This document shows, in pieces, positions 1 to 64,000 of a stretch of DNA of 64,000 nucleotides. The first letter of the stretch is position 1; each line of letters opens with the position of its first letter. The stretch lies in assembly GCA_014621425.1 (NCBI GenBank), contig JAANBB010000045.1, positions 105,513 to 169,512 of the forward strand. The letters run 5' to 3'. This stretch comes from Cylindrodendrum hubeiense. Lineage: Eukaryota > Ascomycota > Sordariomycetes > Hypocreales > Nectriaceae. The notes under the pieces were generated by a model. It was not told the origin of the DNA, did no database searches, and saw nothing but the letters and a program-made list of their open reading frames with translations. The translations under genes and the position numbers were made by a program.

Positions 1-448
1 TCAGACTCCCGTTGCCTGCACTTCCCTGACCAGCACCGGCGTGGTCCGGATCCCGCGATTTGCGATACACTCCCAGCCCGCGACTCGTAGCATCGCCCAT
101 ATCATCCGGATAGCTACCCATCACGCGGTCAGGCCAGTCTCCATCCTCCCATTTAAGGAAGTAATCGCCGGCTAGCCGAGCAATATCATCTCCGCGAGTC
201 CAGTCGCGATATGCCAGCAAGGTGCCGCGGGTCATATCCGTGTCGTCAGTTGCATGGCCAGCAGACCAGTTGAAAGGTCCTCCGCCGATGATTTGTCGAA
301 GGCCGTTGGGATACCGAGAAGCAATCTGGCGGTGGCTTTTGAACTCAACGGTAGCACCAAGGGAGTCGCCCGCGTGAACGCCCAGCAGGGCGCCAATGAC
401 GCGAGATTCGCGCGCTGAAAGTTTTTTATCGGATGGAAAAGAAGTCAT
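1..448 (-). CDS. ADP-ribosylglycohydrolase (DraG/ARH family), 3' end beyond the window
   Basis: Reading from ATG at 448 toward position 1 gives 149 uninterrupted residues, and the gene runs off the left edge. Hallmarks of the DraG/ARH family are visible: a Gly/Ala-rich first helix GALLGVHAGDSLGATVEF (residues 19-36), the metal-binding motif TDDTDM (67-72), and GNGSL at 145-149, matching the start of the family's second metal-site region. The family removes ADP-ribose from proteins or small molecules using two Mg ions; the target of this member cannot be told. No signal peptide is seen, so it is probably cytosolic. The start is the first Met of the frame and lies just before the conserved region. 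The family call is firm; the missing C-terminal half prevents subtype assignment. Confidence 0.85.
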   Translation of the reverse strand, partial: MTSFPSDKKLSARESRVIGALLGVHAGDSLGATVEFKSHRQIASRYPNGLRQIIGGGPFNWSAGHATDDTDMTRGTLLAYRDWTRGDDIARLAGDYFLKWEDGDWPDRVMGSYPDDMGDATSRGLGVYRKSRDPDHAGAGQGSAGNGSL

Positions 449-1123
449 TGCAGAGTTTTCGGCGTAGTTTTCGTTGTTTGTATTGTTTACATTGTTTGCA
501 CTGAGCTGAAAGAGTCACCAGTCTTACACATGGCAGCCTAGTTGTGGGGAACGGCTCTTTACCACGTGACCTAGCTGAAAGTAGGGGTTGAATTCCAGGC
601 AGTTGGTAATAACCTTGGAGGTTTTCTGGTTAGTTCCACCACTCCGATATGAGTCAAGTATTCCAGTGATTTCTCTGTAACCTTTGTGTCTTTACAACGA
701 CTATACAATGACTCGCTGACCCATCCTCTCTTGCAGTGACTTATTTTGTGCCATTTTGCCAGCTTCCTGTGCCTTGAGTTTGATTTTCAAATTTTCTTCC
801 AATCCTTCACTAATCCCCGTCTAAATTTCCAATTCTCCAAGACAATAATATCCATCCGGAGCATCTTTTTTTAGCACCGCATCCGACTCGAGTCATCAAC
901 GCACCGGTATTTCACAACCAGTCCCACATGGAACTGCCTTGACGGTGGGTCTAGACCTGATCTAGAGATAGAAAGCCCACTTGGCGCGCTATTGTCCATA
1001 AAACCCTCCCACGTGGCAATAGTGCCTTATCGTGATAAAATTTTCGCCCGCTATTGTTTGTGCCTTCAGGGGATCTCGCTCATTTATCTCGCTCAACGCG
1101 GTTTACAGACCTCGCGATAAGTT
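449..1123. other. Intergenic region, divergent promoters
   Basis: This 675 bp region separates two divergent genes and should hold both promoters. It is pyrimidine-rich on the + strand between about 740 and 850. I see no coding sequence or RNA gene in it. Confidence 0.5.
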
Positions 1124-2338
1124 ATGGCTCCTGCGGGGTGTTTGCTGCCTCCATCGAGCAGCCTGCCGCCTTTATCGACGTTGCAAAAACTCACCGAGGA
1201 ACAAATCCTCTCGGCGCTCCAGGGCTTATCCGCTCTCTATTGCCCGCTGCCCGCCTCCGTTGCCTTCAAGTTGAGCCCAGAAAACAACAGTCTTGAACAT
1301 CTTGCGCCGCCACCACTCGTCGACTCTGGTTACACATCTGGTGTCGAAGACGACAGTCAGGATGTCGAGAACGTAGAGCAAAGCCTCGACGCACTCCGTG
1401 CGGACGGGTTTGAGCGCAATTTTGTAGAGCGCTGGTTGACAGGCTTCATGGCGCGAGCATACGACGTCCCGGGTCTGAGCTCAGAAGATGCGCGGGATCG
1501 TGCCCTTGATCAAGCTTCTTGGGTTCTTGAGTCCTTTGTGGCCAACACAGCCGACGACGACGAACTGGACGACGAACACACCCACTTCACGCGCGAATTC
1601 TCTTTCAATTTGTCCGTTCCCGGGAGCCAAGAAGAGGTCCCTGTCCAAGTGCAACTCAACGATGGACTGGCGGGCAAAAACTCCACCGACTGCGACGATG
1701 TGGGCCTGCAATCCTGGGGTGCATCTATTGTCCTCTCCGACCTGATGTGCGCCGAGCCTTCGCGCTTCGGTCTCACACAACCAAGCCTCGGCACTTCACC
1801 ACGCATCATCGAGCTAGGAGCAGGAACCGGACTTGTCAGCCTGGTGCTTGGAGCCATGCTACCTCACTTGGGAACTACAACGTCGGACGTAATTGCCACG
1901 GATTACCACCCGGCAGTGCTTGAAAACCTACGGACCAACATCGCAGCTAACTTTCCTTCCAACGGCCCGGTGGCCATGCACACCTCTCTTCTCGACTGGT
2001 CTGCACCGGTACTAGACTCGCCGCTGGATCTTCCCGCCGACATGCTGATTGCAACGGACGTGGTCTACGCACCTGAGCACGCAATATGGCTGCGCGACTG
2101 TGCGACTCGCCTTCTTTCTCCAGACGGAGTCTTCTGGCTACTCGTCACTGTTCGCCAGAATGGTAAATTTGAGGGGATTAGCGACACCGTCGAGGCGGCG
2201 TTTGCCACAACGGATCGCCCCAGGGGCAAGGATGGGCGCCTACTCACTATTCTCGACAGCGAGAAACTGGAGAAGCGGAGTCGAGTGGGACGGGGGGATG
2301 AGAGTGGGTATAGGCTATTTAGGGTCGGTTGGGCATAG
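1124..2338 (+). CDS. SAM-dependent protein methyltransferase, family 16 (EFM2/FAM86-like)
   Basis: A single-exon gene of 404 residues. The C-terminal half is a Rossmann methyltransferase of the family-16 lysine methyltransferase type: the preceding conserved block VGLQSWGASIVLSDLM (about 193-208), motif I ELGAGTGLVSL (230-240), an acidic residue after strand 2 in TDYHPAVLENL (259-269), and the post-strand-4 motif TDVVYAPEH (311-319) in place of the family DVVY/D. Family members methylate lysines on translation factors and other proteins. The length and the 190-residue helical N-terminal extension resemble yeast Efm2, which modifies eEF2, but that assignment is an inference. The Met at 1124 is the first in the frame that keeps the whole homologous region; a short upstream exon cannot be excluded. 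Confidence 0.8.
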   Translation: MAPAGCLLPPSSSLPPLSTLQKLTEEQILSALQGLSALYCPLPASVAFKLSPENNSLEHLAPPPLVDSGYTSGVEDDSQDVENVEQSLDALRADGFERNFVERWLTGFMARAYDVPGLSSEDARDRALDQASWVLESFVANTADDDELDDEHTHFTREFSFNLSVPGSQEEVPVQVQLNDGLAGKNSTDCDDVGLQSWGASIVLSDLMCAEPSRFGLTQPSLGTSPRIIELGAGTGLVSLVLGAMLPHLGTTTSDVIATDYHPAVLENLRTNIAANFPSNGPVAMHTSLLDWSAPVLDSPLDLPADMLIATDVVYAPEHAIWLRDCATRLLSPDGVFWLLVTVRQNGKFEGISDTVEAAFATTDRPRGKDGRLLTILDSEKLEKRSRVGRGDESGYRLFRVGWA

Positions 2339-2938
2339 ACATAGAATACATAGACAGGGGGTGTCATATACGATAGACATGACGTAGATAGAATTCACGA
2401 CGCATAGATCGGCTCAGCATAGGGCCAAATAGACAACGACACAATAGAACAAGCATCTTATATTGCAAACCAAATCCATGAGTCAAGCCCAGTAATGATC
2501 CATCATTGATATGAGCGTCTTAATAGCAGTGTGAAGTAGCTTTGTCCCTCATTAGCTCACTGACATCAGTCTTCTTTGTTACTTATCACAGCCTCGTATA
2601 GGTCCCAGATCGATTGCTTGCAGTGAAGCGCTGAACATGCACTCCATTCTGATAAACGCCACCAAAAACAACACTCAATCTCCAAGACCGAGCTGGTTTC
2701 AAGTGTCACCAAAGGAAATCACTCATCTCATCATTGTTGAAATTTTCAATTAATCATATAACTGCTCAACACTATATCAATCCCCAATTCTGGTCGCCTT
2801 CTCGACCGTCATTAATAGCCTTCCATATATACCTGAGACAATCCCACAACAGACCCAACACTTCTCATCATTATCAAAGTCCTCAGTTGTTTTCCATAAA
2901 ACAATATCAGCATTGGTTCTAATCACAAACTGACAGCC
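2339..2938. other. Intergenic region
   Basis: 600 bp without a recognisable gene. The right part (about 2800-2935) has a TATATA stretch near 2825 followed by CA/CT-rich sequence, which looks like a promoter and leader for the small reading frame at 2939. Confidence 0.4.
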
Positions 2939-3112
2939 ATGAACTCTATCAAATCCTCCAAGACGCTCACCGAGCAGAGAGTTGCGGTCGACGATCCCTC
3001 AGGTATTGCTGGGCCGTTATGCGGCTGCTATTGCGGTTGCCGCCAGGTTATCAAGCATCCGACGTCACTCATCTGCACTCACTGCATTATCTACTGCTAT
3101 ACGGACAGTTGA
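2939..3112 (+). CDS. Possible small cysteine-rich (metallothionein-like) protein
   Basis: A 57-residue frame starts with ATG in a fair fungal context (ACAGCCATGAA) about 115 bp after a TATATA element and a CT/CA-rich leader. The second half carries seven cysteines in two clusters: alternating CGCYCGC at residues 28-34 and CTHCIIYC at 46-53. Alternating C-X-C and C-X2-C patterns are typical of metallothioneins and small metal-binding proteins, but the spacing matches no family I can name. There is no signal peptide. It lies tail to tail with the DJ-1-like gene, 137 bp away. The frame is short, so chance is a real alternative, and an intron could change the C-terminus. Confidence 0.3.
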   Translation: MNSIKSSKTLTEQRVAVDDPSGIAGPLCGCYCGCRQVIKHPTSLICTHCIIYCYTDS

Positions 3113-3249
3113 TAAAATATTCAGTGAGATTCACCTTCCTCCGAGTTATCTCATCAGTATTGCTAAAGAATCGAGTGCTGATTGGTGCTGGGGCCATGAT
3201 TACTATTTGCATTCTGCGGTAGCTAGGGGCAAATGAGATAAGGAGATAG

Positions 3250-4279
3250 CTAAGAGAAACTTTTGACCAGATCCACCATCTTCCGCGCCATTTCTTCCGT
3301 ATCACCAGGGAATCGGGCGCTGATGTAGTTGTATTGCTCGTCTTCCACCACAAATCTACGCGTGAAGCGCTCGTTAGGGATCATGGACAGAAATCTCATC
3401 AGCAGAAACACTTACGGGGACAATCCAATGCTGCTTTTATACTGCTTCTCGGGTTCCTTCAGGCACTTCTTAATCTGGTCATAGATGTCAGTTCAGACAA
3501 GTCACAAACAAACAGTAACAATAGCCGTCAGGTTTGTGCTCACCGATTCCTCAACGTTCTCGGTGCCGGCACCATACGTCTTGTAGTAATCTCCCAGGAC
3601 GATTCGAGTTCCCCAATAGGCGACTTGCTCAAATCGAGCAGGTAGTGTCGCAGTACAACACTCGCTAATCACGCTTTGGCCATCGGCGCCTTTAGCATTA
3701 GCCAGAACGAGTACGCCATGACAGATGGCCCCGACGGCCTTGACACCGTCTGGTTTGCGGGTCTTGGGGAAATAATGTACCAACAACGCATGCACTGTGG
3801 GAGAGTCTAAGATTTGGCGAACCGCCTTGTCGTGGCCACCTGGCAGAAAAACGAGAGAGAACGGATCCAACGAGAAGCCCGGAGCAGACCACGCGAGCGG
3901 ATGCTGGCACTCTTCCGACGCGATCATCTTAGCGTAATCTTGTACAACAGATTTCTTGGCGCCCTACCAAACGATAATCCTTTGTCAGCGGGATTGAGGG
4001 CCCAATACATCACAGTTGAGATCTATTCGATGCGGTAGCTTACAAGGAGCTTCTGGCCCAATCCCTGGTGCAGGATTTTATCACACTCCGGTGCGTTGCC
4101 GTTCTCCGTGGCAAACTGCACATCGAATCCGGCATCTTTGAATGCGATGTAGGGCACCGTAGCCTCTACCATTACAATTCATTGAGTCGGTCTGAAGCAT
4201 TGACACTGAGGATCCCCAACGTACCAGTAGGCTCGTGGCCATAATCGGCCATGAGGATGAGAACTTTAGGCGTCGTCAT
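3250..4279 (-). CDS. DJ-1/PfpI (Hsp31-like) family protein
   Basis: Five exons (4279-4225, 4165-4044, 3963-3544, 3474-3416, 3355-3250) join in frame to 253 residues. The N-terminus KVLILMADYGHE is the first strand of the class I glutamine-amidotransferase fold. The conserved glutamate region is HEPTEATVPYIAF, and VFLPGGHD precedes the nucleophile elbow GAICHG with the reactive cysteine. Length and the long middle helix region fit the yeast Hsp31/ThiJ-PfpI group, whose members act as glutathione-independent glyoxalases or stress chaperones. All introns are 50-81 bp with GT-AG ends. No targeting signal is seen, so a cytosolic stress-response role is likely. The exact activity is not provable from sequence. 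Confidence 0.85.
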
Positions 4280-6274
4280 TCTGGGCAACTAATTTAAAGC
4301 GGGAGAAAGAATTTACCGGAAGCCTCCGGATAGAGAAAAGACGATGGTCGAGTATGTTCGTCACTCGAGGTTTCGCTGCAACCATCTGATGGAATGATGA
4401 CAAGATGACACGTGATGCCCCGTTATCTTGTGGATTGACCTTGATAAGATAAGATAGCGGTTGATAAGATAAGGGGCTCTCTCGTCCTCGTTTTCTCCAA
4501 AACCTCCACATAGAGACTACCCTGGGGTATATCATTCAGAGCATGATAAGTTACCCCCAATGCCTCCGAGTTTTATAGAAATTTTTAATTGTATTTTGCT
4601 GCATCCACTTTAAACTCAGTATTTTCTAATGAATATTTAAGCTTGGGGGTGTCACCGAATTTAGACACAATTCTTGCTTCTCCTGACCACGCCTGCATAT
4701 CAATGAGAACTGCGATTTCTACCCTTCAAGCTCCTTATTTCCACTACGATCCATATGTTCACTGGGTAACCGTCAAATACTCTTTGGCGCATGGACACGC
4801 GTCCCCTTTCGCATACTGAAGGCCTGGAACTGAAGTGTCTCACCTGGCATCATACTTTCGGGGTTCCTAAGACACCGAATAGGTCCACAATGCCATGCCA
4901 CTCTAATATGCCATGAGTAATGTCCGAAAATGTGATGGGGCATTGTGAAGTAATTAAAATACACTCTCACGATGTACGCTTTCGACATTGGGTGATTGAT
5001 AGCACCATCTCGCATCGACTTGAGTTCTCTATTGTCAGCATCAGCGTACTCCCGTGTCCCATTTCATTTCGTTACTAATTCATCTCAACAGTCTTCAACC
5101 CCTCTGCTGTGAATCCTAGATCGGCAGAGGACGACGATCAAAAACGGTGGTGTTGAGAACTGAACCACCCGCCGCCATAAAAATGCGGGGGATCGACTGC
5201 AACATTTCCACCGTGGTCAAAAATGGCTCGGGGAGCCCGAGAAACCTCCCAAAAGGACTAGCTGCCGCAAGGACCGAGACCTTGGCTGGCCGCTTTGGGT
5301 TTTTGTGTCTTAGGGGCGAGATCCATCATCGATCTGACTTAGGAATGTCCCGACCAACGGACGGCCAAGGACGGGAGCTAGAGCCTAGATAAGACACAAT
5401 TTCAAAGGTAGTTCCGCTGGCTTTTGATTCGAGGTCAAGTTTCCGAAAGAGCCGTTCTCGCTTCGCACTTCCTGTCGCGGGAGCCCAGACTCCACAACGG
5501 CGGAGCCAATATTCCTTAAATCGGCGTCCACATACCATCCAAAGTCCCAACTCGGCCAAGTCCAACGCTTCCTGCGAACCTTGCCTCAAAACCTGCTCGT
5601 AGCTGGAATTCGGACTAGGAAGAATGTGATTGCGGGAACAAAGGCGAGACCCTGCTATCCCCACACAATGGCTGGCCGCGGCTCGCACGAATAATTATAT
5701 CCACCCGACTTGGGCGGCGTTGAATCATGACCAGAGCCTATTGGGTTTATGATCGACATGGAGTCACGTGAAGTCATGGTAATTGGACCAGCATCGGAGA
5801 GTTTCTGCTGCCGGATTCTCCGTTCATGCCGGGCAGCCGAGCTCGAGCCTAGATCTCGATTTGCTAGGAATTAGTCATTTCCAAGAAAGACTAATGAGCC
5901 ACTCCCACCTGTGCCCACCCCGAATAAGGAATTCTGCTCGCCGATTTCGCACCCATAGTATTCCCGCACCAAAGGCAAAGGATAGTGCTCGAAGCGTTGG
6001 CGAGGGAAGTACCTCGACGGATTCAGGAATGGGCGACTAGTCAGTTCCCCCGACGAAAACGGGCACACGCGGGCCCTGCCTGAACTCTGCTGGCTGCATT
6101 CGCCACAAAGATTGATTGAATTATGCTTAGACGGTCGGGGCCCGATCGGGACAAAGTTAATTCAGAGGATCTCAGCGATATGCAGGTATGTGACCCGGGG
6201 ATACTCAGGCAGGTTGGCTAATTGCTTGGCAACCTGCCGGAAGCAACGCAGATCTACAACGGCCATCCGACTTG
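4280..6274. other. Long intergenic region
   Basis: About 2 kb with only short frames in all six directions and no family I recognise. Local composition changes from A/T-rich (4550-5050) to mixed. The right end holds the promoter of the HsbA-like gene. Confidence 0.4.
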
Positions 6275-6280
6275 TATAAA
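6275..6280 (+). promoter_or_regulatory. TATA box of the HsbA-like gene
   Basis: TATAAA lies 140 bp before the start codon and is followed by a long pyrimidine-rich leader (6300-6400), the usual layout of strongly expressed fungal genes. Confidence 0.6.
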
Positions 6281-6419
6281 GCATGGCCATTATCTCCTCC
6301 AAATAAGAGTCTTTTCTACTCACCAACACACACTCAACTTCCCACACTACCACTTCCACCTCTTCCAACTCTTCTCTGCCTCTCAATCACAGTTTCGCCT
6401 GCAACCAACAACCTTCACA

Positions 6420-7027
6420 ATGCAGTTCAAGTTCCTCGCTCTCGCCACCAGCCTTCTGGCTGCCTCTTCGGTCCAGGCCGCCGCTATTCCCGCTGATACC
6501 GCGGTTACCAAAGCCGTCGCCGCCCTTACCAAGATTGCTACGCAGTCCGATGCTCTGACCACAAGCATCAACAAACTCAAGCCGACCAACATTCTTACGA
6601 ATGGATTTGTGAGAACAACCAAGCAACACCTAATACGCATTTGCTAACCGGTGTTTAGACTGTCCTCACCGACCTCACCAAGCTATTCGGGACTGTTGGC
6701 ACTGGAACCACTGCTGTGGGTGTGCCCGCCTTGACCGCCAACACCGCATCGCTCGACAACCAGGCACTCCTATGCACTACCATTAACAAGGTTACCACCT
6801 CTTTGACTAGCCTGTTGACGGCCCTCAACAACCAGCTTTCCATCATCGCCGGAAGTCTTCTTGCCATTCCCCTTCAGGTCGTGGTGGGCCTTCTCAGCAC
6901 CGCCGTGAACGGACTTAATACTCAAGTCGTCGTCGCCTCGCCTTCTTGCGCCGCAGGCACTGACGCCAACTTTGACCTCCTGACCACCCTCTTCAACACC
7001 CTCACCCTCACCAACACCAGCCCCTAG
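6420..7027 (+). CDS. Secreted HsbA-like hydrophobic surface-binding / cell-wall protein
   Basis: Two exons (6420-6608, 6659-7027) encode 185 residues. Residues 1-20 form a clean signal peptide ending in SSVQA-A. The rest is rich in Ala, Thr, Leu and Val, with regularly spaced amphipathic helices and only two cysteines (CTT and SCAAG), the pattern of the HsbA family (cell-wall galactomannoprotein, PF12296). HsbA proteins adsorb to hydrophobic surfaces and can recruit secreted hydrolases such as cutinases; others are wall mannoproteins. The 50 bp intron has GTGAGA...TTTAG ends. Strong TATA, CT-rich leader and biased codons point to high expression. No GPI signal is seen at the C-terminus. Confidence 0.8.
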
Positions 7028-7243
7028 TTGGAAGTCGAGAGCAGGGCTATCACTCCTACTTGGATGGAGTGGCACAGCGTTGAATAAGCTGGGTGGGCTT
7101 TCATATGGACTATCACCACAGGAATAGGTGGAATCAAGGGGGCGGAATCAAGGAAGTGGAATCGAGTAGACAGAATAATAAAAATAATATACTATTCCCT
7201 GAGATTATTTACACCTACCGCATTGTTTCTTGGTAATCACGCT

Positions 7244-10200
7244 CTATCCACGCCAGAATGATTCCCAAGCCTCCTTACAGAGTTCTTCCCGGATCTGTCT
7301 GAGAAGCTCCTTGAACTCAACTGGCTCCTCTCCTTCCAACATTACCTTTCCATCCTTAACTCCGTGCCAGCCCTCAATCGGCGCTTTGATATATTTGTGG
7401 TCTTTTCCACAGTACTGCCGCCCTTTTATGGGCTGCTCTCCTCTGTTGTCCGCCTGCCGGGCGTCGTAGCACTCCTCACAGAGAAAGTCAACGCAGGTGA
7501 CGCACTGATACGCGATACGTCCCTTCCACCAGGAAAAGCTGTTGCCTGGGTAACAGATGCCGTTACATGAAAGCTCCACGTTGTAAGGGTCATCCAGATC
7601 GCCTTCATCCGTGGGCGGTTCTTCGTCCTCGTCGTCGGAGCCCCCATCTTCGGAGCCCCCATCTTCGGAGCCGCTCCCACTGTATCCGGAAGACGAAGAA
7701 CCGCTGCCTTCCCAGTCGTCTTCGTTACCCGCGTTAGAACCAGTCTCGCTATTGCTTTCCTCGTCATAGTTGATGTTGGGGTCCAGACGGTTGAATTGCG
7801 CCGACACGAGAATCCGCGCCATCCTCATCAGCTTCTCGCCATCTGGCACAGCGTCTCCGATAATGGTGAGGGCTGTCGCGAGGTATCTCAGCTGGTACGT
7901 GTCGTTCCACCCGACCGAATCGGTAAGTGCGTCGATGCATGTGTCGATCATGCCTTGCAGCGTCGACTGGAACTCGTTCAGCGGTCCCATCTTGAGGTAC
8001 ATACGCGCCATTGCAATGCGACGTTGGAAAAGACCCGAGTCTGAATCTGGTGGCACGTCAAGCGCAAGGGGCCGCGTAATCAGTCCCTTGACAGCCTCGA
8101 GAAGCCCGGCTTTGACAACCGGGTCGCTGGACTTCATGAAGAGGCGATTGAGGACATCCGACTGCAAGTTGATGGCAAAATCAAGGGTGGAAGCTGGATA
8201 TTCTTCCGTGACTGCGTACTCCCAGCCCGTTGAATTGCTGTCAAGTGCCTCGTCCAGCACCTTTCGGGCTTGTTCAAGATCTCCCGAGACCTCAATATGA
8301 AAGATGGCGAGATCGCAACGTAGAGGAGCGGCAGCGCCCACGTTATCCAGGTATCGGATAGCATCCTCGAGCATCTGAGCAACAAAATCCTGCTCTCCGC
8401 TGTTAAAAGCTGCGTCTCGGATATCGGCCTGCCTGTCAGCTCCCGAATCTTCGTAATCCCAAGCCATCCAACCCAAACGTTCCAGAGGAGACCATTTCTT
8501 CAATGTCTCGATGAATTTCTTACTATCTTCATCATCGTCAGAGAATAATGAGATTTCCTCATCCAAGATCTCTCCGGATGTCAGGTTCGTCGGGTCACTT
8601 TTCCTCGATTGATGGTACGACTCGGCCGCGGCAGCCAAATCTTCAACTTCAACCTCTATCTGAGCCTTTGTCACGAGAACCGCCCGTCGGACCGATGGAG
8701 GCACTGTCTCGTCGTCGAGGTTTTCAATGCAGCTAAGGATGCTCTTGTGCGCTTTCTCAGCGTCATCTTGCTTTAGGTGGATTCGTGCCATCAATTCCAG
8801 GCTCTTCACCTTGTCCAGAGGCTTCTCGCTCAGCTTAATGGCATGTTTGCAAGTCGTTTGCGCCGGCTTCTTCTGCTTGAAATTTAGGAGCAGCATGGCA
8901 ACTGCGCGATAGGCTGTCGCATTCATTTTTACATCTCCTAGCACGCCCTCGAGGCCGAGAACAGCCTGCCTGTCGGTAAGAGGCTCCTTGCCGTCGTAAT
9001 CGCCAAGCGCAGATTCGAAATTTGTCCGGGCCTGGTTTGACAGCATTTCTTCCTGGTGGCTCTAAAAGAATGGTTAAACATGATCCAAATATATATGGGG
9101 GATAAATTACCACTTCCAACGCCTGTCTCACTGCTCTGAAGGAGATAATCGCAGCCCCCAGGTTATCCGCGGCGTAAAGCCTTTGGCCATGGCCCCGAGC
9201 CAGCTGAAGAAGGCATTGTCGGGGATTCTCGGCAAGGGGAGTCCACCACTCTACCATGGGGGCGCTTAGATGCTGGCGGGCATCTGTGTCGAGTAACTTG
9301 GCCCATTTAGAGATCTTTTCAAAAGTCTGGTCGGTGAACGTCTTCTTGTAGTCTCCCATCTGATGTGATCCCTTGGCCCATTCGGCCATGGTGGCGTAGT
9401 TTTGTTTATTGGATACGACAGTCCCAAACGCCTCCATAACCTCGGCTTGCTGTTCGGGCGAGTGCTCTTCAAGGTTGATCAGTTTCCAGTGGCTAAACAC
9501 GAAGTAAGTCGTGTATACTTTGAGCCCATCGTTAATTAGCATCGTTCCCGAGGGTGTCGGACGCGCAAGCTTAGCAGCATCAAGGAACATCTGTCTGTGG
9601 GCTTCTGAAGCACTCCAACGGAGGTTACCATCCTGCTTGGTGTCCTCGAGGAAAAAAGACCTCATCGACCGCTCCAGGAACTTGACTGGGAGCACTCCGT
9701 CATTGTAAATGATACTGGGGTTCATGGAATCCTGGCTCTTTTCCAGCTCTTCAATGGCAGTGTATTGTTCATCGGAGTCCAGCTTTGCCCGGGCCTCGGC
9801 ATCAACGCCGGGATCACCCACCCGGACGAACTTTGCGAAGGGCTCGGGGATTTCCTCAAGATCAAAGTTCTCATCTCCGACCCAGAACTTCAACAGCGAG
9901 CGCACCTCATTCAACAGCAAAGGGCGAAATGAGTAGGCAGTCCAATGCAAGAGCTTGGACACGAGATGTTGGTGGCTGGTTCCTGTGCGGCGATGGCACT
10001 CATCCAACAGGCCTTCATAGAGCTCATGAAGGTTCGATGGCAGGGGCTTTTCCAATCTTTGGAGGACGGCGCCCTCGCGACGGAGAGTATTGAGTCTAAT
10101 CAGCAGGTGCTCAGCATACAGCATATCTATAATGTTAGCCGTTGCCTCCGCTCGCTAAAACGGAAAGGTACTTACTCGGTGCCACCTCCTCAACCTTGTC

Positions 10201-11946
10201 GGCGACTCGTTGTTTGACATATCTACCAAATGTGCGAAGCGCGCTGAGAGTGTTGAGGCGATTCCAGACAAGTGCCTTGAAGTCTTCCGCCTGTTTCTCC
10301 TTATTTACCTCGATTTGTATGGGCGAAGAAACCTCAGTGACCTTGGGAAGAACAGTTTGCCGACCGGTGAAAACTATTGAGACCCTCAAGTTTTCTTCTC
10401 TAATAATCTCCAGGAACTCTGTGAACGAAGATAGGGAATCCAGCTCGTCCAGCCCATCCAGCATAACGAAGAGTCGATTCTTGGAGTCTTTGTGAAAAGC
10501 GGGAGCGAGAAGTTTCCGTACTATGTCCTGCCATTTGTCAAGATCAATGGCAACCTCATCTTTGAGATATTCGGTATTTATGAGCTCGCAGATAGGAGCA
10601 TTCTGTTCCACCACCTGGTTGATAATTGTGACAACGGCGGCGATGAATGAAGAAAGGCTGTCGCTTTGCTCTCGGAAGTAGAAATGAGCTGCGCACGTCT
10701 GCTTCGAGGCATCCTGTTCCGCCTCCTTCAGCAATCTTTCATAAACCGTCGCACCAACGTGGCTCTTCCCTGACCCCGGATCACCCGTAATAGCCAGCAG
10801 ACGTTGTGTCCCAGCTTCTTGGCCGAACCACTCGTCCCATTCGGGCTCTGAGAAAACCCAGTTGCATGTGTCGGCCACGATCGTCTCCTTTAGGATATGA
10901 TACTCATGGTCTTCGTTTTTCACCGTCAAGAGTACATTGCGGATCCTTTTCGCCGAAGCCGGTTTGAGTTGATCAGCAGCCGAGACCTTGCTCCGCTGCT
11001 CCTTGTTCCGGTTCTTCTTTTCCTCTTCAAAGGCTTTCAGCAACTTGGCCATGTCTGTGCGGATGGTCTCAGTCGTGTCTCGGATTGTGCCCATGACCTC
11101 CATTTGCTGCTCCAGCATGGCGATATGGGACTTTTGGTTGGTTTGCAGCTCCTTGGTCATGCTCTGGAGCTCTTCGGTGTTGCCAAGAATTGCAAACTCC
11201 GTAGCGCTCTGCAGGCGAGCCAGCTTTAGATCCATGTTCTTCCTGGCACCTCCCAGGTCGCCGTCCTCGCCCTGGAGCAGGTTTGAGATCCATTTTTCTG
11301 GTGAAACGTCAGCATTTCACCTGAAATTATTGTACATGTCATGACTCACTAAATCGACCGAGTTCAATGTACTTGTGTGCAAAACCGCACATAGTCAAAA
11401 AAGACGTGAAGACATCCATCAAACAGTTCTCGTAGGCTTTGTATTTTGGCAATCTTGTCTCCAAAATAACAATGCGCTGCAGGAAACTGTTCATGTCCTC
11501 GAAAAAGACAACCACAATGTCATAATCAGCCGAGACTTGTCGGCAGGCCTAATAGCCGATTAAAATACGTTGCATTTCGGAGACAGAGAGATACTTGCGG
11601 TGAGCATGTAGGTGACAGCAGTGCCGATAGCAGCAGCCGGAGGGAATGCTGGAGTGGCGGCCGAGATGAGCTGCTGAGCGCCCTTCTCGAGGTAGTCCAG
11701 GTTCGTGGCGAAGAGCGTCCGCAGTTTGTCCACCTTCTTCTCATTATGGCGAAACTTGTGGAAATTGTTCATCTCCTTGGTACCCTTGGCAATCATGGCG
11801 TCAACATTTTCGTACTTTTGTTCGAGATCAAATCCCACAATGCCCTTGTAGCTTTTTAAAGCCTCCTTCCACAGGTCAGCCACATCGCGATTGTCACTCT
11901 TCAGATCCTCGGCAAGGCCTGGCGGGATTTCAGTCCCAGAAGCCAT
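7244..11946 (-). CDS. NLR-like STAND receptor: Goodbye - NACHT - TPR - ZZ-type zinc finger
   Basis: Five exons (11946-11599, 11548-11350, 11297-10176, 10126-9111, 9061-7244) give 1500 residues. The N-terminal ~200 residues match the fungal STAND 'Goodbye' domain (LWKEALKSY, VSADYD, FFEDMNSFL, VFTSFLTMCGFAHKYI). The NACHT domain has a Walker A GDPGSGKS (354-361) and Walker B LFVMLDGLDEL (about 458-468). A helical winged region follows, then TPR-like helices (about 870-1290), an acidic Ser/Gly/Asp linker, and near 1390-1455 a Cys/His-rich ZZ-like zinc finger (CNGIC, CVTC, CEEC, HKY). Such proteins oligomerise on ligand binding and act in non-self recognition and cell death. The first intron appears to be GC-AG. 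All domains are intact. Confidence is high for the NLR class and moderate for the zinc-finger type. Confidence 0.85.
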
Positions 11947-14681
11947 GGCGAGCTGCTTGCTGGTCTGTTGTGTTATCTGGGGTATTGCAGGGCCGTAAGT
12001 TGCAGCAATTATTCGTTAGAGGGATTTAGTTGCTCGTATTTCAAGGCGCAATGGGGCCCTGGAGAGGTAGTTATACGACGATTGCGCGTGTTGCGGAAAT
12101 CGGCATCTGCGGGGTCAGCCTTAAACTTGTCCAGGAACGGCGCCAGCGCCACTAAAGGGGTGTTTACGGCCTCTTGATTGGAGAGGCACGACGAACATGG
12201 CGAGAAGCTGAACTCGATCCCCGCCCCCCTGCAGGTTTAGCGACAACTGATACTCAACGCCGGCCAGTCCCTTTGCTCTGCTGATAGGGTTAATGCTTCG
12301 GTTAAGCAGCTTACGCCCAACAGAAATCAGCTGTTCCACAACACCAGGATATCATACTCAGACTTGGTCAACAACAGGCCACATAGTTTAGGCATCTACA
12401 GAAGGTTGGAACCATGCCGGTGAATGAACGGCTTGGCGTCATGAACCCGGTCACCTGCGCTCCAAACTCATGGTTGCAGAGACACTCATTGATCGACCGT
12501 TGCCGAGCATCCGAATGATTCTTGCCCCAAGAACAGACAGACCCCGCAATAGTCACAAGGGGGTGATAGAAATATGACAGAGCGGGGTTTGAGCACCATT
12601 TTCTGTCTTATTTCCATTTAATAACAATGTCCAAAGTCCTTTTCATCAGGGCGCTAATAGCGTGGATCTTGACAGCCCACACGCACCCTGCAACATCAGG
12701 TCGACTTGTCAACCACAAGCATTTATCCAGCACCAAACAAAGTCATTATCACCCCATGAGATATAGGGCGCGAATTAATACTGCGAATATAATCACGATG
12801 ACTCACCTTCCTTTGTGGACATTATTTGATCCCCAGTCCGGAATAGGTGGAGGATGTATGGACTGTCACGTGATTACTCGTGGAATTCGGCATCAAAATA
12901 CTGATTGACAATGAGATAGCGGCAAAGATAAGTAATTATCACGCGCTAGTACAGCTGGGTTGTTGGTTTTTATGATCTACTGATCTGCAACGCGATCTTT
13001 CATCCGTGCGGAGGCTCTGTGATCCATAGTTGTCCGCAGAGTTGGCAAGCGCGTTGTCAGATAATCTCACCTGGATACATTCGCTGTTCTTCATTCTCTA
13101 CAATGTCAATAATTGGAGCATTCATAAAGTAGCGTCTATGGTTCTTCATTGTAAACCCCAGTACGAGATCTTCATGAATGGTTACATGAGAGCTGGTGCA
13201 GTCCATCCTAGCTACCCTATACACGAGCTGCTACTCCACTTGAAGATGGATTTCATTGTAATTTAACACCATAACCTGTGTCTATCTTAGCTAGAGAGCT
13301 CTGGTATTTACTCTCAAACAACTCGGTCTGGTAAATACAATCTACAGAGTCTAGAGCAATATTGCGATGTACTTGGGCTGAGAAACAGCAGTAGTTGACG
13401 TTGTGAATAAAACAAAGAATTCCAACGACACCAATTAGAAACGGGCTGTTTAAAAACATGTTCATGAGGGTACTATTTTTATCACTGATATAAGCTTAAG
13501 TGCTATAAATCATTAACACTGGCACTTTGATTACATCTCCTGGTGGTTACCATTAGTGGCATCAACACTGTACCCCAGGTAAAAAAAAATTGCAATTTCA
13601 CGGAACAAGTTTTTCGCAAAAACCTCAAGACCTTTAACGATATCGGGCCTTCTGCAATTCGGTGTGATACCTTGTTGTGTGTTCCTGCTGAGCAATCATT
13701 CAGGCGTGTTCCGGTCTATCCGAAACGGCGCAGAATGAAGCCATCATGTCTATAAATAGTTTAGAGATAGAGATGATTACCCACTACCCTCGTGGGAAAG
13801 GAGCGCCAAGACATGCGCAGCAGACGTATACGCGGAGAAGACGGGCACATCGGAAGAAGCCATGATGAAAGGAGCATTAACCTCACGTGTGGCTGGAATT
13901 CTGCCTTGGACTCATGCTCGTGCCCTGGACGATTGTGAGTCTGCCTTGGATTCTCGCTTGAGTGCATCTCTGCATCTCTGCTTTGCCTCGCTGCACGGAC
14001 GATGGGCCATGAATGGCCATGGGTCTAGACTGCAGAGTGAGGCGATACGAGACGAAGGTGCAACACACCGGGACCACGATGGACCACAATTGTACCGTGC
14101 TCCGTCGCTTTGGGATGATTTTGGATGATTTTAGATGACTCTTTATGAACACTTGGGCGTTTCCGGCAAAGCTCGAGCTATCATTTGTGGGTCGAGGGAT
14201 TGTTTTGAGTTCGTGCTCATCTCCAATTCCCACGGCGGCGTCAAGGCGTCGACCTCGCTTTCGCATCCGTCCATGATTGGCCAGCCCTGTGTGGCCAGAC
14301 TCCCTTGCCTGCGTTCCATGATTCCGCCAGGCTGTGCCAGTTTTTCCCACCCCTAAACACCGTAATTGCAACGAGAGCGCCGTGTCTAAGCCTTCGGACA
14401 TTCGTCATTAAGGAAGCCGTCGTTGCGGTGCGCTTTGTACAAATTCGCGCGTCACGCTCGGTATCGCCATTTCAGAGACGCACCCGCAATTCTAGGCCTC
14501 CTCGCTGTTCTTCGCCCTATCGTCGCCCTATCCCTATCCGCCCTCCTCGCGACACCCCGGTCGCCTCGGTCTCGGTCTCGGTATTTGCCCTTGGCGGTTG
14601 TCGTGCTCTCCTTGGCTGTTGCGCGTCGTCGCGTGGCCCGTTCGATCAGTGCCGGCATTGATCCCCCGCAGAACGACAGCG
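11947..14681. other. Long intergenic region
   Basis: About 2.7 kb. The first 400 bp hold short minus-strand frames (12000-12340) that could be a gene relic, but no family is recognisable. 12900-13800 is A/T-rich and empty. 14300-14680 is C/T-rich and probably the leader of the Zn2Cys6 gene. Confidence 0.4.
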
Positions 14682-16118
14682 ATGCCTCGCCTGGGCTACA
14701 AGAAATCCCGACGGGGCTGCCAGCGCTGCAAGCAGAGACGTGTCAAGGTAATCGCCGGCGCGGGGGCATAACGCGGGTGCATCTCACTAAAATCTCATCA
14801 GTGTGACGAGAACCGGCCATGCTCGGCCTGCACCAGGCACGGCCTGGAATGCTCCTACGTGGAGCAGAGCCCTTCCAATGCCGGGGGATCGGCAAGGAGC
14901 GTCTCCCTGACCCCGAGTGACTCAACAGCTTCGGTAGCCATGCTGCCACAGGTACGTGGAACCTACGTGGAACCGTGGGCAGGACATGCATCATGACATC
15001 ACGACGAATCATGCTCACTCATACTCACCAATCATCCGTAGGACACCATTCACTCTGCAACAAGCCCGCTGGATCTGGCGCAGCACTCACTCCTCAACAG
15101 TCACGCCCCAGCCGCGGCAGTTCAAACCCCCCCTGATCACGGCTGGGGCAGCACCAACAACGCCGCTGACCAGTTCCCGTATTTTGATAAGTTTGTGACT
15201 GGTCCGGGATCTACCGACCAGAGCCCATGGCTTACCGATCTGGAACTTATGCACCACTACACATCATCCACCTTCCTGACTCTCCCTCGCGCCGCCGACC
15301 TCCAGCAGATATGGCAGATTGAGATCCCGAGGCTGGCCATGTCCCATGCATTTCTCCTGCACCAAATCTTGGCCATCTCAGCACACCACCAGAGCCAATT
15401 TCAGCCAGATCGATATGGCCACTACTCGATTTGCGCATCACTACATCAAAACGAGACTATTGCTGGTCTCCGGACCGCTCTCGCGCAAGTCACTGAGGAA
15501 ACATGCCCTGAAGTGTTTGTCGCAGCGTCCATGCTCTCTATCTGCGCCTTTGCATCCTTCTCCAGCTATGGAGGCGTCAGTGAAAAGCCTCATATTGATG
15601 ATCTGATCGACGTCTTCCAGCTCACTCGGGGCATGAGCAAGATCCTCAACTCATATAATGATGTACTACACCAGAGCAAACTAAGGGAGTTATTTCTGAA
15701 AGAAGACAGCTGCGGGCCGGCGCCGCTTCTTGCTGCCGTGATTGAGCAGCTGCATCATTTAAAGATACCCGAGACGGTTCACCATACAGCCGCCTCCATC
15801 TTCCACCAATCAATTTCCGAAGTCATTACTTGGGTCGAAAACGCAGTCTTTAGCACTTCCTCACCCGAACTCCGAGTGTGCGTGAGCTTTCCCATATGCC
15901 TAACGGAGGAGTTTATGGATCTACTTCGGCAGCACCACCCTGTTGCATTAACAATTGTCGCCTACTATTGTGTGGTTTTGCACTATGCAGGCTTAAATCA
16001 CTGGTTTTTATGTGGGTGGGGTAGAAGCATTATCGAGGACATCGTTGCCAACATGGATCCGAGTTGGAGGAACGTCTTGGAATGGCCATTAGCGGTAATA
16101 GAGAATGGCCTTCAATGA
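14682..16118 (+). CDS. Zn(II)2Cys6 transcription factor
   Basis: Three exons (14682-14747, 14802-14951, 15042-16118) encode 430 residues. The N-terminus is a basic stretch (GYKKSRRG) followed by the binuclear cluster with spacing C-X2-C-X6-C-X5-C-X2-C-X6-C at residues 13-40. The first intron falls exactly inside the cluster, before the third cysteine, as in many fungal C6 genes. A Ser/Thr-rich linker leads to a helical domain starting with LTDLELMHHYTSSTF and ending with EWPLAVIENG, the arrangement of sterol-uptake-control (Upc2)-type and related C6 regulators. It should be a nuclear DNA-binding regulator; its targets are unknown. Nothing adjacent looks like an obvious regulated cluster. Confidence 0.85.
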
Positions 16119-16616
16119 ATACAAATGAAACTCTCCACTTCAAACCATCTTCTTAATTATTGCAAGTGACACAGCATGCATGACGCACGGAGGGACAACC
16201 CTGCGATCTCAAGATGCATCTGTCTGCAGCCTGAGGTTGCAGGACCCGGCACTCAAAGGATACCCCGGGATTGAGCTGCCGCTGGACTCGTAGGACCCCT
16301 CGCAGTTTAGAAGCAAGAGATCATCGAACTTCTCTACACACAACTTTCATGACCGCACCATCTCTAGTATTCTTTATGTTTTGCTGTTTGTTTATTTCTC
16401 GCAATACTTCTAAAACCGCTGAATAATCGACTGACCCGGCCCGCGCTCATAAAATACAAAAGAAATCATAAAATGTCTAAACCTTATCCCCCCAAAACCC
16501 CTCAATCGCATTTTACACTAGAGCCATAGCGTTGGACCTAGAAGCAACGAGTCCTCTAGACTTGGTGGCATTGCCATGGTAGTTTCTAACCCATGCCCGG
16601 CATCTGCACCAACTCT
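16119..16616. other. Convergent intergenic region
   Basis: 498 bp between two converging genes, presumably holding both 3' untranslated regions. No gene is seen. Confidence 0.5.
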
Positions 16617-17266
16617 CTATGACGACTGTCGGTAAACTTGGAGAGTCGCTAATGATTCTTGGTCTTCCCTCTGGCCGGAAATCTTGTTGCCGCGAGTGGA
16701 CTTGTGGTTGCGGAAGTGATACCAGTCCAAAACAGACAGGATGGCAGTGTAGTTTGCGAGGATGCTAAAACAAGATGTTAGTCGGGTTCTCGATTGCTGA
16801 AGTCACCGTGTGGACATACTTTAGAATGCCGGCGACGGCGACTACGACCCAGCCTAAAGTGCAGCTCGTTCCCTCGCAGCCATTCTTCTTAAGGTTGGCT
16901 TGAAGCGTCATAAATGCAACCGCTCCCCAGAACACAACCTCCAACGAATTGAGGATCGCACAGGCCTTCAAGCTTGCCCATCGGTTGAGTGCGTCAACAT
17001 GCTCGGTGAGGAGCTGGTAAAAAATGATGATGAGAGATTTGGCACCCTGGGCTTGTCAGTATTTTGAATGAAGTCGAAATGCGAAGCTAGCTTACCATGC
17101 CGAGTCCGATGGTTGTGGACCGTCCGCGGGGTGCGTTCTTCATCAACATCCGGGCAGCCGACAGGCCAATCACAATGACGACAAAGACGATCTGAACAAA
17201 GTGCATGGGCGTCTTGTATCTGGGCGCAAAGTAGGGCTCGAACTTCTTGAGTGATGCGAACGCCAT
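16617..17266 (-). CDS. Four-TM MARVEL-type membrane protein
   Basis: Three exons (17266-17096, 17046-16820, 16764-16617) encode 181 residues. Four hydrophobic segments are visible: VQIVFVVIVIGLSAARML (about 24-42), the IGLGMGAKSLIIIFYQLL region (52-69), CAILNSLEVVFWGAVAFMTL (84-103), and WVVVAVAGILNILANYTAILSVL (117-139). Two cysteines in the loop before TM4 (KNGCEGTSC) are typical of the MARVEL-domain layout shared with fungal Nce102-like and related proteins, which organise plasma-membrane microdomains. The C-terminus is short, charged and cytosolic. The intron frames join cleanly (GTAAGC...CCCAG, GTATGT...TTTAG). The family call rests on topology and is moderate; the exact role is unknown. 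Confidence 0.7.
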
Positions 17267-18386
17267 CTTGGAGATTGGAGATCGGAGATTGGAGATTGAA
17301 GGTTGGAAAGCGTTGATGTTTGTTGTGTTGGTGGATAGAATGAGATGTCGAGTCGATGGTGAGTTGGATGATGAAAAGCCCAATAATCATGTTCTTTGCG
17401 ACAGTTTATATGGCAAGACGATATCAGACATGAAGCTGATCAATCTATTTTAACGCCGTCTAAACAGAAAGCGAAACTCTGCCATAGCCTTCACACTAGC
17501 CCCGGAAAACTGCGGTTTGGACTTCAAGCGCACACTTGCGACAGCCCGGATGTCCGCCGGGACGATGCATTGAAACAAGATCTGCGTCACAGCCTCAAAT
17601 GGCAAGCGTTTCCCAGCCAGAACTCCATGATAGGGTTTAATAAGGTTGGGCGTAGCGAATTGCGTCCCTGCTCATGTAGGCCCGAGTTCACTGTGCTGCA
17701 GCAACCAAGATTAAAGGTGGGGAGCATGTCGCTCTCGCTTTCGGCTTCGCGCCCGTTCTCGGTGCCGGTCCCAGCGGAACAATGGGTGGACCTCCCCCTA
17801 GCCTGAGACGCATGCTCAACGATGCGCCGTAGGCCACTCCGGGGGCGTTGGCAAGCCATCCAACGTGTCAGGACCTTTTGAGGTGCTCAGCCTCAGTTGC
17901 GACGAAGCTGGAATATTAAGTCCCTGGCTCTCTGCAATTTCAACGAACCCGGATTTGCAGCTTGATGCGGTGTACCGTTGTCTCCCGATTTTGTCGTCTG
18001 ATGTCCTGGGCGCGCTCAAGCATTGCCAATGCGTAGCGTTGCACACGGGCCCTCGTACGGATCAGTTCCAAGCACCTGGGCACACGAGATAGCGTATTGA
18101 TCTACACTAAGTATAGACCCATGACGACGCGCTAGGACGGCAGATGGCAAATCAGCAGCTCAGAGCAGAGTACGGAAAGATTAAATGCCTAACGCATGCA
18201 CCTTGAGCTGAAGAAGCTCTGTTTCCCCGTTCTTCTTACCTTCCTGATCCTCTCAACACCTTTTACAATCGTGTAACCGTTTCTTCCCACCCTTTTACTT
18301 CATACTGCCGATACTCGGCCACCGCAAAGGTAAGCTTATTGCCATCCCTGGCACGACTGAGGATCTAACCATGTAACGCAGACATA
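17267..18386. other. Divergent intergenic region
   Basis: 1.1 kb between divergent genes. At 17266-17310 the leader of the membrane-protein gene has short GAGATTGGAGATCGGAGATTGG direct repeats. At about 18328-18380 a possible 5'-UTR intron (GTAAGC...CGCAG) sits just before the LITAF-type start. No gene is seen. Confidence 0.45.
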
Positions 18387-19263
18387 ATGCAGCGTTCCAA
18401 CCGAAACGAGATTCCCCAGACACCGAGCGATTGGGTTGTATCGCCGATGCCCTCAGAAGCGTCGACTCTCTCGACAGACACATATTGCACCGTGTCTCCT
18501 CCTCCCTACACGCCCACAGATGCCACGTCACTGGCATCGCGATGCGCCGACGAGAAAGATCGCCCCGAGCATGTTGGAGGAATCCGCCCCGACGAGAGCA
18601 TAAGCCAAGTGAATGCGAATAGGTTCAACCGATACAACACAGCAGCCGACGATGGATCATCACTACCAGAGGTAGTCTACAGCGATCTACCTGAGGTGGT
18701 TCCGAGCGTATTGCCCGAGGTGACATCGAGCACACTCCCACAAGCAGCCCATAGCGACTTGCCCCAAGTGGTCAGCGGCCCAGACTTGCCGTTGGTACAC
18801 AGTTCGTTACCCGAGGCAACGACGGGTCTGGTGGTTACCGCAAACAATCAGGAGGTGATGACAATGGAATCGTCCCAGACAACCGTCACACCTCTGCATC
18901 TACTAGGAGACCAGTCTGAATTTATCGACTGTCCCTTTTGTGAAAAGCAAACGAAAACAAGAGTCAAGAAGAAGCCGTCCAATGCAACACAGTAAGCAGG
19001 CTTGAAGCTTCAGATAGAGTCATTGTTAACATGATTCTAGCATCCAAGCCGTTATCCTTCTGCTTACCACGGTGTGCGGAGTGGTGGCGCCGTACATTAA
19101 GTCTTGGTCATTCGACATTGAGCAATATTGCGTTCAATGCAGCAACAGGATCACTCACCGACCGCAAGGCAAAGAACTTTACGTTTGCAAACAACCCGCC
19201 TCGGTCCGGGAAGTTTCCAAATATGCCGTGGCGAGCTTGGATTCAGTTAAAGTCCAATCATGA
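18387..19263 (+). CDS. LITAF-domain membrane protein with PPxY motif
   Basis: Two exons (18387-18991, 19041-19263) encode 275 residues. The C-terminal domain has the LITAF architecture: CPFC near residue 185, a hydrophobic helix (IQAVILLLTTVCGVVAPYI, 203-221), then CVQC about 12 residues later. In this family the two CxxC halves bind one zinc and the helix dips into the membrane of late endosomes or the plasma membrane. The N-terminal part is disordered, with a PPPYTP motif (PPxY, a likely site for HECT/WW ubiquitin ligases) and a degenerate repeat of (S/D)LPEV units between about 92 and 150. A role in endosomal sorting is inferred. The intron splits a His codon exactly between NAT and IQAV. 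Confidence 0.8.
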
Positions 19264-19901
19264 GGATTTCAATCTTTACTATCTGGGGTTTCGGTAATCG
19301 AGCGACTTGGAGGTCAAACTCAGGATTGCATTATGCTGGAGAAAATTTACTTGGTGTTTGGGTTGATTTATGTCGGCGCTGGAGAGTTCGGTTGGTTTCG
19401 TGTTTGGAGCAGGATGTCATATAAATAATAGCGAGGCGCGGCCAAAACATGGAGACAAGGGTTAGAGGTGGATGGCGGTGTCCAATTATTGCATATAGGT
19501 TCAGGGAAGGGAACCAGGTCTGAGACGACAGGTATTTCTGAGAGCCACATTTCTAACGAGGTGGATATATGTGACGAACAAGTCACACCACTTTCGATTA
19601 GAATATCCTACCTTTTCGGGTGCCTAACATAGGTTATTTCTTTATTCTTGTTAGATAATATATGCTCAACTGAACATAACCCCATGCCCTGATTGATCAG
19701 GTAATTGCTCTCTAACCAGGCCCTGTCCTCTATAACCAATCATCTAGTCGCCACAGCTCTCTATATTTATTACAATTTGGCCAACACAAAGAGAGATAAA
19801 TCCAATCAAGGTTATTGCTTGCACTTGGTAGTAGTGGTAGCTCGGATCAGCTGGATGCGGATGATTCTGGCTTGCTCATCTTCGAGAACATCGACCCAGA
19901 G
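19264..19901. other. Convergent intergenic region
   Basis: About 640 bp, A/T-rich, between converging genes. No gene is seen. Confidence 0.45.
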
Positions 19902-22173
19902 TTACAGCTTACGCTCCCTAATAAGCAAAGCGGCGATAAGTGCAAGGAAGGAAAAGATAATGGAGATTCCTAATTAGGTTAGTAAAGATACCAAATCAGC
20001 ACAATGGAGTCTACTTACCGTGGCTGTATTCAATTCCCTTCACATAGCCCTCAACCAAGACCTCAGCGACCTTCTTGGGTGCCTCGTCAATGAAAGTGAC
20101 ACTCTCGGTTGCTTTTTTGATGACCTATGTCGAGTCAGTTGTGATATTCTTAAAATGAAACACAAAATCTTGGCTACTTACCTCGTCAATCAAAGACTTG
20201 TTCATGCCTTGCTTTGCCAATTTAACCTGGACGACCCGTCTCAGGATGACTTGCGTACTGGCACTTGAAGCCGCCAAGCCCACAATGCAGCCTATTGTGC
20301 CGGTGAGGTAGAGTCCTGATGCAGCCACAGCTTTGTCTCCTGGGTTAATAGCTGACTGCAGCGCAATAAATACGGCACTCTGCGCGATGCCAGTACCCAT
20401 GCCACTTTTGAATTGAGTTAGCGTCTTTCCTTCGAAGCCAGAGGAATCTCTTACCCAGGGATAACGTAGAGTGACTCTGCCCATCCAGTGTGCCCCGTCC
20501 AACGCAGAAGCATCAACCCGTAGCTAGACATAGAAAAAATGGACGAGGCGATGATAAGATTTCTATAGCGACCAGTTCTGTAGCCTGTTAGCAAGTGTAT
20601 GTTTCACATTTGACTGTGTTCTAACCTCTGTATCAAAGCTCCGGAGAAAATGCCGCCAACAGTGTTTCCAATGACTGCGGGAAAGAGATGCGCGCCTGCG
20701 ATGGTGCTAGAAACGCGCTGAGTAACCTGAAAGTAAATGGGCACCGAGTACATCATCTGTGATCAAAGGTTAGCAATGGTCTGGGTCTGTCTGGAAGTGG
20801 ACTTGCCCCCAGTTGTGCTCCAGACTGTGCTGCGATGATGAAGTACGACATGGTGACGTTGCGCTCGCGGAACAGGCGGAGTGGAAAGATGGGTTCTTTG
20901 GCCCAGCCAGCTTCCACGCGCACGAAGAAGAAGAGGAGCAAAATGCCGGCTCCAACAAGAGAAAATACCAGGGGGTGAGTCCAAGGAACCTTTTGGCCTC
21001 CGATCTCAAGCGGGAGCATGAGTGCCAAAATTCCGGTACCGAGAAGGAATGCACCCAGGCCGTCAATTCTGGCAAGCGAGTTGCCTAGTCCAACTTCATT
21101 ATCAACCTGATCAGAAGAGGAGTCTGGCAGCAATATCCAGCAGAGGAGCGCAGCCACGACGAAAACCGGCACTTGGCCAAGGAAGGACCTGAAGAGATGT
21201 TAGATTGATGCGGTCGGACAGGGTTGTCGACAGGGGAGTCGACAGGGGACATACCATCTCCAACCGATAGTATCAGCCAACCACCCGCCCAATGGACCAC
21301 CCAAACTTCGGCCGACAGTTGCAATTACGTTCAAATAGCTTTGCCACGATGCAACCTCTCTGAGCGGAGCCAGGTCTAGCGAATGGTTAGCTCTCATCTC
21401 AAATCTCTGTTGCTCTCACATACCCGTTATGATCACAGAGACCAGTGCCATCATTCCAGCGCCTCCTGACCCGGAGATGAGTCGCCCTATAATGACTTGC
21501 CACATCGTTTGGCCGGCGCCGCTTCAAAGTTGTTAATCTCCAAACATCTCGATAGTTTCAGGGCGAACTTACACAAGGCCACTATTTAGCAGTTAGAAAC
21601 GTTCGGATATTTAGGGATAGAGGAGATGAGACTTACCAACCGACGGCGAAAAGGCCATAACAAACTATGAGGATAGGTTTCCGACCGTAGATATCACTAA
21701 GCTTGCCATACTGCGTGCGAACCCAAATTAGACCGGTTTCTTGTCGGGTGCGAGGATTGAACCAATTGGCGTACCAGGGATTGAGTGGCGGCTCCAGCGA
21801 GCATGAAGCTAATGAACAGCCAACTTGAGTCTTCCAAATCCCCGAATTCGGACGCGATAACGGGATGTGTCGCCAGAACCAAGGATGCATCTATACTGGA
21901 AGTGAAGACACCTGGCGAGTATTAGATTGAGACGCCGTTGCTCAGCTTGGTCGAGGACTCACCGATGAGTAGGGCCGCTACCACTCGAGCAATGTATGAG
22001 TTGCTGTACTTTGGCTTTGACACTGTGGACTCTGAGTCGTTTGAGCTTTCGCAGTCGGCAGGCACGGAGCCGTAGCCATTTTGTTGAAATCGCGCATCAT
22101 CGCCGGGCGTCGTGTTGGACAAAAGTCGAGACGCCTCAGTCGGATTATCGATGTTCTCTGCTCGGATTGTCAT
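19902..22173 (-). CDS. MFS transporter, DHA2 (14-TM) drug / basic amino acid type
   Basis: Twelve exons join in frame to 560 residues: 22173-21963, 21911-21775, 21710-21637, 21581-21573, 21521-21424, 21375-21255, 21188-20807, 20756-20626, 20577-20455, 20404-20182, 20124-20019, 19969-19902. After a polar N-terminus the first helices contain DASLVLATHPVIASEF and the MFS signature A GKLSDIYGRKP; a later block reads GWLADTIGWRW. The sequence best fits the Vba/Fnx1 branch of DHA2 proton antiporters, which move basic amino acids into the vacuole or export toxic compounds. Oddities are a 9-nt microexon (21573-21581) and a GC-AG intron after 20807, both needed to keep the frame. Substrate unknown. 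Confidence 0.85.
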
Positions 22174-25100
22174 GTTGCGGCAACAGCCAGTGGCTACAGT
22201 GTAAGCGGCTCAGATGCTCTGCACGACAGAATCCGATGATGAATGTCTCGGTTTGATCATTTTCCACGACGCGCATCCGCTAATCTTTGAGCTCGGAATG
22301 AAGGGCGCGCGTGATTGTCCCTAGTAAGCACACCATCACGGAGCCCCACTTGCGCGCCATCATGGTAACCGTCGGAGACCGACGCGGCTAGGTGGAAACG
22401 ATGCTTATCAGGAAAGGCCTAAACGAGAAAATCCGGGGCGCCATTTGTTATTGCCGAGGTTTCTTATGGGGAAGCTGACGGTGGCTTTTAACGCCGCTTA
22501 TTTCTGACAGTTGATGAAAATAAGAAAAGCCATAAGCATGGAACGATGAATAAATGACACCAAGGAAAGTAACTCATAAAGGGAATTGTTTTTTCTCCTT
22601 CAGAAAATAGTTGTAAATTAACAACACTGGATGTGTTTATGTCAAGATAGTACTCACCGTCGCCCTCATGCCATTTAATTACTCTTCTGCCACACACTTC
22701 TAGTCTCAGCCAGCTAGTGTCCAATATTTGATACAGGTAGAATCGGTGTCATCATCATCAAAATCATTGACAACGCCCTATAGCAGGGGTTCCTGAGCCG
22801 CCATTTGACCGAATCCTTGGCTCTAATCATCGACTCAGCCAATAAACAAGCCTCAATTCAATGCAGTAATCCTCCCCTCTCCAACCTGATACGAGCAGTT
22901 ATGTCATACTGGTGCCATGAGGTTGTCGTATGTTGGAGTTTCCGTTGAAGAGTGATTGCTTTTGAGTGTAGTGTCGCAGAGGGGTCGTATTTCAGACCTA
23001 ATCGGGCGATATACGCCACTGCCCCCTGTCGGGTTATTATTAGCCGCCACCTACTCTGAGGCATCCCGTTGCTTTCGAGGATAGTATAAAATCACATGTC
23101 AAAAGTCTGACAATGCCGCAGCACCAACTCCACTTTCCATGCAGTGACTGGAGATAAGAGGGGTGTAATGACTAGAAAGCTCTCCAACACGTTCCAGCCC
23201 GACGCCATGTTGCATCATCACCGAATTCACAGAACTAAAGCATGCCAGCATTGAGCGAGAGATCTGGTAAAGGCAACCACAAGCTGCGGTGGTAGAATAT
23301 TTTAGGCAACGTCTGACAGACCCTCGCCAACAAATCACAAGTATTCTGACATCCCAAGTCCAATGAATGGATTTGAGACGGTAGGTATGTCTTAACGCAC
23401 AAATGCAACTGTCACATCAATCAGCTGCTGAGATCACGGTCCGGTCCCAAGGACCTCCATCCTCTGCCGCTCCATCACTGCATTGCTCCATCGGCGTTCG
23501 TCTCTCAGGCGGGCAGCCCTAAGGTTACAATAGCGTCGTCTGTAGGAGCAGCGACGAGTGCTCTGTAGAAATGAAGATCTTCTCATTCTCATGTACACTC
23601 TTTCCTTTCAGATGCAACAACAGACCCAGTGGCTAGCGACCACGCCTCAAGGAAAAACAACCAAATGACTAAAGTGTCGCGGGGGCGGTTGGCGATGGGA
23701 AATGATCGAGTTCTTCCCATTTTCGCTGTTCTTCAAAAGGCCAAGAATGAAGTTCATTTCTTTCTTTGCAGGCGGTAACAACTGAACTAACTGTATTGCA
23801 GTTTCCGTGTGCTCTCAGGTAAGAGTAGACGTGTCAACAGCCAGATAGACAGCTAAGAATTAAGACTCACCGCAACTTCAGGGGGGCTTTAGTGTGTGCA
23901 TGAAAGAAGATTTGGGCTGGCTGAAGAATCACCCCTCAGTAGCTGCTTTGATGTGGTGTAGGAATACGAAAATGGACGGAGCTAAACAAAACATGATTTG
24001 GATGAATTTAGCGCGGCTTCTTATTGGGGATGTTTCAACTAGTTGTTTGGGTGGTGTTTCTATGCTGAGACATGCAGCAATGCAGCCATATCAACCACGT
24101 GTGCATTTCGGATCAACCGTTATGTCTTAGCTACGAATGGTGCCGAGGCTGAATACATCGGTTATACCGGAAGAGACGGCGGCGCTATTATCTTGTATGG
24201 TATGGCATGGCTGTTCTCAGCTCTCAGTAGTTGCAACTTCGCGTTATTATGAGATCTACTCTCTTTACGCCTAGCTCAATGCTCGAGACATGATGAGCTT
24301 CGAGATGAGTAGCACAATGAGGCCTGGGCGATTGGGTAGAGCTGAACATCCAAACAGCAACCTTTGCATATCCCTTCTCAACACGTATTAGGTGGTTTAC
24401 CTTTAGTGGCTAGCTTGACTTTAGCGTGCTACCCATGTGGCCAGACATGGCGGCGAAAATAGAGCTGAGCCTTACTTTGGGGGAACGATGGCTGCAGTCA
24501 AGTGACATGTGTTTGCAAATCATTCTATCGCATTTTCAATAGTGTCTATCCCGGGCCGTCGTGGTGTCATCTCTCCTGCCCCGAGGCCCTAGCGAGGTCG
24601 CTGGGTATTGAACCAATGCGACCGCAATGTGATACGTAACGGTGTGACTTGTAGAGCTGGCTAACGAGCTTTGGGAGGGGTACCCTACTCGTAGGGGCCG
24701 TGGCGATGCCCAGCAGAGAACTCGCCCCTAAGGGGTCTGGAGGCTGCATACAAACCAGGATCTGCATGGGTCTCCGTACCGCGAGCCTTGACACTGGGAC
24801 ATCCTACCGACCGCAGTAGTGCAAAACTATTCAGCCTCAGTTCCACGTAGCTATTAGTCGCATTTTATTGTATTCTATACGCAAACTATTGGAGCTAGCA
24901 GGAAGCCCGGCGTGTAGCGTGGCGTCGACTATGTCTTAGACAGGGGTCGACTTGAAGACAACTCGCGTGGCAACATTTTCAGGTCCCTTGTTTTCCCCAG
25001 GCTAGACCAATGTGGACCCCGCCCCGTCCCGCCAAACTACCAAGCGGTGCATGGAGTTTATGCATGTCTGAAACATATACAGACTTCGGTATGGAGGGCT

Positions 25101-26191
25101 GTCCGTTCGCAGGTTGACCGCCAGGATGCTCCACCCTCCGCATCGTGACCCCGGGCTTGTCGTCGCTCTCGCCCGCCCGCGCCGTCGGCACCCTAGGGTC
25201 GTACCGTACAGGAAACTATCGTACCTGGCGTCCGTGGCGAAAATATACGGGTGCGTCGGCACGGCATCATGCGGGAGTCAGGCAATTATTCAATAGTTTG
25301 CAGTCTTGGTTCTGATTTCTTCGGACTGCGATGTTCACAATTGGTCGCCACATACGGCCTTGAGGCTGCGTATAGTCTTCCCATCTTTACATTCCGACCA
25401 GGGAGATTGTATCTCAAGCAACGTCTCATTCAGTAAAAAGGAATGCGCCATGGAAAATTCCGCGGCGGCTCTGTTTGCGACCTGGTACTACGAAGTCCAA
25501 GGCACGGGCTTCTCTTCCCTGACACTTGAGGCAATTGTCGAGTTATAATCACGGCTTTGAGGATTCACTCGAGGGTTCTGGCTGGAATTGGACACGTTTG
25601 GCCAGAAGCCTCACATAAACGCCCTATGCGTTCTAGACCAAAGCTGCGGCCCACAAAAGTCTAGATTTATCATGTCGAGGTAGTCGACTAATCCCACTCA
25701 GCCATTTTAACTGTGGGCCATGGTATAATGCCATTTAGCGCTTATAGAGGGCTAGAACCATAACTATTCTCACCCCTACTGCCTGCTAAGTCAACTGACT
25801 GACTCTCATACCTCACGGTTACTATTGAACCACCACCAGCTCACTCTCTCTAGTTCTGGGCTTCGTGCTTTGACCTTCCCCTACGTGCTACTGGCAGCTA
25901 AGAAGTCTATGTCTTAATATAGTGTCGTGTTTCTAGATAACTCTGTAGTCACTTCGTGTTACTAGCGATGAATCGGGTAAAAGGTGCATATTTATTAGAG
26001 CCAGCCATAGAATATCTTGCCGCTATGACCCTACTCAGCTAAGCCACGGCTTTCTGCGTTGGAACTTCAGCAAGCCACGCACGAGAATGAGGCCATGCTA
26101 AGGGCATCATACAATGCACATACGGGATATTCTCAAAGGAGTATGATTATGCAGACAACTGATCTAGGTATACGTACATGAGAGTTGGATA
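22174..26191. other. Gene-poor 4 kb region
   Basis: Only short, unconvincing frames occur in all six directions. I see no long repeats, transposon ends or RNA genes. Composition varies. The right end carries the promoter of the PI-PLC gene. It may contain eroded sequence that can only be recognised by a database search. Confidence 0.45.
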
Positions 26192-26197
26192 TATAAA
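26192..26197 (+). promoter_or_regulatory. TATA box of the PI-PLC-X gene
   Basis: TATAAA 105 bp before the start codon, followed by a TC/AC-rich leader rich in CATCATC. Position and context fit a fungal core promoter. Confidence 0.6.
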
Positions 26198-26296
26198 GAA
26201 GTCCCGAGGCCTCTTACAGTACATATCATACCATCTCATCATCCTCAACATCCTCATCATTCATTTTACTTACAACCCTTTCCAACCATTTTCAAG

Positions 26297-28237
26297 ATGT
26301 CTTCAAGCCTACCCGCCCCGTGGAGCCCAGCCAAGCCAATTCTTCAAGGCGCCCAAGTCGAAACTCAGAATAAACCTGCCATATGCGACTTCAATGGCCG
26401 AGTGTTCATCGCCTGGGCCACCACATCCGGGACTGATACACCAGCGTCGACTTTCAGCTTCACGTCTTGGCTCCCTTCTGACGATGGCTGGGCTCCCCTA
26501 AGCCACGCTAAACTCAACGACTCGACGGTCCAATCTAACACATCTGCTTTGGTCGTCTTCAAAGAAGTCTTGTACGCATTTGTACCGTGGACGTCCACAA
26601 CCAGCTCTGACTCGGGCCTGTCCATCTTCAAATACAACGAAGTAACGTTTGAGCACGTTGGCGACTGGGGCGAGACGTGGAACACGCCCGTTACGGCTGT
26701 TACTCACAAAGGCACGCTGCATGTGATTGGCTACAATCAGTCTGACAGCGATCATTTCGTTTGGACGTGGTCTAACCCAGGCCAAACGACCATCACCGGG
26801 AGTGAGTTCTCAGACAACACAAGGATCAACCAACAAAGCTCGAGTAATCCAGCTTTGGTTGTGCGTGATGACGGTGTTCATTTAATGTTTCTCGCGCACG
26901 GAGACGGTCGCGGAGTATTGGACATCACTCTGATTGAGGACAGCAATACATGGGGTCCCTCCGTCGAGTTGAATGAATCTGGCAACAGTGGCATCAGTGC
27001 TACTGCTACGCCCGATGGCAAACATGCGTGGATCTGCTTCAAGAAGCACAACGGCTCAAGCAACCTCCTTTGCTACTGGGAGACAAAGAACAATGCCAAC
27101 TGTTGGAGCGATAATCAGTCTTTGGGCAGTGGCAATATCCTCGAAGGCCTCAACGAGGCAGCTCTGGTTTGGTCCAACGACTGGATTTACGCAGTGTGGA
27201 ACACGTACCAATCAGATGCGCCCATGTACTACTCCCGTCGTCCCACGGCGCAGTTGTACCCGGACAGCTGGATGGGCGCCCTGGTCAACCAGCAGATCAG
27301 CATCGCGGACTTGTCGATCCCAGGAACACATGATTCCGCTACGGGTGTGTACCATGCACTCGTCAGCGAGGCCCTTGTTCAGTGTCAAAATATGGGAATC
27401 ACGGAGCAGCTGAATGCAGGAATCCGATACTTCGATCTACGAGCGGGCTATGATTCCGACAGCCCTGCTCCGGGATCAGGCAGCGGTCCAGTGGCAGCAT
27501 TCCACGGAAATTGGTATCTTGGCCTTTCGTTTGCCGAGATTTTCCAATTCTTCTACGACTGGCTCGACAAGCATTCAACTGAGGGAATAATCGTGCAAAT
27601 CAAGGCCGATCAGGACGACGCCAAGGATCAAGACGTATCAAACGACGTGTATGGACTGATCAGTGCTCAGAGTAAATACTGGGTCACCACAGGAACCATC
27701 CCTACTTTGGACCAGATCAAGGGCAAGATCCAGCTGGTTCGACGAGTTCCTCTACCGGACGCGCTCGACAACAAGGCGACATCATTTGGAGTCAACGCGA
27801 CTAACTGGCCGTATAACACCGCCTCGGCAGTAATCAGCCACCCCACTGAAGACGCGAGCCAAACAAATGTGTCGCTGGTTGTTGAAGACTACTGCACCTA
27901 CGAAGGAGATGGAGATGCGGCCCTGGCCTATAAGACGGGCGTGGTCAACGCATTCGTTGATGCGGCAGCCTCATCAAGCGGTCCGGCTGGTGCCTGGTAC
28001 ATTGGCTTCAGCAGCTACACAACCGCTGGCGGGCTCATTCCAGACTCGAATTACAACTACGCAACCAAGGCGCTGGGAGGAAACACACCGATGAATGTTG
28101 CGCTAGAGCAAACTGTTCAATCAAGGGGCGGGGTCGGCAATCCCGCCAGGGTTGGAACGCTGCTCATGGATTACCCGGATGCGCCGACAGGGTCACTAAT
28201 TGACCGAATCATTTACACCAACGATATCAAGCTATGA
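26297..28237 (+). CDS. PI-PLC X-domain phosphodiesterase with N-terminal propeller-like domain
   Basis: Intronless, 646 residues. The C-terminal half is a phosphatidylinositol phospholipase C X domain: SIPGTHDSAT with the first catalytic His (about 345), AGIRYFDLRAGY (about 375-388), and AFHGNWYLGLSF with the second catalytic His (about 402). It continues with LDQIKGKIQLVRR and WYIGFSSYT. The bacterial-type enzymes cleave phosphatidylinositol or GPI without calcium. Residues 1-330 are repetitive, with recurring blocks like GRVFIAW, GTLHVIGYN, DGVHLMFLAHGD and KHAWICFKKHN spaced about 45-50 residues, suggesting a beta-propeller, perhaps sugar-binding. There is no signal peptide. Lack of introns and the gene-poor surroundings raise the question of horizontal origin. 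Confidence 0.85.
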   Translation: MSSSLPAPWSPAKPILQGAQVETQNKPAICDFNGRVFIAWATTSGTDTPASTFSFTSWLPSDDGWAPLSHAKLNDSTVQSNTSALVVFKEVLYAFVPWTSTTSSDSGLSIFKYNEVTFEHVGDWGETWNTPVTAVTHKGTLHVIGYNQSDSDHFVWTWSNPGQTTITGSEFSDNTRINQQSSSNPALVVRDDGVHLMFLAHGDGRGVLDITLIEDSNTWGPSVELNESGNSGISATATPDGKHAWICFKKHNGSSNLLCYWETKNNANCWSDNQSLGSGNILEGLNEAALVWSNDWIYAVWNTYQSDAPMYYSRRPTAQLYPDSWMGALVNQQISIADLSIPGTHDSATGVYHALVSEALVQCQNMGITEQLNAGIRYFDLRAGYDSDSPAPGSGSGPVAAFHGNWYLGLSFAEIFQFFYDWLDKHSTEGIIVQIKADQDDAKDQDVSNDVYGLISAQSKYWVTTGTIPTLDQIKGKIQLVRRVPLPDALDNKATSFGVNATNWPYNTASAVISHPTEDASQTNVSLVVEDYCTYEGDGDAALAYKTGVVNAFVDAAASSSGPAGAWYIGFSSYTTAGGLIPDSNYNYATKALGGNTPMNVALEQTVQSRGGVGNPARVGTLLMDYPDAPTGSLIDRIIYTNDIKL

Positions 28238-28928
28238 GTAGTGTATCAGAGATCACTGCACTTTTGGGGTTTGGGTTTGGGGGGTTCATACTTTTACCAG
28301 GAAGAAGTAATACACGGCAGCTGCTTTCAACAGGAAGTTCCGCCCCTCTTTAGGACTATTAGCTCAACCTAATTAGTCAGTCTTAAGGATCAAGTTGGGA
28401 AAGTTTTGGGGAGTAGCAGATTAGATAATGTTCCTTTGTCATCGCGGTTATCTAGACCCAAGATCAATTGTCAGTCATTTCAGCTCGAGTGTGGCATCCT
28501 TTAGTGACTTGTTCGATTAGACGATACACTAGATAGTACCTATCAGTCTGATGTCTATGTTCTTTGTTTCCATTATCCAAATATTAGGTTTCCCTGTTAG
28601 TGCATGTAACATCACTGTAGGCATTATCAATGTACCCTTATAGATGGGTTTCTGAGTTTCTCGTCTCTCTTGTCCTACCTCACTATACAACAGTTGAAAC
28701 GTCCCGGCTAGCGGTGGTCTCAGCTAGCTGCTCTGTACTTTTGCCACACACCCTTATAGATGTATTTTTCTAGTTTTTAAATCCGAATCTTACTGTATCT
28801 AGTGCGTGTGATGGGTAATATAGATGTTTCAATAGCGTACTGCGTTGGCGAAGGTTTCAAGCGAACGCATCGTGAGCAAAGAACAAATTTCTGGTCGGAG
28901 TATCAGTGCTGCTTATTTTATACTACCC
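28238..28928. other. Convergent intergenic region
   Basis: About 690 bp, A/T-rich. Contains the 3' regions of the flanking converging genes; two similar CCCTTATAGATG words occur at about 28638 and 28751. No gene is seen. Confidence 0.45.
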
Positions 28929-30057
28929 CTAACTAGACTTTCCCTTGGTGTGAGCGACTACCGTGACAGCCCTGACCACTTTAGACCGAGCAAACCAATC
29001 GAACAACCTTTGGGCCAGCTTGAAGCCGCCCAACGAAATGCCGTACTCCCCTAGCGCTTTGTCCTGGCGGTCCAAGAACTTGACCAGCCCTGAAAACACA
29101 TCCCCAGTGATGTCGTGGATCTTGATGGACCTCCTGTCGTAGCCGCACTCGACTAGCTGGTCTTTGTACGCGGTCTCTGTCAGGAACGTCCGCACCGGAC
29201 ATCCCATCATGACCCCAACAGCTCTCACGATCAATGTGTCCCGCATGGAAGCGGTCTCGTTGAGGAGAAGATCGAAGACCATGACCTGGGCGTCGAGCTT
29301 GTTGGCTGCGTACTTGAAGACGGGCTTCCTTGACGGAGAGAAGTGGTACAGGCAGTCCAGCGCAAGCAGCCACGTCCCGGTGAACTTCTCGTCTGCCAGC
29401 GACTCGACCGCTTCGGTGACCTGCGGACTCCAAGTCTCAGGCTTCGCGGCGTTGGCACAGAACATCTTGAACGAGTCGGTCTTGAGCTCGCAAGCATCAG
29501 CGCCTGCGACTTCGCGGTAGATTCTTCGCTGCGCCGACTGGACTTGGGCCTCGTTGAGGGTGAGTCCCACGTATTGGAAGTCCAGATACCCGCCCTGCTG
29601 GGCGAGGCGTGCGAGCTCCCAGGTCTGATCGCCGCAGCCGAAGCCCAGGTCCAGGATGGCAAGGGACCGGGGTGGTGTGTCTTTTGTGGCATCTTTATCC
29701 AGGATGCCGGACGCCTTGACGACTTCTTTGAGCAGGCCGAGACATGCTTCTTCGAAGTCCTGAACAGGCTCGCCTTGTTCGTTTTTCCTAAACGAATGTT
29801 AGCAAATCTGTATGTTCGGCAATGAGATCTCGAACTCTTTAGCCCTGAAGGAGGGAACAGGGCTTGGAAACTCACCAATAGCCCACATTCATCCACATGG
29901 ACTTTAGAGGCGTGCCGATGTTAAGTTTCCAGTGGCCGAGACCGTATCTGTCAGTCATCCGCAGGACGGTGACAGACGCGATTCCCGCGAGAATCAAGGT
30001 GAATGCGATACCCCCTACGAATCCCACTGCGAAATCCTCGCCTTGGAAGGACACCAT
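28929..30057 (-). CDS. Membrane-anchored SAM-dependent methyltransferase
   Basis: Two exons (30057-29876, 29787-28929) encode 346 residues. Residues 11-32 form a hydrophobic N-terminal anchor (GFVGGIAFTLILAGIASVTVL). A region typical of small-molecule and lipid methyltransferases follows (SMWMNVGYWK, 53-62), then motif I LDLGFGCGDQ (106-115), a later acidic strand end YVGLTLNEAQV and the LLALDCLYHFSP block (post-motif). The sequence suggests a lipid or small-molecule substrate rather than protein or nucleic acid. The next gene upstream on the same strand is a flavin oxidase and beyond it is a divergent membrane protein; the three may form one pathway. Substrate unknown. The intron (GTGAGT...TTTAG) splits a Trp codon cleanly. 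Confidence 0.75.
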
Positions 30058-30437
30058 GGCTGCGGTCGAGATGGTTGTTCAACAGATTTACATGAAGAAG
30101 GGGCGCAATAAGCTTAAGTGCGCGACGAGTGTGGTATCGCCCCACTGGTCAGTATTCGACTACTGGGTTGAGGCAATTAACAGATCGGAGTATTCTTATA
30201 AGGTATACATCGTTAAAATGAATGTCGACTGTTGGGACGTGCCACCTACGTTCACATGCTGCTCGTTCGCATGCTGCTCAGTGCAGCCCTATGACCTAAT
30301 TACGGTACGAGCTCAGATCCATATTGTTCGGCATGACATCATATTCGTCCTTCTCTTCTCTATCATATGCTCCTTCTAATGGAATCGCTGCCTCATTAAG
30401 CTCATTTCGCTCATTCGCTCATTTCATTGCATGTCGT
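30058..30437. other. Short intergenic region
   Basis: 380 bp between two co-directional genes; it should contain the methyltransferase promoter. Short repeats of TCATTTCGCTCATTCGCTCATTTC lie at about 30404-30427. No gene is seen. Confidence 0.45.
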
Positions 30438-32128
30438 TCAGAACGGAACCGTGACACCAAAGTCCCCAGCCACTCTCATGGCGGACACGATGCATCCCTC
30501 AAGGAGGACCATGCCGTCCCAGCACCAGGCGCCCACCAACCACACATTATCCTCCCCATTCACCCATCCGGATGTCGCATCCCCGTCTGTCTTCTTGGAA
30601 GTCCCTCTTGAACCACCCATGATCTTCTCGATCACTGCCCTACTCTCTGTGGTCCGTAGCGTCCTGGTGAACCTGGCGGTTTTAAGGACTTGTTTCAAGT
30701 CGGGAGCCCCGTCTAGAGGACACGTGCTGACGACGACTCCGCCCGGCATGACATGCAAGGCCTCTGTCTGGGAACCGTTGGTCTCGGAGAACCGCGTCTT
30801 AAGCGTAATTACCTGTGAAGGGGACGTGTCGCCGAGATGATGGGCGCATGTCATGGGATCTTCGCCAGCACCATCATCGACTTCGAAGGTGGCCGACTCC
30901 CCTTTCGCAGCGCCGGGACGCAGGACAGAGCTTTCTACGCGGAGCGTAGGGATCTTGTTCAATGTTGACCTCAATGGTTTGAAGATGCTGCCTGCAACAT
31001 CTGGCGACACAGCGAGAACAACACGATCAAAAGTCTGCTCCGTGATCTGGGCAGATCCATCTGTCGACTGCCAACGAACAGTCACGTCCGATTGATTCGC
31101 ACCCGGCACAACCTCGACGACTCGAGTGCTGAGTCGGATGTCTTTCAATCCCTCGGCGAGTCTCAACTGGACCTGGCTAACTCCTCCACAGACGGTGTAG
31201 TGCTGCTGCCCGTGGGACTGCTTCTTGTAATTGACGACGTCGCTCGCCGGGAATGCGAGCAGCTCGTTGTGAGAGCAAGTCGACACGCTGCTTATCAGGG
31301 GGAGCAGGTAGTGGGAGACGTATCGGCGTGGCAGCCATATCCTCTGGACGTAGTCTGCGAACGACTCGCCTCCGTCACGCGATGTCGAAGCCGCCAGCGG
31401 CTGCACGGCAAAGCAAGCAACGGAGAACCAGAAGTGGCAGATGATCAGATACAGGATCTCAACCAGGTGAGGAATCACCCCGCGATTGCCAGGCCAGGGC
31501 GGCAGCATCTGATGGAGATTCGAGGCATGGACGAAATATGTCCCCGGGGCGGCAATGGCTTGCTCGGTGGCGGTCAAATCAGTGCGTCGGGGTTCGGTCT
31601 TCACTTTGGCGGCGGCATCGGTCGGCGGGGGCGCCTTTGCAAAGACGAAGAGGAAGCGGATGGGGTGCAGCGGGATGCGCAGGTGGTGGTACAGGCGCAG
31701 GAGGTTGTCGTAGTAGCCGCCCGCAGCTGCGCGCATGGGCAGGTCGACGCGCTCGGTGATGCCCGTCGTGGTGTTTTTGACGGCGACCGAGGCCGAGTCG
31801 AACGACAGGCTGTCGGCCTGGGAAAAAAAGAGTCAGTCTAGCCGTAGAAACGAGGCCTTTGGCCTTTGGCGCTGGGTGCGAGGGCGTGCACCTGTTCGAA
31901 AAGGGTCACTGCATACCGCTTTTGCGAGTCGTTTTGCAGCAGGTAGGCGGTGGAGAGGCCGGCGAGGCCAGTGCCGACGATGGCGACACGGTGGAGGGGA
32001 GTCTGTTGAAGCTGTTCAGGCTGCTGAGGCTGCAGTGGCTGCTCTAGAGGCCGCTGAAGCCCGTCATGCCGCGGGTGGTCCATTGGACGGTCTGCGGGAT
32101 CCATTGGACGGTCTGCGGGAATGTCCAT
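30438..32128 (-). CDS. FAD-dependent amine oxidase / desaturase-like flavoprotein
   Basis: Two exons (32128-31892, 31817-30438) encode 538 residues. The dinucleotide-binding motif VAIVGTGLAGLSTAYLL (48-64) is followed by the typical FEQ strand end. A conserved block VDLPMRAAAGGYYDNLL and a C-terminal LVGAWCWDGMVLLEGC replacing the usual second FAD-binding motif are visible. This group of flavin amine oxidases is often found in bacteria beside cyclopropane-fatty-acid-type methyltransferases, and here too the next gene is a methyltransferase. I chose the Met at 32128 because the motif starts soon after; an in-frame Met at 32302 exists. The N-terminus contains a seven-residue repeat (M-D-x-P-A-D-R-P) and a Gln/Pro-rich stretch. 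It may oxidise a lipid or an amine. Confidence 0.75.
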
Positions 32129-32940
32129 GGCAAGATTCACGCCGCTGGATCTGGGCCGATGTTTGAGTTTGCGCCGTGTCTCATCGTCGCAGCGGAGTTT
32201 TAGCTGTGTTGGGCCAAGGAGCCAATGTCCGATCCGGCGTTTGTCATGCGCCGCCTGCCCAGCCGAGGCTGCAGTGCTATGTACGTACAAGTGAGTTAGC
32301 ACGGTTTCGGCAGGTTGGCAAGGTACCGGCGCATTTTTGTACCGGTACCGTGGCGATAATGCGCGGCCATGTCTGATACGTAATTATGTTGAGGATTTGC
32401 CAGCAGAAGCTCCGACCTATTGGGGACTTTTGCCGAGGGAACAATAAGCTTATTGCCATGGCTGCTTCAGGGAATTGTGTGTGTGGGTGAGATTCTGGGG
32501 GCGGCCTACTCGCTGCGGCCTGCCTAATGTAGGTGCTGCGGCCTACCTGATGTAGGTGCTGCAGGCCGCTGCAAACCAACAGCTTCAGCGGGCGTGGCCA
32601 TTCGCACGCACAGGGTGGGGGATTTGCACCATGAAGAGACATGATAATATCCAGCAAAGGGATGTTGGGCCGTCTCTGAAAACAAATGATGCAATAAACT
32701 TCTAATGCGCCTTCTGGGAAACCCTGGAAGTACCTTAATTTTATTTGTATTTATTCTCCTTCATTCATCCCCTCTATCATGCCTTATACGGTGTCGCATA
32801 CGTGCGGATCGCAGCTGGTATCTGTGTGAACACTATCACCCACTTCCGGAACCCACCCACGGCGCTGAACCGCAACTCATTGAAGACACGCGTCAGCCTC
32901 ACCCAAACCTTCACTCACCTCCATCATCACCACCGCCACC
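32129..32940. other. Divergent promoter region
   Basis: 812 bp shared by the flavoprotein and the membrane-protein genes. It contains a 23-bp direct repeat at 32512-32557, listed separately. No gene is seen. Confidence 0.5.
32512..32557 (+). repeat. Two-copy 23-bp direct repeat in a divergent promoter
   Basis: Copies at 32512-32534 and 32535-32557 differ at two positions. Each ends in a short inverted repeat (CCTAC...GTAGG, imperfect in the first copy). It could be a regulator binding site for the divergent pair, but this is an inference. Confidence 0.55.
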
Positions 32941-33971
32941 ATGGTCGACGTCTCCAACATCCGTCCCATTGCCATCCTGGCCGGGTATCTGGCGACCGCC
33001 GTGCTGCTCACCAGCTGGTGCATCGCCATCATCCGCGTCCGCTTGGGCGTGGCTACGGGCCTGTCGCCAATCGGAGAGGCGCGCCGCCGCTCCGCCATGA
33101 CCGTCTTCAGCCTGCTCGCCGTCGTCAGCTTCGCAACTACCTGGTACCACATGTTCCGCTTCTTTGAATGGTCGTACATCCAATGGGCCGTCTCGTCCGG
33201 GTTCGAGCAGGTATCGGCCGATCCCAACGGGCTGCATCTCGGACAGTGGCTGCGTGAGACGCAGCTCTTCAGGCAGGCTTGGGCTTCGACCCTCGAGACG
33301 CCGCCCAGGGCTTGGTGGTCGATGCAGATCTTTGGCTTCTGCGCCAATTGGAGCGTACTGCTTGCGGCTCAAGGTGAGTTTCATAGTCCTTCCCTATCTT
33401 TCCAATTGCACGCTGATGACAATCTCCCCCAGCTAAAAAGAGGAGCATCCCGCACATGTGGGTATTCATGCTCCTGGGCCAGGTTGTCGCCATCTCCTTT
33501 GCTGCAAACCTGTCATTCCTCGCATTCACCGTCTATGACGTGGCTGGGCCTTCCAAAAAGACGCCGCCGAAGCACATTGTGGCAACACCCTCATCGTCGC
33601 CATTCTGGTGGCCCGTCATTCTGGGATTCAACATAAGCATCGCTGTTTCCATCCCGAATCTCTTTGACAACCCGCGCTTCATGCAGATCCTCATGCTGCC
33701 TCACATCCTGGCCTTTGCCCCGCTGCTCCTGAACCGCCTGTTGCCCGTCCAAGTGCCCGCCCATCTGCTCAACCAACCGTCCATGTTCTACAAGATTGGA
33801 ACCATGGCCGTTGTGCTCATATTGGCTACAAACGAGGTTAAGTCTGCGGGAGGAGACTTCGATTTGATTCTGAGCACATTCCATGAACATCCCGCCGTCA
33901 GCAGTGTTGGATGGGATGTTATTTGCTGCTGGGTCAGTTTTGGAGCTTGGCACATCTTTGGCCAAAAATAA
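32941..33971 (+). CDS. Multi-pass integral membrane protein of unknown function
   Basis: Two exons (32941-33373, 33433-33971) encode 323 residues. The start lies in a strong context (CCACCATGG). Seven or eight hydrophobic segments are visible, at roughly 8-32, 54-76, 126-142, 152-175, 198-217, 228-249, 262-282 and 295-318. Between the second and third is a polar, aromatic-rich loop including QWLRETQLFRQAW and WWSMQIFG. I do not recognise a named family. The gene is divergent from the flavin oxidase across an 800 bp promoter and near the anchored methyltransferase, so a shared pathway in a membrane compartment (product transport or a membrane-bound enzyme) is plausible but unproven. Confidence 0.75.
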
Positions 33972-35273
33972 CGACAACCTCACGGTTGTATGCTGTCAAA
34001 GTGATTGGGATCAAAGATTAAGATCGTGTACTTTTCTATCTAATGATAGTTCATGCGTCAGTATTATAGATAAAGACCACCACTGCCGTCAGCGGCTGGA
34101 ACTAGAGGCGACCAGATACTAAAGAAGGTGCTAAAAGGGACAACAGAGAGGGAAATTTCAGTCCGTCTGAGGAGATCAACATCAGCTCGGAACCTTGTAT
34201 GGAGCCGGCATGAGGCCGGAAGTAATTTTAGACATCATGGAGCTCATCTTCCATAGGCTGAGGACCCCTTGATGACGGCCCCTTTCATGACATCACAATA
34301 CGATAGATGCATTGGAAAATAAGTGCTTGATACACGAAACTTCATTATCCCGTGAACACCCTGGACTACAAGGCTCAAAACGATTTCCATTCCGAAAAGC
34401 AATGAGGCTGAAAATAGCGGGTATTAAAACGACTGAGACATGCCATCTTGAATTAAGCAAATCAAGGGGCGTAAAGATGAATAGAGAAGAGGGAGATATA
34501 GTTACTGTTGGCCTGGAGTAGAAAACCGTAGATGCTTGCCTTCTGCGTCAATTTATGACACAACCTCAAAGGAAGTTGGCCAGTCGGGCCGTTGTTGGTC
34601 GTTGTTGGTCGTTGTTGGCTGTGCCTTGCTCCAAGACGTGGGGCAGCCCAAAATGATTCGGTTGCAATGGTCATGTTCTCGTTGACTGCAGGTTGATAAT
34701 CCCCACACACCAACAACAGCAGGGGAAAAACATGCGCCACAATGATGTCTTCGGTTCTCAGAAAGATAGCGAGAGACGATCTCGGCGGTAAACTATGGTT
34801 AATTTTGTATTATGAGCACGACTCTCTTGGCAACCGGTTATTCCGTCACGAGGAGAATGTGGACCTGTCAAGAACGCAACGTTATGTTGGTTGCACTACG
34901 CAGTACGCGGGCTCAACGTTTCAAGTATTCCGCCCTTACTTAATGCGGTAACCAAATACGGGCTTGGCATTCGGTTGTGTAGCCAACGTACCTATTACAA
35001 GACGGCTGCTGAGCCGTAGGCCATGGTGCGTCCGATCCACACCCTACTTTGTGGCACGATCCGAGAGATGGCTGTCCCGAATCGACACCTCCCTGCAAGT
35101 CAATCGCTGCGTGGCAAACCAGGCATGAGGCCCAGCTGCAGATAAATGCGTGGGATGGCCCGTCCTTGTCTCTCGGCTCAGTCCTGGTTCGGACAGCTCA
35201 GCATCTGTTACTTCGCAGCCCAGGCAAACCACAAACTATCCAGTTCGTGAGCAAAACGCCAACAAAGTGGACC
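33972..35273. other. Intergenic region
   Basis: 1.3 kb without recognisable genes. A 10-bp unit (GTTGTTGGTC) is repeated about three times near 34589-34620. The right end is the promoter of the surface-protein gene. Confidence 0.45.
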
Positions 35274-36215
35274 ATGCATTTCTTCGCAGTTTTCAGGTAT
35301 GCTCATGTGCGATGTCGATATCCTTGCAACTGGATCAACATGGTTCCACCCGCTGATCCATCTTCTAGTTTGGTGTTGGCCCTTGCCACCCCCGCCATGC
35401 AGCATCAACTAAGAGATACGAGCTCGAAATCATCGTTCCCAATCGACGTCGAGACGGTGCTCCTTTTCCCTCGACCCAACGAGACTTATCAACCCGTATA
35501 TCCCTTCCCAATTGTTTTTGCTATAAGCGGCGCAGCAGAAGTTTGGCCTTACGGGCTGTATCTGCGCTGGCATTTGATGGGCATAACCCCCGAGGACCGG
35601 AAAGTAGACTTTGGATATCTACCCCCTCAAAATGTAATGAATTTAGTCGCATCGGGCTCTCTAGACTCCGATGTGGACCCATATTACGCTATTACCGGTT
35701 CTGGTCTCAGCAGCGAGAATATGACCGAATGGAAACTAAACTGGACTGTATCCGTGACCCAGTCATGCAACGCTACTTGGCAGCATCCAAGTTCCTGGAA
35801 ACAAGGCTCCTTGAACTTTTTTATTGCTCAAAACGGTTCCCTGCCAAACATGACTGCGGCCTCATGTCCTGTTGATCACCAGAAGTTCCGGATTCTCGAT
35901 TCTATGGCCACACCAGATACAGCACCATACAATTATCTGGGCTCCGACACCTGTGTGGTCGTCGAGGACCTGCCTTGGAGTCCCTGCAACTTGAGCGTTG
36001 ACCCAAAACTGGATTCGACTGTCGCAGCCAAGATGCTTGAAATCGCCTCTTGTCTGCCTAACACATCGTGGTGGAAGATGTATGACATCACTGATCCTGA
36101 GTCTTGCGCCTCTGTCTATGCACCGGAGGAGGATGGCATGATGAGAATCCGGGCATCCCGCATGGCTATTTGGGTAGGTCTTGGGACTTGTGCACTAGGA
36201 TTCTTCCTATTGTGA
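35274..36215 (+). CDS. Secreted, heavily N-glycosylated surface protein (DUF7136-like)
   Basis: Two exons (35274-35296, 35369-36215) encode 289 residues. Splicing after the seventh codon completes a signal peptide (MHFFAVFSLVLALATPAM), which strongly supports this model over a longer unspliced reading from 35049. The mature protein begins near SFPIDVETVLLFPRPNETYQPVYPFP, with a Pro/aromatic-rich block that I associate with the fungal DUF7136 family. At least seven N-x-S/T sequons and about eight cysteines suggest a glycosylated extracellular domain. The last 20 residues are hydrophobic (WVGLGTCALGFFLL), compatible with a GPI-anchor signal or a TM tail. Function unknown; the family assignment is from memory and moderate. 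Confidence 0.7.
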   Translation: MHFFAVFRYAHVRCRYPCNWINMVPPADPSSSLVLALATPAMQHQLRDTSSKSSFPIDVETVLLFPRPNETYQPVYPFPIVFAISGAAEVWPYGLYLRWHLMGITPEDRKVDFGYLPPQNVMNLVASGSLDSDVDPYYAITGSGLSSENMTEWKLNWTVSVTQSCNATWQHPSSWKQGSLNFFIAQNGSLPNMTAASCPVDHQKFRILDSMATPDTAPYNYLGSDTCVVVEDLPWSPCNLSVDPKLDSTVAAKMLEIASCLPNTSWWKMYDITDPESCASVYAPEEDGMMRIRASRMAIWVGLGTCALGFFLL

Positions 36216-36705
36216 TCCCCAGAGACCTGCAACTCGACTACCGCGGGGTCAGTCACCTAACCTAAGGACTCTTAGATAGAATCATAAATAAGGATCTTGA
36301 GTGTGGCTGAAACATGGATATTCTCGAACAGCGACACTACAGGATGATGTACTGTTGTCAGGCATACGAACCGTGTTTCTGCAATAGGCCGGCTTCCCTT
36401 TGATCCATGTGATGGGCGACTTTGAGGAGTTGGAGCGAAAAGGCTTACAGCAACGCTTGCTCGGGCCGAGCTGCAGTCATCTTCTTCGGAGAATAGTGCG
36501 TTGCTTGCGGGAGTGGCTTAGCGGCGCTGAACATGGCGTACTGCAAATGAGGCCTTTCCCCTTTGATTTGACGTACTCACCACATCTACCACCAACGAAA
36601 GACTCCTTGACACAAGTAACACTCACATTTATTTCGTTCTTAATTCCGGGTCCAGGGTAAAGCTCATCAGGGAGAGCCTAACTACACACAAGGGCATACA
36701 TAAAT
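36216..36705. other. Convergent intergenic region
   Basis: 490 bp between converging genes. No gene is seen. Confidence 0.45.
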
Positions 36706-37743
36706 TTAATATTGAGCCCACAGAGCTGTGCGCTTGGCCCCAAACGCCTGATTCCACTTTGCCAGCTGGGCCATTGTGATCTTGTAATATTTCTGAATCG
36801 AGTAGGGAGTCTCGATGCCACCTGTTGTCGTGGGTGGTGCGGTAGCTGGGTCAGGCTTGGTAGGCGTCCCGGGAACCCCAACACAGTAGTATGTGCTGGC
36901 CCAGATGCCGCCGCAGTCCTTGCCAACCGCCGGGTTCCATTTGTAGAAGTCGTCTAAGTCGAAAGTGTCGTACTTGGCAACAATCTTGGCGCACGTGTCG
37001 TCTGTGGCAGCAAAGTAGAAGGACGTGCAGTTCTCAGTGAGGCCGTCTTGCGTGGGGCTCGGCTTGGCCGACTCTGTCTCGGAAGCCGTCGTAGTAGCAG
37101 CCGTCTGCGTGGGCGGACTGGTGGGTGTTCCGGGGACGCCTACGCAGTAGTAGACGTCGGCCCAGAGGTCTCTGCAGTCTTCTTCGACGGCAGGGTTCCA
37201 CTTGAAGAAATCTGCAAAGTCGAACGTCTTGTAATGTGCAATGATCCTGTTGCATGTGTCTCCCCTCTTGGCCTTGTAGAACGACGTGCAGGTTTCAATG
37301 AGGCCGTAGTGAATGGGAAAGGGCTTAGAGTCCTCTGTAGGTTCAGGCGAGGCATCTTCCGTCGTCGTCACTTCGGGTAGATCTTCATCGCGAGGAAGCC
37401 CGTGGTTGACCTCGACGCAATATGCTTGGCCAACCTGGAAGCCGCTGCAGTCATCCTTGAGGCGGGGGTTCTAATGTTTCGCATGTTAATAATAGATTCA
37501 AGCAGAGAGCAGAGGTAGAGCAGCGGGTTGTCGTACATATTCCACAAGCTGCTTGTGCGTGATATCCCAATCTGACTCCAAGAAATCACAGTCGTGGCTT
37601 TTGTCGATGGCCGTATCCCACCAAGTGCAATCAGACGGGACTTCGGGGTTAACCGAGCCATTCTGTCGCCGGAGCCTCCGGCCCTTGGACGCCGCTACAC
37701 CGAGGGCCAGTAGACCTTGGGTGAAGAGGAAAGAGATGTGCAT
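36706..37743 (-). CDS. Secreted LysM protein, three full LysM units plus a degenerate one
   Basis: Two exons (37743-37537, 37470-36706) encode 323 residues with a signal peptide (about 1-18). LysM units follow. The first is interrupted by the intron (CTWWDTAIDKSHDC... to CSGFQVGQAYC). Two are nearly identical in layout (CTSFYKAKRGDTCNRI...FFKWNPAV...YYCVGV and CTSFYFAATDDTCAKI...FYKWNPAV...YYCVGV), joined by Thr/Pro linkers. The C-terminus (TPYSIQKYYKITMAQLAKWNQ) keeps only the second half of a fourth unit, lacking its Cys and GDTC part. LysM effectors bind chitin fragments, hide hyphae from host chitin receptors or protect the wall. It lies about 1 kb downstream of a second LysM gene on the same strand. 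Confidence 0.85.
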
Positions 37744-38798
37744 AGTTGAGAGGCAAGACCAGCGGATGGAATTTTCAGGTGGATTAATAGTCTGGAAGAG
37801 ATCAGCAGGGGCGACCCTTCAGTACAGATTTCCAATTTGACAGTTGGCGCCTTCAGGTAAGCCACCTCGTGATGCTAACACCGCTATTTGGCCCCTGCTT
37901 TGCTTTTCACGTATAATAATTGCCTATTTGGGCAGATGGCCTGTCCCTTGATCGTATTTTAGCAATCGAGTCAGCCAGGTCACCATCATTCACAATAGAT
38001 CCATGCCCAATGCAGGGTCCTTCGGGCTTATTACAGAGCGACTGGGATTTTAAAGGTTCCTGCCTGGGCACCTTGCTGGGCTGTTCTGTTTTCCGCGTGA
38101 GCCGGAGCGGAAGAGAGGATATGTCCCCCTGGTGCCTGTCTCTTAGCTCGGGTGTTGGTTGTGATCTGCTCGGGTCTCCACCCGAATCCCGCGGATACGA
38201 TACATCCCAGTACCTGCAGTAGAACTGCGTTAGAATTTTCTCTCGTGAGGGAGTTTCCATGCGATGGGGTTTGACTCTTCCATGAGTCTAGCCACAACTG
38301 AGGCCAAGCTCTGATCCCTGTTTAACGTCACTTTTGGACCCCCCACAACTGAAAGTTGCAATGATTCACGCAGGGTGAGTCACAATATCCCCACAGAAAC
38401 ATTTAAACCCAGCCCGGAGGCTGCGGGTCACGATTCGGCTGTTGCCGAGTTAAGCCCTTCGGATCTCGCGGAGTGGTCGACGGGCCCGAGCAAGCGAGCT
38501 GTTGGTTGCTGAAAAAATCAGCCCAGCATTGCCAAGGCTCCTCATCTGCCTCAGCTGAGCGATGGTGCGTACCAATGACCTCACAAATAGTTCACTTGGT
38601 GATATTGCGCTACTTGGCAATATGTAACCGCAAACCTGTACGACCTATATACGGAATGTATAGTAAATGCAAGCAAAATATTGGTGACTGAATTAATTGA
38701 AGTACCTCCATAAGCTAATTATAAACTCGGATCAACTTTAAAGTTCTATGTCAAACAACCGGAAGTCGTACCCTGCTAAGACTGAGCGCAGTCGTGTT
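37744..38798. other. Intergenic region between two LysM genes
   Basis: About 1.05 kb on the path between two co-directional genes. The left part should be the promoter of the 37.7 kb LysM gene. No gene is seen. Confidence 0.45.
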
Positions 38799-40125
38799 TT
38801 AAGCATATCTGGTGGATTCGTACTTGATGTTCCATCCAGAAATAGGTACCACACACAAGGCTGTGCCAGGAACCAGGCTCTCAGTGCACTTACGCTCATC
38901 CAGAGAAGGATTAATGTCTTGCATGATGTTATTATAGCAGGTGAAATTCGGTGTGCAAATACTATGGCAAGTGTCCGATTCGGTGACAACGTGCCACTTG
39001 CCACACATCAGCGTCGTGCCTTCAGCCACGTCAACGTCTTCTGGCGGCGAAACGCGCAAGATGTTGGGTCCGTTTACGCTGCTTATCTTGCGGAGGGGGG
39101 CGGAGTAGTCGGCAGGGGTGCTGGTGTCGCCCAAGGAAGAGATGCAAACCGACTTGCCGTAAAAGTCGGTGCCCGTCTGGAGGTTGGAGCAGTCCCGACT
39201 GATCCACGAGTTGTAGAACCGAAGGGTGTCCCAGCTGATACCGAGGGAAGTCTCTATGCCAAAGCAATTTTCGTCTGGCTTCACGTAGTACGTCTTGCAC
39301 GTCATGGGGAGACAGAGCTTGATGTCTGTGGGAATATTGTGGCAGTCGCCAATGGCTTCTTGATTCCCCATGTATAAAAATGCACCCGAGACATTGTAGG
39401 CCTTGGAGATGGAGTCGCATGTGTCTCCCTTCTTGGTTGTGTAGTAGTTTTCGGTGAGGCAAAACTCTTCAACTGGCTCCTCTTGCTTGAGAGGCGGCGG
39501 GATTTCCGTTGGCCCTGAGCCTCCGCACGTCTTGTACACGTACTCCAGCTCCTCTTTGTAGTACTCGTCGTAGATGGAGTACTGCGAGGATTGCATCATG
39601 GCGAGGCGGCGAACATAGCACGGGTGGCAGAGCTCCGCGCGGGGCAGATCCTCGCCCTCATTGACGTCAGAGAACCCATCAATGATGTCTGGTAATCAGA
39701 GTCAGCGCTATTCCATTTTTCGCATTCGGTGACTTACCATTGCAATATTCCTCCGTCTCGGGATCTTTGATACAGGTCTCATTCCAGCCGGCCCAGATAT
39801 AACCGCCGGATCGCGTAGGAACTGAGGCACTGGACCCAAAGGTCTCGCCCGTACAGTCGCTGGAAACCGTGCCAAACCACTCGCGAAGTGACCCAGAGCA
39901 GGTGTCAACGCAGATCTCGTCGGTCAGCGTAACGTTCTCGAGAGACCCTTGATAGCCCAACCGCATAAAGGAGCGTATGTACGGATTGCAGGCGACGTCG
40001 GCCGACAAGGCTTTGACGCAGGCGTCCCCAATATTGTAATGCTCAAGATCAGTGGCGTCGTAGATGGTAAAGGCACCTGTGCCCAGAAAAAGGCCAAAGG
40101 CAACAAAACGCTTGAGGGTAGCCAT
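38799..40125 (-). CDS. Secreted LysM protein with long Cys-rich N-terminal domain
   Basis: Two exons (40125-39738, 39688-38799) encode 425 residues. I chose ATG at 40125 because a signal peptide follows directly (RFVAFGLFLGTGA); an in-frame ATG at 40194 would bury it. Residues about 20-190 are a Cys-rich region without LysM (DACVKAL, CVDTCSGSL, CHPCYVRRL) as seen in fungal LysM proteins that neighbour killer-toxin-type chitinases. Three LysM-like units follow: CLTENYYTTKKGDTCDSI, CKTYYVKPDENCFGI and CGKWHVVTESDTCHSI, each closed by a distal cysteine. It is divergent from the CBM18-GH18 gene across a 760 bp promoter, suggesting co-expression and joint action on chitin. Confidence 0.85.
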
Positions 40126-40888
40126 TATGTGTCGGTAGCCACTTGCTGGCTGAACGGGTGAAACTGAAAGTCTGTCTTTAGAATTGGCGACCAAGATACA
40201 CCCTGAATGAATCTGCGATTCAGTACTTGCAGGCCTCAGACGATTTACCCTTGGACTGATCCTGCGCTGGGCTTATTTTATCCGCATGATAATAATGCAG
40301 GGTTGAGGACGATGTGATCTTTCTCCTGCAGCTGAGTCTTCACGATTCGTCCACGCGCCAGTCTGATCTTAACGGTCGAGAACTATGCCGTGATGGAATA
40401 CGAGGTGATGGTACGAGGCAATTTGCATTAGCCTAGCGGGTACCAACACTGCTGAAGAGAGCCGCAAGGGACGAGATTCATTTTCGTCCCCAGCCCCTGT
40501 CTCGCGACTTTTTAGACCAACTTCTGTGTCACGATGTCATGCTGTGTTGGTTGTTGGTTTTTAAGCTCGGCGACTCCACGAGGCTAGCAGGGGTCACATA
40601 CCCATCATCGCCAGGGGATCAAAGGTCCCTTGCAGCTTCCGGTTACAGGCAGAGGGCCGAGCGAATCGGTTGGTTGCTGCCAATGTTCTCCGAGGGTCCG
40701 AATGGAGAGACGAGTGGAGAACATCCAACAGAGCTGGCGAAATACAACGAACGATGTGTTTCCCGCCTGAGAGTACATATATTCTTGGCAGTGGTATATG
40801 GTGACCTCCAAGACGGGGTTCTAACCCATATTCACCCAAGTCATTTCCTCTTTTCCCTCAACGCTGTTGGCTTCACACTCTATCCAAT
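40126..40888. other. Divergent promoter of LysM and GH18 genes
   Basis: 763 bp shared by the two divergent genes. No gene is seen. Confidence 0.5.
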
Positions 40889-43406
40889 ATGCATTTAGGC
40901 ATTTGGTTCTTTTCGCTGCTGCTGTGCCTTTGCGTGGCAGCTGACGATACCGCCTGCAGTGCCACCAGTCGCTGTAAAGAAGGTTGTTGTAACAAGTCTG
41001 GCGCCTGTGGCTTTGGCCCTGATTGTAGGTTTGCTATCGATGGGATGACAAGACTAGGGTTGACTGTGAATAGATTGTGGAGCGGATTGTCGCTTCGACT
41101 GCAGTAGAAAGTCCGAATGCAACCCTGGCTTTAGTGTCGAATGGGCCGAAAACGAAAAATGCCCGTTGAATGTCTGTTGCTCCAAGTATGGATTCTGTGG
41201 AGTAAGTGAAGTTCCCGAGCTTCCCTACGGATGAAGAAGTCGCTAATATACAGTAGACGACTGAAGATTTCTGCGGCTCGAAGAAAGTTAAACGCCCGAG
41301 TTGCGGCAAAGATAGCGGCGTATCTCGTGTTGTTGGCTATTTTGAGGGATGGGTAAAGAACCGCCGTTGTGAGACCTTCTGGCCTGAACGAATCCCCATT
41401 GGGTTGTACACTCACATCAACTTTGCTTTTGCGACGATTAATCCCCGTACTTTTAGAGTTCAGCCCAATAACGATTTCGACGACAACCTCTATAAACGGG
41501 TTATAGTAATGAAGAAGAAAGACCCAGATCTGAAGGTCTTCATTGCTATTGGCGGGTGGACCTTTAATGATCCTGGCCCGACGGCTACTATCTTCTCGGA
41601 TATCGTGGCTTCTGTGTCATATCAAAAGACTTTTATCTCATCTCTCATGTCCTTTATGAGCACCTATGGATTCGATGGGCTTGATTTAGACTGGCAATAT
41701 CCACAGGCCAAGGACCGTTCTGGGCGGGATGCTGATTTTGTCAACTTCCCCAAGTTCATGGCCCGACTGAAGAAGGCCATGGATGCGGGAGGTAAAGGAC
41801 TCACCATTACGCTTCCCGCATCGTACCTATACCTCCAACACTTCGATGTCAAGAAGCTAGTAGGTTCGCCCCTCGACTACCTACCATGTCAGCGTACTGA
41901 CAGTTGAATTCAGGCAGACTCAGTCGACTTTTTCAATATTAGGTAAGTTGTGTACTTTGACTGTTGCAAGATTCGTAGCAAGGACTGACTTGGTTGGGCA
42001 GGTCCTATGACCTGCACGGTGCTTGGGACCAAGACAAAGAATGGACGGGCAGCTTCCTCAACGCCCACACCAACCTCACGGAGACTGAGCTCGCCCTTGA
42101 TCTGCTCTGGCGCAATGATATCGACCCCGACCAGGTGGTCATGGGCCTGAGCTTTTACGGGCGCTCATTAACAGCCGCAGATTCATCCTGTATGAAGCCA
42201 GGCTGCAAGTTTGACGAAGCCGGAAAACAAGGCAAATGTACCCTAGAAAGGGGCATTTTACTCAACTCGGAGATTGATGCCTTGGTCAAGGAGAACAATC
42301 CCGGTATTGAGTTCTACGAGAAGGAAGCAGTCAAGGTGGCTACTTGGGGCGATCAATGGATCTCTTTTGATGATGCCGAGACGCTCAAGCTGAAGATCGA
42401 CTATGCACAGTCGCGCTGTCTCGGGGGTGTCATGGTCTGGGCCATCAGTCATGATACTAAGGACGCCAAGTATAATGAGGCGCTGGCCACGATATTAGAC
42501 CGTCCCACCACGGGCGGCACCATTGAAAAGTTCCAGAATAAGCAATGCCGATGGACCAACTGCAAGGAAAGCTGTCCCACGGGGTGGGTGAACGTCCCGC
42601 GATCGGATGGCGGCGCGCGCAACAAGAAGCACGAGAAGATGTGGGACGAGACAGGCTGTGGCGGCGACGGTGCCCGCAGCTTCTGCTGCCCGCCGGGCGA
42701 ACAGCTGCCGACGTGTGGATGGTATGGCTTCAATAATGGGAAATGTGGCAAAGGCTCGTGTCCCAGCGACATGGTGGAGATTGGGTCCAGCCAGATGTAC
42801 TGCCACAACAAGCAGAACTACGAGTCGGCCTGCTGCACGACCAACGTCAAGAGCATGAAGGTATATGGCACCTGCGAATGGGGCGCTTATCCCGATTGCA
42901 ACAGCCAAGAGGACTGCCCCGGACCCGACGAGAATAAGGACACGCTCATGGCCGGCTCCCCCTCAGGCTCGGGCGGCGGCGAGTGCAACGTCCTCAAGAA
43001 CGGGCTCGGGCTGAACATGCCGGGCACGCAGCAGCGCAAGTATTGCTGCGACGCCAGCAACCCTGACCTGCGCATCGACGACTGTCAGTGGTTCAAAGAT
43101 GTTGGCCCTGTGCCGGCGGGTGCATCCAATAGCTTCTGCAGGAGCGGATGCCCTCCGGACCGCGTCCGCGTCGCTGTCGATACCTTGACCAATGTCTGCA
43201 GTGCGGCCGGCCTTGGCGGCATGGCGCTGTGCTGCAAGACCAGCTTCAGCGACAAGGACGACATCGAGGTCGAGAACCTCAAGTTGGATGCGTTCAAGAG
43301 CGCAATGGAAAGCTGGGCCAAGGATCACGCTGTCCCCAGACGTGCAGATCTAGAAGACGTAGTGGCAAACTCGTCAACGTCCACGGAGCGGGCTGCGAGA
43401 GATTAA
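40889..43406 (+). CDS. CBM18-GH18 protein of the killer-toxin-like (subgroup C) type, catalytic Glu replaced
   Basis: Five exons (40889-41024, 41074-41201, 41257-41859, 41914-41942, 42002-43406) encode 766 residues. A signal peptide (1-17) is followed by one or two hevein-like CBM18 chitin-binding units (CCNKSGACGFGPDYCG; CCSKYGFCG). The GH18 barrel has AIGGWTFND, FDGLDLDWQYP (227-237) and SYDLHGAWD. The family motif DxxDxDxE normally ends in the catalytic Glu; here it is Gln235, codon CAA at 41695-41697. After the barrel comes a Cys-rich region (about 480-725) as in subgroup C chitinases. These chitinases are often paired with LysM genes, as here. The C-terminal extension of the subgroup is missing. 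Likely a chitin binder with little or no hydrolysis, unless another residue compensates. Confidence 0.85.
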
Positions 43407-44142
43407 GATTGCCGACATCACCGCACAGTTTCTGCTGTACTATATCCTGGCCAAGATAGGCAGCGAGAACATGCTTAAGCAAATGGGTAAGATATGGGGC
43501 GATTACATATCTGATAACCTCCTACCTCCTGCTCCAATACCTCAAACCCTTCCCTAAAATAGTCCCCGCGTGGGAACCAGATGGGTCAGGGGAGACGTCT
43601 CAATTCATTCTCTGCAGCCTCAATCATGGAACGCCCGCATCGCTGCCGTCTTAGGGGCTAACGGAAAAAATACAATGAAATCGACATGGAGGTAGAAGAT
43701 AACAATTGGGTAACGGCAGATATCGATTATATAATTCAGCTGGTGAGTGCCAATTCAGTTCTGATCAGACCCATCGTGGCTGACCAACGACTCTCTTTGA
43801 ACAGCACATTACAGCTTTGCAGATGTACAACCGAGACCGGAATAATCCGATACTCCAAACAAGGCCGAGTTTGCCCAGAACTTGTGGAATCAGGCGAACC
43901 CCATGAATCAGGCGAGGATACTTGAGCTTCTTCTGTTGCGAGTGGATTATGGACTATTTAGGGGCATTGGCAGACAGTTCCAAAGATTCTGGCTCAAGGA
44001 TAATAGGCGAGGTGAGGTTATACTGGAGCTAACAGCCGGGCGATGATGCAGAGATAACAGTGGAAGTAGTTGACAGCTTCGAAGCCGAACTCTGCAGTCT
44101 CCATATCAATATTGATAATTTAGGTCCTAGCTAGTCGCATTG
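43407..44142. other. Intergenic region
   Basis: 736 bp. The first 150 bp (to 43557) stay open in the +1 frame relative to the GH18 gene and may be its displaced 3' end (see findings). The rest shows nothing recognisable. Confidence 0.4.
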
Positions 44143-44904
44143 CTATCTACTTAGTTTGCTCCAGTTACGAAAATGGTGGATTTCTCGGTGTTGAGTGTCA
44201 TAGTGATGTGACCAAGGCCGCACTTCGGAGCAGCCGCTGGTTGGGGGGACGGCGTCATCCCCAGCCCAAATACATCCTTCGAGACCCTCCTCAGCGCCGT
44301 CGTAATGCAGAATCCTATGAGGGTGGTCCTCACCAAGGATGAGAGACTGCCAGAGCTCCAACAAATAACCTGTTGGGATTCTCATCCAGCCCCAGTACTC
44401 TCCTTTCTCTTCCCAGTCGTAGGCAACCGCCTTGACAACGAACTCGCCGTTGGCAATGTCTGTGAGCACCGCTTCATCGGCGAGGAGAGCGAAATGAAAC
44501 ATGCGCCCTGCCATGGTCTTTTCAAAACTGTCGTGCTCATAGAGGCATATTTCCCTAATACCGCGAACGTCAAGTCCATCGAGCAGTGAGACATACTCGC
44601 GTGTATCAAGGCGGAAGAGCTTCCTGAGTCTTTCTATGTCGACCCTGTATTCGTCCCCGTATTCGTCCTCGTATTCGATTTTGTCATCGTAGTGTGAAAG
44701 TGCGAGCATTGTTTGTCGCCTTAAAGCGCCCAGAAGCATATCCCAGTACTGGTCGGATTCAGGGGCGTAGTATGTGCGGTAAATGGTGAAGCCCCAATTA
44801 CCGTAGTATTTAAAGTTCTCTGGGGACTCCCTATCCCTCTGTTGCTTCGTAGCTCCACGGGGAGGCCGGTAGAGGAGATTAATTAGCTCTGAAACTGTTA
44901 TCAT
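44143..44904 (-). CDS. Uncharacterised fungal protein with WGFTIYRTYY block
   Basis: A single-exon gene of 253 residues. No signal peptide or TM segment. The N-terminal region contains NWGFTIYRTYYAPESDQYW, a block I know from many uncharacterised fungal proteins, followed by a charged middle (EYEDEYGDEY), an FHFALLADEAVLTDI stretch and a Trp-rich C-terminus (YWGWMRIPTGYLLELW). No enzymatic motif is recognised. It lies downstream of the gasdermin gene on the same strand, 830 bp away, but nothing shows that it belongs to that module. Confidence 0.7.
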   Translation of the reverse strand: MITVSELINLLYRPPRGATKQQRDRESPENFKYYGNWGFTIYRTYYAPESDQYWDMLLGALRRQTMLALSHYDDKIEYEDEYGDEYRVDIERLRKLFRLDTREYVSLLDGLDVRGIREICLYEHDSFEKTMAGRMFHFALLADEAVLTDIANGEFVVKAVAYDWEEKGEYWGWMRIPTGYLLELWQSLILGEDHPHRILHYDGAEEGLEGCIWAGDDAVPPTSGCSEVRPWSHHYDTQHREIHHFRNWSKLSR

Positions 44905-45733
44905 ATTCGAATGCTTCAGTTAAGTGAATAGGGAAGGTGTACTTGAAAATGTGCTGAAGCTCCAGGGGAATAATGCAGAGTGGGTAGAAGAAGAAAAGGA
45001 AAAGGGGCGTCTGTTGCCTGATGCTATCGATTTTATTATCCCTGCCTTAGATGGAATTCGGTTTATTAGAATATACTGTCTTACGCAGTAACATTAACGG
45101 GTATGCTCAAGCCTGGCTTATACCAGGTATATGATAGGCGATAGGTTGGGGTTTTCTAAGGAATAAACCGCAGGAGGTTCGATTATGGCGCTCCTTAGCT
45201 TATGAGCGTGTTACGGGTCATAATGTCCAAGCAGTCTGAGGCGTAATGAGTCAGGGTGATTATGGTAGTCATGTTGTATTGATAGCTGAGGAGCCAGATG
45301 TATAGTGTCATCAGGTCTTCTTAGGTTCTATATGCTAATGGGTTCGTGTAGTCGAGCGGGGTACGTTCGATTACTTGATGAAAGTGGAACAAGGTGTGCG
45401 ACTTTTGGGCAGCACATGACATTCGACGTGGGTATTCTACCAGCCTTGACCTCCAGGTCACGGCCTGGGCTGTAAAATTAAGATGTTATACCAGCAAAGC
45501 TCGCCCAACTCCCTCATGTCACAAAGTCAACTAGAGCACCAGAGCAGAATTCACCTTGTCCTTATAGACACACATAACCTCCCCAACCTAGGTTACACCC
45601 TTTAAAACCTACAGCTACCTATAGTACTTAACAAGATACACCATCAGCAAGCAATCCGGCACCACTGCTTATAGGATCATGAATATATATAAGTAATAAT
45701 GTATTCATCCCAAATACATCAGACTGATTAATG
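44905..45733. other. Intergenic region
   Basis: About 830 bp, no convincing frames and no recognisable gene. Confidence 0.45.
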
Positions 45734-46680
45734 CTACTCTTCAGAATCTTTAAGCTTCAGAACAGCACACCGGACAACTGTATCACCCTCCGTCAGCTCA
45801 TCCTCATCATAGCCTTCATCTTCAGCCTTAGACTCTTCCTGTGACGTAATGACAAGTTCTGGAACGCTTTCCACTAGCTTATTGATCTTACCGTCCAGCA
45901 ACGCGCCTTTGATGTAGTCGTCACTGTTATCCACGGCATGCGTCTTTCGACTCACATTCACCTTGCGTACCCGAAAGGCAAACACAAAATCGCTGCTGTC
46001 CTGCCATGATGTGCCCTGTGTCGTCTCCCGCCGCCCCTCGACGCCTGGCTCAAAACCCAGAGGCACGGCGCCGCCACTCCACACCGTGCCGTCGACCGAG
46101 ATTGCCGCGTTACCGCCATGCGATCGGGAAGTCTGCGACTTGGCCTTGGCGCCGTAGACAGTCTTGAGTCCGGTGATGATGTACACGGGTTTGCGATAGC
46201 GGCTTCGCTCCAGGTGGGCCCGTACTGCGGGCGCCTCGATACACTTTTGGATGTAGTCGTCTTTCGGGACGAACTGCGTGGTTTCAACATGTTTAAAAGC
46301 GTAAGTCTCCTCGTTGCTAAGGATCGTCAAGAATTGTTGCTACGAGGCTTCATGCTGCGTATGGGTGCCAGACTTGGCGGCGGGTTTGTCAGTGAATCTG
46401 CTCACCTGTGCTTCCAATCGGCGCCAACGTCTACACCGAGGCCGAGAATGCTCAAAAAGGTTGTCAGGATGGAAAACCCTCCTTCTCTGAGCTTTTCCTT
46501 GGAGTATTCGACCTCATACTTGTCCGATGAGAAGATGTCGTCTGTGGTCGGTAGCGGCGCCGTGTATAGCGGCTGCTCTGGCCTTTCCACCGATGTGAGA
46601 ACGTTGCCGAGCTGGATGGGGCCTTCTGGAGGCCAGTCCCACGTGGGGGCGTAGTAGAAGTAGAAGACACTGTTTGCCAT
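45734..46680 (-). CDS. Fungal gasdermin (HET-Q1 / RCD-1 type pore-forming protein)
   Basis: Two exons (46680-46406, 46316-45734) encode 285 residues without signal peptide. The N-terminal block WDWPPEGPIQLGNVLTS, the hydrophobic stretch FSILTTFLSILGLGVDVGADW, and ETYAFKHVETTQFVPKDDYI plus RYRKPVYIITGLKTVYG match the fungal gasdermin family typified by Podospora HET-Q1 and Neurospora RCD-1. The C-terminus (about 245-285) is a short acidic tail, the size of the inhibitory tail that is clipped in HET-Q1. In that system cleavage frees an N-terminal domain that oligomerises into plasma-membrane pores and kills the cell. Splice choice: only the acceptor at 46317 restores the frame from the donor after 46406. 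A subtilisin-type protease lies immediately upstream on the same strand. Confidence 0.85.
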
Positions 46681-46997
46681 TAGAACTAGGTATGATTTCT
46701 TGAAATGTAAGGGAAGGAAATAAATGAAGAATAATCAAGCTGACCGCTGATGTTTATTCAGCCTTACGAGAATACCCCGCATCGACGCCACTTGGCCGCC
46801 AATTAGGCAGTGGCTGTTGAGGGTAATCATTTCTTGCATCTTACGACATCTCACCAAGTCATCCAAAATGTGGGTTATCACTGTGGTGTACGAGATAATT
46901 TCCAAGTGGCTATTGAGTTTATGGTATTGTGAATGGTATATAACTACAGATTAATTCGTATGCCGTGTATTGTAGAAGTTGCAGCAGCCCGATCCCC
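46681..46997. other. Gasdermin promoter / protease 3' region
   Basis: 317 bp between two co-directional genes. It should contain the protease terminator and the gasdermin promoter; no clear TATA box is seen. Confidence 0.45.
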
Positions 46998-49900
46998 TTA
47001 ACCCTTCAAAAGCTCGCTAATTGTTGCATCCACAAACTTCTTGTCCTTGCCAAATAGGTTATCCGAGAACTTGCTCAACGCAATGTAATCATAACCATCC
47101 CGACTCATCGACTGCTGCGTCTTTTGAGAAATCTTCCTAAATACTTCTTTCATCCTCGACTGTCGCTTCAGCATGTCTGCCTGGTCTGCCAGATGGAGTC
47201 TGGCGTACTGCAGCAAGAATGCAGCAATCCCCACCGCAATGGGTGTTGCATATGAGGTGCCCGACTTGTATTGAACACACTCCGGGTTCGTCCGCGTGTC
47301 ACAGAGGCTTACTGGCCATGCCGACTGCACTGCCTCGCCTATGGTTGCGATGTTCAAATCATGAGCAAGTGCCGTCGGGCTGAACTTGGAGCGATTGCCA
47401 TCCGAGTCGGTCGCGTGAACGCAGATGACATGTGGATCGCGGGCGGGATATGCGCGATCAAGATTTGCACCGCTGTTTGAGGCGGCAGCGAATACCAGGA
47501 CGTTCTTCGAATGTGCATACAAAATCGCTCCTTCGAGCTCTCCGTAGCCGTCAACCTGGTTCGTTGGATACCCAAAGGACATGGAGATGACATCGACACC
47601 CCAATCGTCCACGGCACACTTTATCGCCTTCAATGAAGATCAGTTACTCGTTATTTAACAAATCTCTACGATCGAATACATACCTCTGCAACTACTCCGG
47701 GAGGGGACAGTTCCCTGTCAGCAATTTTGGCAATATACAATTCTGCGTCAGGGGCATAGTCCACAATAAGGCTTGCTGTAAAAGTACCGTGGCCATCGTG
47801 GTCATGAACCGCCTTTTTGAATTTGCTAGTCCAGTTGCGCTTGAGTTTTATCTGCCCCGTGTCTAGCGCATTGTGAGACTCGTCGGCACCAGAGTCCAGC
47901 ACCGCAATCTTGACTGGAAGCTGGGGAGGACCTTGCAGATATGGATCGATACAAGACCTGTAGACAGCCTGATATTTTTCTTTCCAGTATAAATATTTCT
48001 CCACCCTATTTTTCCGAGTTAGTCAAGATGTTAAGTGTAAGAGAAACCAAAGACTCAGGCAGCAAGGGCCTGGACATTCAAGGACTGTGAACATACTCTG
48101 CAGGGGAATGAGTTTCAGATGAGATCTCGTCATCGTAAAATTTGGCTGCCTCGTACTCAAAATTAGGGGTCAACGGCCGGCTCAGACCCGGCGAGTTGGG
48201 GTACCAGTTCAAGGCAACAAAAAGCGGTTGTTGAGCACCCGCCCGCGGTCCAGCCAATTGCCGGTATTGCTGAACAAAAGGTTCTTCAGCTAGAGATGCT
48301 CTCTCCGGCTGACTCTCTGACGGTACGTTTGGAATGGTTCTCCCCCAGGCACCTACATCTACCTGTTCGGCTATTTTATCGAGATCTTCCATTGTGATAA
48401 ACGTAAAGGCATCACAAAGATCGTCTTCCAACGGCCGGGTAATTTCTTCATATACTGTGACCCTCAGCATCTCGTCGTCCAATCGTTGGCCCGTCTCGTT
48501 CTCCCATGTCCTCGGATCGAGACACTTCTCTATGGCGTAATAGAATGGTGAATTTTGTGGAATCTCGCGCTTGTATTTATCAAATATCGAAGCCACATCG
48601 AGCGACCTTTTGCAGCTCTCCGTTCCTTGTGGTAGCTCAAATCCACGGTTTCTCTCCAGGACATCAAACGGCGTCGCAAAATATAGCTCCATTAATAATA
48701 TAGCAAGGCTAACCAGAGCGGGGAATGGGTGCTCAAAATCATCCGGATCTATGTCATCCGGGTCCAGGTCGTCTGGATCGAAGTCGTCAGGGTCGAAATC
48801 ATCGTTAAACACATCTTTGTTGTACTGGTTCCCCGACTCCTTGTCACAGGCTCCTTTAGAGACAATTTCTTGTGCAAGATCTGTCTGGATAAATGGTCTC
48901 AGTGGAATTGTAGAGGATGATGTCTGGAAAAAGAGGATCTTTGAGGAATCCCACGTTGGTTGGAGCCAAGGCGTGCCATGCAAATGCAGCACAGCGTAGC
49001 TGAGTAGCACGGCCAGGATACGTTTGGTCTTCTCCGTCAAAGGTCGAGAGTCTTGGTTGATGAGTTGTTGAAGCGATATTGGGGGTTTTTCTCTGTCGAC
49101 CTGAAAACAACTGTCCTTGGATCGCAACTTAAAAAGTTGATCTTTCTCAACCTTCAGCTCCAGTCGTTGCGATATTTTGCTCTGCATCTTGTGTATCTCG
49201 TTGCAGAGCTTCTTGACTGGCATTGGCTTGTACCCTAACTTCGGAGGGGCGCCCAGTATCTCGCCGTTGATGGCGAACTGCACGACGCTCTTTCTGACGG
49301 CATTGACATGAACCTTTTGTAAAACCTGGCGTAAAGAAAGGAATATGTCAAAGTCGTCGGTGTTGTCAAGGTCTGGCTTTCGGTATGTACCGAGACACAG
49401 TCTGGCATCCAGCTCGTGAGTTTGGTGGCACTCACACTTGGTACATCCGGTGAGAGCCTTGAAGACAGAATGGGCCACACCAGATATGGTGTAGGATGGC
49501 TCGGGCCTGGTCTTGGGGGGTGAGCGATCGTCGGCAGTCCAGTTCGAATCGTCTTCGGGATATTTTGAAATGAGATCTTCTTCCCACAAATCAATTTCCT
49601 CCTCAAACTGCTGCCTGAATTGCTGCTCGGTGAATTTCTCGACATTCATTGACTCGTGGGCAAATTCAACCCTGGCGGCCTGGCTTCGGTTCCGCAGCTT
49701 ATGCCAGCAGTGGTTGAGCGCGCTCTGCCGTGGATGAGTGCATCTTGCATCCTTCTGCGTTTCCTGTGGTGTCTGCAAAGCGACAATGAGCGACTCAAAG
49801 ATATCCAAAATCCGGATAATAAGCTCGTTGCCTGGCAACAGGGCAGATCTAATGCGCGCGACGTGATCGGAAACAAGGAGACAATGAGTCCGCAGATGGG

Positions 49901-50012
49901 AGTAGAACTTCTTCAACTCTCGACTTGGCTGGGTGCCTCTGAGAAGAGTGGAAATCTCCCGGATTGAACTGGATGATGTCAGAACCAGGTCGGCATTCAG
50001 ACTGCCCGACAT
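46998..50012 (-). CDS. DUF7580-like / subtilisin (S8) fusion protease next to gasdermin (HET-Q2-like)
   Basis: Three exons (50012-48097, 48005-47684, 47627-46998) encode 955 residues. Residues 1-640 lack a signal peptide and resemble the fungal DUF7580 regulatory region (LSYAVLHLHGTPWLQPTW at 337-354 and the ALVSLAILLMELYFATP block), with helical N-terminus and an acidic D-P-D-D-x repeat at 403-425. Residues 665-930 are a subtilase with a complete triad: Asp676 (IAVLDSG), His711 (DGHGTF), Ser871 (GTSYATP), plus oxyanion Asn797. No propeptide or secretion signal is seen, so it should act in the cytosol. By analogy with Podospora HET-Q2, it probably cleaves the neighbouring gasdermin when its N-terminal part senses a trigger. 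The join across each intron is in phase. Confidence 0.85.
48738..48806 (-). repeat. 15-bp coding repeat (D-P-D-D-x) in the protease gene
   Basis: Four to five tandem 15-bp units encode an acidic run of D-P-D-D plus a hydrophobic residue (residues 403-425). Such repeats can vary in number between strains and create a highly charged loop inside the DUF7580-like region. Confidence 0.7.
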
Positions 50013-50660
50013 GTCGGCTCCGGATTGTCGACGATTTGAAACGCTGTCGAGGCCAGTGGTGTCGCGGATGACTGGAGGCGTTTGGCCTGACGATGTGGTG
50101 GTTCAGTGGCTGCGCTGGTACTCCAGCTGCTAAGAACCTGAAAGGGCCGTTGCCAATACTCGCCGCTAAGTTGCGAAATGGGTACTCCCAAACATTGGGC
50201 GTTGGACGATCTATGGCCGTCTCTCATCTCTTTCTGATGGGCATTCGGGAATCAGTATGAGATTCAAGGCAGCCTCAGCCCCGGGTGTGCACAGCCAATG
50301 TTAATAAGCGAGGCTGCTTTGGCACGTGGTCTAGGTCCAAAACTCGCTCAATGATGACATCCTTAAATGGGTAGCTGACGATGACCCTCGGCAATGGGAT
50401 GAGAGATGGACAGCAATTTCAGACTTAGCCACATCAACCCAGCGCTTGGTCTAGACGCTTGATCCAGACAATTACTACTTCACACTTCGATTTCCCAAGA
50501 TATTATTGCACAACGCCTCGCCAGAGTGTCGATCTTGATGCGCATATCTGGTCACGGCTTCAGTAGCAAAGGAGAGGAAGGCTGCCGCAAACAAGACTGC
50601 GACAACCAGGCCGCCGCCGGATTCCCTCGGAACGGGTCTATCGCTTCGAAATGATGCAAA
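50013..50660. other. Divergent promoter of protease and penta-EF-hand genes
   Basis: 648 bp between divergently transcribed genes, which should hold both promoters. No gene is seen. Confidence 0.5.
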
Positions 50661-53600
50661 ATGCTCGACGAAAATGACAGTCTGGAAGTATCGGAGCAGC
50701 AGATGACCATAGCCGCCGCCGCCCAGCTGTGTCTCGGCGGATTCCAAGAATGCCTACATTTATCCTCACCCCTTCATCCACGAGACTGCTCGCTAGTCGA
50801 GGATCAGATCGCAAGATTTTCCAGTTGGACATCGAGCATCGGTGTGTTTTCTCGAGGACGGGCCTCTATGGATCACCGCCTCAGAGAGGCCCCCGAAGTT
50901 CGCGATGCCGTCATCGATCTGCTCGAGACGCTAGGCGATAGCATCCAGGATGGTGAGTAAACCTCTACATCGACTCTCTCGCTGGAATCTTTTTACAAGA
51001 TGAAGCATTCTCACACTCAACAGCGTCATCTGTTCTACAAGAAATGGCCAGCTCTCAGAGTGGGAAGCCCGACATCGCTCTGGCTGGCACAAACGTGGCC
51101 GGCTCCCCGCAAGAGAAACTCAAAGGCGTCGCAATTGCCCCAATCGAGGATCTGGAGTGTTCTGTACGAGGAGTAGCCGGAGAGATAGGTCTTCTATACA
51201 GGCTTACAAACACTATTCGGAGAGCCAGCAAAGAATCCCACAATGTCAAAGCAGCGAAATCCTATCGCATCCGAGATGACGACGGGAATGACGCAGAACC
51301 AACACTGGAGCAGGTGTTTTCCAATTACATATATGGGCGATTTCCCAGTATCGATGAACGTCTTCGACAACGCCTAGCTTCTTCGATGGTCCTAAGAAGG
51401 AGGAGAATTCTATACAGGAGAGCTCGCTACTGGACCTCTCCCATTAAGCCCGCCAAGACAATATCGAAGCCCAAGATCGAATTCCCTCAATCTCAGCAAC
51501 AGATTACTACTTCTACAGAACTACCGAATCAACCGGCGGAAACTTCCACCAACATAGACTTTGGAAAAGGGAAGAGCACCGTACAATCTGTGGTATTCAG
51601 TGCCACGACGTTGGCCGCTGGTGATTATAAGAAGGCTTCGACACCATCGGTGATATCAGCCACTAAGACCGTTGCCCTGGATGTTCATGAGGAGCTTTCC
51701 TTCCCACCTTCACCCAACGGTCGCATCAGAAAAAAATACAAAGCACTATTAAAACTACGGGATAAAGACAATCTCAAATTACAAGCCTTTTTGGACGGAA
51801 AGTACGCTGGTAACATATCAGAGCTCAATCTTGAGCCAAGTATCCAAACATTAGACGAAGTTTGGCATAGTTGCAACGTGGCAATAGCTGAAGTTATATG
51901 TCCATTCTGTCTCTATGCTCTTCCCGGTCTCTCCGTGGACAACGAAAAGAAATGGAAGTAGGTGGCAGCTGACTCTTGCATAAATACCGACATATTTTAC
52001 TAGATGGAATGCTAACGCCTTCATTTTTCAGAGCCCATCTCACGAATGACCTCGACGCTTATGTGTGTTTGTTTGACGATTGTGACAAACCTGAAGCACT
52101 TTACAACCATAGCAGTGACTGGCTGGATCACATGCATGCGCACACGCTGCGCTGGCGCTGTAACTCAAAATCTCATGGCAGCCTCGTTTTCCCACTGAAG
52201 GAGCAGTACTTGGACCACATGAGACAAGCACACACGGCCTCTTTTACGGAGCCCCAGCTTCGAGTGCTGGCTGAGAGAAATGGTCGGCCGATCGGTCCTA
52301 TGTTTGACTTTTGTCCGATCTGCGGTACCGACGAGGTTACCACTTCCCTAAAAGAGCACATCGTTGGTCACCTAAGGCTCCTCGCGTTGAAATCTCTACC
52401 GGCTTATGAAGACGAAGGATCAGAGTGCTCAGGCGGGGGTGGAAGCTCTGCGGGCGCTTCCAAGCCTGCAAGCAGAACGACCATCAAAAACGACCCTCAG
52501 CGGTACACAAGGCCAATCTTTCAAGATATCAGTGCTATTTCAACACAGCGTAGCCTTGACCCTTCCTCAATGTTTTCAGGCCAATACGATGCATGGGGAG
52601 GATACAAGAATTTTGTCGCCGGTGGAGATGAATTATTTCCAATGGTTGAGACGCCGTTGTTTAATTTCCACCCACCTCATATCATTGATTATACCTACCC
52701 AAGTCCATTTGATTGGCCAGACAAATCACAATTCCTTGTTGATGTGTCATTATTTAATGGCATACCACAGAGAGATTTCAGACGGTTTGAATGGGGGTTT
52801 TTGACTGAAACTGTCGATGCACAGCTTGAGAGCCCCGAAAACGACGCTATAATTCAGTCTATGCTCCAACAAGCGTTTGAAAAGGTCAATCAGAATATGG
52901 AGCCATCGAGTCAGCTGGAACTTGATGCTTCCGTGAGTAACTCGCCTCCCAAGCATGGTACAAGCTTTTGCGAGTTGTGCGATGATCACCCCGAGGGGTT
53001 CCGAGGTAACTACGAGTTACGCCGACACATCGAGACCAAGCATGCGAATCTCACCAATGCGTGTGCGCACTCGTTTCGAATGATCAAGTCGAACAGCCCT
53101 TTGACAGAGTGGGTTTGCCAAGATTGTGGATCTGAACCTCACTGGGCGATCTGGGAGTGCACTTATTGCAAATTTCACGTATGTCCAATGTGCGTCCTGG
53201 CTCCGACAATGGATGAGAATAGTGCCGTTGAGGAGCTCAAAGACGTTCTCGCTGGGGTGCCAGCCACTAAGAGTGATATATCCGATCCAGACGAGAAAAC
53301 GACCGATTCGTCAGTTGCAAGCTCAAAACCTAAGTCAACTTCAGCACGGGAAAATGAAGTCCTCCGAACCCCAATTCCAGAACGCCCATCTATGATCGCT
53401 CCATCCGAATCCAGTATCAATCCCGCACTACGGCCCCTCTTTGATGCGCTAGACATGGATGGTGAGTAACCAGCTCCGTATCATGACAAGTCTACCCTCC
53501 GACGGTTGCTCTCTCTTACCTCCCTATTGAGGGAGCAAGAGAAAGCATATTCCAAAGGCAAAACTCTTCCCACTAACATGACCTCTCGTATTAGGAACCG

Positions 53601-54058
53601 GACATCTTTCGGAGCCTCAACTGTCGGCCGGCTTCTCAAACAAAGACTTCAACTCGATTGACCCAAACGTCGTCCACGTGCTGGTCCAAATATTCGACGC
53701 AGACCGCAGTGGCACCATCGATTTCGCAGACTTCTGTGCCATGTGGTCATTCCTCGCCTCATGGCGTACACTGTTTAAGCGTTTCAATAGCGACCAGAGT
53801 GGCAACATAAATACTTCTGATTTCAACAAGGCCCTTGTCGACTTCGGTTATCGGTTATCTCCCACTTTTGTCGATCTCGTCTTTGAAATCTTTGACACGC
53901 GTGGCGAAGGTTTCCTTAGCTTTGATGCCTTCCTCCACAGTTGTATATCTCTCAAGCGCATGACCGACGAGTTTAAGAAGTATGATGAAGACCGCGACGG
54001 CTACATCACTTTCAGTTTTGAGGAATTCCTGTGTGCAAGTCTCGCTATAATGAAATGA
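50661..54058 (+). CDS. Zinc-finger protein with C-terminal penta-EF-hand domain
   Basis: Four exons (50661-50952, 51024-51957, 52032-53461, 53595-54058) encode 1039 residues. The first 250 residues are the helical N-terminal module common in large fungal C2H2 proteins (CLGGFQECLHL, SVRGVAGEIGLLYRLTNTIRRAS, RRRRILYRRARYW). Around 420-530 come Cys/His pairs (CLFDDC, HMHAHTLRW, CPICGTD), and at 721-800 a second zinc-binding part (CELCDDH, CQDCGS, CTYC, CPMC). The last ~165 residues hold five EF-hand repeats, the best loops being DADRSGTIDFAD and DEDRDGYITFSF, resembling ALG-2/sorcin-type calcium sensors. It is divergent from the gasdermin-associated protease. A calcium-responsive partner of that module is possible but inferred. 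The start could also be Met at 50703. Confidence 0.75.
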
Positions 54059-55648
54059 TTCAAATATTAGTACTGAAACACACTAAATTTTTAAATAGCA
54101 AGGCATTACCCTACAAATGCGAAAAGATAGTTTGGAAAAGAACAAAGTGTGTAGGTAAAAACACATGGAGATTATGTCCAGACACATTTGGCTCCATACT
54201 TGTAACAATGTTATTAGTTGACCGTGTATTTACAAGTGATCCATTAGCTAACATGCCTGGATAATCAATTTCGTAATTCTTCATCAGGTACACCAATATG
54301 CCAACTTGTCGGTGTGAGGTGTAGGGTAAGGCGTGCAACCTGCAGAAGGTGAAACTGGTCTGAGTCAGCGACCCTCTTCCACAATCAAGTCCTGTCATCC
54401 CACCATTCAACGGGCGGCCGCAGGGCACTCGCTGTGTTTACACCACGGACTGAGAGGCTTCCGAGGAGGGTATATCAGGGGTAACTACAAGCCTCCAACC
54501 CCTAAGCCTATTCTAGAAAGGTGGCTAGAATAAACATCTATTTTCTATTTTTGGCGTGGAAGCTGGAACTGCAGTGTGCTTTAGAGCCGCTGAACTCGAC
54601 TGCGCCACAGTGAAGCCGCCAAGCTCTTTTCACCACGCTGCAGCGACCCGCATTGTGCTCTGAGACCTCCCGCTCATGCTCAGGCTTGACAAAGCTACTC
54701 GAGAATCGAGAGATGAAGGTCATTCTAGACGAGAAGTAATCTAAATCACAACACCATAGGAAATAATTCGAGACCGAAATGGGCAATTGCAGCAGATGAA
54801 ACACCGCAAGGGGGTACAAAGGATTGGGTCTCGAGAAAGAAGACTAGCGAGGTACACGATGCAAGGTTCAATAGAGCAGACGATGACTGAAAGGGCTGAA
54901 ATAGGCCCATCGCGATTATCTACATGCTAATGCCAGGCCACGAGGCAAGGTCATTGGTTTCGCGTGGTTCACCACCCCATTTTTTAATTACTTGCCACCT
55001 CGGGTACAGAGCTGACACCCGTTATTGGACGAAACGAGAAGATCAACGTGATCATCATCAGCGTCCCAGATCCCTCACATGCAGTCATACGGAGTCAACC
55101 GGTCCATATCTCAGCTTTGCACACCAGACCGAACAAAACGCCTGCGGTATACCATTCCAGAGACCGGACGAGAAACATTCTACTGTAAGTTGCTTGGCTG
55201 ACTTGCCCGTTTCAAGCGACCGACGAAAGGGCGACTAGCGAGATTGCAGGGGCATCCCGGGCCCTGCGCCCCCAAACATACTATTTGCGTTGTTCCCTTT
55301 CGTCAGGATCGTCAGCCCCACGAGCCCACGTGGGCCCATACTGACAATTGCTAGGTCCGCGAGCGCATGTCCAGGAATCCAACATCTCAAACACGGCACT
55401 AAGCATACAATTCCTTGAAGGTTAAAATCCTTCGACTTTGAATAGTACGGCTCAGTCATCATGAATAAGGTGCATATTCAGCATGCAGGGCCATAGCGAC
55501 CCCAAAAATAATAGGATTTGGTGTAATACACGAGGGCTGCAGGTTGAGTCTCTGGGAAGCATAGACGAGGACATGCGGAGATGCAGTACACGGGTGTTTG
55601 TAACTACACTGATGACAATTTCCAAGTTGCCGCCCATCGTAGAATCGT
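54059..55648. other. Intergenic region
   Basis: About 1.6 kb with no recognisable gene. The right end is the promoter of the secreted-protein gene. Confidence 0.45.
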
Positions 55649-55656
55649 TATAAATA
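55649..55656 (+). promoter_or_regulatory. TATA box of the secreted-protein gene
   Basis: TATAAATA lies 105 bp before the start codon and is followed by an A/C-rich leader, fitting strong expression. Confidence 0.65.
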
Positions 55657-55753
55657 CCATCAAACTCCCAACCCATAGCCATCTTCAATCCACAGCCAGA
55701 ACATCAAGAGATCCAACAACCTCTAGAACAACTACTCAGCTCCATAAACTACA

Positions 55754-57229
55754 ATGGCTGCCATCAAGTCTTTGGTCTCTCTCTCCCTCCTCACCTCCGT
55801 CCTCTCCTCTCCCCTGCCCAACCATGGAGCTTCCTCGGATGTCGGCTTCTCGCTGATCAAGGATCGTGCGATTGTTTGGTCCGACGCAACCTGCTCAGTA
55901 CAGGAGATCACCGATGCTTCTTACCGCCCTGATCTTCGCTGGAACGCCGTCGACAGTCAGAGTGCCTGGTCAGCCGTGGCGAACTCATGGAACTCGGACG
56001 CGCCAGGCGATGGTCAGACCGTCCTCCCCTTCCCCATGAAGGTCAGCAACTTCTTCCATGGTCCTGAGCACATGAACTGCCAGGATGTTGGAGACGGAAC
56101 TTGCAACACCATGATCCAGTGCGACGATACCTCTTTCCCGGCTGGTTATCTGATCCTGAACTCCTTCGTCTCCATTCATCAGATCCACCAGAACCGTTAC
56201 AACGGCCTCAACAACGCCATGAACCAGATGCAGAACTCGATGGGCAAGTTCACTGAGACCTTTGCTCCCCAGATCACCGACTCGGCCCTGATCATGCGAG
56301 AGATTCTCAGCTCCTTCGCTCTTGTTATCGGCCTGGGCTCCGCCTACAGCTGGAACACCGTCATCAAGACGGCTGGCATCTTCAGCAACGACGACTGGCG
56401 AGGTGTTGCCAAGGACGCCTTCAACGCTGCTGTTACCTTTGCCATTTCCACCTCCCGCGACCATATCCCCACCGCTGCCGATCTGCAGAACGACCTGACT
56501 GAGGCCATGGGCAACTTTGTCGGCAAGTGGATGGAGGCTGAGGCCGACTACGTGAACAAGATCTTCTCCGGCCAAGTCGGAACTCTCAGCGACCTGTACG
56601 GTCTCATTCAGGACGGCATGCAGGGTGCTGTCCCCACCGGCACTGATCTCGCCACTCTCAAGGACGAGGCCCAGAAGATTGTGTACACCAAGATGATCCC
56701 CGCCGCTTGGAAGGTGGCTCCTGGAGAATACTCCCCCTTCATCCTTGCCACGGATAATGCTTGCTCCTCTGTCGGTGAGGGCGACCTTGCTGGTCACATC
56801 GACGACTCCACTGCGGCCCAGACTCACGTCTGCTACGATAACAAGATCTTCTACGTCGTCACCCCCGAGTACCGAAACGACAAGGGCAACCTCATCGACT
56901 GGAAGGTCAACAGCCTTCCCGGTGGCACCTACGACAACCTCAGCAACGGCAACTGGGGTGGTGTGACTCTCGACGACATCGTCATCAGCTCTTGGGACGG
57001 CTACAAGCTGAACGGCAACCAGAACGGCTACCAGCTCCCTGACAGCTCCGAGGCTATTGACGGCAACGGCAACACTGGCAACATCATCTTCGAGGCTGGC
57101 ACGCGCACCCCTGGCTTCAGCGGCATGCTCGTGTGTGATATTGCCACCCTGACCAGGAACTTGAAGTACTGCAACAGGAACTACGCCGGTTTCCCTTGCA
57201 GACAGTTCAGCACCTCTACTTGCAACTAA
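55754..57229 (+). CDS. Secreted protein resembling the C-terminal part of killer-toxin-type chitinases
   Basis: Intronless, 491 residues with a clear signal peptide (SLVSLSLLTSVLSS). No GH18 barrel is present. The mature protein has N-terminal CQDVGDGTC and a helical middle with a glycine-rich hydrophobic stretch (SFALVIGLGSAY). The C-terminal block IPAAWKVAPGEYSPFI, HVCYDNKIFYVVTP, WGGVTLDDIVISSWDGYKLNGN and TPGFSGMLVC strongly resembles, from memory, the C-terminal extension of fungal subgroup C (zymocin alpha-like) chitinases. Codon choice is extremely biased to C-ending codons, more so than its neighbours, so it is probably very highly expressed. Function unknown: it might be an extracellular interaction or antagonism factor. 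Family link is moderate. Confidence 0.65.
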   Translation: MAAIKSLVSLSLLTSVLSSPLPNHGASSDVGFSLIKDRAIVWSDATCSVQEITDASYRPDLRWNAVDSQSAWSAVANSWNSDAPGDGQTVLPFPMKVSNFFHGPEHMNCQDVGDGTCNTMIQCDDTSFPAGYLILNSFVSIHQIHQNRYNGLNNAMNQMQNSMGKFTETFAPQITDSALIMREILSSFALVIGLGSAYSWNTVIKTAGIFSNDDWRGVAKDAFNAAVTFAISTSRDHIPTAADLQNDLTEAMGNFVGKWMEAEADYVNKIFSGQVGTLSDLYGLIQDGMQGAVPTGTDLATLKDEAQKIVYTKMIPAAWKVAPGEYSPFILATDNACSSVGEGDLAGHIDDSTAAQTHVCYDNKIFYVVTPEYRNDKGNLIDWKVNSLPGGTYDNLSNGNWGGVTLDDIVISSWDGYKLNGNQNGYQLPDSSEAIDGNGNTGNIIFEAGTRTPGFSGMLVCDIATLTRNLKYCNRNYAGFPCRQFSTSTCN

Positions 57230-58005
57230 GCAGAAGGTAGTGGGTTGAGACTCTTGAGAGGCGGGTGGGGGAAAATGGGCATTGTTATTAGAATCTTCCC
57301 ATTGGTCTACTCTTGGGTTTAGTGTCCGGTATATTTGTACTTTCTAGCTATAGACCATCTCAGTTCTTCAATCATATCTTCATCGTCATCTATGGCTATT
57401 AGCCTCGTTAAACCAAATCATGCCCAAAGCATTTTGTCGTGAAACGGTGTTCGAGACTAGAAGCCCCAAAAACCTACCCAAAATTGCCAACTTGGTGGTG
57501 AACGTCATGGTGAGGAGTCCGCAATGGTAAGGGGGATACATACAGGGGCATATTAAAATGAGCAGAGTAAACAAGACTGATCGGCACCACTCACGGTATC
57601 ATCTGATCAGATGGATTACTAAAGATGCCACAAACATGAACCAAAGAACACTGAGAATTAAGCATAGCTAAAGATAACTGCAAGGATGATTGAGGCCATG
57701 ATGACAATGATCTTCCACAATGGAAATGCATGATGAATGTGGACAGTCTACCTTGCTGTACCCAAACCTTCCCCATCGATCTAACTGAGTATTTGGGTTG
57801 AACCAATAACCCGAAACGCGGAGCTCTGTTGAAGGTAGACCCAAAGCTCCCTAGCACAATACGAATCATGATAATGTAAATGGCACCACAGCTGCATTTC
57901 TAAGCTAGAAAACAGAATGATTCGTATGCTGGCGATAACTCCGTCTTCTAGCGGCGATTGCCAAAGAGGACGGGTGACAGTTCCGGTCAGTAGTTGTCGG
58001 CCCAT
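57230..58005. other. Convergent intergenic region
   Basis: 776 bp, A/T-rich, between converging genes. No gene is seen. Confidence 0.45.
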
Positions 58006-58592
58006 TTAGTCCTCAGAATCGCCTTGGGAGCAATCACAGTCCTGTTTAAATCATGTCAGTTTAGCTATTGCTGATAAACATCGTGAGCATATTTCTTACC
58101 TCGTCATAACAATCACAACATTTTTGTGCATTTTCTTTTACACAGTCGTACTGTGAATAGTTAACATCGTGCTCTAGACTCAGTTACAAGTTCAGGAGTG
58201 GCCGTACACAACAATAATACGAAATCCACTCATCTCGGTCATCATCGCTCCAAATTAACTGTTTCCAAGGTCAGTATCCTTCACACGTATCCATCAATGT
58301 TTCAAGTATGATCATTGCGTACCCACCAAAGCCACCCATCATCATATCCAGTCCAGTTGCTGCACTCCTCGGTTGCGCATGTTGTTCCTCGGTTCCACTT
58401 GACATTAGTCCCGTCAGCAATCTTGGCTATACCAAATAGTTTCTCTTTGTTATCACGTACGTAGTAATCATCCATGATACGGCCTACCATCTTGGCTCTT
58501 CTGAAGCTGCCTGAAGCAATGATGCGCACCTATTTTGGGTCAGTGGGAAGTCCTCGATCTACCATAACAGGCAACTAGAAAACACTAACCAT
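58006..58592 (-). CDS. Small five-exon cysteine-rich protein
   Basis: Five short exons (58592-58590, 58529-58323, 58258-58208, 58150-58100, 58041-58006) join in phase 0 throughout to 115 residues; the first exon would be just the start codon (context ACAAAATG), followed by GTTAGT...AATAG. The N-terminal half is basic then acidic with Trp-rich parts (YDDGWLWW). The C-terminal third holds most of the ten cysteines as adjacent pairs and C-x-C (YYCCYDC, KCCDCYDEDCDC). There is no signal peptide. A TATAAATA lies about 140 bp upstream. Consistent exon phases and splice sites argue for a real gene, but the tiny first exon is uncertain. No family is recognised; metal binding is possible. Confidence 0.45.
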
Positions 58593-61500
58593 TTTGTCTC
58601 GGAATTCTAAGTCGTCTAGTTTGGAAGGAACAAAGTTGAAGGCGGTATTGAGGTTCAATTGGTACGTCAAAAATGAGACCAAACTTGTTTTGGGAAGGAG
58701 AGAACACCCAGAACAGGGCGAGGAAGCCAATATTTATATCGCCACATCGGGCTCTCAGCTAAAAAGCAAATGTGTAATTGAGTCAACCTATCTGGTAGAG
58801 TGAGCCTGAGAGTTCCTCCTTGGCTCGTGTCGAAGCGCCGAATGAAGTGGCTTACCGACCGCGATCGGCTGGCGTCTACTGAAACTGGTGGAGGCGGTAC
58901 GGCGGACAAGGGAGTCTCGACCTACTGAACCAATTACCATTACTCTTAAGTACAGAGCCTGCACTCACATATTGTCCTGCAGCCTCGGGGAGGGGAATCA
59001 GGCTCGGCATCAGGCTCGGCACTCCCGGGATTACACAACTAATGACTGTGTGTAATAAGGCAATGCCGGGACTACCCAGTACAGTCGTCAAAAGAGGACG
59101 AATCAAATGAGAACGAGGCTTTCTGAGAGACGTTAGTACGTTCAAGCGTAAACTGACACATTAATAAGAAGTACAACTACAGAGAGCTCTTGTGGTTTAT
59201 TTCGAACGTGGTGCAAGTTCAACCGATGTCGATTGCACTTGAAGCCGACAGCACTGTCTAATTTCTCTTACGTCTTCTGGACCCGAAGTGCTCAAATTCG
59301 CTGCAACCGCTTGATACTGGATCGGTTAATGAGACATGGCGCATAAGATGACGAATTCCGCTACTGGAGGAGACCAGGCTCTGGTATCAGGCTCTGGCAT
59401 TGTTGGTCCCCAAGCTACAGCGTACAGTAGCGAAAAAGCCACAGAACAAGGCACCGGTATACAACTACCTAAGCCACAACTGAGCTAGACTCAGGCAACC
59501 TTTTGACGCATGCAACATGCATATGCTGTCTTAGATTGGCCCAATTAGCCGTCATTGTCCAAGAACTGCACCGGGCTTGGCAATCGGGCTGGCGGCTATT
59601 GTGTTCACTAGGTGGGCCCTCCTACCTCTGGCAATGTAATACTTGTTAGTTACTGCTCCTTTCAATTGCAATCGACTTAATTTTGTACCCCGTAGATTTG
59701 TAACAAATATCGAGGCTGATTTGATTTACCCCTGACTGATCAAATCAGCTCGCGGCGTATCATAATTTCAGGCAGAAAGGGAACAAAGAGAAGATCTTCA
59801 TTTCTAGCTGACAGTTTGTCTAATAGATGGTCTAATATCGGGGATAAGCGATTGGTAAAGATAAGGCTGTTTCTGTTAGAACACGCTGATGTTGCAGGAA
59901 AGATAAGGACGATTTAATGAGGTCATAAAGACAGGGAAATAAAGTCTAAACTGAAGGTCTAGTCTTATCAAAGAGGTCAAAGTGTCTTGGCAGGGTTGAA
60001 GACATTGAAGAGGTCAAAGCAACAGAGGTCAAAGCCATTGAGATCCTGGCTGCGAAACAGCATACTACGCGCAACTGTCTCGTATAACCATTTTATTCTG
60101 ACTGGACCCTGATCAATGGATGCCAGCTGCAGCGATTATTCCCATCTATCCCCGGCAAGGTTTTCCGGCTGCGGCCTTTCCTATCTTATGAAGCTTGGTT
60201 ACCGAGGATTTGAATGCCGGCAGGCAAAGTGGGGATACGAGAAAGTATAAGCTGGTCAATTAACACGGATCTGCCAATCCACGTCTCAAAAAGGAAAGAA
60301 GCTCGATATCACGGCGAATAGACTAACCTTTTCGGTTCTCTGTGGATGGGTTCTTCCAAAGCAGACCCGTCAGTGTAAGGCCGTTGGCTTCATAGTCCTT
60401 TCAGTGCCTCAAGACGGCGGGCGCCAGGGATGTGACATATGGATGAAGCATAGGGGCTAAACCCACGAGAAATTCGACGTGGGAGTTTGCACCCGATACC
60501 AGGAGATAGTGGCGGCGAGCGACGAGGAGTGCGAGTGGGTGAGATGGGCGCGCGGGCGAGACGGCATGGAAATTGAAGTCCGCGGCCAACCGTAGGCATA
60601 ACACCGAAGAGAAGGGAGGGCTTCGCATAAAGAAGGCACAAAATGCATAAAGGGGCCTGAGCTTCAACACGGACGAGGCATGCTGAATTCAATCTCGGAG
60701 CCCCGGGTGAAATCAAGCCGAGCCGACTACCTAATCCGGGTCGATGCGGGAAAATCCGCCAATGGCTTCACCCGCCAAGACATGGAAGGGCGCGGCTGAA
60801 CAGGGAATTGACTTTGAAGTCTACGACGGTTGAGACGACGATCTACATTGGGGAAAAGGCAATGGAGCCTAGTCGAAACGCAATTGTGTCGGAGCTTCGT
60901 GGAGTCGGAGATACGGTGGTTACGACGGATTGTCGATTGGTGTGTACGGGCAGCATCGCAAATCAAGTTCAGTAACAAGTGTATGATGGTAGGATGTACG
61001 ATTTAGGGGCAATGGGTCAGGAAGGGACTAATGACCGATTTAGACATTATAATCAGTGACATAGCGAGTGACACAGAGCCACATGTTCAGTTTGTTAGCC
61101 AGATTCACAAGCTGAAAACCACAACGAATACGACAAGCCATTCTTACCCGAATATTTCCAATTTTTCATCTTTCTTTTCTCATAGATAAATTTCACGAGC
61201 TTTTAATATTGAATACAGAAGATCTTGACGACCTCCTATTTCAGTCTTTAGCTTTGCTCTACTGCCCGCCACAGTACTACAGCTGGTGAGACATGCTACC
61301 CTATACACCTGCATCTTCCGGGAGCTGAGCCGCACTAGTTTCGCTGGACTGCAGAAATTATATACCAGGGTTCTTACGCATAGGAAGCAGCTCTAGGATG
61401 GTTTGCATGTCTGCTGATACAACCCCAATTCTTAGTTGGTACTTTTCATGATGAGGACGGAATCCCAACTGTCCGTTTTCCCGTCCTGGTCATCCAACTC

Positions 61501-63916
61501 GGATGACCACCCGTAGTCAAGTGTCGGCTAAGACAGGAAGTTACGAGAAATTACCGTAGTGTTTCTGTTAGTCACAACTTGTTGGCAAATCCTGGTCAAA
61601 TCCGGGGAGAGTGCTTGCTTGGAGACAAAATCTTGACAAATAGCAACTCCAGGGTCGTTTCGCGCGTCAATCTTCCCCGGACGCGGAGTAATGGGAGGCC
61701 AAATGAGGGCCGGTGAGGCCGCGGTAGCCACTCTCCTCCGCGTTGTGTACGTAAAAACCTGGGGAGGGGCTGTCCCGAATGCCCTCAGCTACAGGTTTCA
61801 CCATGTTAGCGGACGGCGCCAAGGCGACTTATGCGCAGAGCCAAAGGTAAATTATTAATGAGTTGCGGAGAGGCATTAATAATAAACACTAGCAAGACGT
61901 GGAAGCCTCGCAGGGTGGTCAGTGAGAGGGCCCCCGTGGCGGGGCATGCAGAACACACACGACAAATGCCAAAGACCAACGGCTCGGGCGAGACCCTGAG
62001 TCAATTTCAGTCGACGAGAGGAAGCTCAGGCATGAAGCCCAACGCGCAGGGATTCGAGCCCTCCGGGAGGCAAATGGGAGGCGAGAGGGAGTTTATATGA
62101 CTAAATAGAAAGCACGGGGCCGTAAGCTGCGGAGTCTTTGTGGATTACTCGTCGGAGGCACTAGGGTTGTCCCCAGTGACTGTTGCGGGCCGAATGAAAC
62201 GATGCTCCAGCTCAGCAGGACGAGGATTCGCTCGAGGGCCAATTTTTGACTCATAATGCTATTAGAAATGAGATCTTATCAGAGATCGATATCTTGCTGT
62301 GGACGCCGTGGACGTTGCGGACGAACGAGAGGATCTCTCGGTGTGGACATCTCCAGACTCTCCACAGGCGACCCCCCAGCGGCCGGCCCGCACACATGAT
62401 ATCTACGACGAGGGTGGCGGCGACCAATGGCAGGCCGGTTGATTGACTACACTCGATGAATATCGTTTACCACATGGCATGAATCAGGACGAGGGCAAAG
62501 TATGGCGATGTTTATCTCTGAAGCCCGCTCTTTTTTTCTTTTGTCTGTGTGTCTCGCTGCCGGCTCCGCGCAACCTGCCATTCGGGGATGCCGGTTAGAG
62601 AGTTTGCAACGTCGGGCGAGCGTCGTGACCGAGTTGCGGCCGGAGGCGCGTGGGAAGGGCGTGGGAATGGCGTGGGCAGGGCATCAACAGTGGGCAGCAG
62701 CGTGGGCAATTGGGGGAACAGTCGGGGGAGCATAGTCTGGAAGCCTGTGCGAAGTCTGTGCAACGGTGGGATTAAGGCGGCGGTTCATGTACAATGTGAG
62801 AGAAGCCGGTATGGAAGACGCGGAAGATTCGGCTTGGCAACGGGCTAGGCTGGATGAAGAATTAAGGACGATTTACGTTGCATCTCGTGGCACACAGCGC
62901 CGCCGCGGCTGCGAGGGAGCAAGGCTCAGGCTCGAAGCGACCGCGGGCCGCAGTGCTGCTACTGCACTTCGCTCCGTAGCACCCGCGGCATCGAGTCGGG
63001 ACTGGGGCGGGATGAGCTTGTGATGGGCTCGGGACTGGATTGGGCCTGGGCCGCTGGGATGGGGTCGTTGCGATTGGGTCATTGGGATCGGCGGGAGAAG
63101 CCCAGCGGCGGCTGTGACCTGTTTCGTCGTCTTCTAGAAAAGGCGCATGGAATCAGCCACCGACGGCGGACACATGGCGAGACGTCAGGACAGGGCGTGG
63201 ATGGAGCCGCTACGGGCGGAGGCGCGCAATGCGCTCGAGGGAGGACGGTATGCGAGTTGCGACCTCCCTATGTGAGTTAGCGGCGGACGGGGAGAATCGG
63301 GGATGCCATGATGATGGCGTCGCAGATCAGCAGCCGGCAGAAGGACGGGATGCGATGGGAGCACCAAGTACACGCAGGCGGTCGCTAGCAAGGGTGGCGG
63401 CGAGGGGCGACGAGCGAGACGGATCGGGTCATGGACGGGGCGACGACGGGTTCGTCGACGGGTCATGAATGCCATGGTGCCATCGTACCACCGCGGACCA
63501 TCTAAGCGGGAGATGGCGCAAGTCATCACCGTGTGCCTGACTCTCTGGCTGTCTGCATGGACATGGGAGGTGGAGAAGGCAGCAGAGGTGGTGATGATTG
63601 CAACGCGAAGGCAATACGTACAGAGTCGTAGCAACACCACCACCACCACCACCACTTCTGACTGACGATCCAGGGGCTGTGTGTGCGTCTGGTCTGGTGG
63701 GGGATGGGATGACAAACCCCTGGCCTTGCTGCCGCTCTGCCTCGTACACACTGGGCCAATGGCACGGGGCGACGACGGACGGCGTCGAGAGATCATCTGC
63801 GAGACACACAGATTCAAGTCAGCCATCGCGACGGGGTTGGCTGGGCAGATAGCAGCCGGTCCACTGAAGCATGTGCGCTGCAGCGCCGACAGGGCCTGGC
63901 GACTGCCCTGTCCCCT
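58593..63916. other. Gene-poor 5.3 kb region
   Basis: Only short frames in all directions. The part to 58738 holds the promoter of the Cys-rich gene (TATAAATA on the minus strand at 58731-58738). Near 59000-59025 an ATCAGGCTCGGC word is repeated. From about 62500 the DNA is G/C-rich with repeated GGG-rich words (for example GTGGGCA/GTGGGAA near 62640-62720) and an antisense-open frame pattern, as expected for G/C-rich noncoding sequence. I find no tRNA or known gene. Confidence 0.4.
63632..63655 (+). repeat. CAC trinucleotide microsatellite
   Basis: About seven consecutive CAC units in a noncoding, G/C-rich context. Confidence 0.8.
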
Positions 63917-63982
63917 GGACGCCCACTAGATGCCCACTAGACGCCCACCAGATGCCCACTGGACGCCCACCAGATGCCCACT
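63917..63982 (+). repeat. 11-bp tandem repeat, six copies
   Basis: Six adjacent copies of RGAYGCCCACY, alternating between GAC and GAT forms so that a 22-bp higher unit is also visible. The array ends shortly before the window edge. It is a minisatellite with no coding capacity that I can see. Confidence 0.85.
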
Positions 63983-64000
63983 GCAGATGCTCCACCAGTG

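What the first reader, a model, noticed from the sequence alone, without database searches (positions are those of the whole stretch)
45734..50012. Gasdermin and DUF7580-like/subtilisin fusion protease form a two-gene cell-death module
Seen: a 285-residue HET-Q1/RCD-1-type gasdermin with a short acidic tail lies 317 bp downstream of a 955-residue protein on the same strand that ends in a subtilase with intact Asp676/His711/Ser871. Known: Podospora HET-Q1 is activated by proteolysis by the subtilisin-like HET-Q2 encoded by a linked gene, and fungal gasdermins are often linked to protease genes. Inferred: here the protease carries a large DUF7580-like N-terminal part that could be the sensor, making sensor, protease and pore one compact unit.
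Basis: partly seen in the sequence, partly recalled or inferred. Interest (0 to 1): 0.9.

Follow-up and report, generated by a model that had tools for sequence, protein, structure and literature searches.

The report
Fungal gasdermin and linked sensor-protease
A fungal chromosome carries side by side a pore-forming cell-death protein (a gasdermin) and a protein-cutting enzyme, fused to a probable sensor, that most likely switches it on; the arrangement is a solid further example of a recently described fungal suicide system rather than a new system.

Summary
On the minus strand, a two-exon gene (46680..45734, 285 aa) encodes an RCD-1/HET-Q1-type gasdermin; 317 bp away, a three-exon gene (50012..46998, 955 aa) encodes a helical N-terminal region, DUF7580 (E 5e-39) and a subtilase (E 3e-28) with D676/H711/S871. 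The gasdermin profile reaches RCD-1 (4e-16) and HET-Q1 itself (4.5e-7). The pairing is not local chance: 39 of 119 listed gasdermin relatives share a contig with a listed protease relative, and 7 of 10 gasdermin genes found in this genome lie beside a DUF7580-subtilase fusion. Best mechanism: the protease removes a short acidic tail; in 47 aligned sequences the tail's only invariant residues, G229-A230, lie near where HET-Q1 is cut. That DUF7580 is the sensor stays inferred, but a paralogue carries a PNP_UDP domain in place of the subtilase, with no gasdermin found in the 10 kb read. Weak profile evidence suggests a dead-kinase fold. A 2025 review already mentions gasdermin-linked proteases fused to kinase-like domains. 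Cleavage and killing could not be tested. Verdict: new member of a known kind.

The parts
46998..50012 (-). Protease gene, 955 aa; exons 50012-48097, 48005-47684, 47627-46998; introns 91 and 56 bp
   Evidence: relatives 69% and 70% identical in two Neonectria species
49479..50012 (-). N-terminal region, residues 1-178: helical bundle in the model of relative P0123 (helices within 6-148)
   Evidence: no Pfam match to this part of the window protein at E <= 1
48417..49478 (-). DUF7580 domain (PF24476), residues 179-532; weak kinase-fold similarity without the catalytic Asp residues
48735..48794 (-). Four tandem DPDDx units (residues 407-426) in a loop that is of low confidence in the model of P0123; number varies among relatives
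   Evidence: loose pattern count 0 to 5 in 85 relatives, 0 in 26 of them; pLDDT 40-50 at about 381-420 of P0123
47199..47914 (-). Subtilase (Peptidase_S8) domain, residues 670-889, spanning exon 2 and exon 3
47894..47896 (-). Catalytic Asp676
   Evidence: D in 85 of 85 aligned relatives
47789..47791 (-). Catalytic His711
   Evidence: H in 84 of 85, one gap
47475..47477 (-). Oxyanion-hole Asn797 (ASNSG)
   Evidence: N in 84 of 85, one Lys
47253..47255 (-). Catalytic Ser871 (GTSYATP)
   Evidence: S in 83 of 85, two gaps
46681..46997 (-). 317-bp intergenic stretch between the two genes
45734..46680 (-). Gasdermin gene, 285 aa; exons 46680-46406 and 46316-45734, intron 89 bp
   Evidence: 195 relatives at E <= 1e-3; fold and profile matches to gasdermins
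45896..45916 (-). Conserved island Y226-I-K-G229-A230-L-L232 at the end of the pore domain; proposed cleavage region
   Evidence: G and A in 47 of 47, position 232 Leu 42/Phe 4/Tyr 1 of 47
45734..45907 (-). Short acidic tail, residues 229-285, net charge -11; proposed inhibitory peptide
   Evidence: tail net negative in 47 of 47 aligned sequences, the window's included

Best explanation
The locus is a two-gene cell-death switch of the HET-Q1/Q2-like kind. Shown: one gene encodes a fungal gasdermin with a short acidic tail; the neighbour encodes a subtilase, most like intracellular subtilisins and with a complete catalytic set, fused behind a helical region and DUF7580; the pair recurs across many fungi and several times in this genome. 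Inferred: in resting cells the N-terminal/DUF7580 part holds the protease off. A signal sensed by that part (non-self after cell fusion, a virus, or damage; unknown) frees the protease, which cuts the gasdermin near the invariant Gly-Ala/Leu232 island. That removes about 53 residues (about 5.8 kDa), and the pore domain then inserts in the plasma membrane and kills the cell.
Against: No cleavage or death assay. 2 of 9 DUF7580-S8 loci (C601, C281) show no gasdermin in the 10 kb read, so some fusions may have other substrates. Distance-matrix agreement between the partners (r 0.76 over 40 pairs) is not corrected for species history; within this genome r is 0.76 over 7 pairs (27 of 5040 permutations reach it) but falls to 0.37 (71 of 720) without C52. 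The gasdermin model is of middling confidence. The window's own pore domain has net charge -3, while 45 of the 47 aligned sequences are positive there. A second, less conserved tail site with an aromatic residue (E259-G260-Y261; G in 37, F/Y/W in 43 of 47) could be the cut instead.
Confidence: 0.8

Rival explanations
1. RCD-1-like mode: the gasdermin is activated by meeting a different allelic form after cell fusion, and the linked protease is not its activator.
For: Closest solved relative is RCD-1, which a review says acts without cleavage (PMC12881547, passage).
Against: Linked intact protease in many species; acidic tail with an invariant island. The best stretch of the match to the RCD-1-1 chain (261 residues) ends at profile position 214 and chain residue 236, so no counterpart of the tail was seen.
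Confidence: 0.08
2. The two genes are neighbours without functional link; the protease has another substrate.
For: 2 of 9 DUF7580-S8 loci here lack a visible gasdermin within the 10 kb read; 3 of 10 gasdermin genes lack a DUF7580-S8 neighbour.
Against: Recurrent pairing in different orientations across species and within one genome.
Confidence: 0.07
3. One polyprotein, as annotated in the public record (1443 aa): protease, gasdermin and a third ORF translated together.
For: The deposited model G7Z17_g3625.
Against: It drops the protease's last residues and the gasdermin's start; each gene has its own start and stop; M1 is invariant and A2, N3 at least 90% conserved in the 47 aligned gasdermins; several orthologues are separate adjacent genes.
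Confidence: 0.03

Closest known systems
HET-Q1 / HET-Q2 of Podospora anserina
   Same: Linked gasdermin (278 aa) and S8 protease; short C-terminal tail removed by the subtilase; HET-Q1 pore chain 9uv9 matched by profile (E 4.5e-7; sizes and F238 from PMC10989679 passage)
   Different: HET-Q2 has 388 aa, so it lacks room for the about 650-residue N-terminal part found here; here the tail removed would be longer (about 53 against 40 residues)
Q2-like proteases (Q2L), multidomain
   Same: S8 protease fused to another module next to a gasdermin gene; about 80% of fungal gasdermin genes are clustered with protease genes, about 63% with S8 (PMC10197012 section 15); 'other predicted kinase-like domains' named (PMC12881547 passage)
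   Different: The name DUF7580 was found in no held paper; whether it is among the 18 published architectures could not be checked (primary paper not held)
RCD-1 of Neurospora crassa
   Different: RCD-1 is activated by allelic encounter, not cleavage (review passage)
MLKL-type helix-bundle/pseudokinase proteins
   Same: Order: helical bundle, then a domain with weak kinase similarity that lacks the catalytic Asp residues
   Different: No kinase match in PDB sequences or Pfam; the output here is a protease, not the helix bundle

Membership tests
Fungal gasdermin (fGSDM) | Homology to RCD-1 / HET-Q1 over the pore-forming domain | tested here: met
Fungal gasdermin (fGSDM) | Short C-terminal inhibitory tail removed by proteolysis | not testable with these tools
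   Acidic tail and conserved island present; removal not assayed
Fungal gasdermin (fGSDM) | Pore formation and cell death | not testable with these tools
   Needs expression
HET-Q2-like (Q2L) S8 protease | Subtilase domain with complete catalytic residues | tested here: met
   PF00082 E 3e-28; D676, H711, N797, S871; conserved in relatives
HET-Q2-like (Q2L) S8 protease | Gene within 10 kb of a gasdermin gene | tested here: met
   317 bp; recurrent
HET-Q2-like (Q2L) S8 protease | Cleaves the linked gasdermin | not testable with these tools
   Needs biochemistry or yeast co-expression
NOD-like receptor (NLR) | NACHT or NB-ARC domain | tested here: not met
   Pfam at E <= 1 gave only DUF7580 and Peptidase_S8 for the 955-aa protein
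Protein (pseudo)kinase fold | Sequence or fold homology of DUF7580 to kinases | tested here: inconclusive
   hhalign P 0.016-0.046 with narrow profiles, 3.6e-4 (probability 37) with a broadened one, in register, gasdermin control probability 0.3; no PDB sequence hit at E <= 10; fold-search lists filled by subtilases

The most novel reading that the evidence does not exclude
DUF7580 with its N-terminal helix bundle is a modular, MLKL-like dead-kinase receptor that is neither an NLR nor a repeat protein. Fungi plug different effectors into its C-terminal end: a gasdermin-cutting subtilase in many copies, and a PNP_UDP nucleosidase-type domain elsewhere. It would thus join a necroptosis-like sensor design to a pyroptosis-like output.
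Probability: 0.4. Interest if true: 0.65.

Novelty: new member of a known kind. Interest (0 to 1): 0.42.

Why it matters
A review seen here in passages names the stimuli of such sensors as a major open question (PMC12881547). This genome offers nine DUF7580-subtilase fusions, seven with a gasdermin beside them, plus a natural effector swap. Exchanging sensors between pairs, and looking for what the DUF7580 part recognises, is therefore directly testable. The conserved Gly-Ala/Leu island gives a concrete, falsifiable cut site.

Tried and rejected
The single-sequence Pfam scan of the gasdermin gave nothing; profile searches were needed. The family name PF26164, seen beside three relatives, is not in the local Pfam. 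A PDB profile search with the N-terminal + DUF7580 alignment gave no hit up to E 10. Pfam scans of its 27 members gave DUF7580 in 27, NAGLU in 3 (best E 1.3e-4, place not shown, not pursued) and seven other families in one member each (best E 0.049 to 0.87); no kinase. So the kinase reading rests on profile-profile comparison and the helix/strand order of the model only; the broadened profile holds some loci twice. The HET-Q1 chain 9uv9 is not among the rows shown by the fold searches of the gasdermin model. A tail that co-varies more with the subtilase than with the other parts was not supported: r 0.593 with the subtilase, 0.595 with DUF7580, 0.728 with the N-terminal part. Of the 120 listed protease relatives 94 bear DUF7580 and S8, 25 bear DUF7580 alone (552-696 aa) and one DUF7580 with PNP_UDP; I do not count the 25 as a second architecture, since 24 come from metagenome sources and their lengths are near that of exon 1 (inference). 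One of the 39 pairs (P0099/P0192) has such an S8-less protein. Two weak gasdermin hits (C223 E 2e-4 over 45 aa with stops in frame; C496 E 0.007) were left out of the count of ten. P0030 and P0129 have no contig length and were left out.

Full report
The finding. Reading the minus strand, two genes lie in tandem. The first (50012..46998) has three exons and encodes 955 residues; the second (46680..45734) has two exons and encodes 285 residues; 317 bp separate them.

Linkage across species. Of 120 listed gasdermin and 120 listed protease relatives (of 195 and 230 found), 119 each have a contig length; 39 gasdermin entries share a contig length with a protease entry, and no length occurs twice within either list. 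I take these as same-contig pairs; 12 of the 39 also have consecutive locus-tag numbers (for example QQX98_000865/000866, AK830_g7709/g7710, PFICI_01036/01035, JDV02_009016/009017). One of the 39 protease entries has no S8 annotated (P0192). The pairwise distances of the partners correlate (gasdermin against subtilase r 0.759, against DUF7580 0.766, against the N-terminal part 0.850; 0 of 999 shuffles), but shared species history contributes and was not removed.

Linkage within this genome. The window is part of contig C390 of a 47.5-Mb assembly. Nine loci carry DUF7580 and S8 together: C390, C52, C319, C534, C791, C157, C46 (276-279 kb), C601 and C281. Their D, H and S motifs are readable at all nine. 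Five gasdermin queries gave ten gasdermin genes; both kinds of count are lower bounds, as the search scores only its best candidates. Seven of the ten lie beside one of these fusions. An eighth has an S8 protein without DUF7580 about 5 kb away (C46:303.7 kb). Two (C379, C268) have no S8 hit within 10 kb; C268 has a DUF7580 place about 4 kb away. C601 and C281 show no gasdermin in the 10 kb read; wider flanks were not read. Gene order differs: four pairs are tandem and three convergent, so linkage rather than co-transcription appears to be kept. Between the seven pairs the identity matrices of gasdermin and subtilase correlate (r 0.756; 27 of 5040 permutations), but much of this rests on the C390/C52 pair (r 0.371; 71 of 720 without C52).

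Effector swap. Contig C5 has one 997-residue open frame that is 41% identical to residues 17-569 of the window's protein, but which ends in PNP_UDP_1 (E 2.1e-8) instead of a subtilase; the gasdermin profile found nothing in its 10 kb. A metagenome protein, P0174, has the same build. PNP_UDP_1 is among the Pfam profiles of NLR N-terminal domains listed in PMC9815663 (passage). This is what one expects of a modular sensor with exchangeable outputs. In this genome only C5 showed DUF7580 and PNP_UDP_1 within 10 kb of each other.

What DUF7580 may be. Profile-profile comparison with eight kinase domains of this genome aligns its 'LLSYAVLHLH...SSxILFF' stretch with the kinase alpha-E/catalytic-loop region and its 'LAVMLMELY..PF' with alpha-F (my naming of these kinase parts is recalled). 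P is 0.016 to 0.046 with narrow profiles and 3.6e-4, probability 36.8, when own-genome DUF7580 paralogues are added; a gasdermin profile as control gave probability 0.2-0.3. The His-Arg-Asp and Asp-Phe-Gly aspartates have no counterpart. PDB and Pfam searches found no kinase. I call a dead-kinase fold plausible but unproven.

Place in the literature. PMC10197012 section 15: about 80% of fungal gasdermin genes are clustered with protease genes, 63% with S8, 18 architectures. [quoted passage not shown] The primary paper is not held. 'DUF7580' occurs in no held paper. Hence: a well-supported new member of a known kind, with an architecture possibly not discussed by name. Shown: anatomy, conservation, linkage, swap. 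Inferred: sensing, cleavage, pore, death.

Noticed in passing
public record of this locus; P0121: The public annotation (Cylindrodendrum hubeiense G7Z17_g3625, 1443 aa) merges the protease, the gasdermin and the next ORF (44146-44919, minus) into one protein; probably a gene-prediction error.
   Followed up: yes
L055 (C5:84001-94000), ORF 2226-5216 minus: The same N-terminal/DUF7580 part is fused to PNP_UDP_1 instead of a subtilase.
   Followed up: partly
C79, C712, C788, C786, C523, C357, C1 of the own genome: Seven of 31 DUF7580 places have a Pkinase (PF00069) place 0.9-2.9 kb away, six of them on the opposite strand: a possible second kind of linked pair.
   Followed up: no
C46:270617-310495: A CHAT protease, a DUF7580-S8 fusion with a gasdermin, and a second gasdermin with a different S8 protein lie within about 40 kb: a small cluster of cell-death genes.
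   Followed up: no
window 48735-48794: Four DPDDx repeats in the DUF7580 region; a loose form of the pattern occurs 0 to 5 times in 85 relatives. Purpose unknown.
   Followed up: partly
window 38802-43403: A LysM-domain ORF (38802-39695, minus) lies near a glycosyl hydrolase 18 (chitinase-type) ORF (41979-43403, plus).
   Followed up: no
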